Below, piece after piece: positions 1 to 64,000 of a stretch of DNA of 64,000 nucleotides. Positions within the stretch are counted from its first letter, which is position 1, and each line of letters opens with the position of its first letter. Made by a program: the position numbers and the translations under genes. Origin of the DNA: Winogradskyella arenosi (GTDB lineage: Bacteria; Bacteroidota; Bacteroidia; Flavobacteriales; Flavobacteriaceae); the NCBI RefSeq assembly GCF_003337305.1, contig NZ_QPJO01000001.1, forward strand, positions 1 through 64,000, given 5' to 3'. The notes under the pieces were generated by a model. The model had not been told where the DNA came from. It saw only the letters and a list, made by a program, of their open reading frames with translations, and made no database searches.

Positions 1-2077
1 TTGCAGTTTGGTCACTTAGCATAAACTCGCCGATTCCATCGTTAGAATCATCATCACAAAGCTCTAAATTAGACACTGCGTTGATGGTTGGGGCTAATGC
101 TGCAGATATAGAGAAAGAGGTTACATCGCTACACGTTTGAGTTACATCAGCTAAACGTGCCCAAATAACTTGCGGACTAGTAACATTAGTATAAGGAGAG
201 ACTAAAGCCCCTACATTATCTATAGCATCCTGCTCTGTAAGGTGATAAGTTACAGCATAATCTGTAGCCGATTGTACACCTAATATATCATCGTCATTTT
301 GGGTTAAATCAAATTCTTCAACCCCTGTTTCACTACAAACCACCATATTTGGTGCTTCATTTGCCGTAGGGTTATCTCTAAATTCAATAACAATAGGGTC
401 AGAAGATCCAGAACAAACACTTTCAATATCAAATTCTGCATAATAAACCCCAGGTTCTGTAACAGTTAATATAGCGGTTGTTTCTCCAGGTATAACCACA
501 CCATCTTTATACCATACATGGTTTGCTAATTCAATATCAGTATCTAAGATGACTTCAGAACCCTCACATTGTGCATTTCCGGCAGCAATTGTAATATCAT
601 CTCCTAAATTTCCACCTAAATTAAAACTTCCTGCCTTAATAAAAACTCCTGAATCATAGGAACTATCTCTAGCATCTGCAATTACCAATTTAATTGTATA
701 CTCTTCATTAGGTGTTACATTTGCATGTGCGGTAAAAGGTACTGTACGCCCATCAAATGAAATTGGAGCCCCAAAATCTGGCGTATAACTATCGAAATAA
801 CGCACATTAGCACCTCCACAGCTCTCACCATTATCAGGGTGAATATTGGTTACCAATATGGGCGTTGTAGTCCCTGGTATCACCGCTAAATTGGTCTCAT
901 TCCCTGCAGAATCAGTTAAAAGAAAAGCAAATGCGTCCGAATAACTACATTCATAACCTCCCATATCGTATTCTTCCGAAGCCATTAAGAAATCGAAGGT
1001 AATTTCATTTCCTCTAGGTATAAAATTAAATTGTATATAGGTTGCATCATTTGAAGTATCTCCCGGATCTAATAAGAGATCAATATCAGGATCACCAGCC
1101 CAACTACCGTCAGACAAAGTTGCTCCATTAGGTCCCCCTGCTCTACTGGCATCTCCACTTGTTAACACAAGACCATCTTCAAACTCAAAATTCACGCCAT
1201 CACTAAAAAAATACCCGATACCACTAGGTAAAGATGGGTTAATAGTAGAGCCCGTGGAATATATAATATTAGAAACTGAAGCACAAGGGCTATCAACCAA
1301 AACATCTTCAATAAGCTCCTCTACTGTAAACATATCTTGATCTACCACTAAATTAGGCCCAAGAACAAACACCGTAACAGTATCGCTATCAAAACACCCT
1401 TGTGGATTACTATCAGTAGCCGTAAATGTAACCGTATAGGTTCCTGACGTTAAAAAGGTATGAGAAACATCTGTACCAGTTGCTGTATCGCCATCTCCAA
1501 AATCCCAACTATACGTAGCACCAGTATCATCAGACTGAAACAGTGCACTTCCGGAAAAATCTACGGTATCTCCTGGTAAAATCCCTATAACCCCAGCGCC
1601 ATTAGGCTCGGGAGAAGAACTATCAAAAGACGCATCGATATCCTGACAGGCGGTAGCACATAGAATTTCGGCTTCCCAACCATCTACACTCTGTGTACTA
1701 TTAGAAATAAATTCTACCGTTAAACATCCTGAGGTATTTGCTCCAGTCGCACTTACTGAAAACGCACCAACTGGCCCCGAATAGGTACCAAGTAATGGAG
1801 CCGTTGTATCGTCTCCATCATAAATATTCATAACATCGGGATCTGGTCCGCCTTCAGTGAAGAAAAAATTAAAATTAAGAATGGTAAATTGGTCTGAATT
1901 TAATGGACATATCGTAGTCACAATGTTTTCATCGTTACCATAGCCTCCAAACTGAGACCCTGAGTCATAAAACATATCAGGACCACAACGCATAAACACT
2001 CCAGGTTCCATGTTGATGTCTTGCGAAAAACTAAAAATTGAGAATAATAAAGTGAAAAATAGTAGTGTTTTCTTCAT
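1..2077 (-). CDS. Secreted choice-of-anchor L / PKD domain protein (3' part outside window)
   Basis: Large surface or secreted protein, open from an ATG at 2077 to the window edge (about 692 residues seen); the C-terminus is missing. It opens with a signal peptide (MKKTLLFFTLLFSIFSFSQ). A CUB-like region follows (about 20-130), then a PKD domain with the typical SWDFGDGD motif (about 186), a choice-of-anchor L domain (about 260-490, with FLMASEEYDMGGYE) and an Ig-like segment (about 500-550). Many Flavobacteriaceae proteins of this build end in a type IX secretion sorting domain; that end is not visible, so export by the SprA-dependent system is inference. It is divergent from the Nfu gene. 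Ligand and function are unknown. Confidence 0.85.
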   Translation of the reverse strand, partial: MKKTLLFFTLLFSIFSFSQDINMEPGVFMRCGPDMFYDSGSQFGGYGNDENIVTTICPLNSDQFTILNFNFFFTEGGPDPDVMNIYDGDDTTAPLLGTYSGPVGAFSVSATGANTSGCLTVEFISNSTQSVDGWEAEILCATACQDIDASFDSSSPEPNGAGVIGILPGDTVDFSGSALFQSDDTGATYSWDFGDGDTATGTDVSHTFLTSGTYTVTFTATDSNPQGCFDSDTVTVFVLGPNLVVDQDMFTVEELIEDVLVDSPCASVSNIIYSTGSTINPSLPSGIGYFFSDGVNFEFEDGLVLTSGDASRAGGPNGATLSDGSWAGDPDIDLLLDPGDTSNDATYIQFNFIPRGNEITFDFLMASEEYDMGGYECSYSDAFAFLLTDSAGNETNLAVIPGTTTPILVTNIHPDNGESCGGANVRYFDSYTPDFGAPISFDGRTVPFTAHANVTPNEEYTIKLVIADARDSSYDSGVFIKAGSFNLGGNLGDDITIAAGNAQCEGSEVILDTDIELANHVWYKDGVVIPGETTAILTVTEPGVYYAEFDIESVCSGSSDPIVIEFRDNPTANEAPNMVVCSETGVEEFDLTQNDDDILGVQSATDYAVTYHLTEQDAIDNVGALVSPYTNVTSPQVIWARLADVTQTCSDVTSFSISAALAPTINAVSNLELCDDDSNDGIGEFMLSDQTA

Positions 2078-2102
2078 ATTAAATAGGGTCTACTCATTAA
2101 AG

Positions 2103-2120
2103 TTTAACCTTTTGGTTAAA
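2103..2120. repeat. Inverted repeat upstream of the secreted protein gene
   Basis: Perfect 7-base arms (TTTAACC and GGTTAAA) around a TTTT loop, 26 bases upstream of the start codon at 2077 in a divergent intergenic region. It could be an operator or a leader hairpin; there is no strong T-run on either side, so a terminator is less likely. Confidence 0.4.
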
Positions 2121-2213
2121 ACATTAACAAATGCATAACTTAACTTTAACGCGAAATTTAATCAAATTATATTAATTGCCTAAGGATAATAGTTAGAAAA
2201 CAACAGCCTTTCT

Positions 2214-2246
2214 TTGAACTTTTCAATTTCATATTTCATATTTTTG
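2214..2246 (+). promoter_or_regulatory. Putative Bacteroidetes-type promoter of the nfu gene
   Basis: TATTTTTG at 2239-2246 fits the TAnnTTTG -7 box, with TTG at 2214-2216 and a 22-base spacer. The start codon follows at 2257, giving a very short leader. Confidence 0.5.
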
Positions 2247-2256
2247 CAAAAAAAAG

Positions 2257-3159
2257 ATGCCAAAAACAAAGATATCCATCGTAACCACTTCTAATGAAAG
2301 TATTAAGAAATTTGAAGCCGACCGATTTTTAACCAATCACAACAGCTTCGAGTTCAACAACATAGATGAAGCTCAAAATTCACCATTGGCGCAACAGTTG
2401 TTTTATTTGCCCTTTGTAAAGAAGGTTTATATTGCTTCAAATTTTATAGCTATTGAACGTTATAATATTGTAGAATGGAAAGATGTAGAAAATGAAGTTG
2501 CTGATCAAATTGAGAACTTTTTATCTCAGAATGATGTAATTGTCAAAGAAGATGCGAGCAAACCTAAAGCTGCCGTTACCATTTATGCCGAGAGCACTCC
2601 GAATCCTGGAGTTTTAAAATTTGTTTGTAATAAGGCTTTGGTTCCAAATATATTTGAATTTAAAACTATAGAAGAAGCGAAACCTTCTCCTCTTGCCACA
2701 GCACTTTTTAAATTTCCTTTTGTTAAAAATGTTTATATAGAGAAGAATTTTATCTCTATTACAAAATTTGACATTGTAGAATGGGAAGAGGTAACCTTAG
2801 AACTGCGTGAATTTTTGAAAGCTTATGTTGAAGAAGGTAAAACCATTTTAAATGATGATGCCCCTAAAAAGCTTGAAAAAACGGAGGAAGCTATTGAGCA
2901 AAAGTTTGAAGCTTTAGACGACATTTCTAAAAATATAATAAACATTCTTGAAGAATATATTAAACCAGCGGTTGAAAGTGATGGTGGAAACATAGAATTT
3001 ATCTCTTATGATGAGGATTCAAAAAAAGTAGAAGTCTTGTTGCAAGGGGCTTGTAGTGGCTGCCCTTCCTCTACCTTTACACTAAAAAATGGTATTGAAA
3101 CCATGTTGAAAGACATGCTTAACGACCATTCTATCACCGTAAATGCTATAAACGGCTAA
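2257..3159 (+). CDS. NifU-type iron-sulfur scaffold protein with two Nfu_N-like domains
   Basis: Predicted carrier that assembles iron-sulfur clusters and hands them to target enzymes. The 300 residues hold two Nfu N-terminal-type domains in tandem (about 5-90 and 105-190; both have the PFVK-VYI...NFI.I...IVEW pattern). A NifU C-terminal domain follows (about 220-295) with the cluster-binding CSGCP motif (Cys266, Cys269). The second N domain keeps STPNP; the first has a diverged TSNES in its place. Usual Nfu proteins have one N domain, so this is an internal duplication. It is a single-gene unit with its own promoter and a terminator downstream. Confidence 0.88.
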   Translation: MPKTKISIVTTSNESIKKFEADRFLTNHNSFEFNNIDEAQNSPLAQQLFYLPFVKKVYIASNFIAIERYNIVEWKDVENEVADQIENFLSQNDVIVKEDASKPKAAVTIYAESTPNPGVLKFVCNKALVPNIFEFKTIEEAKPSPLATALFKFPFVKNVYIEKNFISITKFDIVEWEEVTLELREFLKAYVEEGKTILNDDAPKKLEKTEEAIEQKFEALDDISKNIINILEEYIKPAVESDGGNIEFISYDEDSKKVEVLLQGACSGCPSSTFTLKNGIETMLKDMLNDHSITVNAING

Positions 3160-3198
3160 AATTTATTTAATTTTAAGTGACTTTTTATAGCTATTAAG

Positions 3199-3255
3199 AG
3201 TCTAAGTTGTAGTGTAGACCTTGGTCTGCCTTAACGGAAAGACATAACTCGGACT
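3199..3255 (+). ncRNA. Candidate structured leader RNA upstream of mscS
   Basis: AGTCTAAGTT (3199-3208) can pair with AACTCGGACT (3246-3255), with one wobble and one mismatch, enclosing a 6-bp hairpin with a CTTG loop (3214-3229). The 3' strand of this outer helix is also the 5' arm of the following terminator, so the two folds exclude each other, as in riboswitches and attenuators. I do not match it to a known RNA family. Inference from base pairing only. Confidence 0.35.
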
Positions 3256-3275
3256 AAAAATTAGCCGAGTTTTTT
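3246..3275 (+). terminator. Rho-independent terminator between nfu and mscS
   Basis: AACTCGG (3246-3252) pairs with CCGAGTT (3265-3271), extended inside by CTAA/TTAG, followed by a T-run to 3275. It ends nfu transcription, or acts as the regulated terminator of an mscS leader. Confidence 0.7.
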
Positions 3276-3304
3276 ATTTTAAATTTAAAAATTAGAACAT
3301 TAAC

Positions 3305-4117
3305 ATGGACACACAAAAATGGATTGACGAAGGCTATAACTTTATTGTTGAGTTTGGACCAAAAGTAATTGGAGCCATTCTTATTTGGATTATAGGCTTA
3401 TGGGTCATTAAAGTACTTCTTAAAGGCGTAAAAAAAGCAATGAACAAAGGCGATTATGATGAGAGTTTAAAGAAATTCTTATCTAACCTTATCAATTGGA
3501 TCTTAAAGATTGTCTTAATTATTGTGGTTTTAGGTACGGTAGGCGTAGAAACGACTTCTTTTGCCGCTATTATTGCTGCCGCTGGTTTAGCCATTGGTTT
3601 AGCGCTTCAGGGCTCATTAGCTAATTTTGCTGGTGGAGTTTTAATTATGATTTTTAAACCTTTTAAAATTGGAGATTATATTCAAGCCCAAGGTGAAGCC
3701 GGAAGCGTTAAGGAAATTGAAATCTTTACTACAAAGTTACTTACACCAGATAATAAAGAGATTATTATCCCTAATGGAAGTTTATCTAATGGAAATATCA
3801 TTAATTATTCAACAGAAGATAAACGTCGTGTAGATTGGACTTTTGGAGTTGGCTACGATTCTGACATTAGAAAAACAAAAGAAGTGATCTTAGAAGTTAT
3901 TAAAAAACACCCTTTAATCCTTCAAGATCCTGCACCGGCAATTAACGTTTCAGAATTAGCAGATAGTTCTATTAATTTTTTCACTAGAGTCTGGGTAAAT
4001 ACGCCTGACTATTGGGCTGTAAAATTTGATATTACAGAACAAACTAAAGAAGCATTAGATGCGGCTGGTATTGATATTCCTTATCCACATCAAGTAGAAA
4101 TACATAAAGAGGCTTAA
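3305..4117 (+). CDS. mscS: Small-conductance mechanosensitive channel, MscS family
   Basis: Inner-membrane channel that opens under membrane tension and releases solutes after hypo-osmotic shock. The 270 residues match a short MscS. There are three membrane helices (about 17-40, 58-80, 88-115); the pore helix carries the Ala/Gly-rich pattern (AIIAAAGLAIGLALQGSLAN). The conserved FKPFKIGDYI and IPNG segments of the beta domain follow, then the cytoplasmic vestibule. It starts 30 bases after the terminator hairpin, so a leader RNA may control it. The 3' end overlaps convergent tsaB by 4 bases. Confidence 0.92.
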   Translation: MDTQKWIDEGYNFIVEFGPKVIGAILIWIIGLWVIKVLLKGVKKAMNKGDYDESLKKFLSNLINWILKIVLIIVVLGTVGVETTSFAAIIAAAGLAIGLALQGSLANFAGGVLIMIFKPFKIGDYIQAQGEAGSVKEIEIFTTKLLTPDNKEIIIPNGSLSNGNIINYSTEDKRRVDWTFGVGYDSDIRKTKEVILEVIKKHPLILQDPAPAINVSELADSSINFFTRVWVNTPDYWAVKFDITEQTKEALDAAGIDIPYPHQVEIHKEA

Positions 4118-4785
4118 GACTTCTTTTTTAAAGCTACAAAATCCTTTAAATAATAAGGTTCAAAATAAGCGACATTTACGGTGTCGCTTTTTTTGTACTT
4201 TAATTCTGCCAAGGCTGACATTTCATTAGCTGAAGGTAATTTCCCTTCAACAAACACGGCATTAGGATGTGAAATTAAAGACTTGGTCTTCTCTACCCCA
4301 TTACCTATAAAATAAACTTTAGCCTGTTCTAAAAGCGCCTTAAAACTAGCTTCGTTTAAAATCTCGGCTTCAATGCCGCGGTGGAGCTCAAATTCAGCCG
4401 TGTAAATTGCAGAATAAACTTCCATACGTCGTGCATCTAACATCGGAACGATAAAACCACTTTCTGTCTTAACTTGGTGGGCTAAACTCTCTAAAGTAGA
4501 CAGCGCAATTAAAGGTTTATCTAAAGCAAAACATAAGCCTTTTGCTGAAGATACACCGATACGCAATCCCGTATAAGAGCCCGGGCCTTTACTCACGGCT
4601 ATAGCATCAATTTGAGAAGGCTCTAGATTGGCCTCCTTAAAAACCTCATCAATAAACAGGTGTAAGGTTTCTGCATGAGAATACCCTAAACTATTATCTT
4701 CTTTTAAAACTAAAGTCTCTCCATCTTTAGACAGAGAGACTGAACAATTTGTTGTTGCTGTTTCTATATTAAGCACAAATGCCAT
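4114..4785 (-). CDS. tsaB: tRNA threonylcarbamoyladenosine biosynthesis protein TsaB
   Basis: Partner of TsaD in forming the t6A modification at position 37 of ANN-decoding tRNAs; cytoplasmic. The 223 residues have the ASKHA-type start (LNIETATTNCSVSL) and the TsaB hallmark KGPGSYTGLRIG (about 66-77). The length is normal. A -7 box lies just upstream, so it is probably a single-gene unit. Its stop overlaps the end of mscS on the other strand. Confidence 0.93.
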   Translation of the reverse strand: MAFVLNIETATTNCSVSLSKDGETLVLKEDNSLGYSHAETLHLFIDEVFKEANLEPSQIDAIAVSKGPGSYTGLRIGVSSAKGLCFALDKPLIALSTLESLAHQVKTESGFIVPMLDARRMEVYSAIYTAEFELHRGIEAEILNEASFKALLEQAKVYFIGNGVEKTKSLISHPNAVFVEGKLPSANEMSALAELKYKKSDTVNVAYFEPYYLKDFVALKKKS

Positions 4786-4804
4786 AAGTGGTCCTAATTT
4801 TTGG

Positions 4805-4812
4805 CAAAATTA
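4805..4812 (-). promoter_or_regulatory. Putative -7 box of tsaB
   Basis: TAATTTTG on the minus strand fits TAnnTTTG and lies 19 bases upstream of the start codon. No clear -33 TTG is seen at the expected spacing. Confidence 0.4.
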
Positions 4813-4855
4813 CAATATATATTTATCAAAATGAACGGCCACCACGAGGAAGTGG

Positions 4856-6151
4856 TTAATTGTTGGTGCCTTCAGCGTTTTCTTGAGGCACCGCAATAGC
4901 ATCACCTGAATTCAAATTTTTAGAAACCGTGTTATATGGCCCTATTATAATTTCATCGCCTTCCTCTAAACCAGATACAATTTCAATATTGGTATCATCT
5001 TGAATGCCGGTTTTTACCACTCTTAATTTGGCTTTTCCATTAGCGTTGACAAAGACACATTCAAACTTTTCATCTGACTGCCCAGACGTTGTAGTGGCCA
5101 TCTCTACAGATTTTGTATTCAGTTTTTTGGTGGCACTCGTATCTGTCTTTATAACAATAGCACTAATTGGCACGGCGATAGCATCTTTTCTGGTCTTGGT
5201 AATAATATCTACAGTCGCCGTCATCCCTGGTCTAAATGGAGAATAGGTTTCAGGTTTCCCTTCTGTTAACGCTTTATAAGACGACTCAATAATTCTTACC
5301 TTAACTTCAAAATTAGTCACTTGGTCTGCCGCTAAGTCTCCTGCTGCTGAATTAGCAATAGCGGTAACCACACCTTTAAATTGTGTATTTAAATAAGCAT
5401 CTACTTCTACAATGGTAGAATCACCAATGGCCACTTTTACAATATCATTTTCATTCACATCCACTTCCACTTCCATGTTCTTTAAGTTGGCTACGCGTAA
5501 AATTTCTGTTCCGGCCATTTGCTGTGTTCCAACAACACGCTCTCCAAGTTCTACATTGAGTAAGGAAATGGTCCCCGTCATAGGTGCATAAATAGTGGTT
5601 CGGTTTAAATTGTCTTTAGCTTCATTAACCGTTGCGGCAGCACTCTGCACATTGTAATAAGCTGAATTTTTTCCGGCGATAGCCGTTTCATAAGCCGCTA
5701 CAGAATTATCCCATTCTGATTTTGAAATCACCCCTTTATCAAACAGTGTTTTATTTCTATCGTAATCCGCCTTGGCTTGTTTTAAGTTGGCTTCAGCTTG
5801 CGCTAAACCCGCTCTTACATTTTGGTAAGACGCCTGACTTCTACTTACTGCAGACTGAATTAAATCGGGATTAATACGTACTAAAAGGTCTCCTTTTTTC
5901 ACCTCTTGACCTTCTTTAAAAGGCAGTTCTAAAATTTCACCAGACACTTCCGAAGAAATTTTAACCTCAACCTCGGGTTGAATTTTTCCGGTGGCCGATA
6001 CCGTTTCTACAATATCTTTAAGGATTACGTCTTGTAACGTGACTTCTTTCAATTCTCCTTTTTCACCAAACCATCCTGATTTAGCGCCTATCACTAGAAT
6101 TAGAAGTGCAACCACTACGATTCCGATAATAATTTTTACTGTTTTGCTCAT
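4856..6151 (-). CDS. Efflux periplasmic adaptor subunit (HlyD/MacA type), second adaptor of the operon
   Basis: Membrane-fusion protein that bridges an inner-membrane pump and an outer-membrane TolC channel. The 431 residues comprise an N-terminal anchor helix (about 5-24), a split biotinyl-lipoyl domain (ISSEVSGEILELPFKEGQEV near 65-85), a coiled-coil hairpin (about 100-180), and beta-barrel and membrane-proximal domains. It is the last gene of a six-gene operon and ends with a Glu/Asn-rich tail. A second, shorter adaptor sits upstream of the TolC gene, so the operon has two. Substrate unknown; exported peptides, lipids or drugs are possible for MacAB-like systems. Confidence 0.88.
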   Translation of the reverse strand: MSKTVKIIIGIVVVALLILVIGAKSGWFGEKGELKEVTLQDVILKDIVETVSATGKIQPEVEVKISSEVSGEILELPFKEGQEVKKGDLLVRINPDLIQSAVSRSQASYQNVRAGLAQAEANLKQAKADYDRNKTLFDKGVISKSEWDNSVAAYETAIAGKNSAYYNVQSAAATVNEAKDNLNRTTIYAPMTGTISLLNVELGERVVGTQQMAGTEILRVANLKNMEVEVDVNENDIVKVAIGDSTIVEVDAYLNTQFKGVVTAIANSAAGDLAADQVTNFEVKVRIIESSYKALTEGKPETYSPFRPGMTATVDIITKTRKDAIAVPISAIVIKTDTSATKKLNTKSVEMATTTSGQSDEKFECVFVNANGKAKLRVVKTGIQDDTNIEIVSGLEEGDEIIIGPYNTVSKNLNSGDAIAVPQENAEGTNN

Positions 6152-6153
6152 AA

Positions 6154-7596
6154 TTAAAACTTTAATTCTGTTGCTGGTATTCCGAAGTATAACTCTAAAA
6201 CTTTTAACTTAAAGATGTAATCATATTTAGCACGATTTAATTCAATTTTAGAATTATCAAATCGCACTTTAGACTGACTAAAATCGAAAGCATTAGTAAG
6301 CCCTACATCATAACGTTCTTTGGCATACTCATAGGCCAATTGTTGCGACTCTAAGGCCAATTCTGCCGCCTCATAAGATTTTAAAGCGCCTTTAGCATCA
6401 ACATAAGCTTGATAAACATTAGATTCTAAATCTAACTCGGCTTGCTCTAATTGAAACTTAGAACGTTCTAAGTTAATTTTATTTCTTTGAATATTTCCTT
6501 TAGTGCTAAAGCCATTTAAGATAGGAATATTAAGCTGTAACCCATATGCAATACCGTCATTTAAATATAATTGGTCTATAAACGGATCCGCTCCCACTTG
6601 CGTAGCAAAGGTATTAGGAAATTCCCCAATTACAGCTTGTCCGGTACCTTCAACAGTACCTATTTGCTGTGTTACTGTAGGGTTGTCTTGATCTACTTCT
6701 GTAATAAATGAAGGTGTATCAGTATACCTTGTGTTATAGCCGAAAAAAGCAGATAAGGTAGGATAATTAAGACCTTTGGCTAATTTTAGATCTATCGCCG
6801 CCAATTCTACACTTTGCTCTGCAATTTTGATTTCTGATCGCGATTCTTTTGCTGAAGCAATAATCTCCCCAACACTTTTATCGGCAATCTGTGAAGCAAC
6901 AATATCATAGTCTTCATCTTCCACATCGAAATTTTCATAATCCTTAATCAGTAAAAGTTGTGCTAAACTGATTAATGAAATTTGAATATTGTTTTCCGCC
7001 TGAATAATACTTTGTTGTTCACTCGCATCCGTTGCTTTAATTTCTAATAAATCGCCACGAGGTAAAGATCCCGCTTCTACCAATTGCTCGGTTCTTTTAA
7101 TCTGTTCTTTGGTCACCACATTTTGGGTTTGCAACACTTCTAAATTCGCCTTGTTTAAAATCACCGTGAGGTAAGCGTTTGCAACGAACAAAGAAATGTC
7201 GTCTTTCATCTTATCTAGGCTATATTGGCTAGAAAGCTTAGAAATTTTGGCACGTTGTACCTGTCTTACATTTCTTAATCCGTCAAAAAGTGTATACCCC
7301 ATATTGATACTTCCGGAGACCGAAAGAAAGGTGGTGGTTTGTGCGTTATTGGTCACCGGATTAAAACTAAGTCCTGTATTTTCTGAAACTCCTGCCCCAG
7401 CACTGATACTCGGTAAAAAGTTTCCAACCGCCGTCATTTTATCAACATCGGCTAACTGTAAATCTAATTCGCTTTGTTTTACAGAAATATTGTTTTCTAA
7501 GGCATACTCCACACACTCTTTAAGCGTCCACTTTTTATGCTGTGCTTGTGCTAAAACTCCAAAAAGAAGTACTACGATAAGGATTGATTTTTTCAT
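6154..7596 (-). CDS. TolC family outer-membrane efflux protein
   Basis: Outer-membrane channel of a tripartite efflux system. The 480 residues begin with a signal peptide (MKKSILIVVLLFGVLAQAQ), followed by WTLKECVEYALENN, the usual opening of Bacteroidetes TolC proteins. Two repeats of long helices and strands follow, with YGLQLNIPILNGF in the second half. It ends 2 bases before the downstream adaptor gene, so the two are co-transcribed. The length fits the family. Confidence 0.92.
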   Translation of the reverse strand: MKKSILIVVLLFGVLAQAQHKKWTLKECVEYALENNISVKQSELDLQLADVDKMTAVGNFLPSISAGAGVSENTGLSFNPVTNNAQTTTFLSVSGSINMGYTLFDGLRNVRQVQRAKISKLSSQYSLDKMKDDISLFVANAYLTVILNKANLEVLQTQNVVTKEQIKRTEQLVEAGSLPRGDLLEIKATDASEQQSIIQAENNIQISLISLAQLLLIKDYENFDVEDEDYDIVASQIADKSVGEIIASAKESRSEIKIAEQSVELAAIDLKLAKGLNYPTLSAFFGYNTRYTDTPSFITEVDQDNPTVTQQIGTVEGTGQAVIGEFPNTFATQVGADPFIDQLYLNDGIAYGLQLNIPILNGFSTKGNIQRNKINLERSKFQLEQAELDLESNVYQAYVDAKGALKSYEAAELALESQQLAYEYAKERYDVGLTNAFDFSQSKVRFDNSKIELNRAKYDYIFKLKVLELYFGIPATELKF

Positions 7597-7648
7597 GATG
7601 TCTATTGGTCTATGTAAAACTTAAAATGTTACAGTAAATTTAAATATA

Positions 7649-8806
7649 TTACTGAGCGTAGTCTGGCACCCCTTCAAGTTGGTTCCACACCTTTATCTTG
7701 TCGGATTTAGAAAGGCCCGATTTAACCTCTACTACAATTCCATCACTAAGACCTAAAGTAATGTCTTTTCGTTCAAAAGTTTGATCGCCAACTTCGACCT
7801 CTACATAAGGAGCTTTTGTTTCCTCGTCATACTGTACTAAGGCTTCTTTTATGGCCAACACCTTTTCAACTTTGTCTAAAATAATAGACGCATTTGCGCT
7901 GAGTCCGGCTCTAATAAAGGTAGAATCTATTTTCTGAAGTGTTCCTTTTATTTCAAATTGAATGGCACCATTTTCAGCCACACCTTTAGGGGCAATATAA
8001 TCTAATACCGCTTCAAAAGTTTTATTCTCTATAGCGCCAACCGTGATTTCTAGTGGTAGACCTTCTTTAATTTTCCCCACTTCACTTTCATCTACTTTAC
8101 CTTCAAAAATCATCTGTTTTACATCGGCTAAAGAAGCTATTGAGGTCCCTTCGTTAAAATTATTAGCTTCAATAACTTGATTTCCGGCCTTTACGGGCAC
8201 ATCTAAAACCATTCCAGATACGGTAGCTCTTACTTGGGTTTGGGCAATATTTCCTAAGCCCGAAGTGGTACCGGTTTTTATAATATCATAATTCTGATTG
8301 GCAGAATTCACGTTTATTTTAGCCTGTTCTACGCTTTGCTTAGATTGTAAATAGGCATTACTTACAGATTCGAAATCATTGGCAGAAATCACACCTTTTT
8401 CAAAAAGCGCTTTTTGCCTATCGTAGTTGGCCTGCTGCGTTTGTAGATTAATCTGTGCCGTTTGAAGAGCCGTTTGGTTGGTTGCAATATTATTTTTAGC
8501 ACTCGTTAACGTTGAAGCATTAGGAATAACTTTAATCTGAGCAATAAGATCACCCTGTTCTACGTACTCTCCAGCTTCAATAAAAACCTTTTCAATTACT
8601 CCTGAAATATTAGGTTTTATAAGCACCTCTTCTTTAGGCACAATATTACCAGTGGCCACCGTTTTTAGTATAATGGTTTCTTCCGTTGGAGATTCTGAAG
8701 TATAGGTCTTTGGATCCTCTTGATTTTTTTGCCATAAATAAAAGAGTGCGCTTCCAAATACAGAAACAATGATGATTAATATAATTATCGTTTTTGTTCT
8801 TTTCAT
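7649..8806 (-). CDS. Efflux periplasmic adaptor subunit (MacA-like), first adaptor of the operon
   Basis: Periplasmic adaptor for the ABC transporter encoded just upstream. The 385 residues have an N-terminal membrane anchor (about 6-25), a lipoyl-like half motif (IKPNISGVIEKVFIEAGEYV), a coiled-coil region (about 105-175) and C-terminal barrel domains. The ASANASIILDKVEKVLAI region matches RND/MacA-type adaptors. It lies 19 bases after the second permease. Because it directly follows the permeases it is the more likely MacA partner; the role of the second adaptor (4856-6151) is unclear. Confidence 0.88.
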   Translation of the reverse strand: MKRTKTIIILIIIVSVFGSALFYLWQKNQEDPKTYTSESPTEETIILKTVATGNIVPKEEVLIKPNISGVIEKVFIEAGEYVEQGDLIAQIKVIPNASTLTSAKNNIATNQTALQTAQINLQTQQANYDRQKALFEKGVISANDFESVSNAYLQSKQSVEQAKINVNSANQNYDIIKTGTTSGLGNIAQTQVRATVSGMVLDVPVKAGNQVIEANNFNEGTSIASLADVKQMIFEGKVDESEVGKIKEGLPLEITVGAIENKTFEAVLDYIAPKGVAENGAIQFEIKGTLQKIDSTFIRAGLSANASIILDKVEKVLAIKEALVQYDEETKAPYVEVEVGDQTFERKDITLGLSDGIVVEVKSGLSKSDKIKVWNQLEGVPDYAQ

Positions 8807-8825
8807 GATTATAATGGATATATAT

Positions 8826-10094
8826 TTAGTCTATTCTAAGAGCGTCTACAGGTTTCATTTTTGTGGCACTATTGGCAGGAATAAGTCCGGCAAGCACGCC
8901 TGAAACAATTAATATAATTAAAGCGGTAAATATAACTTGCATACTTACACTTGGATTTGCAAAATTATCGACAGGGCCGTAATAGTCTAAAAGGATGTTC
9001 ATGCCCCAAATGATAAAGGCCGCAAAAGAAATCCCGACCATACCGGCTAAAATGGTAAGCATTAAACTCTCTTGTAAAATTTGAGACTTTATGGCCCACG
9101 GGCTAGCTCCTAGTGCGCGTCTTACCCCAATTTCTTTCGTACGTTCTTTAACCACAATAAGCATAATATTACTGATGCCAATGATACCAGACATTAAGAC
9201 CAAAGCGCCTACAAAATACCCCACAAAAGAAAGGATAGAAAACAAACCATTAACACGTCCAAATTGTTCGGAGAGGTCAAAATGCCCAATGGCGCGGTCA
9301 TCCGTAGGATCTACTTTATGCCGGGCTTTCATAATGTTAAACACCTGAGGTTTTAAAGTGGTAATGCTTACATGATCTTGTGCCGTTAGCGCCATCCAAC
9401 CTACGGTATCGCCTCTGTTAAACGCCTGACTAAAGGTGGTAAAAGGCATATAGATGGTATTGGCGTCTTGTTCTTCATCGCCTTGACTATTGCTCATTTT
9501 AAAGCTACCTACAACCATAAAATTGACCCCATTAATTTTAATATAGGTCCCTAAAACCGGCTCGCCTTTATCGTATAAACTATTAAGCACCCCTGTACCA
9601 ATAACACAAATTTTTCGCTTTGCATTAATATCGGAATAACTTAAAAAACGCCCTTGAAGAATATCCATAGGTTGTTGTTTTATGTATTCGGGGTAATCGC
9701 CATAAATTTCAAATGCTCCTGTTTTAGTTCCTCTTGTCACATTATTAGCGCCATTAAATCCGCCCAACTGGTTTCTTGGTGACACATATTTTAAATTAGG
9801 TACGGCCGTTTTAAGCGCGGCAACATCATCGATTTTAAAATTGAAATAACGTCCCTTAGGCAAGCCTTTATAGGGTTTAGAGGTTCCTTGAGACCACATA
9901 AACATAGAATTGGTCGCAAAATCGCCAAAATCTGCAGTGACCCCATTTTTAAGACCATTGGTCAAGGCCAACAGCAAGACTAAAATGGTAATCCCCCAGA
10001 ACACCCCAAAAGCAGTTAATAAGGTTCTAAACTTATTGGCGTTTAGCGCTTCTAATATTTCATCCCAACGGTCTCTACTAAACATACTATTCAT
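8826..10094 (-). CDS. MacB-like ABC transporter permease (second)
   Basis: Permease with the MacB periplasmic core and FtsX layout: one N-terminal helix (about 20-45), a large periplasmic domain, then three C-terminal helices with the conserved VKERTKEIGVRRALGA coupling motif and a final GLIPANSATKMKPVDALR. It is paralogous to the preceding permease and probably forms a heterodimer with it. The ATG at 10094 overlaps the upstream gene by 8 bases. An in-frame ATG at 10085 (MFSRDRW) aligns better with the paralogue's start (MFDIERW) and may be the true one. Confidence 0.9.
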   Translation of the reverse strand: MNSMFSRDRWDEILEALNANKFRTLLTAFGVFWGITILVLLLALTNGLKNGVTADFGDFATNSMFMWSQGTSKPYKGLPKGRYFNFKIDDVAALKTAVPNLKYVSPRNQLGGFNGANNVTRGTKTGAFEIYGDYPEYIKQQPMDILQGRFLSYSDINAKRKICVIGTGVLNSLYDKGEPVLGTYIKINGVNFMVVGSFKMSNSQGDEEQDANTIYMPFTTFSQAFNRGDTVGWMALTAQDHVSITTLKPQVFNIMKARHKVDPTDDRAIGHFDLSEQFGRVNGLFSILSFVGYFVGALVLMSGIIGISNIMLIVVKERTKEIGVRRALGASPWAIKSQILQESLMLTILAGMVGISFAAFIIWGMNILLDYYGPVDNFANPSVSMQVIFTALIILIVSGVLAGLIPANSATKMKPVDALRID

Positions 10095-11331
10095 CTCTTA
10101 GGGCATCAATAGGTTTAATTTTTGCGGCTCTATACGCAGGAATAAATCCGGCAATAGTCCCTGCAAAAACCAATAAAAACACAGTAGACAAGGCAATTTT
10201 AAAATCGACCTGCGGATACTTTATAAAATCATTTTGAATTTGTGGACCTACAAGTTCTAACAAGCCAAGCCCAAGAATTAATCCGAATAAGCCTGAAAAC
10301 ATGGTTACAAAAATGGCTTCTTGCAAAATCATACCGATAATAGAACTCGGTAGCGCACCAAGGGCTTTTCTTATTCCGATTTCTTTAGTACGCTCTTTAA
10401 CTATGATAAGCATAATATTCCCAACGCCAACGATACCTGCAATGATGGTACCGATACCCACAAACCAGAAGACTAATTTTAAGGTAGCAATGAGCGAATA
10501 AATTTTTTCAGCCTGCTCTAAGGTATTGTTAACTCTAACGGCACTAATATCATCTGGGGCTACGGTATGCAGTTCCTTTATCTTTTTTTCAATGCCTAAA
10601 GCAATGGCATTAGAGGTTTGAACGGCTTCATCAAAATCATCAGCCATTTTAACGGTGAAGGCCATGTTTCTAATATTTTCTCCGGCATTAAATACTTTTT
10701 GCGCAGTTGTTAAGGGCACGTAAACCTGCCCCTCTTCACGATCTCCTCCCGGATCATAAAATACGCCCACCACTTTGAAATTCATCCCAAAGATTTGGAT
10801 GTTCTTATCGATGGGATCTTCACCTTTAAACAGGTCTTCTTTAATTTTATTTCCAATGACAGCCACCTTTTTACTAGAACTGATATCGGAGCTGTTAATA
10901 AAACGACCCGATCCGATGTCTGCATTTTCAATAAATTGATTTTCGGGCATGGTACCACGAACGCGATAATTTCCGGTTTCATTTTGATAATTTACCGTAC
11001 CACCATAGATCATATAATCTTTGGTTCGATACTCTAAGTAATCATCGTATTGATTTTCGATAGCCTCGAAGCTAGAATTTTTAAGCTGAACATAGCGCCC
11101 GGGATTGAGACCTTTATATCCCTTGGTAGTCACTCCCGTCCATACCGAGATTTTATTTGTCGCATCTTGCTCAAACTGTGATTTTACACCGTTAGCAATC
11201 CCTTCACTAAATCCTAAAAGTATCACTAATATAAAAATCCCAGAGGCCACAGAAAGTCCTGTAAGAAAGGTTCGCAATTTATTTTTGCTAAGCGTTTCGA
11301 ATATTTCTTGCCAACGTTCTATATCAAACAT
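10087..11331 (-). CDS. MacB-like ABC transporter permease (first)
   Basis: First of two tandem permeases. The 414 residues contain an N-terminal helix (about 20-42), a periplasmic MacB_PCD domain (about 45-270) and an FtsX domain with three helices and VKERTKEIGIRKALGALP. In MacB-type mechanotransmission the permease does not itself form a channel across the membrane but drives a periplasmic adaptor and TolC. It overlaps the ATPase gene by 8 bases, which suggests translational coupling. No nucleotide-binding domain is fused, unlike E. coli MacB; the ATPase is separate. Confidence 0.9.
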   Translation of the reverse strand: MFDIERWQEIFETLSKNKLRTFLTGLSVASGIFILVILLGFSEGIANGVKSQFEQDATNKISVWTGVTTKGYKGLNPGRYVQLKNSSFEAIENQYDDYLEYRTKDYMIYGGTVNYQNETGNYRVRGTMPENQFIENADIGSGRFINSSDISSSKKVAVIGNKIKEDLFKGEDPIDKNIQIFGMNFKVVGVFYDPGGDREEGQVYVPLTTAQKVFNAGENIRNMAFTVKMADDFDEAVQTSNAIALGIEKKIKELHTVAPDDISAVRVNNTLEQAEKIYSLIATLKLVFWFVGIGTIIAGIVGVGNIMLIIVKERTKEIGIRKALGALPSSIIGMILQEAIFVTMFSGLFGLILGLGLLELVGPQIQNDFIKYPQVDFKIALSTVFLLVFAGTIAGFIPAYRAAKIKPIDALRDE

Positions 11332-12025
11332 GGGCTGATGCTCTTATCTGTTCTACGGAACTATCGTCTATTATTAAGCCATCTTTTAGATTTACAATAC
11401 GCTTGGTCATATGTGCAATGTCATCTTCATGCGTCACGATTAAGATGGTTTTTCCTTCGTCATTAATACCTTGTATTAACTCCATAACCTCATAAGAGGT
11501 TTTTGTATCTAAGGCTCCTGTAGGTTCATCGGCCAATAACACTTTAGGATCACTTGCTAAAGCCCGAGCAATAGCAACCCGTTGTTTTTGCCCTCCTGAA
11601 AGTTCACTTGGTAAATGGTGCGACCATTGGGCTAGACCCACTTTTTCCAAATAATGCATGGCACGTTCTGTACGCTCTTTACGTTTTACTCCTTTATAGT
11701 AAAGTGGCATAGATACATTATCTAAAGCCGATTTATAATTGATGAGATTAAACGACTGAAAAATGAATCCGAGAAATTCATTTCTATATTTAGCGGCAAT
11801 TTTTTCGTTAAGATTTTTAATAGGCACATCGTCTAAAATGTATTGCCCTTGATCGGCTTCATCTAACATTCCTAAAATATTAAGTAATGTTGATTTCCCT
11901 GATCCTGAAGATCCCATTATAGAGACAAGCTCACCTTCTTTGACATTAAAATTAATACCTTTTAATACGTGAAGCGAGTTGCTTCCCATATGGTAAGATT
12001 TATGTAAATCTTTTATTTGAATCAT
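11324..12025 (-). CDS. ABC transporter ATP-binding protein (LolD/MacB type)
   Basis: Cytoplasmic ATPase of the efflux system, first gene of the six-gene operon. The 233 residues carry Walker A (GSSGSGKST, 38-46), the Q-loop region FIFQSFNLI, the signature [15 protein letters not shown] and Walker [13 protein letters not shown] followed by the H-loop VTHE. The [11 protein letters not shown] and DEPTGALD details are typical of the MacB/LolD/FtsE class. The 166 bases upstream hold no obvious promoter box or gene. Confidence 0.93.
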
Positions 12026-12191
12026 AATGTGATTGGGTTAACGAATACCATTCTAATGGCGTTTGAAGACCTTTTGAATCTACAACACTATTGATCTAAA
12101 GCTGGCACATATTAAATTAATTACAACAACAGCAGGCACAATATCCCTTATTTTCACATATGACGTCTATATAGCAAAAATGTTACAGGTT

Positions 12192-12416
12192 TTACTCTGA
12201 TTTATCGGGCTGATTATATTTTCTATAAATCACATAACCAATAACCGCCACTAAGAGGTAAGGAACGGCCATTAAAAAGACAATTCCATCATTAATTCCT
12301 TCGGCTGCAGATTGATCTTCACCACTTTCTAAAACGGCTCTACACATCGCGCATTGCGCATTACTGAGGGTAAAAGATACAACCGTGAATAAGAATAAAC
12401 TAATTTTACGCTTCAT
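12192..12416 (-). CDS. Uncharacterised small CxxC membrane protein of the oxidase assembly cluster
   Basis: I know no function for this 74-residue protein. A signal peptide (MKRKISLFLF... to about residue 20) is followed at once by CAMCR (Cys22, Cys25), a short polar linker, one membrane helix (about 46-65) and a short charged tail. The ATG at 12416 was chosen because it starts the signal peptide; the longer frame to 12482 would lie inside the DUF420 gene and adds a non-signal-like leader. It begins 2 bases after DUF420 ends and is the last gene after SCO and DUF420, so a role in copper or thiol handling for cytochrome oxidase assembly is plausible inference. Confidence 0.75.
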   Translation of the reverse strand: MKRKISLFLFTVVSFTLSNAQCAMCRAVLESGEDQSAAEGINDGIVFLMAVPYLLVAVIGYVIYRKYNQPDKSE

Positions 12417-12418
12417 AA

Positions 12419-12964
12419 TTAGGTATAATATGGTGCTATCATCACATAAACAATAACCCCTGTTACGGCTACATATAACCACATTGGAAAAGTGTAACGT
12501 GCAATCTTTCTATGACGCACTTTATCATTAGTAATACCCCGCACATAGGTTATTAATACAAAAGGAATAATCACTATAGACAGCACAATATGGGTGATCA
12601 GTATAAAATAATAAAGGTATTTTACAAGGCCGTCACCACCGAATTTTGTTGAATCGCTGGTCATATGATACGCCACATACATCACTAAAAACACCACAGA
12701 GCTCCAAATAGCTGTTGTCATTAAGTTTTCATGAAGTACCACCTGCTTTTTTCTTATGGCCAAGAAAGCAACAATTAATACAATAGCCGTGAACCCGTTA
12801 ATGGTAGCATAAATAGGCGGTAAAAATGTTAAGGGCTCTACATCGTAACCCAAGTCTTGTAGCTTAACACGCGATAAAATGGCGACTACAATTGGGATGA
12901 TAATAGACAGGACGATAATCCATTTGTTATATTTCTTTGCTTTTACTGTGTCGATTGTATTCAT
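12419..12964 (-). CDS. DUF420 membrane protein, probable cytochrome oxidase assembly factor
   Basis: The 181 residues hold about five membrane helices, with the His-containing segments LHENLMTTA, AYHMTSD and ITHIVLSIVIIPFVLITY. DUF420 includes CtaM, needed for aa3 oxidase assembly in Staphylococcus; by family and position after SCO a similar job is likely here. It lies 35 bases downstream of the SCO gene and 2 bases before the small CxxC gene. Confidence 0.88.
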   Translation of the reverse strand: MNTIDTVKAKKYNKWIIVLSIIIPIVVAILSRVKLQDLGYDVEPLTFLPPIYATINGFTAIVLIVAFLAIRKKQVVLHENLMTTAIWSSVVFLVMYVAYHMTSDSTKFGGDGLVKYLYYFILITHIVLSIVIIPFVLITYVRGITNDKVRHRKIARYTFPMWLYVAVTGVIVYVMIAPYYT

Positions 12965-12999
12965 AGATTTGGTGTTACTTAAGCCAGTTCAGAATCGTA

Positions 13000-13761
13000 T
13001 TATTCTTTTAATAATTTAGCTATATCTTCTTTTAGAATGGTAATTTCTTGGGCAATGCCATCTTCATCTACACCCACGGCTTCTGAAATTAAACCGTTAT
13101 AAAAAATCTTAGGGTTTCCAAATTCATCTTTTCTAGAACGGATATATCCTTCTTTATCTATTAAGGCAAAATTACCGGAATGCTCAAAGCCTCCCACGAC
13201 AGTTTCGTCTTTAGCGGTATAAAGATTAAAGCCTTCATTAGCCAACTTATAAATACGCGTCTCATCACCAGTCATAAAATGCCAATTAGGATTGGTAATC
13301 CCATATTTTTCAGCATAAGCTTTAAGTACTTCTGGTGTATCAATATCTGGAGCGATGGTAAATGAAGCAACTCCAAAATCTTTAAAATTCTTAAATTCCT
13401 CTTGCACCGTTACCAAGTTACGGTTCATAATTGGGCATATAGTTGGGCAGGTTGTAAAAAAGAACTCTACAACATAGACCTTTCCTAGATAATCTTCATT
13501 GGTAATGGTTTCACCATCTTGATTGGTGAAGCTAAAATGAGGCACTTTTTTAGGTGCGCCGTTAATTTCAAGATAAGCCAAGTCACTTTTCACCTTAACT
13601 GAAGACTCTAAATGAGAATTTAGAACATCTTTACTTCGACTCTCTTCACGGATAATATCTCCTCCTGTTACACGATCAATAATTTTAGGAACAAAAAGGA
13701 TTCCAAAAATTAAAATTACAAATGCAATTCCGATATAGGAATAATTAGCTTTTTTACTCAT
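13000..13761 (-). CDS. SCO1/SenC family copper chaperone for cytochrome c oxidase
   Basis: Membrane-anchored thioredoxin-fold protein that delivers copper to, or reduces, the CuA site of oxidase subunit II. The 253 residues have one N-terminal helix (about 9-26), the copper ligands Cys105 and Cys109 in TTCPTICP, and the third ligand His194 in GGFEHSGNF. All three ligands are present, so it should bind copper. It overlaps the preceding Cys-less SCO-like gene by 8 bases and is followed by DUF420. Confidence 0.93.
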   Translation of the reverse strand: MSKKANYSYIGIAFVILIFGILFVPKIIDRVTGGDIIREESRSKDVLNSHLESSVKVKSDLAYLEINGAPKKVPHFSFTNQDGETITNEDYLGKVYVVEFFFTTCPTICPIMNRNLVTVQEEFKNFKDFGVASFTIAPDIDTPEVLKAYAEKYGITNPNWHFMTGDETRIYKLANEGFNLYTAKDETVVGGFEHSGNFALIDKEGYIRSRKDEFGNPKIFYNGLISEAVGVDEDGIAQEITILKEDIAKLLKE

Positions 13762-14476
13762 GCTTTTTGTTTATTTCGTTTGCTCGTCTTGTGTTTGAAT
13801 CGTCAAATTTACCTTTGCGTTTCTGACGGTATTCTGTGAATAGAATACGAACATCATCACTCATCATATTTTTAATTTCTGCCACCTTAATGGCATTATA
13901 AGCGTACACTCCGAAAGCGGGTTTATTGTTTTCAACAGCCCGTTCGTCTCGCCCGTCAATACGTCCACGTTGATTTAAATCTTTATCTATAATAAATACT
14001 TCATCTAGGGATAAATCGGCTTCTAAATTCACATCGGCCTTTAAAGAATGATAAAGCATTTTTATCTCGCCTTCTGAAGCAAAAGCGTAATGCCAATATT
14101 TTAAATCTTCGTAAGTATTGATTTCCTTTTTTAAGGCTTCCACTTCTTCTTCGGTCCCTTCAGGAACGACGATGACCAATTGAAATGTTTTAAACCCTTT
14201 AAACTTATCATAGACCAACTCCTTAAGATTTGAAGCCGCAATCATGTGATCTAAGGGTGATTTCCCTAAAAAGCCTAACACAGTAATATGATCTTTTAAT
14301 AAAAGGGGCTCACCTCTATCCGAGCGAAATGCAGTAATATCAATAACCTTTTCATTGACGACATCTAAAGGCTCGTAATTGTGCTTTGCAGGATAAAGCA
14401 TTAATAGGAATGCGACTGGTAGAAAGAATAATATACCAAGAACGAGATAGCGTTTTACTTTTGTTAATTTCTTCAT
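13754..14476 (-). CDS. SCO-like membrane protein without cysteines
   Basis: No named function. The 240 residues have an N-terminal membrane helix (about 10-28), then a thioredoxin-like domain. ITVLGFLGKSPLDHMIAASN aligns with the SCO active-site stretch, and VFIIDKDLNQRGRIDGRD with the SCO strand after the ligand His. The CxxxC is replaced (GKSPLDHM) and the protein has no Cys at all. Its stop overlaps the true SCO gene by 8 bases. It may be a structural partner or docking factor for SCO; this is inference from fold resemblance and coupling. Confidence 0.7.
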   Translation of the reverse strand: MKKLTKVKRYLVLGILFFLPVAFLLMLYPAKHNYEPLDVVNEKVIDITAFRSDRGEPLLLKDHITVLGFLGKSPLDHMIAASNLKELVYDKFKGFKTFQLVIVVPEGTEEEVEALKKEINTYEDLKYWHYAFASEGEIKMLYHSLKADVNLEADLSLDEVFIIDKDLNQRGRIDGRDERAVENNKPAFGVYAYNAIKVAEIKNMMSDDVRILFTEYRQKRKGKFDDSNTRRANEINKKHE

Positions 14477-14545
14477 CGATTAAGAACTATAGCCCTCATT
14501 TTTGGGGTTTAACACACTATAATTTAAGGTCTCTTATAGCGTATG

Positions 14546-14553
14546 CAAAAATA
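14546..14553 (-). promoter_or_regulatory. Putative -7 box for the SCO-DUF420 assembly unit
   Basis: TATTTTTG on the minus strand fits TAnnTTTG and overlaps the T-tract of the upstream terminator. The first start codon lies 70 bases further on. No convincing -33 TTG. Confidence 0.4.
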
Positions 14554-14554
14554 A

Positions 14555-14582
14555 AAAAGGTGGTTTATAAAAACCACCTTTT
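14555..14582 (-). terminator. Terminator after cytochrome oxidase subunit IV
   Basis: Perfect 12-bp stem (14555-14566 with 14571-14582), 4-base loop, then TTTTTTATTTTTG on the minus strand. It separates the subunit III/IV unit from the SCO unit. Confidence 0.85.
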
Positions 14583-14632
14583 CATTGTATTTAACACTTT
14601 GATAAATCGCCCTGTTTATATGTCTGTTTTTA

Positions 14633-15079
14633 CTAGAAATCCTTCTTAATTAAGGCGTGTTCTGCGTTGTATACACTAAATACATAACCTCCTTCTTGTA
14701 ATAAGATAAAGACTAAGTAACAGATTAAGAAAACACCTGTCCAAACAATAACCTTTCTTAAGCTTCCTACTTCATCTCTAAGGTGCATGAAATCCCATGC
14801 AATGTAATAGGCCTTAACTATTGTTAATAAAATAAAGATTAGGTTTAAGGGCTTCATGTAAACAATAGGAGAAAGAATAATGTTTCCTAATGTTGCGAAG
14901 AATCCACCTTCTAAAGGCTCTAACCAAGTATGCATTAATATTGCTGGCTTGTAAATCCCTAAAACAACTTCTACTGCCGTTACTAAAGATAAGAATACTA
15001 ATACGCCCCAGATTTTTTCTTTGTTAGATTTAAATTTCCAACGTCCTCTGAATATTTCTAATTTATGCTCGTGTGCCAT
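14633..15079 (-). CDS. Cytochrome c oxidase subunit IV family protein
   Basis: Small accessory subunit of the heme-copper oxidase. The 148 residues have three membrane helices (about 26-45, 75-95, 113-135). The opening MAHEHKLEIFRGRWKFKSNKEKIWGV is soluble. It is 20 bases after subunit III, is the last gene of the cyoE-cox3-cox3-cox4 unit and is followed by a strong terminator. Position and helix pattern agree with the family; no cofactor ligands are expected. Confidence 0.85.
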   Translation of the reverse strand: MAHEHKLEIFRGRWKFKSNKEKIWGVLVFLSLVTAVEVVLGIYKPAILMHTWLEPLEGGFFATLGNIILSPIVYMKPLNLIFILLTIVKAYYIAWDFMHLRDEVGSLRKVIVWTGVFLICYLVFILLQEGGYVFSVYNAEHALIKKDF

Positions 15080-15099
15080 AATATAACCTTAATTTCTTT

Positions 15100-16101
15100 T
15101 TAAACTAAATAGAAGAATGTGAATACAAATACCCATACTAAATCGACAAAGTGCCAGTAGAGTCCAACTTTTTCTACCATCTCATAACTTCCTCTTCTTT
15201 CGTAAGTCCCTAAGACCACATTAAAGAATATGATAATATTTAATATCACTCCTGAAAGTACGTGGAATCCGTGGAATCCGGTAATGAAGAAAAAGAAATC
15301 ACCAAATAGAGACGTTCCGTATTCGTTAACCTTGAGGTTAGCACCTTTTACAACTAACTTTCCGTTCTCTTTTATTTGTTTTAAAGATTCTGCTCTAGAT
15401 AAAATGGTTTTGTGTCCTTCTTCGTTTAAAAATTGTGTACGTACAACAACATTTTCTTGTGCCGCTAAACCTGTGTAGATTTCATCTACTGTATATGGAG
15501 GCAATGATCCTTCGTCAGTAAACCAAATTCCATTTTTACGTTCGTGACTGATACGTGCACTTTCTTGTGGAATTGCAATATCGTCAATAGAAACACGTTT
15601 GAAAATTTCTTCACCATCTTCAGTAACATACTCACCAAACTGTAAGATGTTTCCACCTTTAGTTTGTACAGCACCGTAATCTCCTTGAATAAACGTGGCC
15701 CATTCCCAAGCTTGCGACCCTAAGAATACCGCTCCACCTATAACGGTTAAAAACATGTATATGGTCACTTTAGATTTGTTCATATGATGACCTGCATCTA
15801 CAGCTAATACCATAGTTACAGAAGACATAATAAGAATAAACGTCATAACTGCCACATAAATCATTGGCAATTCTTGACCGTGCATAAACGGCACGTGTGT
15901 AAACACCTCATCCGCTATTGGCCATTCATTAATGAACTTAAATCTTGAAAAGCCATAAGCTGCCAAGAAGCCTGAAAATGTTAAGGCATCAGATACAATG
16001 AAGAACCACATCATCATTTTTCCGTAACTTGCTTTTAGTGGACTGTTGCCACCACCCCAAGTTTTATCTTCTGTACCAGTACTAACTACCGTAGAATCCA
16101 T
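15100..16101 (-). CDS. Cytochrome c oxidase subunit III with a large soluble insertion
   Basis: Integral subunit that stabilises subunit I and its proton uptake. The 333 residues share the subunit III core: MMMWFFIVSDALTFSGFLAAY, WEWATF, GFHGFHVLSG and YWHFVDLVWVFVF. A soluble stretch of about 120 residues (about 140-262), rich in charged residues, interrupts the helices after WEWATF and makes it far longer than the neighbouring 199-residue paralogue. The insertion keeps frame and codon use, so it is not an error. It is preceded by the second subunit III gene with 37 bases between. Confidence 0.9.
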   Translation of the reverse strand: MDSTVVSTGTEDKTWGGGNSPLKASYGKMMMWFFIVSDALTFSGFLAAYGFSRFKFINEWPIADEVFTHVPFMHGQELPMIYVAVMTFILIMSSVTMVLAVDAGHHMNKSKVTIYMFLTVIGGAVFLGSQAWEWATFIQGDYGAVQTKGGNILQFGEYVTEDGEEIFKRVSIDDIAIPQESARISHERKNGIWFTDEGSLPPYTVDEIYTGLAAQENVVVRTQFLNEEGHKTILSRAESLKQIKENGKLVVKGANLKVNEYGTSLFGDFFFFITGFHGFHVLSGVILNIIIFFNVVLGTYERRGSYEMVEKVGLYWHFVDLVWVFVFTFFYLV

Positions 16102-16138
16102 AGAATTTATTTAAATTTTTAAGATTGGACAAAAATAA

Positions 16139-16738
16139 TCAAATTATATATTTAAAAAAATATAAAAACAAAAAGAGCACAACCCAAAGCCCATCTACGA
16201 AATGCCAAAAAATTGCTGCTAGTTCAAATCCTAACATATTGTTGGAGTTATACTTTTGTTTAAAATGATTATAAATTACAACTATAAGGCATATTAGCCC
16301 AGCAATAACGTGCGCTATGTGTAATATAGCAATGACATAGATGTAAGACATTGTGATATTACTCGTAGGCCCGGTAAAGTAATAACCTTCCGAAATGATC
16401 TGTCCGAATCCTACAAATTGGCTATAAATAAATCCTATTCCAAGACCTAAAGTGGCCAATAAAAACACGGATACCATTTGCATTTTGCCTTGTTGAAGGG
16501 CACGTTTTGCTAAAATAAAGGTAATACTACTTACAATTATGAGCACTAAACTGGTAAAAAATGCGCTTGGCAATTGAAAATCTACTAACCAATCTTCATT
16601 AAGACGTTGTTTACTACTAACAATAAATGCACTTAATAATCCGGCAAAAGACATAATTAAAGAACCTATCCCAAACCATATCATCATCTTTTTAGACCTT
16701 GCAGTTTTTTCTGCTGTTGTTCCTTTTGTTAAATCCAT
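16139..16738 (-). CDS. Heme-copper oxidase subunit III (short paralogue)
   Basis: The 199 residues have five membrane helices and the subunit III features MMIWFGIGSLIMSFAGLLSA, YIYVIAILHIAHVIAGL and FWHFVDGLWVVLFLFLYFF. Two subunit III-type genes in tandem are usual in Flavobacteriaceae. It follows heme o synthase by a single base, so the two are tightly coupled. Which of the two paralogues occupies the classical subunit III position cannot be read from sequence alone. Confidence 0.9.
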   Translation of the reverse strand: MDLTKGTTAEKTARSKKMMIWFGIGSLIMSFAGLLSAFIVSSKQRLNEDWLVDFQLPSAFFTSLVLIIVSSITFILAKRALQQGKMQMVSVFLLATLGLGIGFIYSQFVGFGQIISEGYYFTGPTSNITMSYIYVIAILHIAHVIAGLICLIVVIYNHFKQKYNSNNMLGFELAAIFWHFVDGLWVVLFLFLYFFKYII

Positions 16739-16739
16739 T

Positions 16740-17633
16740 TTATCTTAAAAATTTATCTGCAACATATATTATTTGCAACATTGTAATATAAAAAACGCTT
16801 GATAGCATAAGTTGTTTTGCCGTTTTGATGCTACGATCTTTAAACAATTTAAAAGCGTAGAAAAGCATGATTAAGCCTAATAAAAAGACTAAAACAGCCC
16901 CAACGATAGACAATTTTAAATCGCCTGAAAATCCGAATACGGGAATAATAGACGCTAAAATAGTCCAAACACTATACATAATTATTTGTACAGCGGTACC
17001 TTTATCGGGCTTTCCGGTAGGTAACATATGAAACCCTCCCTTTTTATAATCTTCATGTAAAAACCAACCTATAGACCAGAAGTGAGGAAATTGCCAAAAG
17101 AATTGAATGGCAAATAAGGTTCCTGGTTCTATACCAAATTCGTTACGAGCAGCTACCCAACCTAACATAAAAGGAATAGCTCCTGGCAAGGCCCCTACAA
17201 AAACGGACAATGACGTCTTAGTCTTTAAAGGCGTATAAACACTTGTGTATAAAAATATAGAAATGGCGCCATACATGGCGGTCTTAGGATTAATAATGTA
17301 TAAAGTAATTAGCCCTAAAATTGTAAAAGACACGGCAATAACAAAGGCCGTATTTACAGACATACGCCCGGAAGGAATTGGTCTATTTTTTGTCCGATCC
17401 ATGAGTGCATCTAAATCGCGCTCAATAATTTGATTATAGGCATTAGAGGCCCCAACCATAAAGTAGCCCCCTAAAGCTAATAAGATTAAGGTAACCAGAC
17501 TAATGGTCTCTGCTCCTAAAAAATAACCCGCTATAGAAGAAAACACCACACTTAAGGACAAGCCCATCTTGGTAATTTCCTTGAAATCTGTAACCACAGA
17601 ACCTGTTGATACCGAAGATTTTGTACTGCTCAA
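16740..17633 (-). CDS. cyoE: Protoheme IX farnesyltransferase (heme o synthase)
   Basis: Adds a farnesyl group to heme b to give heme o, the precursor of heme a for the oxidase. The 297 residues form a UbiA-type membrane prenyltransferase with the Asp-rich NQIIERDLDALMDRTKNRPI motif, the YTPLKTKTSLSVFVGALPGA loop and a second site DYKKGGFHMLP. The start is TTG at 17633: an in-frame stop lies 5 codons upstream with no ATG between, and the first internal ATG (residue 23) would cut into the conserved FKEITKMGLSLSVV region. It is first in the cox3/cox4 unit. Also called ctaB. Confidence 0.92.
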   Translation of the reverse strand: MSSTKSSVSTGSVVTDFKEITKMGLSLSVVFSSIAGYFLGAETISLVTLILLALGGYFMVGASNAYNQIIERDLDALMDRTKNRPIPSGRMSVNTAFVIAVSFTILGLITLYIINPKTAMYGAISIFLYTSVYTPLKTKTSLSVFVGALPGAIPFMLGWVAARNEFGIEPGTLFAIQFFWQFPHFWSIGWFLHEDYKKGGFHMLPTGKPDKGTAVQIIMYSVWTILASIIPVFGFSGDLKLSIVGAVLVFLLGLIMLFYAFKLFKDRSIKTAKQLMLSSVFYITMLQIIYVADKFLR

Positions 17634-17667
17634 ACTAAACGAATTTTATTTTTTTTTAAAACGACTG

Positions 17668-17698
17668 CGAAGATAGTCTGAAAATTGATTCTAACCAA
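17668..17698 (-). promoter_or_regulatory. Putative promoter of the cyoE-cox3-cox3-cox4 unit
   Basis: On the minus strand TTG (17696-17698), a 20-base spacer and TATCTTCG (17668-17675), one mismatch from TAnnTTTG. The start codon lies 35 bases downstream. Confidence 0.45.
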
Positions 17699-17856
17699 CG
17701 TTAAACTTTAGTTTTAACAATACAACGCATCTCCTTAACTCTAGGTCTTATAAAATAGCACTATAAAACACTGTCCTTATCAGCACTCTAATAGCTTAGT
17801 GCATTGCGCTAACTTCACAAAATTAACGCTTAAGAAGTCACGACATATAACGCCCG

Positions 17857-19965
17857 TTAAAAATCATTATACCAGTTAAAGATATCTGTTCTTACCCCTA
17901 AACTGAACCATAAGGTATTAGACGATTGCGTTGATGCTGTTGTAACATCAGGGTTATAATCTCTATAAATAATATTGGTAAACAATTTAAGATTTGTTAC
18001 AGGGTTTAAAACATAACCAGCTTGAATCTCGGTCATAAAACTATTGGTGGTATTTCCTTGTCCAACCACAATACCCGTATCGGCATTTCGATCATTGTAA
18101 TCTCTATAAATGTTACCACCGTAAGAGAAGTTATCCTCATCGGTATTAAAATCTAAGCCGCGTTGTCCAATAATAAATTTAGCATCCCCAAACCAACGCT
18201 TATAATGATAGCGTCCTATTAAAACCAATTCTTTAAAATTAGCACCCCATAGGTGTGCCATTGGTTGGTTGAAATTCGCATAATTAAGCACTTGAGTATT
18301 GTGAGAATACACATACGGTCTTACGCGGTTATATTCTGCTTGTAACAAGAGGTTATCAACATTAAAGGCATTAAAATATTTGGCCCCTAACTGAAACCCG
18401 AATTTATTTTTCCAGCTTTTCTCTCCACCAGTTACATCACTTAAAGAAAATTCATCAAGAATAAACTGCCCATAAAGATTAACCTTATTATTCCATTTGT
18501 ACTTAGACGTTAAGCCGAGAATGGCATTTCCGGCGCCTTGCCCGGTCTGAAACTCTATCGCTCTAAAAAAGATAATCGGATTTAAATAATTTACATCAAA
18601 GCCACGCTCATTAGAATTGGTCCATATTACAGATTCAAAAAGACCAATATTTAGACGCTTAGAGACATTCCAACTCAAGTAATGATTAGCCATATATTTT
18701 GTTAAAAAGGCTTTATCAACAACAACTTCATCTCTCACATCTTTTAACCACATCCATGTGCTAGTGTACTTTATTTTCCAAAAGGTAGCATTCAATTTTA
18801 AGAAAGGATACGGACTAGACACATCACTTTGCAATAATGAGCGATACCCATCGCCGATAAAGTTTTTACCATGACCAAATTGGATGTTTAAAAAATCGGC
18901 TGGTGTATAAGATAAATAAGCCTCTGCTACAGGATAATCATAAGCATCATCTTTAAAACGTTTGGCAATACCACGACCTGGGATAATAGCTGGGTCTGGG
19001 CCAAAAGCTTTTAAACTTTCTGCGTACTGATTAAAATACTCCGCAAAACGACCTTGACTTTCATAAACTGACGCCGTTAAATTAAAACGTTTCCCTAAAC
19101 CGGCTTGTATATTTACCCCTCTTGTATTGTTCCATGTAGAATTAAAATCAGCCTCGGTGTCTTTACCTACTTGTAAATCTATTATAGGATCTACTGTAAA
19201 CCAATAATCTTCCCCTTGGACTTCCACTAAATGTTCATTAAACAGCTTACGTCCAAACCACGTATCTGTATCTTTTGCTAAATTTTCTTTTTCGGCTTTA
19301 ATATCATAATAGCGTGCCACATCACTATAGATAAATGGTTTCGCTGCGGTATGGCTATTGGTCCCAATGGCATTCATCTCATCATCAAATCTTGCATAAT
19401 AAGAATGCGTAAAAGGCACATTTAGTTGGCTATTGTATTCTAAGTTTTCATACGGTTTTAATCCTTGTTCTAACACATCGTACTCTTGAGAAAGCGTCGC
19501 ATTTAAACTGTCCGTTTCACTCAGGGCTTCAACGGTTTTTACAACGTTTGTTTTACGCACAGGAGCCGTTAGCGGAATGGCAATACTCACACTATACTGT
19601 ACAAATGTAGGCTTCCCATTATAGGTGGCCGGTTGCACTTTAGGCAAGGCTTCAAAAACGCGTTGGGTTTCCGCTTTTAATTCGTCATAGATCGCATCTA
19701 TATAAAGCACTTTAAAGGTTCCCTCCTTATCCACTTCAAACAACACCTTAACATCACCTTGATAAGACTCCTCCTCTACCACTTGAGGACTTTTAAAATT
19801 CTCAAATAAAAAGGTATTTAGGGTGAAATTAAAACAAGATTTGAGTTGCTCTACAGGAACAGAATCACAGACTTTAAATACGGGTGATTTTTCATAAAAC
19901 AGGGAATTTTGAGAATACCCTAAGGCGGCCGTTAAGCAAATAACAAATAGCACAATGCGCTTCAT
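17857..19965 (-). CDS. Gliding motility protein RemB-like, Wzi-type outer-membrane protein with N-terminal TonB-C-like domain
   Basis: The 702 residues open with a signal peptide (MKRIVLFVICLTAALGYSQ). Residues about 25-135 resemble the C-terminal TonB domain: FEVDKEGTFKVLYID, then ETQRVFEALPKVQP and GKPTFVQYSVSIAIPL, as in the two TonB proteins next door. The rest looks like an outer-membrane beta barrel of the capsule-assembly Wzi kind, ending in aromatic-rich strands (LWFSLGVRTDIFNWYNDF). I recall RemB of Flavobacterium johnsoniae gliding as having this size and type; that name is from memory and fairly, not fully, secure. Probably a single-gene unit. Confidence 0.65.
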   Translation of the reverse strand: MKRIVLFVICLTAALGYSQNSLFYEKSPVFKVCDSVPVEQLKSCFNFTLNTFLFENFKSPQVVEEESYQGDVKVLFEVDKEGTFKVLYIDAIYDELKAETQRVFEALPKVQPATYNGKPTFVQYSVSIAIPLTAPVRKTNVVKTVEALSETDSLNATLSQEYDVLEQGLKPYENLEYNSQLNVPFTHSYYARFDDEMNAIGTNSHTAAKPFIYSDVARYYDIKAEKENLAKDTDTWFGRKLFNEHLVEVQGEDYWFTVDPIIDLQVGKDTEADFNSTWNNTRGVNIQAGLGKRFNLTASVYESQGRFAEYFNQYAESLKAFGPDPAIIPGRGIAKRFKDDAYDYPVAEAYLSYTPADFLNIQFGHGKNFIGDGYRSLLQSDVSSPYPFLKLNATFWKIKYTSTWMWLKDVRDEVVVDKAFLTKYMANHYLSWNVSKRLNIGLFESVIWTNSNERGFDVNYLNPIIFFRAIEFQTGQGAGNAILGLTSKYKWNNKVNLYGQFILDEFSLSDVTGGEKSWKNKFGFQLGAKYFNAFNVDNLLLQAEYNRVRPYVYSHNTQVLNYANFNQPMAHLWGANFKELVLIGRYHYKRWFGDAKFIIGQRGLDFNTDEDNFSYGGNIYRDYNDRNADTGIVVGQGNTTNSFMTEIQAGYVLNPVTNLKLFTNIIYRDYNPDVTTASTQSSNTLWFSLGVRTDIFNWYNDF

Positions 19966-20033
19966 AAAAGAGGTCTTTTTAAAGCACGAAAGATACTTAT
20001 TTTTTTTAGTACCACGAGCTTGAATTAAGTCTT

Positions 20034-20065
20034 AAAAAAAACCACTATAAAAAATTATAGCGGTT
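20034..20065 (-). terminator. Terminator after the first TonB gene
   Basis: An 11-bp stem (20040-20050 with 20055-20065, one wobble) and a T-run at 20034-20040 on the minus strand, 26 bases past the TonB stop. Confidence 0.8.
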
Positions 20066-20091
20066 CCTTTAGTCTTCTAATATTACAACTT

Positions 20092-20886
20092 TTAATTTCT
20101 AATCTGATAGGTAATTGGCAAAGAGTATACCACACCTACGGGTTGATTACCTTGTATCCCCGGTTTCATTTTAGGGATTTTACGAATCACTCTATCGGCT
20201 TCTGTCTCTAACGCCGGATGAGGCCCTCTCGTTTTTATATCGGTTACATTACCGTTCTTATCAATAGTAAACTGGGTAAAAATGCGTTGTTTTCCGGACA
20301 TTCCGAAAGAGGCGCCAATGCTAGAATTGAACTTTCTATTAAGGAGTTTCGAAATTTTCTCAGACATACATTCTCTGCGGTCGTTGTTGGACGCATATTT
20401 TTCACAACCGGGATAAACGGGAACCCTTTCCACCGCAACAAAATCTACGACTAAAGGTTCTGAAGGTTTTTCAATTTCAGGAACATCAACAATATCTATT
20501 GGCGTTTCTACATCCGTTGTTTTAGCATCCGGATGATCCATAATCTGATCTACTATAGGGTGGTCATCTTCAACCACCTTAAGATCATCATTAAGATCGG
20601 GAGTCGAAGCCGGTTTCACTACCTGAGGTTTAATAGACTCAACTTGAAAAGGTGGCACCACATCTATGGTTATGGGTTCGGTGGTTGCCGTATCATGGTC
20701 AAGTCGCAATTTCTTTTCTTCAAATTGCATTTCAAATAAGGCATAGGTAGCCAACAAACAAAGGATAAGCCCTATTTGGAAATAAAGGCTCGAGTTTTTT
20801 CGTAAATTTGCATCATGCTTTTGTGATGGCTTTGCTTTAGTAGCGCTCTCACCAGCAACACTAAAGTCTTTGTTAGAATTTTTCAT
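20092..20886 (-). CDS. Energy transducer TonB (264 aa)
   Basis: TonB passes proton-motive energy from ExbB/ExbD to outer-membrane receptors. A cytoplasmic N-terminus is followed by one membrane helix (about 34-50), a Pro/Asp/Val-rich periplasmic linker and a TonB C-terminal domain (about 185-264: FTQFTIDKNGNVTDIKTRGP, RVIRKIPKMKPG, YSLPITYQI). VPVYPGCEKYAS before it is the YPGCE motif common in Bacteroidetes TonB proteins. It is a paralogue of the next gene (21004-21732) and has its own terminator. No exbB/exbD genes are in the window. Confidence 0.9.
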   Translation of the reverse strand: MKNSNKDFSVAGESATKAKPSQKHDANLRKNSSLYFQIGLILCLLATYALFEMQFEEKKLRLDHDTATTEPITIDVVPPFQVESIKPQVVKPASTPDLNDDLKVVEDDHPIVDQIMDHPDAKTTDVETPIDIVDVPEIEKPSEPLVVDFVAVERVPVYPGCEKYASNNDRRECMSEKISKLLNRKFNSSIGASFGMSGKQRIFTQFTIDKNGNVTDIKTRGPHPALETEADRVIRKIPKMKPGIQGNQPVGVVYSLPITYQIRN

Positions 20887-20945
20887 AATACTATTGGTTT
20901 AAATGTTAATATTATGATAAAATCACAATAAGCATACCAAAACGA

Positions 20946-20976
20946 AAATCCCGCTCAATTAATTTGAACGGGATTT
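20946..20976 (-). terminator. Terminator after the second TonB gene
   Basis: A 13-bp stem (20946-20958 with 20964-20976, one wobble on the minus strand) followed by a short T-run, 27 bases after the stop codon. Confidence 0.7.
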
Positions 20977-21003
20977 TTTATATAAGAAAAATTCTATGTT
21001 GTA

Positions 21004-21732
21004 TTAGTCTTGTACTTGGAATACAATAGGAATAGAGAACGGCATTACTACCGGTTTTCCTCTTTGCTTACCTGGTTTCATTTTAGGTAAATCTCCGATA
21101 ACACGTTTAGCTTCTTTTTCTAATCCTGGGTGCGGACCACGAGCTACGATATTAGTAATGTTACCCGACTTATCAACCTTAAACTGGACGAAAATTCTTT
21201 TTCTTCCAGGAGGTAAACCTAAATCACCTGCTAAGTCTGTATTAAACTTTCTTCCGATAAACTTATTCACCTTATCGTTCATACATTTCTTTTTAGCTGC
21301 ATTTCCTTTTTCTTTTTCACATCCAGGAAAAACGGCAACATTTTCAATGACAGAGAAAGGAACCTCTAAATCTTCTTCTACCTCAGCAACCTCAACTTCT
21401 TCAACTTCCACAATTTCTGCTTCCATTTCTGTTTCAGTAGATTCTATCACTGTTTCTTCAATCTCCTCTTCATCTTCAACAACTTCAATAATTTCCGGTG
21501 CTGCTGGTGGTGGTGGAGGTGGAGGTGGTGGGGTTACAATCTGTTCTGTGATTGGCACTTCTTCATCTAATTCATCATCTAAATTTAGCGAGTCCGCAAT
21601 GATATCAGCTTTATCATAGGTTTTATAATTGATCGCCATATAGGTAATACCCAACATTAAGGCTAGACCAACAGCAAAATACAGCGAACTGTTTCTACTT
21701 ACGTCTGATTTCGGGTTCTTTTTAGGTTCCAT
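21004..21732 (-). CDS. Energy transducer TonB (242 aa) with acidic linker
   Basis: The 242 residues have a short cytoplasmic part, one membrane helix (about 16-33), a run of nine prolines (about 68-76) and a long Glu/Val-rich segment (about 80-123) in place of the usual Pro-Lys/Pro-Glu repeats. VFPGCE follows, then a TonB C-terminal domain with KRIFVQFKVDKSGNITNIVA and LPKMKPGKQRGKPVV. The acidic stretch is the main difference from its neighbour and may span the periplasm or bind a basic partner (inference). It is followed by its own terminator. Confidence 0.9.
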   Translation of the reverse strand: MEPKKNPKSDVSRNSSLYFAVGLALMLGITYMAINYKTYDKADIIADSLNLDDELDEEVPITEQIVTPPPPPPPPPAAPEIIEVVEDEEEIEETVIESTETEMEAEIVEVEEVEVAEVEEDLEVPFSVIENVAVFPGCEKEKGNAAKKKCMNDKVNKFIGRKFNTDLAGDLGLPPGRKRIFVQFKVDKSGNITNIVARGPHPGLEKEAKRVIGDLPKMKPGKQRGKPVVMPFSIPIVFQVQD

Positions 21733-21798
21733 AATATTCTTTTTAAATATAACATCGCTAATTTAACTAATAAATAGTAAAATAAACAAGGCTTAAGG

Positions 21799-22164
21799 TT
21801 AATTTAATTTATATGTATTAATCTGACTTGCAATAAACGTACCAAAAACCGCTCCGATGCTATTTGCTATAACATCTAGCAAATCATAGCTTCTATTAGG
21901 GTTTAGGAAGTACTGCAACAACTCTAACACAAATCCAAAGACAATAGCGCCCACAACAATCATTAGATACCAATATCTAATTTTTAACGTTTTAGTGTAA
22001 AGCCCCCAAAATAAGGCTAAACAGCAATAGGCTACGATGTGATAAATTTTATCATCTATCGATGAGCCCAAACTAGGCACTGAAGTCAGTGTGATTAAAC
22101 TTGCAATGACCAATGCCAATGTATAAGCCACCGACATTAGTAAAAGCCCTTTTTTAACCACCAA
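21799..22164 (-). CDS. VanZ family membrane protein
   Basis: The 121 residues have four predicted helices (about 7-27, 41-58, 65-83, 95-115) and the VanZ pattern [19 protein letters not shown] and [29 protein letters not shown]. VanZ proteins are named for low-level teicoplanin resistance, but the role of this short form is not known. The frame can start at TTG 22164, overlapping gcvH by 11 bases, or at ATG 22137, 16 bases after it. TTG keeps the full first helix. It is co-transcribed with gcvH. Confidence 0.85.
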
Positions 22165-22534
22165 TGTGTGCTTTATAGTCTTCTGCAGATAATAAATTAT
22201 CGATTTGAGAAGCGTCTGAAAATTTTAATTTAATCATCCAACCTTTTCCGTAAGGATCTGTATTTACATTTTCAGGCTCGTCTTCTAAGTTCTCATTGAA
22301 TTCTACGATCTCACCTGAGAGGGGTAACATTAAATCTGAAACGGTTTTTACAGCTTCAACGGTACCAAAGACTTCATCAACCTCTAGAGTTTCATCTAAA
22401 GTATCTACTTCTACATAGACAATGTCTCCAAGCTCGCCTTGGGCAAAATCTGTGATTCCAACGATAGCCAAATCGCCTTCAACTTTAACCCATTCGTGAT
22501 CTTTGGTGTATTTTAATTCTGCTGGTATATTCAT
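22154..22534 (-). CDS. gcvH: Glycine cleavage system H protein
   Basis: Lipoyl carrier that shuttles the aminomethyl group between the P, T and L proteins of glycine cleavage. The 126 residues have the lipoylation site Lys63 in [13 protein letters not shown], the opening [13 protein letters not shown] and the C-terminal [12 protein letters not shown]. Length and motifs are normal. The gene has its own promoter just after sprA and is followed by the VanZ gene; the other gcv genes are not in the window. Confidence 0.97.
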
Positions 22535-22565
22535 TTTATAGGGTGGTATAATTATATATTAGATA

Positions 22566-22596
22566 CAAATGTAATTTTTTAATAGCTTCAATTCAA
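22566..22596 (-). promoter_or_regulatory. Putative promoter of gcvH
   Basis: On the minus strand TTG (22594-22596), 20 bases, then TACATTTG (22566-22573), a full match to TAnnTTTG. It lies immediately downstream of the sprA stop codon. Confidence 0.65.
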
Positions 22597-22598
22597 GA

Positions 22599-25500
22599 TT
22601 AATTTCCAAAATTATATCGCAATGTTATTCCTGATCGTACTGAGGTTTGCGGAAATGAGGTTGAAATGGCAAATTCTGAGAAGGTATAATCAAAATAAAA
22701 GATGGCCGATAAATTTTTACTGAAGGCATAATCAGCGTTATATTGAAGTCCCCAAATGGTTTGTCCTGCCGTGATCTGATTATTCTCTAAATCTAAATAT
22801 CGTATGATTGTTTTATTATCTCTTACCGACACATCAAGACTCATATTTAAATCACTTACAATAATTTGTTTTGGTCCTGCCAGCTCTGATCTAATTCTTA
22901 AATCTTTAATACGGTAACCTAAGCCTAGCGTAAACTCTTTACCTTGAATTTCGGTAAGTAAGTTATTATCGAAACTTAAAGACAGTAAACGATCGGTTTT
23001 TATTTCTGCCAAGACCTTGATAGAATTCTTCATCTCAAAATCTAATTTAATTAGAGGACTGAACTGTTCTTCTAAGTTAATATTACTGAATAAGGTTTCG
23101 TTCTTAAAGTTACCCGATTGGTCTAAAGCATCTGCATTACTAGGATCGGTAAAACCTAAATCTTGATCGTAATCTTGATAATCTAAATTGGTGATAAATT
23201 GATTCACGGTATAATTTGAGCGGTACCCATGCTGAACAGAAAAACGCTTAAAGGTTCTCTTAAACCAAGGCAATTTCATTAGTCCGGTGTACTTTAAATT
23301 CCAGTTTGGAATTGGCACATCTCTAAAGGCTCCTGTATTTACACTTTCCGGGTCCGACCCATGGTATGCCGCTAAGAATGCTGGTAATAGCACTTTTTGG
23401 CTATTTTTACCAAAACCTTCAGGATAACCTTCTGCATCCGTACCATAAGGCGTATCGCCATAAAATTCTTTAGCCAATCTGTTGGCTACAATATATCGGT
23501 TTGCTCTAAAATCATCAAAAGCATCCGATTGGTTTTCATTACTTTTTCCGAAGGCTGTTTTAATAATCGCTGTTGAAATACTAAAGTTTCCGTAAGAATT
23601 GGTAATTAAATCATTGTACTCATCACTTAATCCATCGGCGTTAGTATCTGTTGTATTGAAACTTTCCGTTGTGGTCCTTGCGTAAGTTCTGTTTCCGGTT
23701 AGGTCTATTTTTAAATCTGTTAACGGTTCTAGGTTAATAGAATAATCTAAACTTTGATTGGTCACTTCCGTGTACTGGTCATTAAAATCTTCATAGGTGG
23801 TTAACCAACCGTTTTCTGCAGCAATACTTCTAATGTCGCTCTGGCTACCAAAGGTATATCCTACCGTAGGTTTTAGCGTTCCAATAAATCCTGGAGTTGG
23901 TAAATACCCTGGTAAATAAGTTCCGTTATTTTCTGAATAGTTAAACTGCATACGTTTAACCATAGTAACAATATTCACAAAAGTATTATAGGCTTTTTCA
24001 CCCGCGCTTGGTTTGTCTTCCTCCTCTGATGCTGCCGGGTTAGGTGATGGCGTACGTCTGCTCGCTACTGTACTTCGTGTTCGTGCTCTCGATTTTTGTT
24101 TCCCCTTTTTTACGAGCCCCAAGGTTTTGTATAAGGTCTCCATATTAAGGGTCGTATTAATATTGTGCGTATTAGAGTTTTGGATAGAGTTTCCTAAATT
24201 CACCGTTTCATATTCTCCGGTATCTGGATTCTCTATTTCTAAATTGCTGTATAAATCTGATCCTTTTTCCCATTGAAAAGCTCCGCTATATGCATAAGTA
24301 CTTCTTAAGAAACTAAGAGCTGGAATTTTATATAATGGCAATTCATAATTCACCTGAATTTGCTGTGTTTGATAATTAGGATCTCCAAAATCAAAGAAGC
24401 CATCCCAAACATCAAGCTCCGGATCTTGAAGGCCGTCTAGTTGATTATCGATAAAATAGTTTCGAATAATATTGGTATTAGCCGCAGTAAAGTTAACACT
24501 TAAGGCATCCGATAAGTTATAGTTAATAGCGTACTGAAAATCGAAAGTATAATCTCTTCTGAATAATTCTTCAATACCAATATTGTCTCCTGTTAACTCG
24601 ACTTCTCTAAACTTTTGTTTGTTAAACTGTCGGTTATAATCTGAATTAATAGAGAAGCTTGAAGGCAGTAAGTTAAAATTAAAATCTTTTAAAATCTTCC
24701 AATGTTTACTGGTGAATAAAGAATCGTTCTTTTTAAACGGTTCAATTTTAACAGGCTCAAAAGCGTAAACATAATTCGCTCCCGCTCTTACGGTTTGATC
24801 TAAAGCGTTTTCAATTTCGAAGTCGCGATGTTCAACTTTATTATACGAATAATTTAAGGTTAAGTTTTCAACATCATAAAAGTGCTTTTCAGTATCTCCT
24901 GTTTTCTGTTTTCTAACCCCAATAAAGTTAATACTTTGACGTTTGGTATAATCCTCTGATTGCTCTCTAATCTCATCCGCCTCCTCACTTGTGGTCGCGG
25001 CATCTATTCTAGACTGCAAGGTAAGATCATTATAATACTGATCGTATTTTGGCGTAATAAGTTCTTCACTTTGCGCATAGTTAAATGGCAACTGAACGCC
25101 CCAAGTCTTAGGAAACAGTTGTCCTAATTGTACATTGGTAACAAAATCGTATTGCTGTGTGTCTTCTAAACTTCTTTCACTTGGACCTTGATCTATACTT
25201 CCAAAACCAGAAGTACTTCTACTACCCGTTGCATTAATGCTTGCAAAATCTGCAATTTTAGTATCCATACTTAGTATGGCCGCCCAACCACCTTCGTTAT
25301 CCATATCAGACATACGCAGCTCATTAAACCAAACCTCACTACAAGAGTTCATGCTCGTAGAACCTGAATTCTTAACCCCAACCATTAACACTCTAATATC
25401 CCCAAAATTCGGATTTCCTTTTATCGCAATACGTTGTTGTTTTTCAGTCCCAACAATATCATTATACGGTGTGTTTAATGACCCTAAAGGCGTTTCATCT

Positions 25501-28500
25501 AGTTCGCCATCAATAACGTTATAAATAGTCGCGTCCTCATTACTTAAGGTCCCTGCTGAAATTCCTAAAGATTTAATAGTCTGTAAATACTCTAAAGGCA
25601 TTTCAATTTCATTCTGCTCTGGCCAAGTTTGTTCTCTTAAACTCCCTTCGGCATCAGAGGTTGGCAATAAAGGAACTTCAATTTGATAGTAATTCTCGGT
25701 AAAGTCATTACCCATTCTAATAAACCCAACCATTTCACCTGGCTCTAACTGTTGACCATCTTGAGCTTCTGCATGAATAAACATACGCAGTTTTTTATAC
25801 TGGCGCATATCTAAATCGATGTTCTTATAAACTCCTTTTGAATCTGTTGGCGCCAAATCACAAGCTTGAAGCACTAAGGATTGTTCATTCTGATCTATAA
25901 TGGTGTTGTTGTTATTTAATTGCTCTTGCTCTACCCCTGGAGGTCTTAAATAGCCTGCATTATCTTGAACGCCTACCACACCAACATTGAATTCTACATT
26001 AGGACTATCGTTGGTTAAATCATTATCTAAATCTAGAGTATAACGTCTCCAATCACTACGTACCAAATCGAAAGTAGCAAAACGCAGTACGGTATTTTGT
26101 GTAAAATTAGATAAGTATAAACGTGCAAAACGAATAGATCTGATATCAGAAATACCACCAACAGCTTCACGAATATCACTATCATCAATAGGAATTCTAA
26201 ATTGGTACCATTTTACATCTCTTGTGTCTCCATTAGGTAAGGTTACCTGTTCTTCTTTAATATCGTTTACAATAGGATTTGTAAGACTCAAAGAAGCATT
26301 GGTAATATCTATTTCATACTCATAATAACTATTAATAGTATTCATGGTATTATCTCTATTGATATCTTCTACATCAGGTTGTGTGGTAGATCCACGATTT
26401 GTATCTGTAAAAGTCTCTGGCGAATTCCCTTCCGTGCCATTATATTTTCTATAACGCTCAAAGATATCTCCATCGGTATTTAAATAGTAGGTATAGTTAT
26501 CATTAGAAGGATCTTCACCAAATTCTGCACCAAATTCTGCAATTTCTTCTGTATCATTAAAGCCATCGAATCCAACATCTTGATTGGTACGCTCAGCCCC
26601 TGTGGTATCAAAAGTATAGATTAGTGATTGATTTTCAGGAACTACACTACCAAAATCCGTTCTCGTTAATATAGAGACATCACCATTTTCTGGCAAACCA
26701 TTTTCGTATTGTTTTTTTCCATCTTTTAAAATATCTTCAGAGATGTTTCCTAAGTTTAAAAACAACTTACCTCCAGGGTTAGAAGGATTATCTAAAAACG
26801 GATCTTGCACCCAAAACTCTATATATTCTACATTAGCTTGTTCAAAATCTGTAGAAGTAATTTGTCTTGTAATCCCCGCCCAACTATTTGAAGGGTTTAA
26901 ATTATTACCGTTAGCTGCACTAGGATCGAAATTATAAGGTCCTCGTTCTGCAGGGTAATAGGCTAAATCTAAAGTATTAATAACTGAGGTTTGCCCTTGT
27001 ACAATGTCTTGATCAAAAATCTCTTCAATAAAAATACGGCGCGTATATAAATCTGAAATATCATCATCCGTGATCCCACTTGGTCTTTGTGTACTGTAAA
27101 AAATAGGGTCAACGGTATACCAATTTAATAGCGCTCTACCATAGCCGTTTTCTATACCATTACCATCTACTCCGGGAATGTTATTTGGTAAATTTAAAGG
27201 TCTACTTGATAAACTCCATGACAACGGACTTAGTAAACTAATAGAACCTTGTGTGCCTTCAAAATCATCAATATAGGCGGTAGCTTCGTCATTAAAATCT
27301 GCACCACTAGAAGAGCCTGGTAATAAATACGCAAATTCCCCACGTAACGATAGACTTGACGGTACATCGGTGTCGATGTTGGGTAGTTTATTAACCATTC
27401 GGGTTAAAAAAGGCACCTCCGTTGAGTAGTTTCCATTAAACCCAAAAATGGTATTATTGATAGGTTCTGACGCATAATTTGCTTTTTGCGTAATCGGACT
27501 TTCGTTAAGATTAAGTAAGGTTGCCCCTAAAAGGAAATTCTCATTAAATTGATGCTCTACATTAACGCCCGTAAAACGTTTGGTCTGCTGTCCGAAAACC
27601 GCATTATTCTCTACAGAAATATTAATAGGCGTCTCTGAAGCGATAAGCGATTCATCTAAAATTTCTACCCGACCTAGTGTATAATTTACGGTATAATCTA
27701 CCCCTTCAATAAGCGTTCGACCTCCTGCGGTAACGGTTACCGACCCACGAGCCACGTTAAATGCTCCAATTGGAATCCCGCTATCACTACCACTACTGGT
27801 ATAACGCCCTTTAATTTGAAACTTATTTTTATCAGCCTCATCTAAAGCCGCTGTTTTGGTAGACTTATAGAGAATATCGTAAACGTACTTTTTCTGATTG
27901 ACATTAAACCCACTTTGGGTATCGCCTATATCTTCATAATCAGAAGCATTGTTACTGGAGTTATTATCATCATCTAAAACATCGAATAAATAACGCCCGA
28001 AAGGTTCCGTTTTTGTAAAAATAATCTTCCCATTTTGGGCGAGTATGGTTACCCCTTCCACAAAATCGAAAAAGCCATCCCCTTGGACTTGTTCATCACC
28101 GTTATAATTTAATTTATCGAGGTGAAAAAGGCGTATTAAAGGTGTTTCACTAATTTGTGAATCATCACTGGTATCATTAGGTGTGTTATTATCAAAGGTC
28201 GGAAACGGCACCTCTACCCCATTACTTGTTGCTGGAGTAATATAATTTACTGCAGACGCTTCGGTATAAAAAATGTTTAAGGTGAAATCTTCTTGATCCA
28301 ACTGATAAGCACCGGTATCATAGATGTTTTTCATCATTAAATCCCAAATCGGTTGCTCTACAGAAGTCACCGCACTCTTCAGCATTTTTAAGACTAAACT
28401 TTGATTGCTCACCACGGTATTTCCTGTAGTATCATCTACCGTTGTTGCATCTACACCATCATTAGCAAACTCTCCCACCTGATACACTTGACCACCAATG

Positions 28501-29912
28501 GTATATTGAAAGGCAACGGCTAAAACTTCGTCATTCAATAAACGTTGACTTAAAGAGATGTAACCTAACTTATCATTTAAAACGTAATCTTGTCCTTCAA
28601 TTAATTTGCTTGCCGATTCTAGTTTCCCATAATCAAAACCTTCTTGAATAGACACGTTAACCCCGCCTTGAATATTGGTGATATTTCTAACAGATTCTGT
28701 TAAAAGTGAGCCTGCCCCTCCGATGTTGGTAGGGTCAAAATCATTGTTTGCGTTATTTGGTTTAGCCCCAAGGCTATTAATAAATCCACTTGGTAAGGGA
28801 TCTAATCCTATATTTTCTGGGGATGACTCTCCTAAATCTTGAAACGCCACAATATTCCTTACATTATCGGTTTCATTGGTTCTGTTAGTCACCCAAACTT
28901 CAGCCCTTGTAATTTGCAAACCTTGATTATCAATAAACGGGTATTGCAATAAGGCCTTATCGTAAGTTTCTCTAAAATACTGCGCTAAAAAGAAGTGTCT
29001 ATTTTCATCGTAATCTTGGGCATAGAACTCAAATTCTTCAACTGTTCCCCCACCTTCAGCTACAACTGAGGTTGATTCGGATTGTTGTTCAGAAAACACT
29101 GCTGTGACTCTAGTTTTTCCAAATTGTAATTCGGTCTTAACCCCAAATAAACTTTGCGCTCCGGTAATAAGCGAACTGTTTAAAGGCATACTCACGTTAC
29201 CCACTTCAATCTTACGGATGATATCGTCTTCAGTTGGTGTATATTCTAATTTTACGACCTGTTGAAAATCGAAAGTAGCCTCGGTATCATAATTAGCAGT
29301 CACTTGAAGTTTTGTTCCTACTTTACCCAATAAGTTTAGGCTAATTCTTTGGTCAAAATCGAAGGTAAAATTCGACCGATTTTGAGGCGAAAGTGAAGGA
29401 TTATCTTGTTTTGAATACAGAATCCCTAAATCGACTTCTACAGAACCTTGAGGAATAATATTAATGGTATTCCCACCAAATATAGATTCAAAAAGTCCTG
29501 AGTTGACATAAAACTCAGGTAGTAAATTCTTTTGATCTTCTTCTGCGCCTTCCTTTTGGCCTGCCGCAGCATCGGCCATTTTCTTATAATAATTTTTTAG
29601 TTTTTCTTCTAAAACTAATTTTCTAAATTCCTCTGGTGTAAGAATTAAGGGATAATTGATATTAAAATTTCCAATCTTTTCTGAATAGACATAGCGGTCT
29701 AATACCGGATCATAAGTATACTTAGAAACGATACTACTAGGATTGGGCATGTTTAATTTACCAAAGGCAAATGTAGTTTTCGTAGAATCTTGTTCGCTTT
29801 CCGTTTCGGTTTCTTGGGCGAGGGCAAGATTTCCAAAGAGCATCATAAATGCTAATAGGTAATAACATTTAGAAGCGACGCTTTGCTTATGGTTAGGTGT
29901 ATTCAATTGCAT
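22599..29912 (-). CDS. sprA: Cell surface protein SprA, type IX secretion translocon and gliding protein
   Basis: At 2437 residues this is the largest gene here and has the size and character of SprA. SprA forms the very large outer-membrane barrel through which type IX secretion substrates leave, and is needed for gliding in flavobacteria. The signal peptide ends near MLFGNLALAQ. Many amphipathic strands and aromatic residues run throughout, ending in a typical outer-membrane final strand (TSVRSGITLRYNFGN). The ATG overlaps the ruvA stop by one base (TAATG), so it is translated from the ruvA transcript. The secreted protein at 1-2077 could be a substrate. Confidence 0.95.
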   Translation of the reverse strand: MQLNTPNHKQSVASKCYYLLAFMMLFGNLALAQETETESEQDSTKTTFAFGKLNMPNPSSIVSKYTYDPVLDRYVYSEKIGNFNINYPLILTPEEFRKLVLEEKLKNYYKKMADAAAGQKEGAEEDQKNLLPEFYVNSGLFESIFGGNTINIIPQGSVEVDLGILYSKQDNPSLSPQNRSNFTFDFDQRISLNLLGKVGTKLQVTANYDTEATFDFQQVVKLEYTPTEDDIIRKIEVGNVSMPLNSSLITGAQSLFGVKTELQFGKTRVTAVFSEQQSESTSVVAEGGGTVEEFEFYAQDYDENRHFFLAQYFRETYDKALLQYPFIDNQGLQITRAEVWVTNRTNETDNVRNIVAFQDLGESSPENIGLDPLPSGFINSLGAKPNNANNDFDPTNIGGAGSLLTESVRNITNIQGGVNVSIQEGFDYGKLESASKLIEGQDYVLNDKLGYISLSQRLLNDEVLAVAFQYTIGGQVYQVGEFANDGVDATTVDDTTGNTVVSNQSLVLKMLKSAVTSVEQPIWDLMMKNIYDTGAYQLDQEDFTLNIFYTEASAVNYITPATSNGVEVPFPTFDNNTPNDTSDDSQISETPLIRLFHLDKLNYNGDEQVQGDGFFDFVEGVTILAQNGKIIFTKTEPFGRYLFDVLDDDNNSSNNASDYEDIGDTQSGFNVNQKKYVYDILYKSTKTAALDEADKNKFQIKGRYTSSGSDSGIPIGAFNVARGSVTVTAGGRTLIEGVDYTVNYTLGRVEILDESLIASETPINISVENNAVFGQQTKRFTGVNVEHQFNENFLLGATLLNLNESPITQKANYASEPINNTIFGFNGNYSTEVPFLTRMVNKLPNIDTDVPSSLSLRGEFAYLLPGSSSGADFNDEATAYIDDFEGTQGSISLLSPLSWSLSSRPLNLPNNIPGVDGNGIENGYGRALLNWYTVDPIFYSTQRPSGITDDDISDLYTRRIFIEEIFDQDIVQGQTSVINTLDLAYYPAERGPYNFDPSAANGNNLNPSNSWAGITRQITSTDFEQANVEYIEFWVQDPFLDNPSNPGGKLFLNLGNISEDILKDGKKQYENGLPENGDVSILTRTDFGSVVPENQSLIYTFDTTGAERTNQDVGFDGFNDTEEIAEFGAEFGEDPSNDNYTYYLNTDGDIFERYRKYNGTEGNSPETFTDTNRGSTTQPDVEDINRDNTMNTINSYYEYEIDITNASLSLTNPIVNDIKEEQVTLPNGDTRDVKWYQFRIPIDDSDIREAVGGISDIRSIRFARLYLSNFTQNTVLRFATFDLVRSDWRRYTLDLDNDLTNDSPNVEFNVGVVGVQDNAGYLRPPGVEQEQLNNNNTIIDQNEQSLVLQACDLAPTDSKGVYKNIDLDMRQYKKLRMFIHAEAQDGQQLEPGEMVGFIRMGNDFTENYYQIEVPLLPTSDAEGSLREQTWPEQNEIEMPLEYLQTIKSLGISAGTLSNEDATIYNVIDGELDETPLGSLNTPYNDIVGTEKQQRIAIKGNPNFGDIRVLMVGVKNSGSTSMNSCSEVWFNELRMSDMDNEGGWAAILSMDTKIADFASINATGSRSTSGFGSIDQGPSERSLEDTQQYDFVTNVQLGQLFPKTWGVQLPFNYAQSEELITPKYDQYYNDLTLQSRIDAATTSEEADEIREQSEDYTKRQSINFIGVRKQKTGDTEKHFYDVENLTLNYSYNKVEHRDFEIENALDQTVRAGANYVYAFEPVKIEPFKKNDSLFTSKHWKILKDFNFNLLPSSFSINSDYNRQFNKQKFREVELTGDNIGIEELFRRDYTFDFQYAINYNLSDALSVNFTAANTNIIRNYFIDNQLDGLQDPELDVWDGFFDFGDPNYQTQQIQVNYELPLYKIPALSFLRSTYAYSGAFQWEKGSDLYSNLEIENPDTGEYETVNLGNSIQNSNTHNINTTLNMETLYKTLGLVKKGKQKSRARTRSTVASRRTPSPNPAASEEEDKPSAGEKAYNTFVNIVTMVKRMQFNYSENNGTYLPGYLPTPGFIGTLKPTVGYTFGSQSDIRSIAAENGWLTTYEDFNDQYTEVTNQSLDYSINLEPLTDLKIDLTGNRTYARTTTESFNTTDTNADGLSDEYNDLITNSYGNFSISTAIIKTAFGKSNENQSDAFDDFRANRYIVANRLAKEFYGDTPYGTDAEGYPEGFGKNSQKVLLPAFLAAYHGSDPESVNTGAFRDVPIPNWNLKYTGLMKLPWFKRTFKRFSVQHGYRSNYTVNQFITNLDYQDYDQDLGFTDPSNADALDQSGNFKNETLFSNINLEEQFSPLIKLDFEMKNSIKVLAEIKTDRLLSLSFDNNLLTEIQGKEFTLGLGYRIKDLRIRSELAGPKQIIVSDLNMSLDVSVRDNKTIIRYLDLENNQITAGQTIWGLQYNADYAFSKNLSAIFYFDYTFSEFAISTSFPQTSVRSGITLRYNFGN

Positions 29913-30493
29913 TATAAATTTTTTAGAGCTTCTTTAATAATCTGCTCTACTTGGGCATCAGGTTGGGCTTTTAATATTCTATCTACAACTTTTTCAGACT
30001 GTTTTTTGTTAAAACCTAAAACATCTAAAGCTGATAACGCTTCTTCTTTGTCCGTATTGTTCGGGGCTAGCGAAAGTTCGTCCATATCAAAGACTTTTAA
30101 CACTTTATCTTTTAAATCTATGATAACACGTTGTGCAGTTTTTATACCAATCCCTTTTACACTTTGTATTAAGGCCACATCGCCACTTGCTATTCCTTCC
30201 TTTACCTGATCTGGAGATAGGGATGATAACATGGTCCTTGCCGTGTTAGCACCAATACCATTTACAGAAATTAATAATTTAAAGATTTCACGTTCTACCT
30301 TAGATGAAAAGCCATAAAGTGTTTGAGCATCTTCGCGTACCAATAAATACGTGTAGATTCTGAGTTTTTCTTGGTCTGGAATTTGCGAAAACGTATGTAA
30401 TGATATGTTGATAAAATAACCGACACCATTGCAATCTATGACAATATCTGTTGGATTTTTTTCTACGAGCTTGCCTTCTATATGTGTAATCAT
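29912..30493 (-). CDS. ruvA: Holliday junction DNA helicase subunit RuvA
   Basis: Binds four-way junctions and loads RuvB for branch migration. The 193 residues have an OB-fold start (MITHIEGKLVEKNPTDIVID), two helix-hairpin-helix motifs (LISVNGIGANTARTML and LIQSVKGIGIKTAQRVIIDL) and a C-terminal RuvB-binding domain. ruvB lies 5 kb upstream at 35415 on the same strand rather than adjacent. Its stop overlaps the sprA start. Confidence 0.97.
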   Translation of the reverse strand: MITHIEGKLVEKNPTDIVIDCNGVGYFINISLHTFSQIPDQEKLRIYTYLLVREDAQTLYGFSSKVEREIFKLLISVNGIGANTARTMLSSLSPDQVKEGIASGDVALIQSVKGIGIKTAQRVIIDLKDKVLKVFDMDELSLAPNNTDKEEALSALDVLGFNKKQSEKVVDRILKAQPDAQVEQIIKEALKNL

Positions 30494-30515
30494 TTATAAA
30501 GAAAAGTTAAAAAAC

Positions 30516-30523
30516 CAAATGTA
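30516..30523 (-). promoter_or_regulatory. Putative -7 box of the ruvA-sprA operon
   Basis: TACATTTG on the minus strand, 23 bases before the ruvA start. No clear -33 TTG at the usual distance. Confidence 0.45.
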
Positions 30524-30599
30524 ATAAAATTATTTTCATTCTAGTGAATACCGGACTAGTATGAAAGTGAGAAAACGCTATAATTCAGCTATAAAACAT

Positions 30600-30623
30600 A
30601 AATGCCCACAGAATGTGAGCATT
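30600..30623 (-). terminator. Probable terminator after maeB
   Basis: AAATGCTCACA and TGTGGGCATTT on the minus strand form a stem with one wobble, followed by the T-rich ATGTTTTATAG. Weaker than the others because the T-run is interrupted. Confidence 0.55.
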
Positions 30624-30679
30624 TACGTCTAAAGTAATTTATGGTTTTAGTTCTAAGCTATAGAACGCAACATCTTTTA

Positions 30680-32962
30680 TTATTTAGCTTGTCTTTTCTC
30701 GCGTTCTTGAGCATCTACAACAGCAATAGCCGCCATATTAACAATCTCATCTACACTGGCGCCTAATTGCAAAATATGCACCGGTTTACGCATCCCCATC
30801 ATTATAGGCCCAATAGATTCTGATTTGTTCAGTTCTTTCATAAGCTTATAAGTAATATTGGCCGCATCTAAGTTTGGAAAAATAAGCGTATTCACTTTAC
30901 GTCCTGCCAATTTAGAAAACGGAAAAATATCTTGTAGCATTTTTGCATTTAACGCGAAATCCGTTTGTAATTCGCCATCTACAACCATATCCGGATACGC
31001 TTTATGTAAGTATGAAACAGCATCATTTACTTTCTCTGCTCTTGGATTCTCAGAAGAACCAAAGTTAGAATAAGAAATCATAGCGGTTACAGGTTCTATA
31101 CCAAACATTTTTGTGACTTGCGAAGTCATTCTAGCAATCTTAGCTAAGGTTTGTGCTGAAGGATCAATATTTATTGAAGTATCACTTAAAAACATCGGAC
31201 CACGTTCCGTCATCATTAAGTTCGTGGTTGCTACTCTAGATACGCCATCTGCCATACCTACCAATTCTAACATCGGTTTTACCACTGACGGATAATTACG
31301 AGAGTATCCTGTAATTAGCGAGTCTGCATCGCCTACATTAACCATCATAGCCGCAAAATAATTACGCTCGCGCATTTTCTTTTGTGCAGAATAGATCGTC
31401 ACCCCTTGACGTTGGCGTTTTTCCCAATACACCTTAGCATATCTATTTTTACGCTCCGTCTCTTCGTCAGATTTAGGGTCTACAATTGGCACATTGGCAT
31501 CAAATTCTAACTCCGCCATCAAAGCAACAATCGTTTCTTTTCGTCCTAATAAAATAGGATGTGCAATTCCTTCTTCATACACAATTTGCGCCGCTTTTAA
31601 GACATCGAGCTGATCGGCCTCTGCAAAAACCACACGTTTAGGGTTGGCTTTAGCACGTCCTAATAACATACGTACCAATTTATTATCCGAGCCTAAACGC
31701 TCTAATAATATATTTTCGTAACGTGCCCAATCTTCAATAGGTTCTTTAGCTACACCACTTTCCATAGCGGCTTTAGCTACTGCTGGAGGTACTACTGCTA
31801 TTAATCTTGGATCGAATGGTTTTGGAATAATATAGTCTTTACCAAAGGCTAATCGGGTTTCGGCATAAGCGATATTCACTTGCTCAGGTACCGGTTCTTT
31901 GGCCAATTCAGATAAAGCTTTAACGGCAGCCATTTTCATAGCTTCGTTAATTTTTGTTGCTCTTACATCTAAAGCCCCTCTAAATATAAAAGGAAATCCA
32001 AGGACATTATTCACTTGGTTAGGATGGTCACTACGTCCGGTAGCCATGATAATATCATCTCTGGTATCAATGGCCAATTGGTAGTTAATCTCAGGAACCG
32101 GATTCGCCATTGCAAAAACAATAGGGTTTTCGGACATGGACAAGAGCATTTCTGGCGTTACAATATCGGGTTGTGATAAGCCAATAAATACATCTGCATC
32201 TTGCATAGCTTCGCTTAAGGTATCGATTTTACGATGCGTGGCGAACTCGGCTTTTTGTGACGTTAAATTATCTCTATCATCACGAATCACCCCTTTACTA
32301 TCGAGCATTACGATGTTTTCTCTACTTGCTCCACAAGCTTGATATAAACGTGTACATGAAATAGCGGCTGCACCTGCTCCACTGACCACAATTTTTACGT
32401 CTTTTATATTCTTTTCGGCAAGTTCTAAGGCATTGATTAAGGCGGCCGCTGAAATAATAGCAGTACCATGTTGATCATCGTGCATTACCGGAATGTCTAA
32501 CTCTTCCTTTAAACGACGTTCAATTTCAAACGCTTCTGGCGCTTTTATGTCTTCTAAGTTAATGCCCCCAAAAGTAGGTGCTATATTTTTTACAGTTTCT
32601 ATAAACGCATCTACGTCTTCCGTGTCTACCTCAATATCAAAAACATCAATATCAGCGAAGATTTTGAATAACAATCCCTTCCCTTCCATAACCGGCTTAG
32701 AGGCTTCAGGACCTATATTTCCTAAACCTAATACGGCGGTTCCGTTAGAAATCACGGCTACTAAATTTCCTTTAGCCGTGTATTTATAAACGTTCTCTAC
32801 TTCTTTGGCAATCTCTAAACAAGGTTCTGCCACACCGGGAGAATAGGCTAAAGATAAATCGCGTTGTGATGCATATTTTTTAGTCGGTACGACTTTTATT
32901 TTTCCAGGAGTTGGCTTAGCATGGTATACTAAGGCTTCTCTTCGTTTGCTTTGTTTGCTCAT
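30680..32962 (-). CDS. maeB: NADP-dependent malic enzyme with phosphotransacetylase-like C-terminal domain
   Basis: Converts malate to pyruvate and CO2 with NADPH formation. The 760 residues have a malic enzyme N-terminus (LSLAYSPGVAEPCLEIAKE; LEDIKAPEAFEIERRL; NAD(P)-binding VVSGAGAAAISCTRLY) up to about 425. A phosphate acetyl/butyryltransferase-like domain follows (about 430-760, with PIMMGMRKPVHILQLGASVD) that in MaeB is regulatory. Length and order are as in E. coli MaeB. It is flanked by its own promoter and a terminator. Confidence 0.96.
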   Translation of the reverse strand: MSKQSKRREALVYHAKPTPGKIKVVPTKKYASQRDLSLAYSPGVAEPCLEIAKEVENVYKYTAKGNLVAVISNGTAVLGLGNIGPEASKPVMEGKGLLFKIFADIDVFDIEVDTEDVDAFIETVKNIAPTFGGINLEDIKAPEAFEIERRLKEELDIPVMHDDQHGTAIISAAALINALELAEKNIKDVKIVVSGAGAAAISCTRLYQACGASRENIVMLDSKGVIRDDRDNLTSQKAEFATHRKIDTLSEAMQDADVFIGLSQPDIVTPEMLLSMSENPIVFAMANPVPEINYQLAIDTRDDIIMATGRSDHPNQVNNVLGFPFIFRGALDVRATKINEAMKMAAVKALSELAKEPVPEQVNIAYAETRLAFGKDYIIPKPFDPRLIAVVPPAVAKAAMESGVAKEPIEDWARYENILLERLGSDNKLVRMLLGRAKANPKRVVFAEADQLDVLKAAQIVYEEGIAHPILLGRKETIVALMAELEFDANVPIVDPKSDEETERKNRYAKVYWEKRQRQGVTIYSAQKKMRERNYFAAMMVNVGDADSLITGYSRNYPSVVKPMLELVGMADGVSRVATTNLMMTERGPMFLSDTSINIDPSAQTLAKIARMTSQVTKMFGIEPVTAMISYSNFGSSENPRAEKVNDAVSYLHKAYPDMVVDGELQTDFALNAKMLQDIFPFSKLAGRKVNTLIFPNLDAANITYKLMKELNKSESIGPIMMGMRKPVHILQLGASVDEIVNMAAIAVVDAQEREKRQAK

Positions 32963-32982
32963 AATCTAATTGGATTAAGCTA

Positions 32983-32990
32983 CAAATATA
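32983..32990 (-). promoter_or_regulatory. Putative -7 box of maeB
   Basis: TATATTTG on the minus strand, 20 bases before the maeB start; a full match to TAnnTTTG. No clear TTG at -33. Confidence 0.45.
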
Positions 32991-33095
32991 AGTATTTGAG
33001 TCTTGGCTACAGATAGCTTTATTCTTAAAAAAGGACCTACAAGTTTTAAGTGAACTTTGAATGCGGTGCAGGCCTTATCATCATAGGCCTACAAC

Positions 33096-34025
33096 CTAAT
33101 CCTCCTTAAGAAAACGGATATTCCGTTCTAAGCCTGAAAATTTAGTGCGTTTTACAGCTGATTTTTGAAACACCTTGCTGAACGTGTCTTCTGTGATTTC
33201 TTCCCAATCCTTTTTAGTCATCTCCAATAATTCAGGATGCGGGTTGAATAAGGGTTCATTATGCGGTTTAGAAAAACGATTCCACGGGCAAACGTCTTGG
33301 CAGATGTCACAACCAAACATCCAATCTTCAAATTGGCCTTTAAACTCTGAAGGAATATTTTCTTTGAGTTCAATGGTAAAATACGAAATACATTTACTGC
33401 CATCCACCACATAAGGTGCGGTAATAGCTTCCGTGGGGCAAGCGTCTAAACAGGCAGTGCAGGTTCCGCAATGGTCGGTTACAGGCGTATCGTAATCTAA
33501 TTCTAAATCAATTATTAACTCGGCAATAAAATAAAACGACCCTACTTTTTGAGTTAATAAGTTAGAGTGTTTACCTATCCACCCTAATCCAGATTTTGCC
33601 GCCCACGCTTTATCTAAGACCGGAGCGGAATCGACAAAGGCACGTCCACCAACTTCTCCTATTTCATCTTGAATAAAATACAGGAGCGACTTTAATTTGT
33701 GTTTTATGACATGATGGTAATCGTTACCGTAAGCGTATTTTGAAATTTTATAGCTATCCTCGGTTTGTGTGTCTTCCGGATAATAATTCAGTAAAAGAGA
33801 CACCATACTTTTGGAACCTTCTACGAGTAAAGTAGGATCTAAACGCTTATCGAAATGATTTTCCATATAACGCATTTCACCATTGTTATTGTCTTTAAGC
33901 CAACGCTCTAATCGTGGGGCTTCCACTTCCAAAAACCCAGCTTGGCTGATGCCACAAGACAAAAAGCCGAGGCGTTTGGCTTCGGACTTTATCAACTCGG
34001 TATAGCGGGTTTTGTTATTGATCAT
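33096..34025 (-). CDS. queG: Epoxyqueuosine reductase QueG
   Basis: Cobalamin-dependent iron-sulfur enzyme for the last step of queuosine synthesis in tRNA. The 309 residues have the QueG domain and two 4Fe-4S motifs, [12 protein letters not shown] and [13 protein letters not shown]. The segment [20 protein letters not shown] is typical of QueG. Its ATG overlaps the P450 stop (ATGA), so the two are coupled, and ruvB probably heads the same transcript. The length is normal (some relatives have extra HEAT repeats, absent here). Confidence 0.95.
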
Positions 34026-35362
34026 TGGGTACGCGCTTCAAAGCTTAACCATGCATTTTTAGGCTTCAAGGTAATTAAAGGGGTAATGGCGATGTCTTTA
34101 AAATTGGGACTAATTTTATACCTACCTACCAATTCTGAAATGGCGATAATCATTTCAAACATGGCGAAATTATTTCCGATACATTTTCGGGGTCCCGCAC
34201 CAAAAGGGAAATATTGCGATGAGAATTTTCGGCCGCCTTCGCTAAAACGTTCTGGTAAAAAACACTCTGGTTGCTCCCATAATTTCGGATGACGGTGTAT
34301 TTCGTAGACGGAGAACAAGAGATTAGATCCGGCTTCAAAATGTAAGCCCTTAAACGTATCAGCTTCTTTGTTAACACGGTCAATAAAATAAACGGGAGGA
34401 TATAAACGCATGCCTTCTTCTATGACTTGCTGGCACACTTTTGACTGGGTTACTAAATCCATAAGGTCATCCGTACGCTCTAATATCGCTTCGCGTTCTT
34501 TCAAAATTCGGTCTTGCCATTCCGGATGTAAAGCCAAAAGTTGTGTTATAAACGTAAGGGCATTAGAGGTGGTCTCATGGCCCGCGGTAAATAAAATTAA
34601 AATCTCATCTATGAGTTGCTCCTCTTCCATAGGATTGCCATCCTCATACCGAGCATCTAATAACATGTCTAATAAGTCATCTTCCCTAAGCTTGGAGGCG
34701 CGACGTTCCTTTACAATGCGCTTTAGAATTTGACGTGCCTCACCGGTAAGCTCAATATGTTTTTTAATTTTTCCACTAAGGTTGAACCACCACCCTAAAT
34801 ACGGTTGACGCAATTCTTTAACCAACATTCTTTGAGCTGCCTCTGTGATATATTGCAATCTATTAATATCGGCTTCCGTAGCAGCAGAACTAAACAGTGA
34901 TTTTACCACCGCTTGAAACGCCAAATCATTTAAAATTGGAAAAGCGTCGAGGGATTTATTCGGAATAATTTTATCGTATTCTGAAGTAATAGCGCCTTTA
35001 ATACTGTCCAAAAGATTGGCTAATTGTTTTTTATGAAAGGCCGGCTGAATGAGTTTACGTTGCTTTTTCCAATGTTCTCCTTCCGCTGTTAATAAGCCCG
35101 TCCCCACGTACTTTACTAAATCTTCAGTTTGAATTTTAGATTTGGTATAGTTCTTATGGTTCTTCTTAAGTACATATTCTGCAAAGGCCGCATCTCTTGC
35201 AAAAACCACACTATTGGAGAATCCGATTTTGAGTCTAAAAACATCACCTTGTGCTTCAAAATTTTGATGATGAAATGGTAAAGGGTTCTTTAAAATTTCT
35301 AAGGAATGTTTAAAGAACCGATGCAACGGCACTACGGGTATGTTGTTATTGGCTTTCATCAT
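34022..35362 (-). CDS. Cytochrome P450
   Basis: Heme-thiolate monooxygenase. The 446 residues have the I-helix oxygen-binding motif [10 protein letters not shown], the ExxR pair in EEGMRLYPP and the heme-binding loop [14 protein letters not shown] with the axial Cys (about 394). There is no signal anchor and no fused reductase, so it is a soluble class that needs separate ferredoxin or flavodoxin partners; none is seen nearby. The substrate is unknown; the sequence looks closest to the CYP4/CYP102-like fatty-acid oxidiser group. It lies between ruvB and queG and overlaps queG by 4 bases. Confidence 0.93.
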
Positions 35363-35414
35363 ATAGCAATCTTAGTTCAGTTGAAGATGCAACCGATACA
35401 TCCCAAAAAAGGTC

Positions 35415-36437
35415 TTAGAATAATCCGCCTTGTGTAGGCCCTTTCATTTTACCCAAATGTTTATAGGCTTGTTCGGTAACCTCACGGCCTCTTGGGGTAC
35501 GCATAATAAAACCTTGTTGAATTAAGAAAGGCTCATAAACCTCTTCAACGGTTTCTACACTTTCACTGACTGCCGTGGCAATAGTACTAATCCCAACCGG
35601 CCCCCCTTTAAACTTATCAATGATGGTCGTTAGAATCTTATTATCCATCTCATCGAGTCCGTAGGCATCTACATTTAATGCTTTAAGAGCAAACTTAGCA
35701 ATAGCAATATCTATTTTTCCGTTCCCTTTAATTTGTGCAAAATCACGTACCCGTCTCAGTAGTGCATTGGCAATACGCGGGGTTCCACGACTACGACCTG
35801 CAATTTCTATAGCAGCCTCCATTGAAATAGGCATATCTAATATGGAAGCACTACGTTGAACGATAGTGGTTAATAGATCGGTTTTATAATATTGTAAGCG
35901 ACTTTGAATCCCAAAACGTGCGCGCATTGGTGCTGTAAGTAATCCAGATCGTGTTGTAGCACCTATTAAGGTAAAAGGGTTTAGATTAAGTTGCACCGTC
36001 CTAGCATTAGGTCCAGACTCAATCATAATATCAATCTTATAGTCTTCCATTGCGGAATAAAGATATTCCTCTACAATAGGACTTAATCGGTGTATTTCAT
36101 CAATAAACAAGACATCACGCTCGTCTAAGTTAGTAAGCAGCCCTGCTAAGTCCCCAGGCTTGTCTAAGACCGGACCTGAGGTCACTTTGATGCCCACATC
36201 TAACTCGTTTGATAAAATGTGCGCTAATGTCGTTTTTCCTAATCCTGGAGGACCGTGGAATAAGGTATGATCTAAGGCTTCACCACGAAGGTTTGCAGCC
36301 TGAACGAACACCAATAAATTTTCGAGTACCTGATCTTGACCTGTAAAATCTTCAAAGGATAAGGGTCTTAATTTCTTTTCAACATCCAATTCTTCAGAAC
36401 TGAAATGATCACTATTTGGGTTTAAGTTTTCGTTCAT
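35415..36437 (-). CDS. ruvB: Holliday junction DNA helicase subunit RuvB
   Basis: AAA+ motor of branch migration. The 340 residues have Walker A ([14 protein letters not shown]), Walker B/DEIH ([13 protein letters not shown]), sensor 1 ([20 protein letters not shown]) and a winged-helix C-terminus ([16 protein letters not shown]). The length is normal. It has its own -7 box overlapping the cox operon terminator and probably leads a ruvB-P450-queG transcript. Confidence 0.97.
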
Positions 36438-36521
36438 CTTTAGTTCCCGTAATCCTGGGAATCTTTTAAGGTTAAATATGGTCTCTGAAGTCTATACAGA
36501 AGGCCTAAATACATTCAAAAC

Positions 36522-36529
36522 AAATATAA
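36522..36529 (-). promoter_or_regulatory. Putative -7 box of ruvB
   Basis: TATATTTG on the minus strand, directly after the T-run of the cox operon terminator and 84 bases before the ruvB start. No clear TTG at -33. Confidence 0.45.
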
Positions 36530-36534
36530 CGAAA

Positions 36535-36562
36535 AAGCCTTTCTGAAAACAGAAAGGCTTTG
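36535..36562 (-). terminator. Terminator of the act-cta respiratory operon
   Basis: Perfect 12-bp stem (36535-36546 with 36551-36562), 4-base loop and TTTTT on the minus strand, 49 bases after the ctaD stop. Confidence 0.88.
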
Positions 36563-36610
36563 TTATTATAACGCGTTTAACAACGCTCCCTTATAAAAGG
36601 GTTATAGCTT

Positions 36611-38404
36611 TTAGTGTTGTAATTCTTCTTCACCTTCTTTTAAAGGAACATTCTGAGGAACGAAATCAACATCATGACCTGGCTTACTGTAATCGTAAGA
36701 CCAACGGTATACTTGAGGAAGTGCACCTGGCCAGTTTCCGTGGATATGCTCTACTGGAGTTGTCCACTCTAAAGTTGTAGATTTCCATGGGTTCTGTTCT
36801 GCTTTCTTACCGTAATAGATACTTACAAAGAAGTTATATAAGTAGATAATTTGTGCAATACCACCAATGATCGCGAAAACCGTAATGATTACGTTAGTGT
36901 TTGCTAAGTCATCAAATAATGGGAAGCTAGAGTTCGTATAATAACGTCTTGGTAAACCTGCCATTCCGATAAAGTGCATTGGGAAGAATACCCCATAAGC
37001 ACAGATTGCAGTAATCCAGAAGTGTAAATACCCTAAATTCTTGTTCATCATACGACCAAACATTTTTGGGTACCAGTGGTAAATCCCTGCAAACATTCCG
37101 TAAAGTGCAGAAATACCCATTACTAAGTGGAAATGCGCAATAACGAAATACGTATCGTGAACGTTAATATCTAAAGCAGAATCTCCTAAAATAATACCTG
37201 TTAATCCACCTGTAATAAAGGTTGATACAAAACCGATAGAGAATAACATGGCCGGATTCATCTGAAGATTACCTTTCCATATGGTCGTAATCCAGTTAAA
37301 GGCTTTTACGGCAGAAGGAATAGCAATTAATAACGTTGTAAAGGTAAATACAGAACCTAAGAATGGATTCATACCTGAAACGAACATGTGGTGACCCCAA
37401 ACAATTGTTGATAAGAATGCAATCGCTAAGATTGAAGCAATCATCGCACGGTAACCAAAGATTGGCTTACGTGAGTTACTTGCCATAATCTCTGATACAA
37501 GTCCCATTGCTGGTAAAATAACGATATAAACTTCTGGGTGACCTAAGAACCAAAATAAGTGTTCGAATAATACTGGTGATCCTCCTTGGTAGTGTAATAC
37601 TTCACCTTGAATAAAAATATCTGATAAGAAGAATGACGTACCGAAACTTCTATCCATAATTAATAATAAGGCTGCTGATAATAATACTGGGAACGATACC
37701 ACACCGATAATAGCCGTAACGAAGAAGGCCCAAATGGTTAAAGGTAATCTTGTCATAGACATCCCTTTTGTACGTAAGTTAATTACGGTAACAATGTAAT
37801 TTAAAGATCCAATTAAAGATGATGCGATAAAGATTGCCATTGAGATTAACCATAAGGTCATACCCATTCCAGAACCTCCTGATGCCATTGGTAAAGCAGA
37901 TAATGGTGGGTAGATTGTCCAACCTGCAGCTGCTGGTCCAGCTTCTACAAATAAAGAACTCACCATGATAATACAAGAGATAAAGAATAACCAGTAAGAC
38001 ACCATGTTTAAGAATCCTGAGGCCATATCTCGTGCCCCAATCTGCAATGGAATTAAAAGGTTACTAAACGTACCACTTAATCCTGCTGTAAGTACAAAGA
38101 ATACCATAATGGTACCGTGAATGGTAACAAGCGCTAAATAAACATCGGCACTCATAACACCATCTGGTGCCCATTTTCCTAATAACGCTTCAAACAATAC
38201 GTTAGGCTCTGATGGCCATGCGATTTGCATACGAAACATTATAGACATTAAAATACCGATAATCCCCATTAAAGTTCCTGTTACAAGGTACTGCTTAGCG
38301 ATCATCTTGTGATCTAAACTAAATATATACTTGGTAACAAATGTTTCTTTGTGGTGATGTACCTCGTGATCTTCGTGATCGTGTGTATCTATAGTTGCTG
38401 ACAT
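36611..38404 (-). CDS. ctaD: Cytochrome c oxidase subunit I
   Basis: Catalytic subunit that reduces oxygen to water and pumps protons. The 597 residues have about 12-13 membrane helices and all metal ligands: HGTIMVFFV (heme a), WFLGHPEVYIVILP (CuB His and cross-linked Tyr), WGHHMFVSG (two CuB His) and HDTYFVIAHFHLVMG (heme a3 and heme a). GHPEVY with a Tyr marks an A-type enzyme. The N-terminus is His-rich (six His within residues 8-18). It is last in the act-cta operon, before a strong terminator. Confidence 0.97.
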   Translation of the reverse strand: MSATIDTHDHEDHEVHHHKETFVTKYIFSLDHKMIAKQYLVTGTLMGIIGILMSIMFRMQIAWPSEPNVLFEALLGKWAPDGVMSADVYLALVTIHGTIMVFFVLTAGLSGTFSNLLIPLQIGARDMASGFLNMVSYWLFFISCIIMVSSLFVEAGPAAAGWTIYPPLSALPMASGGSGMGMTLWLISMAIFIASSLIGSLNYIVTVINLRTKGMSMTRLPLTIWAFFVTAIIGVVSFPVLLSAALLLIMDRSFGTSFFLSDIFIQGEVLHYQGGSPVLFEHLFWFLGHPEVYIVILPAMGLVSEIMASNSRKPIFGYRAMIASILAIAFLSTIVWGHHMFVSGMNPFLGSVFTFTTLLIAIPSAVKAFNWITTIWKGNLQMNPAMLFSIGFVSTFITGGLTGIILGDSALDINVHDTYFVIAHFHLVMGISALYGMFAGIYHWYPKMFGRMMNKNLGYLHFWITAICAYGVFFPMHFIGMAGLPRRYYTNSSFPLFDDLANTNVIITVFAIIGGIAQIIYLYNFFVSIYYGKKAEQNPWKSTTLEWTTPVEHIHGNWPGALPQVYRWSYDYSKPGHDVDFVPQNVPLKEGEEELQH

Positions 38405-38434
38405 AAGTGTATTATCTTTTTCTTAAAACCTTAA

Positions 38435-39496
38435 TTAATTTAATGAATTTGGGAAAGTGGATTGTTCTTTGATCCACGCATCATATTCTTCTTGAGTCTC
38501 TACAATAATCTTCATCTGCATATTGTAGTGAGACGTACCACAAATTTTATTACATAAAAGTAGGTAATCAAATTCATATATTAACTCTTGTCCTGATTCT
38601 TGAATTTCAGCAGCACGCTCTCTTCTAAGTTCATTAATACCTTGAACCTTCTCAACGATTTCTGGAGTCTGACGCATTTCTTCTGTCGTTACTGTTGGAG
38701 TAAAACCAAATTGTGTAACCATACCAGGAACACAGTTCATCTGCGCTCTAAAGTGTGGCATATACGCTGAGTGTAATACATCTTGAGATCTCATTTTGAA
38801 GACCACAGGTTTTCCTACTGGTAAGTGAAGTTCTGATACAATAATATCATCTTGTGCGTTAGGATCATCTTCATCAACCCCTAAGATGTTAGCACGGTCA
38901 ATATCAATTAACCTAACGTTAGCTTTACCAAGAACATTATCTTGACCACTGTAACGTGCTTTCCAGTTAAACTGCTGTGCGTATAACTCAATCACCATAG
39001 GATCTTCATCTTCATCGATATTCATAATATCATTCCAAGTGAATAAACCATAGATAATTAAACCTGCTAATACAATTACTGGAATGATAGTCCAGATAAA
39101 CTCTAAGGTATTGTTATCCGCATAGAAAAAAGCTTTCTTTCCTTTTTCACCTTTATATTTAAAAGCGAAGTAGTGTAATAAAAACTGTGTGATGGTTTGT
39201 ACGATAAAAATGACTACTAAAGAAATAATCATTAAGTTATCGACTTCAGATCCATGTTCTGAAGCTGCGTTTGATAATAAAGGTAAATCGCCTATATACC
39301 AAAAACATAATATGGTCATGATATAGATGAATGCCAAGAATCCCATCATTAAATAGCCGTTGATCTTGTTATCTTGATCGTCCGCTACTTGTGTATTTGT
39401 TGCAGTACCCACCTGAGCTAGGTCAAAAATTTTCACCATTTGCCATAAGGCAACCGCTACAAAAAGTACAATTATAATCGTTAATAAAGCCGTCAT
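38435..39496 (-). CDS. ctaC: Cytochrome c oxidase subunit II
   Basis: Carries the CuA centre that accepts electrons from cytochrome c. The 353 residues have an extra N-terminal helix, two subunit II helices (about 90-110 and 130-150) and a periplasmic cupredoxin domain. The CuA ligands are seen in LHSAYMPHFRAQ and LLCNKICGTSHYNMQ. The loop before CNKIC holds a charged insertion (about 275-305). No cytochrome c domain is fused, so an ActA/ActE heme or a soluble cytochrome must deliver electrons. It sits 30 bases before ctaD. Confidence 0.95.
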   Translation of the reverse strand: MTALLTIIIVLFVAVALWQMVKIFDLAQVGTATNTQVADDQDNKINGYLMMGFLAFIYIMTILCFWYIGDLPLLSNAASEHGSEVDNLMIISLVVIFIVQTITQFLLHYFAFKYKGEKGKKAFFYADNNTLEFIWTIIPVIVLAGLIIYGLFTWNDIMNIDEDEDPMVIELYAQQFNWKARYSGQDNVLGKANVRLIDIDRANILGVDEDDPNAQDDIIVSELHLPVGKPVVFKMRSQDVLHSAYMPHFRAQMNCVPGMVTQFGFTPTVTTEEMRQTPEIVEKVQGINELRRERAAEIQESGQELIYEFDYLLLCNKICGTSHYNMQMKIIVETQEEYDAWIKEQSTFPNSLN

Positions 39497-39521
39497 TATC
39501 GTTTCTTTTCTTATTTAATAA

Positions 39522-40886
39522 TTAATAATGGAAGTGTTCACTCTCCTTTACAAAAGGGTTTCCTTTTGCTAATAATGGGTGTTTCCCTAGTGATGTAAAT
39601 ACAATGAATATAAATAAACCAGCAAAGAATAAAATGGATCCGATTTCTGGAATTCCAATAAACCATCGGTCTCCAACTGTTGCAGGCATAATCATATTAA
39701 AGATATCTAAATAGTGACCAAATAGAATCACTACCCCTGTCATTACTACGAACCATGGAATACGCTTGTAATCACTGTTCATTAATAGTAATAAAGGGAA
39801 TAAGAAGTTTAAGGCTACCATACCGAAGAATGGTAAGTTGTAATCTTCAATTCGTGTAATATAATAAGTTACTTCTTCAGGAATATTAGCATACCAGATT
39901 AACATAAACTGAGAGAACCATAAGTACGTCCAGAAAATACTAATACCGAACATAAACTTCGCTAAATCGTGAATATGGCTATTGTTTACAAAGGTTAATA
40001 GGCCTTTAGACTTAAGGTAGATTGTAATTAAAGCAATTACCGTAATACCACTTACAAACATACTTGCAAATACATACCATCCAAATAAGGTACTAAACCA
40101 GTGCGGATCTACACTCATAATCCAATCCCAAGACATCATAGATTCTGTATAAATATAGAATACTAAAAAGGCTGCTGAGATTCTAAAGTTCTTTTTGAAG
40201 TAAGACTTATCGTTTACATCGGCTAAATCTTGCGCTACAGAGAACTTTCTAGAGAAGTGACGGTACGCAGACCAACCTCCTACAAAGATTAAACCTCTAA
40301 TTAAGAACCATGTCTTATCTAACCAACTTGATTTATTTTGAATAAGTGCATCATGAGCCACAACGTTTTCATCCATCCAAATAAAGATATGACTGTCTGC
40401 AACTAAAATAATTGCTAATACAATAAGTCCACCAGGTAACACGTAAGCCGTGATTCCTTCCATAACTCTAAAGAGTACTGGAGACCAACCTGCCTGTGCT
40501 GCATACTGAATAGCGTAAAAGGCTAAGACCCCTAAAGCAATCATAAAGAAAAAGAAAGCGGCAACATATAAAGCTGCATAAGGTCTGTTGTGTATTTGGT
40601 GAAGTACGTGCTCTTCATGAGATAACTCATGGCCTTCAACTTCAGCTTCTGCACCATGTCCGTGGTCTGCTTCAACTTCTGAAAGCGTTTCACCATGCTC
40701 AGCTTCACTTCCGTGTGCTTCTGTTGCATGCGCACCATCATGATGTCCTTCATTTGCTAAGAATTCGGTAATATTGTCTTCATTAACACTATGTGAATCC
40801 ATAAAACCATAACCAACACCTAATGCTCCTAAGATCATTAATATGATAGCTCCTGTTCTTAATCGATTTGAAATTTTATATTCCAT
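39522..40886 (-). CDS. actF: Alternative complex III subunit ActF
   Basis: Membrane subunit of quinol:cytochrome c oxidoreductase (alternative complex III), related to ActC/NrfD. The 454 residues have about ten membrane helices. Between helix 1 and helix 2 lies a His/Glu-rich segment (about 48-99, with 12 His), unusual for the family core. MSWDWIMSVDPHWFSTLFGW is the conserved central motif. It lies 21 bases after actE and 25 bases before ctaC. Confidence 0.93.
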   Translation of the reverse strand: MEYKISNRLRTGAIILMILGALGVGYGFMDSHSVNEDNITEFLANEGHHDGAHATEAHGSEAEHGETLSEVEADHGHGAEAEVEGHELSHEEHVLHQIHNRPYAALYVAAFFFFMIALGVLAFYAIQYAAQAGWSPVLFRVMEGITAYVLPGGLIVLAIILVADSHIFIWMDENVVAHDALIQNKSSWLDKTWFLIRGLIFVGGWSAYRHFSRKFSVAQDLADVNDKSYFKKNFRISAAFLVFYIYTESMMSWDWIMSVDPHWFSTLFGWYVFASMFVSGITVIALITIYLKSKGLLTFVNNSHIHDLAKFMFGISIFWTYLWFSQFMLIWYANIPEEVTYYITRIEDYNLPFFGMVALNFLFPLLLLMNSDYKRIPWFVVMTGVVILFGHYLDIFNMIMPATVGDRWFIGIPEIGSILFFAGLFIFIVFTSLGKHPLLAKGNPFVKESEHFHY

Positions 40887-40907
40887 TATATAATCTTTAT
40901 CTAAATC

Positions 40908-41468
40908 TTATTTTTCTAAATCTGCTTTTAGCTTCTCAACATAAGCCACTACTTGCCAACGTTCTTGCTCGTTCAATTGGTTTGCGTAAGACCCCATGGT
41001 GTTTTTACCATAGTATAAAACATGGTAAATACTTCCTGTTGTAATCGCTCTACCGGCATCATCGTAACTTGGTACACCAAGAATCTTTTCACGGTCTACC
41101 AATTTACCTTTACCGTTCCCTTTATTACCATGACAAATACCACAATAAATATTATATAAAGGTCCTCCAATAGCGTAGTCTACTTGCGTAGAATCTAAAG
41201 GACTTTTTAAGTTCTCTTTAGCGTATAAATACCCTTCGTTGGTGTTTTCAATTTCAAAAGGCATAAAATCACCTCTTGGAATTGTTCCTTCTGCTGGTAA
41301 CTGTGCTTCCACACCGTTAGCAAAAACATCAGACTCTTGGTAGGTTTCGTATCCTACAGATTCGTACATATTAGGCATGTACTGATAGTTAGGTCTAGAG
41401 TTCTTTTGGCATGATACAAGACCTACCACCATAACTAATACTACGATATATTTTGTAACTATCTTCAT
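40908..41468 (-). CDS. actE: Alternative complex III subunit ActE, monoheme c lipoprotein
   Basis: Electron-carrying c-type cytochrome of alternative complex III. From the ATG at 41468 it is 186 residues with a lipoprotein signal (MKIVTKYIVVLVMVVGLVSCQ) and one heme site, CGICHGNKGNGKG; the Met ligand is likely in NTMGSYANQL. The frame runs up to an ATG at 41498, but the lipoprotein signal and the 1-base gap to actD favour 41468. Lipid attachment would tether it at the membrane. Confidence 0.93.
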   Translation of the reverse strand: MKIVTKYIVVLVMVVGLVSCQKNSRPNYQYMPNMYESVGYETYQESDVFANGVEAQLPAEGTIPRGDFMPFEIENTNEGYLYAKENLKSPLDSTQVDYAIGGPLYNIYCGICHGNKGNGKGKLVDREKILGVPSYDDAGRAITTGSIYHVLYYGKNTMGSYANQLNEQERWQVVAYVEKLKADLEK

Positions 41469-41469
41469 A

Positions 41470-42009
41470 TTAATGTGCATCTTCATCTTTATCAACAATA
41501 TTTATCTCTACGGCCCCTGTTCCTTTTAACAGTGATGTAAGAGCTTCTTCGTTATTATGAACAGCTATTTCCATTAAGAAATGGTCATCTGTAGTTCTTG
41601 GATCTGGGTTTTCAGCAGTTTTAAATGGCCAAATTCTACTTCTCATATAAAAAGTAATAACCATTAAGTGGGCTGCAAAAAACACCGTAAGTTCAAACAT
41701 AATAGGCACAAACGCCGGCATGTTTTCTAAGAAACTGAAACTTGGTTTACCACCGATATCTTGTGGCCAATCTTCAATCATTATATAGTTCATCATTAAG
41801 GTCGCTACAGATAAACCAACACACCCATATAAAAAGGCTGTTATGGCTAAACGTGTAGGAGCTAATCCCATTGCCTTATCAAGTCCGTGAACTGGAAAAG
41901 GTGTGAATACATCTTCGATGTGGTGCTTTTCTGCTCTTACTGTTTTAACAGCAGCCATTAAGACATCATCATCGGTATAAATAGCATGAATTACTTTCGA
42001 AGCTTCCAT
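41470..42009 (-). CDS. actD: Alternative complex III subunit ActD (DUF3341)
   Basis: Membrane subunit of alternative complex III without known cofactors. The 179 residues have an N-terminal soluble domain (IHAIYTDDDVLMAAVKTVR, FTPFPVHGLDKAMGL) and two membrane helices (about 55-78 and 93-118), as in DUF3341 proteins. It lies between actC (8 bases) and actE (1 base), the usual order. Confidence 0.93.
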   Translation of the reverse strand: MEASKVIHAIYTDDDVLMAAVKTVRAEKHHIEDVFTPFPVHGLDKAMGLAPTRLAITAFLYGCVGLSVATLMMNYIMIEDWPQDIGGKPSFSFLENMPAFVPIMFELTVFFAAHLMVITFYMRSRIWPFKTAENPDPRTTDDHFLMEIAVHNNEEALTSLLKGTGAVEINIVDKDEDAH

Positions 42010-42017
42010 AGACTATA

Positions 42018-43751
42018 TTAGTTGTTTAATAAGGTTTTTGCTTGTCCAGACCAGTCATCACGTTCAGCTCTTCCTGGGAAAGATCCTGTGATTTCATCTA
42101 GTAAGTCATATTCTCTTTTTGTCATTTTACTGACCTGTGCATAGGTATAGATTCCAAGGTTGTTAAGAACTTCTTCCATCTTTGGTCCAATACCATTAAT
42201 CACTTTTAAATCATCTGCCGTTTGAATAGACGCATCAAATCTTCCGATCCCTTCTAAAAGGTTTCCTAACTTCTCAGCATCATCTTGTGTTGGTTTAGAG
42301 GCAGTCGTTTCAGCAGCAATTTTTAAGTTAGATGTTCTTTCATCAACTCCAGTACCTACTAAAGACGCTCCGCTTTCTCTAATGCGCTTGTAACGCTCAC
42401 CAGACGATTTTAAAATTGTTTTTACTTCCGCTTGTGCAATTACTGGGAACGTACGAGAGTAAAGTAAGAACAATACAAAGAAGAACCCAATAGTACCGAT
42501 AAAAATTCCGATATCTACAAACGTTGGAGAGAACATCGTCCATGATGATGGTAAGTAATCTCTGTGCAATGATGTAACAATAATTACAAAACGTTCAAAC
42601 CACATCCCGATGTTTACAACAATAGAGATAAAGAAAGAGAACATAATACTAGTTCTAAGTTTCTTGAACCACATAAACTGTGGAGAGAATACGTTAAAAC
42701 TCATCATACACCAGTAAGCCCACCAGTAAGGTCCGGTTGCTCTGTTTAAGAAAGCAAACTGTTCGTATTCTACACCAGAATACCAAGCAATAAATAACTC
42801 TGTAATATAAGCTACACCTACGATAGAACCTGTAAGCATAATTACAATGTTCATTAACTCGATATGTTGAACGGTGATATAATCTTCAAGGTTACATACT
42901 TTTCTCATGATGATAAGCAAGGTATTTACCATAGCGAATCCTGAGAAAATTGCTCCTGCAACGAAGTAAGGCGGGAAAATTGTAGTATGCCATCCCGGAA
43001 CAATTGAGGTTGCGAAGTCAAAAGATACAATAGTGTGTACCGAAAGTACTAAAGGTGTTGCTAAACCAGCAAGCACTAAAGATACTTCTTCAAAACGTTG
43101 CCAATCTTTTGCTCTACCTGACCAACCGAAACTTACTAAGGCGTAAATTTTCTTTTGGAACGGACGTACAGCTCTATCTCTTAGCATTGCAAAATCAGGT
43201 AAAAGACCCGTCCACCAGAATACTAATGATACCGATAGATACGTTGAAATTGCAAATACATCCCAAAGTAAAGGCGAGTTAAAGTTTACCCATAACGAAC
43301 CAAATTGGTTTGGAATTGGTAATACCCAATACGCTAACCATGGACGACCCATGTGAATAATAGGGAACAAACCTGCTTGGAATACCGCAAAGATGGTCAT
43401 TGCTTCCGCAGATCGGTTAATTGCCATTCTCCACTTCTGACGGAATAATAACAATACTGCAGAAATCAATGTTCCTGCGTGACCGATACCAACCCACCAA
43501 ACGAAGTTAGTAATATCCCAAGCCCAGTTAACGGTCTTGTTAAGACCCCAAACTCCAATACCCGTAGATACGGTATAAATAATACAACCTATTCCCCAAA
43601 GGAATGCAACCAACGCAATACTGAAAACAATCCACCATGCTTTATTGGCTTTGCCTTCAACTGGTCTTGCGACATCAACAGTAACATCGTGATACGATTT
43701 TTCTCCTGTAACTAAAGGTCTTCTAATAGGTGCTTCGTAATGAGACGCCAT
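42018..43751 (-). CDS. actC: Alternative complex III subunit ActC (NrfD family) with C-terminal helix-hairpin-helix domain
   Basis: Quinol-binding membrane subunit of alternative complex III. The 577 residues have about ten membrane helices of the NrfD/PsrC type (TVNWAWDITNFVWWVGIGHA at the start; HTIVSFDFATSIVPGWHTTI, a conserved site). After residue about 460 a hydrophilic linker leads into a domain (512-577) with LKVINGIGPKMEEVLNNLGI, a helix-hairpin-helix motif of the kind normally seen in DNA-binding or NADH dehydrogenase-associated proteins. That tail is an addition to the family core. Confidence 0.93.
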   Translation of the reverse strand: MASHYEAPIRRPLVTGEKSYHDVTVDVARPVEGKANKAWWIVFSIALVAFLWGIGCIIYTVSTGIGVWGLNKTVNWAWDITNFVWWVGIGHAGTLISAVLLLFRQKWRMAINRSAEAMTIFAVFQAGLFPIIHMGRPWLAYWVLPIPNQFGSLWVNFNSPLLWDVFAISTYLSVSLVFWWTGLLPDFAMLRDRAVRPFQKKIYALVSFGWSGRAKDWQRFEEVSLVLAGLATPLVLSVHTIVSFDFATSIVPGWHTTIFPPYFVAGAIFSGFAMVNTLLIIMRKVCNLEDYITVQHIELMNIVIMLTGSIVGVAYITELFIAWYSGVEYEQFAFLNRATGPYWWAYWCMMSFNVFSPQFMWFKKLRTSIMFSFFISIVVNIGMWFERFVIIVTSLHRDYLPSSWTMFSPTFVDIGIFIGTIGFFFVLFLLYSRTFPVIAQAEVKTILKSSGERYKRIRESGASLVGTGVDERTSNLKIAAETTASKPTQDDAEKLGNLLEGIGRFDASIQTADDLKVINGIGPKMEEVLNNLGIYTYAQVSKMTKREYDLLDEITGSFPGRAERDDWSGQAKTLLNN

Positions 43752-43778
43752 AATTATATACTTGTTTCTTTGATTTAT

Positions 43779-46700
43779 TTACGCTTTTGATGTATTTCTC
43801 ACTTTGGTATGATAGAATACGTTAGGTTTTGTCCCTACATACTCTAATAAGTGATACATACGATCGTCTTCTTTTAACTCTGCCACTTGACTTTCCTTGT
43901 CATTGATATCACCAAATACCATAGCACCGTTTCCACATGCTGCAGAACAAGCTGTTTGGAATTCTCCATCTTTAACTGGGCGTCCATCACGTTTAGCATC
44001 AAGAATTGTTTTCTGTGTTTTTTGAATACACATAGAACATTTTTCCATAACACCACGAGATCTTACAACAACGTCTGGGTTTAATACCATACGTCCTAAA
44101 TCGTCATTCATGTGGTAGTCAAACTCGTCATTCTTGTTATATAAGAACCAGTTAAAACGACGTACCTTATACGGACAGTTGTTAGCACAGTAACGTGTAC
44201 CTACACAACGGTTATAAGCCATGTGGTTTTGACCTTGACGACCATGAGCTGTTGCTGCAACCGGACAAACTGTTTCACAAGGTGCGTGGTTACAGTGCTG
44301 ACACATTACAGGTTGGAAAACAACTTGAGGACTTGCCGCTGGGTTTTCCATTTCTCCAAACTCACTTAATGAACTACTTAAGCCTGAAATATTATTTTTC
44401 TTATCTAAATCTTCTTCGAAGGTATCTTCAGAAGAGTAGTAACGGTCAATACGCAACCAGTGCATATCTCTACTACGTCTCATTTCAGACTTCCCTACAA
44501 CAGGAACGTTGTTTTCTGCATGACATGCAATAACACAAGCTCCACAACCTGTACAAGCATTTAAATCAATAGATAAGTTGAAGTGATGTCCTATTGAACG
44601 ATCAAACTCATCCCATAAATCAACATCAGGAGATGTTACAGGCGTTTCTATGTGATTAAGTGATACTTGAGGTGTTGCATTCCAATACGCTTTATCTTTC
44701 GTATTAAAAATCTCTAAACTCGTTTCTTTAATGATATCACCACGTCCCATTAAGGTATTATGCAACTGTACACAAGCAAACTCATGCTCACCTGATACTT
44801 TTTCAATAGTTACATTCTGTACCGCTTGGAAGTTTTGATATAACGGATAAGCGTTAACTCCCGTTTTCATTTCTTCTTTTAAGGCCTTCGACGTTCTACC
44901 ATAACCAAATGATAAACCTGCCGATCCTTTAGCCTGACCTGGTTGAATAATTACAGGAACCGTAATCGCTTCTGCACCTGCAACAGATACTTTAGCATAA
45001 CTACCATTAAGACCACCGTTAGCTACATTCCAATTCTCAATTCCTAAGGCTTCAGCATCAGCTTGAGAAACGGTTAAATAGTTATCCCATGATGTTCTTG
45101 TAATAGGATCAGGGAATTCTTGTAACCAAGGGTTATTAGCTTGTTGACCATCACCCATACCTGTTTTAGTATAAAGTGACAATTCTATACCACCTTCTTT
45201 AACTGACGCTGCTAAAGCTCTCGCTGCAGTTCCGCCTGTTAATACAGCACCGCTATTGCTCGCTGTTGTGGTTTCTGTACGATCTTCATCTTTTATTCCA
45301 ACGCCTACAGCGACATCATGAATAACGCCACCAAGGAACGTACGTTCTTTTTTATCGTTTCCTACAGCCGTAGTCGCAGCTCCTAAACCTAATCCTGCGC
45401 TCCCCGATACAAACGTACCATCTTGAACCGCTTTATTAAATGAAGCTCCGTTTAAAATACTTTGCGTCCAAACCGATTTAATATAATCTCTATAAGACCC
45501 TGGAGTACTTGTCCATCCCATTAACACTTCTTGAAACTGTTTGGTATCAAATAAAGGTCTAATGGTAGGTTGCATCATTGAATAATGCCCCGTTTTAATT
45601 TCAATATCACCCCAAGACTCTAAGTAATGTGGTGCCGCCGCGATATACTCGCAGTTTGTTGACGTCTCGTCTTGCTTCATAGAAAAAGCAATAGACAATT
45701 CTGTCTTAGCAAGACCCGCTTTAAAATCAGCAGCATTTGGTAACGTATATAATGGGTTAACACCATTCATTACAATAGCGCCAACTTTTCCTGCTTTCAT
45801 ATCCGCAACTAATTGCGATACGGCTGCAGCATTACCTTGTCTTGTTTTTATAGCAGTTTCAGGTTTAAAAGCCTTTGATTTTAAGTGCTCATTAATCTCT
45901 AAAACTGTAGTTTGTGCGTTAACATCTTGAATACCGGTAACAACAACACCGTTGCGTCCTGCTTTTGATAATTCTGAAGCTGCCGCCTTAACCGCTGCAT
46001 CTAAAGCTTCAGGCAATTTACCTGGTAAAGCCACACCAGTAACATAGCTATATAATTTAGCTAAAGCTAACTTCTGTTGACTTGGTGTTAATGGTACACG
46101 CTTATCTGCGTTTGCTCCAGCAAGAGACATATTAGACTCAAACTGAATATGACGAGACATTTTACCATTAGCTGGTATACGTTTTTTAGCGTAAGCAGAC
46201 TCAAAGCCTCCACCTTGCCAATCGCCTAAGAAATCAGCACCGATAGAAACAATTGTCATGGCTTTAGAGAAATCGTAATCTGCCATTCCTCTTGTTCCAT
46301 ACTTAGCTTCGTAAGCATCTAAAGTTGCAGTTTCTGAAATAGCATCATAAGTAACATGACTTACGTTACCGTATTTCGAAGAAAATTCTGCAATTAATTT
46401 ATTTGTTGAAGGACTCGGCATTGACTGTGTTAATAACACAATCTTTTTACCATTAAGGCCTTTTAACTTTGAAGTCGTTTCAGCCATAAAGTTGTCCCAA
46501 GAGATTGTTGATTCCCCTTTCATTGGAGCTTTCACCCTAAGGTTATCATACAACCCTAAAACTGAAGCATTCACTCTTGCATTAGCAGAACCATTAGTTC
46601 CTGCATCGGTGTTGTTTTCAATTTTAATTGGTCGCCCTTCTCTTGTTTTCACTAAAACACTAGCAAAATCGAAACCATCTGCAATTGTAGTAGCATAATA

Positions 46701-46982
46701 ATTAGCAACACCTGGAATAATCTCTGTTGGCTGAACTATATAAGGTATAGATTTCACTACCGGTCCTTCACAGGCTGCTAACGATGCGGCAGCTGTACTA
46801 AAACCAACGTATTTTAAGAAATCACGACGCGATGTAGATGAAGACTCTAAAGACTCTTTATCTCCTAAAAATTCGTCTGTAGGAATCTCTTCCACAAATT
46901 CATTCTGTTGAAGCGCCTCAACAATAGAGCTATTTTCGTTTAGCTCTTCAACACTTTTCCAGTATTTCTTGTTTGATGACAT
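43779..46982 (-). CDS. actB: Alternative complex III subunit ActB, molybdopterin-oxidoreductase-like iron-sulfur protein
   Basis: Large periplasmic subunit carrying iron-sulfur clusters. The 1067 residues start with a twin-arginine signal (SRRDFLKYVGFSTAAASLAA, Arg52-Arg53) and a lipobox-like Cys71. A molybdopterin oxidoreductase-like domain follows that in ActB has no molybdenum, then a ferredoxin-type domain (about 790-1000) with CTGCGACVIACHAENN, CQHCNHAPCETVCPV, CVGTRYCANNCPYKVRRFNW and CSMCIQKTQ, enough Cys for four clusters. Residues 545-780 are MopB-like. It is second gene of the operon, 106 bases after actA. Confidence 0.95.
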   Translation of the reverse strand: MSSNKKYWKSVEELNENSSIVEALQQNEFVEEIPTDEFLGDKESLESSSTSRRDFLKYVGFSTAAASLAACEGPVVKSIPYIVQPTEIIPGVANYYATTIADGFDFASVLVKTREGRPIKIENNTDAGTNGSANARVNASVLGLYDNLRVKAPMKGESTISWDNFMAETTSKLKGLNGKKIVLLTQSMPSPSTNKLIAEFSSKYGNVSHVTYDAISETATLDAYEAKYGTRGMADYDFSKAMTIVSIGADFLGDWQGGGFESAYAKKRIPANGKMSRHIQFESNMSLAGANADKRVPLTPSQQKLALAKLYSYVTGVALPGKLPEALDAAVKAAASELSKAGRNGVVVTGIQDVNAQTTVLEINEHLKSKAFKPETAIKTRQGNAAAVSQLVADMKAGKVGAIVMNGVNPLYTLPNAADFKAGLAKTELSIAFSMKQDETSTNCEYIAAAPHYLESWGDIEIKTGHYSMMQPTIRPLFDTKQFQEVLMGWTSTPGSYRDYIKSVWTQSILNGASFNKAVQDGTFVSGSAGLGLGAATTAVGNDKKERTFLGGVIHDVAVGVGIKDEDRTETTTASNSGAVLTGGTAARALAASVKEGGIELSLYTKTGMGDGQQANNPWLQEFPDPITRTSWDNYLTVSQADAEALGIENWNVANGGLNGSYAKVSVAGAEAITVPVIIQPGQAKGSAGLSFGYGRTSKALKEEMKTGVNAYPLYQNFQAVQNVTIEKVSGEHEFACVQLHNTLMGRGDIIKETSLEIFNTKDKAYWNATPQVSLNHIETPVTSPDVDLWDEFDRSIGHHFNLSIDLNACTGCGACVIACHAENNVPVVGKSEMRRSRDMHWLRIDRYYSSEDTFEEDLDKKNNISGLSSSLSEFGEMENPAASPQVVFQPVMCQHCNHAPCETVCPVAATAHGRQGQNHMAYNRCVGTRYCANNCPYKVRRFNWFLYNKNDEFDYHMNDDLGRMVLNPDVVVRSRGVMEKCSMCIQKTQKTILDAKRDGRPVKDGEFQTACSAACGNGAMVFGDINDKESQVAELKEDDRMYHLLEYVGTKPNVFYHTKVRNTSKA

Positions 46983-47088
46983 AGTGTTTATTTATAATTT
47001 TCGATTCCGAAATCAAGAGATACTTTCCTAATTTACGTCCTCTAAATATTTATTCTTTTATAATTATTCTCTTCTTGTTAAAGCCGTC

Positions 47089-48423
47089 TTAGTAGTGACA
47101 TTTACCACATTCTAATCCACCCATCTGTGCTACCGTTAACTGGTCTACACCATACTTTTTAGATAACTCATCGTGAATCTTAGTGTAATACTCGTTATCC
47201 TTAACTTTAACATTAGTCTCTCTGTGACAGTTAATACACCACCCCATTGTCAATGGCGCATGCTGATACATAATTTCCATTTCCTGTACAGGACCGTGAC
47301 AAGTTTGACATTCTATACCTCCAACAGAAACGTGTTGTGAGTGATTAAAGTAAGCAAAATCTGGCAAGTTGTGAATACGGATCCATTTTACCGGCTTAGA
47401 CTCTCCAGAATATCCAGTTCCATCCCATCCTACAGCATCGTATAATTTTTTAATTTCAGCGTTATAATCCACACCATACTCATTGCCTTCAGCTAAGGTT
47501 TCTGGAGCGACTTCTGAAATTGACTTATGACAGTTCATACAAACATTCAAAGAAGGAATCCCTGATGTTTTACTCACTCTTGCAGAAGAGTGACAGTATT
47601 TACAATCAATACCGTTATCTCCAGCGTGAATTCTGTGTGAATAATGAATAGGCTGCACTGGCTCGTAACCTTGATCTACACCAACCTGCATAAAGAAACC
47701 ATAAACAAAATAACCACTTGCTAATAAAAATACAATTGTAGTCACCAATACTAAAAACTGGTTTTGTACAAAAGCTTTCCATAATGGCGTCTTTTGCTCC
47801 GCATCAGTAATCACTTTAATATCCTTCGCTTCTGCAAAACGATTTAAAGTACGATTTACTAATACAAGTGCTAAAGCTAATAAACCAAATAACAATGCTA
47901 GTGCTCCAAGGATTAAATCATTTGATACACCACCTTGTTGTGTTGTTTCCCCTCCTGCTGGAGTTTCTGCAACAACAGGTTCTGGTTTTGGTTGCGCCGT
48001 GTACGCTAAGATATCAGCGATATCTTGATCACTTAATTGTGGGAACGGCGTCATTTGAGTTCCGTTGTGTGCGTTGTATACTTTGTTAGCATATGCATCA
48101 CCAGACTTAATCACGGCAGAACTATTTCTAATCCATGCCTTCAACCATTCTCTATCTAGACCTTCATCATCTGCAAGTCTTGACTCAACATTTCTTAAAG
48201 CCGGCCCCGTCATTGGTGCGTCTAATTTATGACACGCCGCACAATTGGAGTTGTACAGTGATTTTCCATTAACTGGATCACCTTCTTGTGCTATAAGAGA
48301 GGTTGAAAACGTAAGCAATAGAACAAGACAAAGACGTGATATCTTCGAGGTTAAACTACAGTAAATCACCTGTTTCATATTATAATTTGGATTATCTTCT
48401 AAACTTTGGTACGATTTTTTCAT
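47089..48423 (-). CDS. actA: Alternative complex III subunit ActA, multiheme cytochrome c with fused monoheme domain
   Basis: First gene of the act-cta operon. The 444 residues have six CxxCH heme sites. CAACH (61-65) is in an N-terminal class I cytochrome domain ending LSDQDIADILAY. Five more lie in the C-terminal third (CKYCH, CMNCH, CQTCH, CINCH, CGKCH), the pentaheme part typical of ActA. Two membrane helices (about 170-190 and 215-237) link them. A signal peptide is present. The ATG at 48423 is used, but ATG 48378 (MKQVIYCSLTSKI) gives a more normal signal peptide and may be correct. Confidence 0.92.
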   Translation of the reverse strand: MKKSYQSLEDNPNYNMKQVIYCSLTSKISRLCLVLLLTFSTSLIAQEGDPVNGKSLYNSNCAACHKLDAPMTGPALRNVESRLADDEGLDREWLKAWIRNSSAVIKSGDAYANKVYNAHNGTQMTPFPQLSDQDIADILAYTAQPKPEPVVAETPAGGETTQQGGVSNDLILGALALLFGLLALALVLVNRTLNRFAEAKDIKVITDAEQKTPLWKAFVQNQFLVLVTTIVFLLASGYFVYGFFMQVGVDQGYEPVQPIHYSHRIHAGDNGIDCKYCHSSARVSKTSGIPSLNVCMNCHKSISEVAPETLAEGNEYGVDYNAEIKKLYDAVGWDGTGYSGESKPVKWIRIHNLPDFAYFNHSQHVSVGGIECQTCHGPVQEMEIMYQHAPLTMGWCINCHRETNVKVKDNEYYTKIHDELSKKYGVDQLTVAQMGGLECGKCHY

Positions 48424-48458
48424 TAAAAACGAAAAAAGTTATTTGTAAAAAACTCTCG

Positions 48459-48466
48459 CAAAAGTA
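48459..48466 (-). promoter_or_regulatory. Putative -7 box of the act-cta operon
   Basis: TACTTTTG on the minus strand fits TAnnTTTG, 36 bases before the actA start. No clear -33 TTG. It lies in the divergent region shared with the SPOR gene. Confidence 0.5.
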
Positions 48467-48648
48467 ACATTTAAAGTGGATTTTGAAAATCTTAGATATG
48501 TCTTAATAGATAATTTATACTAATTCTAAATAACAAAAATTCAATTCGTACGTAGGGCTATTCCCTCCCTAATTATCGATCGCTTGAAGTGCAATTGATT
48601 ACAACTTTAGGGCTCTAAAAAAAATTATTTATCTTTATTTATATATCC

Positions 48649-48656
48649 TACCTTTG
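48649..48656 (+). promoter_or_regulatory. Putative -7 box of the SPOR protein gene
   Basis: TACCTTTG fits TAnnTTTG, 16 bases before the start codon at 48673. Confidence 0.5.
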
Positions 48657-48672
48657 TTTAATAATCGATCTT

Positions 48673-49053
48673 ATGAAATTAAAAAATAAAACTTTCGTCT
48701 TAGCATTAACAGGTTTAAGCTTGTGTTTTTCCTTACAGGCCCAAGAGGGTGTGGTAAACGTAAGCCAAGACGGTGATATTGCTAAATTATTAGAATTTAA
48801 AAAAGATATAAAGACAGCTAAAGTCTACCGTATACAGGTTTATCAAAATGTAGATATTGATAAGGCCAAACGTGAGAAAGCTAACTTCTTAAATGCATAC
48901 GATGAGTGGCCGGTAGAGATCGTTTGGAATACGCCAAACTATAAAGTTTGGGTAGGAAACTTTACAACGCGTTTAGAAGCCGATAGAGCTTGGGCTAAGA
49001 TTAAAGAGAAGTATATGTATGCCATTATCTTTCAACCGAAAACGAACGACTAA
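48673..49053 (+). CDS. SPOR domain-containing secreted protein
   Basis: The 126 residues have a signal peptide (LALTGLSLCFSLQAQ, cleaved near 23) and one C-terminal SPOR domain (about 53-122: VYRIQVYQNVDIDKAKREKA, then YKVWVGNFTTRLEADRAW and YMYAIIFQP). SPOR domains bind denuded peptidoglycan strands at division sites in other bacteria; the role here is inferred only from the domain. It is a single-gene unit, divergent from actA and convergent with infB, with a shared terminator downstream. Confidence 0.88.
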   Translation: MKLKNKTFVLALTGLSLCFSLQAQEGVVNVSQDGDIAKLLEFKKDIKTAKVYRIQVYQNVDIDKAKREKANFLNAYDEWPVEIVWNTPNYKVWVGNFTTRLEADRAWAKIKEKYMYAIIFQPKTND

Positions 49054-49078
49054 TACAACCTTCAATTAAGCGCAAAAA

Positions 49079-49108
49079 AAAAACCGACAATCACTTGTCG
49101 GTTTTTTT
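49079..49108. terminator. Bidirectional terminator between the SPOR gene and infB
   Basis: CCGACAA and TTGTCGG with loop TCAC, flanked by an A-run on the left and a T-run on the right, so it can stop both convergent transcripts. Confidence 0.9.
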
Positions 49109-49124
49109 ATTATTACTAGTTCTA

Positions 49125-51974
49125 TTATTTCAATTTCTTCTTCACTTCCACTTCTTGGAAGGCTTCAATTACATCACCTTGTGCAATGTCGTTATAACCT
49201 TTAATTTGCATACCACAGTCGTAGCCTTTAGAAACTTCTCTTACATCATCTTTAAAGCGTTTTAAGGCTTCTAATGATCCCGTATGAACTACAACTCCAT
49301 CCCTAATAATACGGATACCAGAGTTTCTGTAAATCTTACCATTCATCACCATACATCCGGCAATGTTTCCAACTTTAGAAACTTTGAATATTTCTCTGAT
49401 TTCTGCAGTACCTGTAACCTCTTCTTTAACTTCTGGCGATAACATACCTTCCATTGCATCTTTAAGGTCATTGATGGCTGCATAGATAATAGAATACGTT
49501 CTGATATCGATTTCTTCTTTATCAGCAATCATTCTTGCATTTCCAACAGGACGTACATTAAATCCAACAATAATAGCATCAGAGGCTGTTGCTAATAAGA
49601 CATCACTTTCAGTAATGGCTCCAACACCTTTATGGATAATATTCACTTGAATTTCTTCAGTAGATAATTTCTGGAACGAATCCGTTAAGGCTTCTACAGA
49701 TCCATCTACATCACCTTTAAGGATAATGTTCAACTCTTGGAAATCTCCAAGGGCAATACGTCTTCCAATTTCATCAAGGGTAATATGACGTTGTGTTCTT
49801 ACAGACTGCTCACGTTGTAATTGTGCACGCTTGGTTGCAATTTGTTTCGCTTCACGCTCATCATCAAAGACATTAAACTTATCACCCGCTTGTGGTGCAC
49901 CATCTAATCCTAAGATTGAAACTGGTGTTGCTGGTCCTGCAGTTTTAACATCATTACCACGCTCATCTTGCATCGCTTTGACTTTACCACTGTTTTTACC
50001 GGCTAAAACGTAATCTCCAATTTTTAAAGTACCCGCTTGAACTAAGATCGTAGAGACATAACCACGTCCTTTATCTAAGTACGCTTCTACAACTGTACCA
50101 CTAGCAAGTTTATTAGGGTTCGCTTTTAATTCTAAAAGTTCAGCTTCTAACAATACTTTTTCAAGTAAGTCTTGAACCCCTGTTCCTTTCTTCGCAGAGA
50201 TATCATGAGATTGAATTTTACCACCCCAATCTTCTACTAAAAGATTCATTTGTGCCAATTGCTCTTTCACCTTTTCAGGGTTTGCATCTGGCTTATCAAT
50301 TTTGTTTATGGCAAATACGATTGGTACTCCAGCCGCTTGCGCATGAGAAATTGCTTCTTTTGTTTGTGGCATTATAGCATCATCTGCTGCTACCACAATA
50401 ATGGCGATATCAGTAACTTGAGCACCACGAGCACGCATTGCTGTAAAGGCCTCGTGACCTGGTGTATCTAAAAAGGCAATTTTCTGACCATTTTCTAATT
50501 GTACTCCATAAGCCCCAATGTGCTGCGTAATTCCACCAGACTCTCCTGCAATTACGTTTTCTTTACGAATGTAATCTAATAAAGAGGTCTTACCGTGATC
50601 AACGTGTCCCATTACCGTAACAATAGGTGCGCGTTCTATTAAATCTTTAGGATCATCTTCAACAACCACTATAGATTCTTCAATATCGGCTTTAATAAAT
50701 TCAACATCAAAACCAAACTCTTCAGCAACGATTGTTAAAGTCTCAGCATCCAATCTCTGGTTCATGGTTACCATCATCCCTAAGGACATACAAGCTGAAA
50801 TTACTTGAGTAACCCCCACTTCCATCATGGTAGCCATTTCACTTACCGTAACAAACTCGGTTACTTTAATAGTCTTGCTTTCTGCTGCAGCGATTTCCTG
50901 ATCGATCTCCGTTTGTTGACGGTGTTGATCCCTCTTATCTCTACGGTATTTAGCACCTTTACCTTTATTAGATTTACCTTGAAGCTTCTCTAAAGTTTCA
51001 CGGATTTGCTTTTGAACGTCTTCTTCACTAGGCTCTTCTTTAACCACTTTTGGTCTAGAAGTATTCCCTCTTCCTTTTTGTCCGCCACGTCTGTTATCGA
51101 AGTTAGGCTTATTAGTGTTATCTCCGGTTTTACTAATTCTACGACGTTTACGCTTATTAGCATCACCACCAGATTTAGCAGTATCGGTCTTTTTCTTTTT
51201 AGGCTTATTAAATTGCGATAAATCAATCTTTTTACCTGTAGTAGTAGGACCGGTAAGCTTTTGGTATTGTGTTTTTATGGTTTCTTCACCAGGAGCGCTT
51301 GGTGTCGCTTTCGGTGCATCTTCCTTTTTAGGCGTTGCTTTGGCAGCAGGTGTTGTAGGTTTCTCTACTTTCTCTGTTTTTGCCGGCTCCGGTTTTTTAT
51401 CCGCTTTAGGCTTTTCTACCTTTTCAACTTCAACGGGTTTCTTAACCTCTACCTTAGGCGTTTCTTTAGGCTTTTCAACAACCTTTTCTTCCACCTTATC
51501 CTCTTTAGGAGTTTCCTTAGGCGTTTCAACAGGAGCTGCTTTCACCTCTGGCTTTTCAACCTTAGGCGTTTCCTTAACTTCTGGAGTTTTAGGTGCCTCT
51601 TCTTTAGTTTCAGCCTTTGGTTTTTTATCTAAGTCTATTTTACCAACTTGTTTAGGGCCACTTAGTTCAGCTCTCGCTTTAACAACAGCATCCCTTTCGG
51701 CCTTTTGTTTTTGCTTCTCTTCAATTTCACGTTCTCGCTGCTCGCGAAGCGCTTCTTTTTCCTTAAGCTTAGCTTCACTTACTTCTTGAGCTTTTTCACG
51801 CTTAGATGCATCGGTCTGAAATTCATCCGAAAGCGTGTTGTAAACCTCTTGTGAAATTTTAGTATTAGGACTCTTCTCAATCTCCACACCTTTGGATTCT
51901 AAGAAATCCACCGCGCGGTCTATTGAAATGTTTAATTCCCTTAATACTTTATTTAATCTTGTTGTTTGAGCCAT
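49125..51974 (-). CDS. infB: Translation initiation factor IF-2
   Basis: GTPase that places initiator tRNA on the ribosome. The 949 residues have an N-terminal IF2N domain, a long Lys/Glu/Pro-rich low-complexity linker (about 110-300), a second IF2N, then the G domain with [36 protein letters not shown] and [15 protein letters not shown], and the C-terminal beta barrels. The linker is much longer than in most phyla but common in Bacteroidetes. It is last of rimP-nusA-infB, after a 246-base gap that holds no gene I can see. Open frames on the opposite strand of the linker are shadows. Confidence 0.97.
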
Positions 51975-52220
51975 AAATTGCCTGTAAAATACTTAAATAT
52001 ATTATATACTAATTATATAGTAAAAAAAGCGACCTAAAATTAGGTTAAAATTTCTATAGTTTTAACTATAAAAACCGCAGCACTACCTCTGCTTCACTTT
52101 ATGCTTCGTATAAAGATAAAAATTCATCATTTTATTCAAAGCCAATTTAAAATAAAATTAGTAGGATACCAATTCAACTTCAAAATGTATTAACTAAATC
52201 ATTTTAAAATTATACTGCTA

Positions 52221-53453
52221 TTATTCTTCAAATTCTTCTCTTAGAATCCTAATGACATCTAAGATTGTTTCTTCTTCTAAATCTGTACGTTTCACTAAAT
52301 CATTAACATCTTGTTCTAGAATACTTTTTGCCGTATCTAAACCAGCTTTGCTAAATTCAGCGATTACCCATCCTTCGATTTCGTCAGAGAATTCCTTTAA
52401 CTCTACATCTTCTTCTGCACCTTCTCTAAAGACATCAATTTCATAACCCGTTAGTTGTCCGGCTAAACGAATGTTATGTCCACCTCTACCAATAGCTTTA
52501 GAAACCTCTTCTGGCTTCAATAAAACTTCAGCTCTCATGTTCTCTTCGTCTAATTTTAAAGACGTTACTCTTGCTGGACTTAACGCTCTAGTTACAAAAA
52601 GTTGAACATTAGTGGTAAAGTTAATCACGTCGATATTTTCATTTCCTAATTCACGTACAATACCGTGAATACGAGAACCTTTCATACCAACACAAGCACC
52701 AACAGGGTCAATTCTATCATCATAAGAATCAACAGCTACTTTTGCTTTTTCACCAGGAATACGCACGACTTTTTTAACGGTGATTAAACCATCAAAAACC
52801 TCAGGAATTTCCTGTTCAAATAATTTTTCTAAAAACAATGGTGATGTTCTAGACATCACAATTGCTGGTTTACTTCCTTTTAAATCAACACTTTCAATAA
52901 TTCCTCTTACATTTTCTCCTTTTCTGAAGAAATCCGACGGAATTTGTTTGTCTTTTGGAAGTATAATTTCATTTCCTTCATCATCAAGTAAAATAATAGC
53001 TCTATGACGAATATGGTGAACTTCAGCCGTATATATTTCGCCCTCTAATTCCTTAAATTGCTTGTATATATTGGTGTTATCGTGTTCATGAATCTTAGAA
53101 ATTAAGTTTTGTCTTAAGGCTAAAATTGAACGTCTACCCAAATCAATTAACTTCACCTCTTCAGCAACATCTTCTCCAACTTCAAAATCCGGCTCAATTT
53201 TCTGAGCTTCTGACAATTCGATTTCTTGGTTTGGTTCTTCAACCTCGCCATCTGCAACAACAATACGGTTCCTCCAAATTTCTAAATCGCCCTTATCAGG
53301 ATTTATAATAATATCAAAGTTATCGTCATCACCATACTTCTTCTTTAAGGCATTACGTAAAACATCCTCAAGAATTGCCATTAGCGTAACTCTATCTATT
53401 GATTTGTCGTCTTTAAATTCTGAAAATGAATCAATTAACGCTATATTCTCCAT
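52221..53453 (-). CDS. nusA: Transcription termination/antitermination factor NusA
   Basis: RNA polymerase-associated factor in pausing, termination and antitermination. The 410 residues have an N-terminal domain, an S1 domain (about 130-200, EGEIYTAEVHHIRHRAIILL) and two KH domains (IDPVGACVGMKGSRIHGIVREL; EEVSKAIGRGGHNIRLAGQL). It lacks the acidic repeats at the C-terminus found in E. coli, as is usual outside Proteobacteria. It lies 12 bases after rimP. Confidence 0.96.
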   Translation of the reverse strand: MENIALIDSFSEFKDDKSIDRVTLMAILEDVLRNALKKKYGDDDNFDIIINPDKGDLEIWRNRIVVADGEVEEPNQEIELSEAQKIEPDFEVGEDVAEEVKLIDLGRRSILALRQNLISKIHEHDNTNIYKQFKELEGEIYTAEVHHIRHRAIILLDDEGNEIILPKDKQIPSDFFRKGENVRGIIESVDLKGSKPAIVMSRTSPLFLEKLFEQEIPEVFDGLITVKKVVRIPGEKAKVAVDSYDDRIDPVGACVGMKGSRIHGIVRELGNENIDVINFTTNVQLFVTRALSPARVTSLKLDEENMRAEVLLKPEEVSKAIGRGGHNIRLAGQLTGYEIDVFREGAEEDVELKEFSDEIEGWVIAEFSKAGLDTAKSILEQDVNDLVKRTDLEEETILDVIRILREEFEE

Positions 53454-53465
53454 AATTGATATGAA

Positions 53466-53930
53466 TTAAAATTTTATTTTAACTTTTGCTTCTTTAATAT
53501 TGCTGAAGGCAACTGTAGCGGTTTTCACAACGGTTACTTTCCCTTTTCCAACAGGCTTTGGTTCTCTCGCTTTCCAGCTTAAAACCACCTCTTCATCATG
53601 AACTTCTGTAAGTTCACCCTCTAGATTTTTACCTTCTAAAGTTTTAATTTCTAAATTTCTACCAATATGTTTGTGATATTGTCTTGGTAAAACTAAAGGA
53701 GATGCAGCACCTGAAGAAAGCACTTCCAAAGAATAATCATGTTCTTCGCGGTCTATATTGTGCTCAATAGCTCTACTGATAAACATACAATCTTCTACCA
53801 AAACGCCATTATCGCCATCAATTACAATTTTCACAGCGTTATCTCCAGACAAAGAAAAATCAATTAAAAATAAATCTTTTCGCTCGTCTAATGCCGTCTG
53901 TAATAAGTCTTCTACTATTTTCTTGAACAT
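53466..53930 (-). CDS. rimP: Ribosome maturation factor RimP
   Basis: Needed for 30S subunit maturation. The 154 residues match the family: DNAVKIVIDGDNGVLVEDCM, then SRAIEHNIDREEHDYSLEVL and the SSGAASPL.LPRQYHKHIGR motif. It is first gene of the rimP-nusA-infB operon. The start lies 11 bases after the T-run of a terminator-like hairpin, so expression may be attenuated. Confidence 0.95.
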   Translation of the reverse strand: MFKKIVEDLLQTALDERKDLFLIDFSLSGDNAVKIVIDGDNGVLVEDCMFISRAIEHNIDREEHDYSLEVLSSGAASPLVLPRQYHKHIGRNLEIKTLEGKNLEGELTEVHDEEVVLSWKAREPKPVGKGKVTVVKTATVAFSNIKEAKVKIKF

Positions 53931-53940
53931 TTCTTAATAT

Positions 53941-53966
53941 AAAAAGAGAGGACTTTTCGTCCTCTC
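53941..53966 (-). terminator. Terminator-like hairpin in the rimP leader (possible attenuator)
   Basis: A perfect 8-bp stem (GAGAGGAC and GTCCTCTC, 5-base loop) followed by TTTTT on the minus strand, lying between the promoter and the rimP start codon. A terminator at this place would stop the transcript before the operon. Confidence 0.6.
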
Positions 53967-53994
53967 GCTTATTTATTTTTAGTAAATAACGGTG

Positions 53995-54025
53995 CAAATA
54001 TACGATATTATATTCACTTACCCAA
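53995..54025 (-). promoter_or_regulatory. Putative promoter of the rimP-nusA-infB operon
   Basis: On the minus strand TTG (54023-54025), 20 bases, TATATTTG (53995-54002). Full match to the Bacteroidetes consensus, upstream of the leader hairpin. Confidence 0.65.
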
Positions 54026-54091
54026 GCTATGCATTGTTGATTTATTTTCTTAACTTTAAAGAGACTCAATAAATTAATATCTACAACACCT

Positions 54092-54916
54092 ATGAAAAGA
54101 ATCTTAGTTCCTACCGATTTTTCTGACCGAGCGGAAAACGCGCTCAAAGTTGCCGCCATGATTGCTAAAAAGCAGCACTGCGAAATCTATTTGTTGCATA
54201 TGATGGAAATTCCGATACGCCAAACCGATCCTGGCCAAACAGAAACCATTATTCCTCAAACCTTATTTTTTATGGATCTAGCACGAAAACGGTTTGAAAC
54301 GCTTATGAGCCAAGATTACCTTAAAGGCCTCACAGTACACGAAACCGTAAGGGAAGATATTACTTTCCATGAAATTAAAGATTCTTGTCATGAATTTAAC
54401 ATCGACCTCATCGTTATGGGCTCTCATGGCGCTACAGGACTGCAAGATATGTTTGTTGGCTCTAATGCTGAAAAAGTGGTGCGCTCCTCCGATGTTCCAG
54501 TATTAGTCATAAAAAACGAACACGAATCTTTCGATATTCAAGATTTTGTTTTTGCTTCCGACTTTAAAAATGACAATCAAGAGACCTATCAACAAGCTGT
54601 AAGATTCGCCGAAATGTTTAATGCAAAAATTCATCTTCTTCTGGTCATTACCGCCAGCGATTTTATGACCACCTATGAAGCTCAAACTCGAATTAGCGAT
54701 TTTATTTCTGGACAAAGTTTTGACAATTACACCGTAACCATACACAATGACTACACCGTAGAACAAGGTATTTTAAATATCTGTAAAGACATTAATGCCG
54801 ATCTTATTGGCATAAGCACCCACGGCAGACAAGGCATAGCGCATTTCTTTAACGGTAGCATTAGTGAAGACATTGTAAACCACGCCAACCGCCCCGTAAT
54901 TACTTTTAAGATTTAA
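54092..54916 (+). CDS. Universal stress protein with two UspA domains
   Basis: The 274 residues hold two UspA domains in tandem (about 1-145 and 148-274). Both end in the ATP-binding-type pattern: GSHGATGLQDMFVGS with VPVLVIK, and STHGRQGIAHFFNGS with RPVITF. Many such proteins bind ATP; the target is unknown. Cytoplasmic, with no membrane helix. It is a single-gene unit, divergent from rimP, with a terminator hairpin 76 bases downstream. Confidence 0.92.
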   Translation: MKRILVPTDFSDRAENALKVAAMIAKKQHCEIYLLHMMEIPIRQTDPGQTETIIPQTLFFMDLARKRFETLMSQDYLKGLTVHETVREDITFHEIKDSCHEFNIDLIVMGSHGATGLQDMFVGSNAEKVVRSSDVPVLVIKNEHESFDIQDFVFASDFKNDNQETYQQAVRFAEMFNAKIHLLLVITASDFMTTYEAQTRISDFISGQSFDNYTVTIHNDYTVEQGILNICKDINADLIGISTHGRQGIAHFFNGSISEDIVNHANRPVITFKI

Positions 54917-54991
54917 AAACTTGTTTAAACTAAGACACTCGCTAGCAGAAAAACGAATAAGAGCCTCTTAGAAAAGCGTATAAAACTAAAA

Positions 54992-55026
54992 AATCCTAAT
55001 TCGAAAAACGAATTAGGATTTTAATT
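54992..55026. terminator. Terminator between the universal stress gene and tRNA-Gln
   Basis: Perfect 12-bp stem (54992-55003 with 55009-55020), AAAAA loop, with T-rich sequence on both strands. It can serve both convergent transcripts; the T-run is better on the minus strand (tRNA). Confidence 0.85.
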
Positions 55027-55027
55027 T

Positions 55028-55103
55028 TGGTTGGCCCACTAGGGATCGAACCTAGACTCTTTGGTACCAAAAACCAATGTGTTGCCAGTTACACCATAGG
55101 CCA
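55028..55103 (-). tRNA. tRNA-Gln (anticodon TTG)
   Basis: Cloverleaf on the minus strand: acceptor TGGCCTA/TGGGCCA with one wobble, D arm GGTGTAACTGGCAACAC, anticodon stem TTGGT/ACCAA around loop TTTTGGT (anticodon TTG reads CAA), T arm CTAGG-TTCGATC-CCTAG. The 3' CCA is encoded (55028-55030). The promoter lies 20 bases upstream and a terminator directly downstream. Confidence 0.96.
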
Positions 55104-55122
55104 ATCTCTCAATTTGAGGGTG

Positions 55123-55155
55123 CAAATTTAAAACAAACTTTTACTTTACCAAAAC
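55123..55155 (-). promoter_or_regulatory. Promoter of tRNA-Gln
   Basis: On the minus strand TTTG (55152-55155), 21 bases, TAAATTTG (55123-55130). Full consensus. The rest of the 55104-55254 gap holds no gene; a short palindrome (AAAACC TAG GGTTTT) lies near 55195-55209. Confidence 0.65.
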
Positions 55156-55254
55156 TTTTTTTGATTTTTTTTTGAAAAACTTAAGCTTAACTTAAAAACC
55201 TAGGGTTTTAGCTAATAATTATTAAATTCGCCTGCATTATTAAGTAAGGATTTC

Positions 55255-58200
55255 ATGACAGATATAAACTTTAAAAAGTGGAACAACATCTTAGGATGGT
55301 TTGTTTTTGCCGTAGCATGCGTTGTATATGCGTTAACCATAGAACCAACCGTGAGTTTTTGGGATGCTGGTGAGTATATTTTAACCTCTTCTAAACTACA
55401 AGTTGGCCACCCACCAGGAGCACCATTGTTCCAAATGTTTGGGGCTTTCTTCTCTATGTTTGCTTTAGAACCTTCACAAATTGGAATGATTATGAACATG
55501 ATGAGTGGTGTGGCCAGTGCCTTTACCATTCTTTTTATGTTTTGGACCATTACCCTTCTGCTTGTAAAACTTACAAAATACAATGAAGAAAAAGATAACG
55601 GTAAAGCTTATGCTATTTTAGGCAGTGCCTTAGTAGGAAGTTTAGCCTTCACCTTTACAGATTCATTTTGGTTTAATGCGGTAGAAACTGAGGTCTATGC
55701 CATGGCGACTTTAATTATGGCCGTGTTATTTTACTTAGGACTCCGTTGGGAACAAGATATGAACCAGCCTCGTGGTAACCGTTGGCTTATTCTTATTGCC
55801 TTTGTTATTGGTTTATCTTTTGGAGTTCACTTTATGGGCTTACTTACCATTCCTGCCATAGGTCTCCTCTACTACTTTAAAAATTATAAAACCATTACAG
55901 TTAAGAATTTTATCATTGCGAACATTGCTTCAGCAGCGATATTATTATTCATCTTTAAACTCCTTTTACCGTCTACTCTTGAATTGTTTGGTAATATGGA
56001 GGTCTTTTTTGTGAATTCTATAGGCTTACCTTTTAACTCAGGAACCATTATTACCGGAATTGTGGTGATTGCCTTATTTTATTACGGTCTTAATTACACT
56101 AGACAAAAAGGGATGCAGCATGTTAACACCTTAGTATTGTGTTTAATGTTTATTTTTATTGGCTTCTCTTCTTGGATGATGCTTCCTATCCGTGCGAATG
56201 CTAATGTGGTGATTAATGAAAATAATCCTTCAGATGCACGAGAGCTTTTAGCGTATTACAATCTTGAACAATACCCAGAGACCCACTTATTTTATGGGCC
56301 GTTCTTTACCGAGGTGTATTCTGGTGCTGATAAAGACGAGCCGTTTATAGATGACAAAAAGAATTATGAGCGTGATGATGAAGCTGGAAAATACGTGATT
56401 ATTAACGATTGGGAAAAGAGCAAGCAAAACTATAATCATGAACATGCCTCAATTCTTCCTAGAATGTGGAGTTCTGAGCATGCCGAAAATTACATGATGT
56501 TTACCGGTTTAATCGATTTTAAAGTGGACCCTGCTTTACAATCTAGAGCTTATAATGAAGCTTTAAATGCTGGTTTATCAGATGAGCAAGCGAGTCAATA
56601 TGCTTTAGGTGAAAAACAACAATTTGATCAGTTGGTTAATGATTTTAGAATGCGTGTAGCCAATGGTGAAATAGATTATGAAGGTTATGATGCTTTTTTA
56701 AAGCGCTACGGACAACAATATTTAATTATTGAAAAACCAACCTTTTTAGATAACCTAGTTTACATGTTTCAGTACCAATTTGGTTATATGTACTGGCGTT
56801 ATTTTATGTGGAACTTTACAGGGCGTCAAGACGACATCCAAGGCCGTTACACTTATAAGAATGGAAATTGGATTTCTGGAATCGATTTTATTGATGCTTG
56901 GCACCTTGGAATGTCTCAAGACAACTTACCGACCGATGTAATAGAAAACAAAGGACGAAACACTTACTACTTTTTACCTTTATTATTAGGATTAGCAGGG
57001 TTCTTCTTCTTAATGTATTCCGACTTAAAACGCTTTTGGGTCTTATTAGTATTCTTTTTATTAACCGGTATTGCCATTCAGTTTTACACCAATGTAAGAC
57101 CTTTTGAGCCTCGAGAACGTGATTATTCCGTAGTAGGTTCCTTTTATGTCTTTGCCATTTGGATTGGATTTGGAGTTTATGCTATTTACGATCGTTTAAA
57201 AGCATTCACATCTACTAAAGTCTTAGCGCCAGCAATTACTTTAGTTTGTCTTATTATAGTACCAGGGGTATTAGCCGCTAACAATTGGGATGACCATGAT
57301 CGTTCTGGAAAATACACAACCAATGCCATGGCCCGAAAATATTTAGAGTCCTGCGCACCAAACGCTATTCTATTTACTATTGGAGATAATGACACCTTCC
57401 CCCTATGGTATTTACAAGAAATTGAAGGCGTACGTACCGACGTCCGTGTAATTAATACCAGCTTGTTTCAAACCGATTGGTATATAGACCAAATGAAACG
57501 CAAGGCTTATGAAAGTGACCCGATTCCTTCACAATTAACCCATAAGCAGTATCGTGGAGAAACTAGAGATGTTGTCGCTTATAAAGAAATAAGCCCAAGA
57601 ATTGCCAATGATACCTTAGATATTAAACAATTTATGGACTTTGTTGCTAGCGAAAAGCCAAATACGAAGGTTAAGTTTGCGGTTGAAGCACAAGGTGATG
57701 ATCCTAGTCGTTACCCTAAACACCTTTTAAATTCTAACTATTACCCATCGCGTCATATTAGTATTCCTGTTAATAAAGACATCGTGCTTAAAAACGGTAC
57801 CGTACAACCTAAAGACGCTGATAAAATAGTCGATAACGTTTATACACAAATTAGCGGAGGCTACCTTTACAAGAACCGTCTCTTAATGTTAGACATCCTC
57901 GCAAACAACAATTGGGAGCGCCCTATTTACTTTACCGGTGGAGCCTTTGGAGATGAGGATTATGTTTGGCTGAAGGATTACTTACAGTTAGACGGTATGT
58001 GCTATAAACTCGTTCCTATTAAAACACCAGTAGATAGAGCTAATCCTTATGATATGGGCCGTGTAGACCCAGATCTTATGTATGATATGGTGAAGAACTG
58101 GAACTGGGGTGGCAGCGGTGAAGACATCTATTACGATGTGGAAACACGTAGAAACGGTATCACCTATAGAGGAAACTTAGCGCGTCTTATCCAAGAACTT

Positions 58201-58671
58201 ATCAACGATAAACAATTAGATAAAGCGGAAGAAATTACCGATTTAGCTATGGAAAAAATGCCCGTAGATCAGTTTGGCTTTTATTCCTTATTAGAACCTT
58301 ACGTAAGTGCTTATTACGAAATTGGTAATGTAGAAAAAGGACGTGCCTTATATAAAGACGTTGCTAAAAAGTACCAAGAAAAGTTAATGTACTACAGCAG
58401 TCTGTCTTTAGAGAACCAAGACCGTATTGTTGGGGATGACATCTTTATGGACATACAACGTTACCGATCTTTAATTGATCTTTTAGTTATATATAATGAT
58501 AAGGATTTTGCTTTACAGGAAACTAAGACATTCAATAGCTATTTAAGTTTATTTGATGCCTTAATGAATCATTATAGTGATGGCGAAATGCCTGCGGAAG
58601 TTCCTGATGAAGACTTAGATATTCAAAACGCTATTAAGGACACTATAGACCTTATTGCACCAGAGCAGTAA
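55255..58671 (+). CDS. DUF2723 / glycosyltransferase family 117-type membrane protein
   Basis: The 1138 residues form a multi-pass N-terminal half (about 12 helices to about residue 690) and a soluble C-terminal half with helical repeats near the end. FWDAGEYI (35-42) in the first periplasmic loop carries the acidic residue typical of GT-C glycosyltransferases. DUF2723 proteins are often annotated as protein O-mannosyltransferase-like or GT117; this one probably glycosylates exported proteins or surface polymers, but substrate and sugar are unknown. It lies 6 bases before the polysaccharide deacetylase gene, so the two share a transcript. Confidence 0.88.
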   Translation: MTDINFKKWNNILGWFVFAVACVVYALTIEPTVSFWDAGEYILTSSKLQVGHPPGAPLFQMFGAFFSMFALEPSQIGMIMNMMSGVASAFTILFMFWTITLLLVKLTKYNEEKDNGKAYAILGSALVGSLAFTFTDSFWFNAVETEVYAMATLIMAVLFYLGLRWEQDMNQPRGNRWLILIAFVIGLSFGVHFMGLLTIPAIGLLYYFKNYKTITVKNFIIANIASAAILLFIFKLLLPSTLELFGNMEVFFVNSIGLPFNSGTIITGIVVIALFYYGLNYTRQKGMQHVNTLVLCLMFIFIGFSSWMMLPIRANANVVINENNPSDARELLAYYNLEQYPETHLFYGPFFTEVYSGADKDEPFIDDKKNYERDDEAGKYVIINDWEKSKQNYNHEHASILPRMWSSEHAENYMMFTGLIDFKVDPALQSRAYNEALNAGLSDEQASQYALGEKQQFDQLVNDFRMRVANGEIDYEGYDAFLKRYGQQYLIIEKPTFLDNLVYMFQYQFGYMYWRYFMWNFTGRQDDIQGRYTYKNGNWISGIDFIDAWHLGMSQDNLPTDVIENKGRNTYYFLPLLLGLAGFFFLMYSDLKRFWVLLVFFLLTGIAIQFYTNVRPFEPRERDYSVVGSFYVFAIWIGFGVYAIYDRLKAFTSTKVLAPAITLVCLIIVPGVLAANNWDDHDRSGKYTTNAMARKYLESCAPNAILFTIGDNDTFPLWYLQEIEGVRTDVRVINTSLFQTDWYIDQMKRKAYESDPIPSQLTHKQYRGETRDVVAYKEISPRIANDTLDIKQFMDFVASEKPNTKVKFAVEAQGDDPSRYPKHLLNSNYYPSRHISIPVNKDIVLKNGTVQPKDADKIVDNVYTQISGGYLYKNRLLMLDILANNNWERPIYFTGGAFGDEDYVWLKDYLQLDGMCYKLVPIKTPVDRANPYDMGRVDPDLMYDMVKNWNWGGSGEDIYYDVETRRNGITYRGNLARLIQELINDKQLDKAEEITDLAMEKMPVDQFGFYSLLEPYVSAYYEIGNVEKGRALYKDVAKKYQEKLMYYSSLSLENQDRIVGDDIFMDIQRYRSLIDLLVIYNDKDFALQETKTFNSYLSLFDALMNHYSDGEMPAEVPDEDLDIQNAIKDTIDLIAPEQ

Positions 58672-58677
58672 AACCAA

Positions 58678-59334
58678 ATGAAGCTAATTCCGGTTAAAAC
58701 ACCCAAGATTGTAAAATCTTTGTTTCCACGTTATACATGGAATGTCAACACGCTTCAAAAAGAACTATATCTCACTTTTGATGATGGCCCCACTCCCGAA
58801 ATTACGGAGTGGGTACTATCTACCTTAAAAGCCTATAAGGCCAAAGCCACATTTTTCTGTGTTGGCAATAATATTAAAAAGCACCCCGAGCTCTTTCAGA
58901 AATTAATACAAGACCAACACACTGTAGGCAACCACACTTTTAATCACCTTAAAGGTTGGAAAACCGCAACGGCAGCCTATCTTGAAGACGTAGAAGAGAC
59001 CCAACAACTTATTGAACATTACCGAAACCGCTCTAACCCTGAGAGCACATCGGCCTCAAAACTGTTCCGTCCACCTTATGGTAAGTTTTCAGCAGCACAA
59101 AGCAATCAACTCTTACAAAAAGATTACACTATTGTATTATGGGATGTTTTAGCTTTTGATTGGGACCGTAAGCTTACAGAAGAACGCTGTTTTAAGAATA
59201 TATGCACCAATGCCAAAGAAGGTAGCATTGTTGTGCTTCATGACAGCCAGAAAGCCTCAAAAAACTTAAGGTCTGTGCTGCCTAAAGTGCTAGAATATTA
59301 CAGTAACTTAGGCTATCAATTTAAGGCACTCTGA
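58678..59334 (+). CDS. Polysaccharide deacetylase (NodB/CE4 family)
   Basis: Metal-dependent deacetylase of N-acetylated sugars in cell-wall or surface polysaccharides. The 218 residues have the CE4 motifs: TFDDGPTPEITEWVL (catalytic Asp and metal Asp), NHTFNH (metal His), RPPYGKFS, DWDRK and VVLHDS. No signal peptide is evident, so the site of action is uncertain. It is co-transcribed with the GT117-type gene. Confidence 0.92.
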   Translation: MKLIPVKTPKIVKSLFPRYTWNVNTLQKELYLTFDDGPTPEITEWVLSTLKAYKAKATFFCVGNNIKKHPELFQKLIQDQHTVGNHTFNHLKGWKTATAAYLEDVEETQQLIEHYRNRSNPESTSASKLFRPPYGKFSAAQSNQLLQKDYTIVLWDVLAFDWDRKLTEERCFKNICTNAKEGSIVVLHDSQKASKNLRSVLPKVLEYYSNLGYQFKAL

Positions 59335-59396
59335 GTCTTATCCATTTCCTTAGGAAACGGCTTTAAGATTCCAAATGAATACAATTGGAGTGAAGA

Positions 59397-59693
59397 TTAT
59401 AAATAGGTTTGTACAATATCGATTAAGGCATTAGCATCTTGCATACCACTATACCTCCATTTCATTTCGCCATGTTTATAAAGCATTAAGGTCGGTAAAC
59501 TACTTACCCGCAAAGCTTCGGCCAATTCCTTGTTTTTATTGATATCTATTTTTATAATTTTAGCCTTATCCCCAAATGCAGCTGCTACTTCTTTAAGAAC
59601 AGGATGCATGGCTGAAGACTCTAAATTCCCTTCAGTATAAAAGTCTAAAAGAACAGGTATATGAACATCTATTAATTCCCCAAATTTCGACAT
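59397..59693 (-). CDS. Thioredoxin-like protein lacking the CxxC motif
   Basis: The 98 residues have a thioredoxin fold by sequence: VLLDFYTEGNLESSAMHPVL at the active-site position, IIKIDINKNKELAEALRVSS, the cis-Pro loop SLPTLMLYKHGE and a final helix. The usual WCGPC is replaced (EGNLESS) and there is no Cys in the protein, so it cannot do thiol exchange. It may be a binding or scaffold protein. It sits between the deacetylase and the metallophosphoesterase and is not tightly coupled to either. Confidence 0.85.
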   Translation of the reverse strand: MSKFGELIDVHIPVLLDFYTEGNLESSAMHPVLKEVAAAFGDKAKIIKIDINKNKELAEALRVSSLPTLMLYKHGEMKWRYSGMQDANALIDIVQTYL

Positions 59694-59792
59694 ACGTTAT
59701 AATGGTTTTAATCTCTTTACTGCGCAGCACTCGCCTCAAAAATCCCTGATCAGCGCTATCGGCATTATATAAAAATAAGCAATTCTTTACAA

Positions 59793-61022
59793 TTACGCAC
59801 TTTTAGTGCCTTTTTTGAGTTCAATGACTGTGATTTCAGGCCAAATCCCTACACGACCCGGATAGCCTAAATACCCAAAGCCTCTATTGACATTTATGTA
59901 TTGTCCGAGTTCTGTATAGATCCCCGCCCAATGTTTGTAGCGCCATTTGGCAGGACTCCATTTTATCCAACCCGGAATTTCGATCCCAAATTGCATACCG
60001 TGTGTATGACCACTTAAGGTAAGATGATAATGGTTGGGATCGGGTAAGACTTGTGCTTCCCAATGGCTTGGATCGTGACTCATTAAAATTTTGAAATCGT
60101 CGGCTTGGATGTTTGCACTCGCCTTCGTTAAATCGCCTGCTTTTTTAAATCCGCCTTTACCCCAATTTTCAACACCCACTAAAGCCAAACGTTGTCCGTC
60201 TTTTTCAAGAAAACGACTTTCATTAAGTAATAAATCGAAGCCCATTTCTTTCTGGATGGCTTTTAAATCTTCAAGATTTTGATGCTTAGCCTCTGTAGAA
60301 GGCCACTCTACATAATCCCCATAATCATGATTTCCTAACACCGAAAACTTTCCATCTTTAGCCTTTAGACGACCAAAGGTGGCTTTCCAAGGTAACATTT
60401 CAGAAGCTTTATTATTCACCATATCACCGGTAAACAACAAGACATCTGAATTCTGTTCATTAATTAAGTCTATGGCATATTCAATCTTATTCCTATCATC
60501 AAAACTTCCGGAATGAATATCACTAATCTGTGTAAGGCGATACCCATCAAAAGCTTCAGGTAAATCTTCAAAATGCAAGGTATATTTTAGCACCCTAAAA
60601 TTGTATTTTCCTTTATACATCCCGTAAAGTAAGGAGGCCAAAGGAACGGCTGCTAGACCTAAGGCTATTTGACTAATAAACCGACGACGCGACGGCAAGT
60701 AAAATCCTGTTTTCTTAATAACCACTTTATCATAGAGTGCAATAATACTGCGGATAATATCTTCCCCGAATAAAATAGGCACCAAGACCAAATTAAAAGC
60801 CATAAAGGCCAATAAAAATCCAAAAGCAAAACTCTTAGGTGGGGTAAGCACACGACCTTCACTAGCCGCGGTAAACTGATAGATAAAGTTACCAACGACC
60901 ACTAAGGTGACTATAAAAAAGAGGTAGTACACCCATGTTTGTTTGGTGACGGTTCTTATGGCTTGAAATCCATAGGCCGTAAGAATAATGAATAAAATAG
61001 CAAAAAGTATCCAGCGAATCAT
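59793..61022 (-). CDS. Membrane-anchored metallophosphoesterase
   Basis: The 409 residues have three to four N-terminal helices (about 1-150) and a C-terminal calcineurin-like phosphoesterase domain. The metal-binding motifs are all present: QISDIHSGSF, LFTGDMVN, VLGNHDYG, MSHDPSHWE and LSGHTHGMQFG. The YpbG/YkuE class acts on lipid or nucleotide phosphates (YkuE is exported); the substrate here is unknown. It is a single-gene unit on the minus strand. Confidence 0.9.
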   Translation of the reverse strand: MIRWILFAILFIILTAYGFQAIRTVTKQTWVYYLFFIVTLVVVGNFIYQFTAASEGRVLTPPKSFAFGFLLAFMAFNLVLVPILFGEDIIRSIIALYDKVVIKKTGFYLPSRRRFISQIALGLAAVPLASLLYGMYKGKYNFRVLKYTLHFEDLPEAFDGYRLTQISDIHSGSFDDRNKIEYAIDLINEQNSDVLLFTGDMVNNKASEMLPWKATFGRLKAKDGKFSVLGNHDYGDYVEWPSTEAKHQNLEDLKAIQKEMGFDLLLNESRFLEKDGQRLALVGVENWGKGGFKKAGDLTKASANIQADDFKILMSHDPSHWEAQVLPDPNHYHLTLSGHTHGMQFGIEIPGWIKWSPAKWRYKHWAGIYTELGQYINVNRGFGYLGYPGRVGIWPEITVIELKKGTKSA

Positions 61023-61324
61023 CCTAATTATTTAGAATTACAAAATTAAGCAACTGCCTTAGGACTTATCTTATCAATATGTTAAAGGTTTTAGTTCACG
61101 GTTTTAAGGGCTTAAACCTACCTCAACAGAGAATAGAACTTTTAATTAGGCAACACGGTTTTAAAGACCGCACTAAGGCAAAGCCATTTTTTTTTAGGTT
61201 TGGAACGTCTAATATTAGTATTTTGCAGGGTATAAATTTTAATCTATTACGCTTTTCAAACGCAAAACAAAGTGTATTTTCACTTTTATATTAACTTTAG
61301 ACCACTTAACAAACACCCCATAGA
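61023..61324. other. Intergenic stretch without a supported gene
   Basis: 302 bases between two divergent genes. It has a 71-codon frame at 61079-61294 with no recognisable domain or composition; I treat it as chance. A loose -7-like TATTTTG lies near 61219, well upstream of the MFS gene. Nothing else seen. Confidence 0.5.
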
Positions 61325-62998
61325 ATGAGTAGTAATCAAAATAACAAATCGGCATTAGCAACCTTATGTACAGTGTTCTTCTTTTGGGGATTTATAGCGG
61401 CATCCAACAGTGTTTTTATTCCGTTTTGTAAAACCTATTTTAATATCGATCAATTCCAATCGCAATTGGTAGACTTCGCATTTTATGGTGCTTATTATAT
61501 AGGAGCCCTTTCTTTATTTATAATGTCTAGTGCAGTGAAACGCGACATCTTAAACAACTGGGGTTATAAAAATGGTATTGTCTATGGTTTATTACTCTCT
61601 GCCATTGGAGCCTTTGTGATGTTTCCGGTGACCGCAGGTGCTGAACAAGGGCAAACCGGGGTATTCTATTTGGTACTCATTGCCTTTTTTATTGTAGCTT
61701 TAGGCTTTTCTTTACAACAAACGGCAGCTAATCCTTTTACGGTAGCGCTTGGCGATCCTAAAACCGGATCGCACCGTTTAAACTTAACCGGAGGTATAAA
61801 TTCCTTCGGAACCACTATTGGGCCTATCGTGGTGAGTTTAGCCATTTTTGGTACGGCCTCTTGGTCTACCGATCAGTTGGCTGAAAAAATTAATTCTAAT
61901 GAAATCACTCTAGTTACCGTACAAGTCTTGTATATGTGTGTTGGTGCCTTGTTTTTAACCGCAGCCGCACTATTCCATTTTTCTAAAAAGCTACCAGCAC
62001 TAAAATCTGACACCGCATTTGAACCTGCTAATAAAGCAAGAAACCTATTAATTCTATTAACCCTTATTATTATTGGTTGCTTCGGTTATATTTTTAGCAC
62101 TTATGCCGGAGATGCTGTAGCCACAGATCAGTTAGAACATACGAGACTGCTTATTCTATTTATTGCCTTGTTTGCAGTTATTGCTACCGTTTTTGTAGCC
62201 AATAGCAGTGCGGCTAAAAACCCAATAGGATGGGGTGCCATGAAATACCCACAATTGGTTTTAGGGATGCTCGCCATCTTTACCTACGTTGGGGTTGAAG
62301 TAACAATAGGAAGTAATTTAGGTGAACTCTTAAAACAAAGTTTTGAAGGTACGGGTTTAAATGCCCTTGGCTTTCCCGTTTTGAACGATTCGGAATTGGG
62401 AAAATACATCTCTTTATATTGGGGTGGATTGATGATTGGCCGTTGGGTAGGCGCCATTACCGTTTTTAATCCAAGTAAAGGCGTTAAGAAGGTTTTATTA
62501 ATTATTGTCCCTTATGTGGCCTTTGCCGTAATCTTACTCGCTAATTTAGTGAAATACAGTTTTACCCTAAATGAAATTCTTTATTTCGGAATTTGTATTG
62601 CCGTACAAATTGCAGGATTCTTATTTGCCAAAGACAATCCCGTAAAGACCTTAAAAACATTTAGTTTATTAGGAATTCTAGCCATGCTTATTGGCTTATT
62701 CTCTTCAGGAAATATTGCCTTATTTGCATTTTTAAGTGGCGGCCTATGTTGTTCTATTATGTGGCCTTGTATTTTCACCTTAAGTATAGCAGGTTTAGGA
62801 AAATACACCTCTCAGGGTTCTGCTTTTTTAATTATGATGATCTTAGGAGGGGCTATTATCCCTCCTGTGCAAGGGAAGTTAGCCGACGTCTTTAGCATTC
62901 AATCTTCATATTGGATGGCCGTGGCTTGTTTTGCATATCTATTATTCTACGCGTTTAGAACCAAACGTGTGTTAGACAAACAAGGCGTGAGATACTAA
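61325..62998 (+). CDS. Sugar MFS transporter (FucP-like)
   Basis: The 557 residues have about 12-14 membrane helices and the N-terminal pattern of the sugar MFS/FucP group ([66 protein letters not shown]). The protein is longer than the usual 430-450 residues of FucP, owing to a longer middle region (about 215-330, with two extra helices). The sugar is not predictable. It is a single-gene unit with the ALDH gene convergent downstream. Confidence 0.88.
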
Positions 62999-63034
62999 AA
63001 CAGCAGCAACATTAACCAATTGTTGTCCTTACCC

Positions 63035-64000
63035 TTAAAACCATTTAATAGTAAAGCGCGCTAAGCGTTCTTTGATTCCGGTATACGGTGGAAATAAAAA
63101 CTCCGTCATCCCAAAGCTATATTGGGTCATTACAGATCGTGCATTACTAAAAGCTTGAAAGCCATAAAACCCATGACTTTTACCAATACCACTATGGTTT
63201 ACCCCTCCAAAGGGTAAATTATGGTTGGCATAATGCAACACACTATTATTAATGCAGGTCCCTCCTGCCCTCGTGTTTTGGATAATTTTACGGGTTGTTG
63301 TTTTATTTTCACTATAAATATATAAGGCCAAAGGTCTAGGTTTCGCATTGATATAAGCAAGGGCCATATCTAAACGCTCATAACTGACAATAGGCAAGAT
63401 GGGACCAAAAATCTCTTCCTCTAAAAGCAGCGCTTCTGGTTTTAAGTCTGAAATAAGCGTTGGTGCCATATATTTTGATGCCCTATCGGTTTCACCTCCA
63501 GTTTCAAACGTAGCGCCTAAACGTTTAGCATTGTCTAAATAGGTTTGTAAACGATCAAAATGTTTTTCTGTTACAATCCTTCCGTAAGACGACGAGGCTT
63601 TAGGTTGATTGTCATAAAAATGTTGAAGCCAGGTTTTACACGCCGCTATAAATTCTGATTTTACGGAGGCATCCACTAACACATAATCTGGAGAAACACA
63701 GATCTGACCACAATTAAGAAACTTAGCCCACATTATTTTTTTTGCGGCCCGACTAAGGTTTGCCGATTTATCTACAATTGTTGGTGATTTTCCGCCTAAC
63801 TCTAGAGTTACGGAGCTAAGGTGTTTGGCCGCTGCTTTCATCACAATTTTTCCAACTTGAGGCGAGCCCGTAAAGAAGATATGATGAAACGGTAAGGCCA
63901 GCAAAGCGGTAGAAGCCTCAACTTCACCTTGAACCACCGCCACCTCATCTTCAGGAAAAATAGACTCAATAATTTTGGCCATTAAGGCAGACGCATGAGG
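63035..64000 (-). CDS. Aldehyde dehydrogenase, class 3-like (5' part outside window)
   Basis: Oxidises aldehydes with NAD(P). About 321 residues are seen from the window edge to the stop at 63035; the frame is open at 64000, so the N-terminus lies outside. Seen are the nucleotide loop FFTGSPQVGK, the catalytic Glu in TLELGGKSP and the catalytic Cys in LNCGQICVSPDYV. EEIFGPILPI and the C-terminal NHSGIGKSHG.YGFQAFSN.R are typical of the class 3/coniferyl aldehyde type. A C-terminal hydrophobic tail is short. The ATG at 63982 is internal. Confidence 0.92.
   Translation of the reverse strand, partial: PHASALMAKIIESIFPEDEVAVVQGEVEASTALLALPFHHIFFTGSPQVGKIVMKAAAKHLSSVTLELGGKSPTIVDKSANLSRAAKKIMWAKFLNCGQICVSPDYVLVDASVKSEFIAACKTWLQHFYDNQPKASSSYGRIVTEKHFDRLQTYLDNAKRLGATFETGGETDRASKYMAPTLISDLKPEALLLEEEIFGPILPIVSYERLDMALAYINAKPRPLALYIYSENKTTTRKIIQNTRAGGTCINNSVLHYANHNLPFGGVNHSGIGKSHGFYGFQAFSNARSVMTQYSFGMTEFLFPPYTGIKERLARFTIKWF

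Follow-up and report, generated by a model that had tools for sequence, protein, structure and literature searches.

A TonB C-terminal domain ahead of a predicted Wzi-fold outer-membrane barrel in RemB of Winogradskyella arenosi and other Flavobacteriaceae

Introduction

TonB tips grip their partners by strand pairing and can also dimerise, and the tip of Escherichia coli TonB has been reported to bind peptidoglycan. Among the outer-membrane barrels that bear on the present subject, Wzi, the lectin of the E. coli group 1 capsule (structure 2ynk), is an 18-stranded barrel with helices at the N-terminus, and these helices and the C-terminus face the periplasm, as given in the accessible part of its description (PMC3791409). 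The EpsX-type barrels of the D1D2-OPX/barrel polysaccharide exporters also have 18 strands, belong to Wzx/Wzy-type pathways and have a periplasmic partner; in the available part of PMC9601211 they are described without a helical bundle, with AlgE as the closest structural relative of EpsX. The word TonB is absent from that paper.

RemB itself is listed in the gliding literature: PMC4572689 gives it as adhesin-like and as a protein secreted through the Por system, PMC6801697 as adhesion-like (accessible parts of both). In Flavobacterium johnsoniae remB is Fjoh_1657 and sprA is Fjoh_1653 (PMC4572689, in part). F. rivuli and F. akiainvivens are reported to be non-gliding and to be without remA, remB and sprB (PMC4572689 and PMC6801697, in part), and in F. 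spartansii the genes for RemB and SprA come after a genomic island (PMC5714932, in part). RemZ, which the paper on the type 9 translocon treats, is a secreted substrate and distinct from RemB (PMC10994853, in part). A TonB_C domain combined with a Wzi-type barrel is unmentioned in the available parts of papers on barrel exporters (PMC9601211), force transducers (PMC12204202) and the type 9 translocon (PMC10994853); the main text of the last names neither RemB nor TonB, the word RemB is absent from PMC7440613, and no paper was found for the locus tags Fjoh_1656 and Fjoh_1657. The literature searched, most of it by listing and with the subscription journals on gliding mostly outside its scope, gave no description of such a protein.

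Results and Discussion

The remB gene and its neighbourhood

The window, by which we mean the whole stretch of 64,000 nucleotides of W. arenosi DNA that was analysed, carries remB downstream of two tonB genes and of a conserved block (Table 1). Full-length relatives of remB are present in Flavobacteriaceae, and those with 80-84% identity to the RemB of the window (L096, L099, L102 and L107, among the 59 relatives of alignment A3) are all from Winogradskyella. The order sprA-gcvH-vanZ-deoC-remB was observed in many of the named Flavobacterium loci; the remB of F. johnsoniae, four locus numbers from sprA, fits this order and is likened to ours by position alone. Terminator-like sites, one of which is given in Table 1, numbered 5 in the region against 2.8 +/- 1.9 in shuffled sequences.

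Table 1. Position of remB, the parts of its product and the surrounding genes within the window
Feature	Position	Strand	Remarks
remB	17857..19965	-	702 aa, ATG start; signal peptide, TonB_C domain, linker, helical region and predicted barrel; from ORF and model
Putative signal peptide, residues 1-19	19909..19965	-	Called by eye; helix 2-17 in model
TonB C-terminal-like domain, residues 26-134	19564..19890	-	Cys pair C33, C44; from Pfam, fold and profile
Variable linker, residues 135-178	19432..19563	-	pLDDT <50 at 138-153; pairwise identity 0.21
Helical region ahead of barrel, residues 179-252	19210..19431	-	Within the Wzi match
Predicted 18-stranded outer-membrane barrel, residues 253-702	17860..19209	-	Strands counted by eye in model
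TonB_b, 264 aa, immediate upstream neighbour of remB	20092..20886	-	Pfam TonB_C
TonB_a, 242 aa	21004..21732	-	Pfam TonB_C
Terminator-like stem of 14 pairs, separating TonB_a from TonB_b	20945..20977	-	Pattern match only
VanZ-like gene, conserved block	21799..22164	-	ORF, Pfam
gcvH, conserved block	22154..22534	-	ORF, Pfam
Gene taken to be sprA, conserved block	22599..29912	-	Named from size and context
Presumed cyoE-like gene, downstream, opening a cytochrome oxidase block	16740..17633	-	From ORF

Identification of a TonB C-terminal domain in RemB

Residues 26-134 of RemB are a TonB C-terminal domain, as confirmed by sequence family, profile and fold. The Pfam family TonB_C (PF03544) matches residues 60-128 with an E value of 7e-6 and a score of 26.8 bits, above the curated cut-off of 24.6; it also matches both of the TonBs encoded upstream, and at E<=1 it was found in 7 of the 8 family members of alignment A1. 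The proposal, made from the letters of the DNA, of a TonB_C-like domain at the N-terminus of a RemB/Wzi-type protein was to stand or fall with a profile-profile search, and that comparison, of 30 RemB N-terminal domains with 26 TonBs from such loci, gave a probability of 99.6%, an E value of 6e-24 and 22% identity over 106 columns. The motif pattern that the proposal had described as common to RemB and the two upstream TonBs is present in the alignment, with the last motif looser than had been stated: the first reads FEVDKEG in RemB, FTIDKNG in TonB_b and FKVDKSG in TonB_a, the second ETQRVFEALPKVQP, EADRVIRKIPKMKP and EAKRVIGDLPKMKP, and the third GKPTFVQYSVSI, GNQPVGVVYSLPI and GKPVVMPFSIPI, in the same order of proteins.

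When modelled alone, the domain gave a pLDDT of 92.3 and a pTM of 0.82, with the order helix-strand-strand-helix-strand. Rows 1-14 of the Foldseek search with this model are all TonB tips, two of them being FusB (called a TonB homologue); the best row is FoxA-bound TonB (E 8e-4), the sole row below 0.001, and the remaining rows range from 0.005 to 0.11. In the VIA comparison FoxA-bound TonB (6i97_D) aligned over 87 residues at 2.3 A with a Z score of 8.8, and ranks 1-22 are occupied by domains of TonB, FusB or TolA, three of them at Z >=8. The domain of about residues 26-134 includes an N-terminal helix and the pair C33/C44, both in common with the TonBs of these loci, and all 98 aligned domains retain the two cysteines (the window, 20 unnamed loci and 77 of the 80 named loci; L090, L128 and L138 were left out). 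Several general searches gave less: RemB was absent at E<=1 from the matches of the NCBIfam TonB model, under which TonB_a and TonB_b were listed only below the cut-off, the sequence profile of the domain found no TonB among PDB chains (the top match, PUF60 at E 0.008, was taken as spurious), and a PHROGs search gave no match.

Unlike the domain of a TonB, that of RemB is N-terminal, on an outer-membrane protein and after a signal peptide. The N-terminal membrane helix and the periplasm-spanning linker of TonB are absent ahead of it in the window and in 20 aligned family members, as judged by eye, and RemB is therefore not a TonB. Y88 and Y115 are kept in at least 90% of RemB domains, where the TonBs of the window have K or V, and Q, respectively, which suggests a partner of its own for RemB. 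The TonB stretches RGPHP and QRG/QGN are altered in RemB in the alignment, and the TonB-type grip may therefore be lost.

The predicted barrel of RemB and its likeness to Wzi

The model of full-length RemB is of fair quality (pLDDT 78.5) and consists of the signal peptide, the domain, a poorly ordered linker, helices (six between residues 154 and 242) and, by count, 18 long strands, the last of which reach residue 693 of 702. With this model VIA placed Wzi (2ynk) at rank 1 of 997 aligned chains, with a Z score of 22.6 over 372 residues at 3.4 A and a span of 179-694, the next chain being at Z 18.5; the Foldseek search had the porin OccD2 at rank 1 and Wzi at rank 5 (E 1.6e-9). The predicted RemB thus has the Wzi-type architecture of an 18-stranded barrel with an N-terminal helical bundle, the latter setting it apart from EpsX as described in the available part of PMC9601211; AlgE, the relative of EpsX, is also among the structure matches of RemB. 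The likeness is one of predicted fold: identity to Wzi is 14%, and the TonB domain is absent from Wzi. Pfam Wzi (PF14052) was not found at E<=1 in the RemB of the window, among 17 relatives in A1 it was found in one (E 0.047, below the cut-off), and the barrel alignment used as a sequence profile matched none of the PDB chains. On the strength of the models, RemB is predicted to be an outer-membrane barrel of the Wzi fold with a helical region ahead of it.

Since the N-terminal helices and the C-terminus of Wzi face the periplasm (PMC3791409, in part), the TonB_C domain of RemB should lie on the periplasmic side. The sequence-only reading had placed it there, and the orientation of Wzi makes this the expected side. 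The lists of gliding proteins imply otherwise, namely that the type 9 system exports RemB to the surface, where it would be an adhesin; this would fit its description as adhesin-like and Por-secreted or as adhesion-like (PMC4572689 and PMC6801697, in part). We consider this very improbable, because no family of type 9 sorting domains was found at E<=1 in Pfam or NCBIfam, the predicted barrel strands extend to residue 693 of 702, and the best 50 of the 997 VIA chains are all membrane barrels. The view of RemB may thus shift from an adhesin-like secreted protein to a Wzi-type outer-membrane protein with a periplasmic TonB tip.

The fold of Wzi, together with the presence of barrel-only relatives at polysaccharide clusters, suggests that the barrel handles polysaccharide. 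Such clusters were seen in 6 of the 7 neighbourhoods viewed of barrel-only relatives, and also at the loci of family f8; in L079 and L080 the Pfam scans support a polysaccharide cluster beside the barrel-only remB, with genes for a flippase, two sulfotransferases, Wzy_C, epimerase-type enzymes and glycosyltransferases. No polysaccharide cluster was seen around remB in the window, nor around the barrel-only remB of L059 (Ichthyobacteriaceae) and L287.

Distribution of the domain

With one genome taken per genus, the barrel was found in 96 of 149 Flavobacteriaceae genomes, and 95 of these 96 carry the TonB_C domain; at E<=1e-30 the domain was detected in 91 of the 149, and G204, G226, G741 and G742 have a more divergent domain (72-78 bits with a custom profile). 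The exception is G750 (L287, 9086-10711), a Flavobacteriaceae genome whose RemB is barrel-only and stands among unrelated genes; either the domain was lost there or the genome branched off early. A few of the 96 barrel genomes (G209, G691, G741 and G748) have frames that are short and split. The named loci, which are the best 80 of at least 576 confirmed relatives, have a full-length frame with the domain in 77 cases; L138 has the domain but its frame is short, that of L128 begins only within the domain, and L090, a metagenome-assembled genome of Ichthyobacteriaceae, is barrel-only.

Across the order (196 genomes), full-length matches to RemB were found only in Flavobacteriaceae, in 24 of 30 genomes, the remaining 6 giving no barrel match, and in the other families of the order the barrel matches start at RemB residue 175 or later. 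In the alignment the domain segment is present in the window and 20 proteins of the family and in none of 25 proteins from other families, in which the signal peptide runs straight into the barrel. A scan of 25 further relatives outside the family also gave none with the domain; the 26 scanned were the six best plus 20 mostly long frames rather than a random draw, one of them (L271) being the same gene as the already aligned L074. Most relatives from outside the family were judged by the start of the match or by frame length (444-658 aa among the matches listed). When a barrel-only relative was used as query across the class, a match was found in 183 of 198 genomes. The near-universal presence of the domain on this barrel across one family indicates that it is used.

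A search of 296 genomes of the phylum with the RemB domain separated 24 RemB proteins, at 134-170 bits, from other TonB_C matches, at no more than 82 bits among the matches listed. The gap is not absolute, for in the wider family sample the RemB domains score from 165 down to 113 bits, with four weaker still.

A proposed docking role for the domain

Mean pairwise identity among 59 proteins is 0.48 for the domain, 0.21 for the linker, 0.56 for the helical region and 0.66 for the barrel. The value for the domain beside that for the linker shows the domain to be under constraint, and the pattern over all four parts points to a tethered module that is in use. We favour, though tentatively, the reading that the domain is a passive periplasmic docking module of a polysaccharide-handling barrel. 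At or near the base of Flavobacteriaceae, RemB would have gained a TonB_C domain between its signal peptide and its barrel. Flexibly tethered in the periplasm, the domain would use the strand-pairing grip of a TonB tip to hold a peptide belonging to some partner in the outer membrane or the periplasm, possibly a component of polysaccharide export, of gliding or of TonB-dependent systems, and this grip would place the polysaccharide-handling barrel beside the partner. Transmission of energy from the inner membrane by RemB is not expected, because the membrane helix and the spanning linker are absent.

The same tethered position would also suit a domain that binds peptidoglycan and so anchors the barrel to the cell wall; its fold is that of TonB tips, and its place on a periplasmic tether ahead of the barrel fits such an anchor, to which we give a small but real chance. 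The lower conservation of the domain (0.48) than of the barrel (0.66) would agree with a third reading, in which it is packed under the barrel as an assembly or stability module and has no partner. This is unlikely in view of the invariant cysteine pair and other nearly invariant residues, and also because barrels of other families manage without the domain.

A bolder form of the docking reading is a reversal of roles, in which a TonB tip has left the motor of the inner membrane for a polysaccharide-handling barrel of the outer membrane. The box-like peptides that it then grips would belong to components of gliding, of type 9 secretion or of TonB-dependent systems. We regard this as a long shot; if true, surface polysaccharide would be tied to a moving machine. 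More generally, the architecture of RemB may connect gliding with how surface polysaccharide is handled. The changed view alters which experiments make sense, and the domain, at about 110 residues, lends itself to deletion or to use as bait.

Neighbouring tonB genes

From the position of remB beside two tonB genes, the earlier reading had suggested that these proteins share partners or have exchanged domains, and had asked whether homologues of RemB carry the domain and lie next to tonB in other gliding species. Within Flavobacteriaceae the domain was found almost throughout, in the 95 of 96 genomes given above, and the place next to tonB in part: among the 70 named loci that cover the junction, 50 have tonB between gcvH and remB (two copies in 45, one in 4 and three in 1), while in 20, including L138 with its short frame, no tonB was recognised there and the RemB domain is still present. 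Nine further named loci end short of the junction. Nor are the adjacent TonBs the closest in sequence. Against the RemB N-terminal profile, two unlinked TonBs of the same genome score 67.0 and 66.8 bits, each with 30% identity to the domain of the window, and the adjacent TonB_a and TonB_b score 55.1 bits (27%) and 48.2 bits (21%). Shared partners or exchange thus do not follow from adjacency, given the loci without tonB, the closer unlinked TonBs and the single RemB clade described below.

In a related family, f8, the order sprA-gcvH-vanZ-tonB-deoC-[polysaccharide genes]-remB was seen in six genomes, the remB there being without the domain, and cyoE is next after remB in the five stretches that are long enough (tonB was recognised by domain match in three of these loci, and vanZ of L083 was read as fused to gcvH). 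Because the f8 genomes share this gene order with a domain-less remB, the proximity of tonB and remB looks inherited. In L085, of family f11, sprA-gcvH-tonB lies near deoC with other genes in between, and the stretch of L086 has deoC only. Most of the f8-type cluster genes are missing between tonB and remB in the Flavobacteriaceae loci viewed, deoC or an acyltransferase being sometimes left there and two more genes being retained in L161. Six Flavobacteriaceae genomes without remB still have the block with tonB: three read gcvH-vanZ-tonB-cyoE, a fourth has one reverse-strand gene in addition before cyoE, and in two the block goes elsewhere after tonB. The 20 loci without tonB and these blocks without remB together indicate that neither gene needs the other nearby.

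These loci also bear on the possibility that the domain pairs with a true TonB tip, so that the ExbBD motor pulls RemB. One to three tonB genes in 50 of the 70 loci, and the ability of TonB tips to dimerise, would favour it, but the domain is present in the 20 loci without tonB and the six remB-less genomes of the family keep tonB in the block. A distant TonB could still serve; we hold such pairing to be quite unlikely and retain the docking reading.

In L079, L081, L082, L083 and L084, all of family f8, the genes between deoC and remB form a Wzx/Wzy-type polysaccharide cluster with sulfotransferase genes, situated inside the sprA block.

Origin of the domain

Every tree groups the RemB domains in a single clade with a long stem, with SH-aLRT support of 84 in a quick tree and values of 100/100 and 100/99 in two careful trees. 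The trees were thinned by fixed limits on duplicates, long branches and groups, the TonBs of the window being only in the third tree (100/99), and they rest on 108 columns, little more being obtainable. A single clade does not point to repeated exchange. That domains were exchanged with the adjacent tonB genes is unsupported, with the clade, the profile scores and the identities all against it. In AU tests, one old fusion from a TonB_b-like gene (p 0.257) and a grouping of RemB with secreted solo TonB_C proteins (p 0.399) were not rejected. One clade of the RemB domains with all locus TonBs of the family was rejected (p 0.0005), a rejection of little weight, since the locus TonBs do not themselves make up a single clade (6 changes needed). 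As far as the trees indicate, a single gain of the domain, followed by its retention, seems likely, the donor possibly being either a TonB_b-like gene or a secreted solo TonB_C protein, neither of which is rejected. The solo proteins, such as L194-L197, resemble the front of RemB in having an apparent signal peptide and one TonB_C domain, and differ in having no barrel.

TonB_C domains were met in other settings as well. L194-L197, L226 and L239, of the family and the order, encode small proteins in which a start resembling a signal peptide is followed by a single TonB_C domain or by two, with the TonB linker absent. Among the matches listed, many frames of 450-1234 aa with TonB_C matches score below the RemB proteins, and TonB_C lies inside longer proteins, some with two copies, in the genome of the window (C1:830683, a frame of 616 aa) and in L193, L215, L227 and L228. 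In L274 (G126) the barrel makes up the C-terminal half of a frame of 846 aa, the start of which we take, by eye, to be glycerol-3-phosphate dehydrogenase-like, and which is perhaps fused or misassembled.
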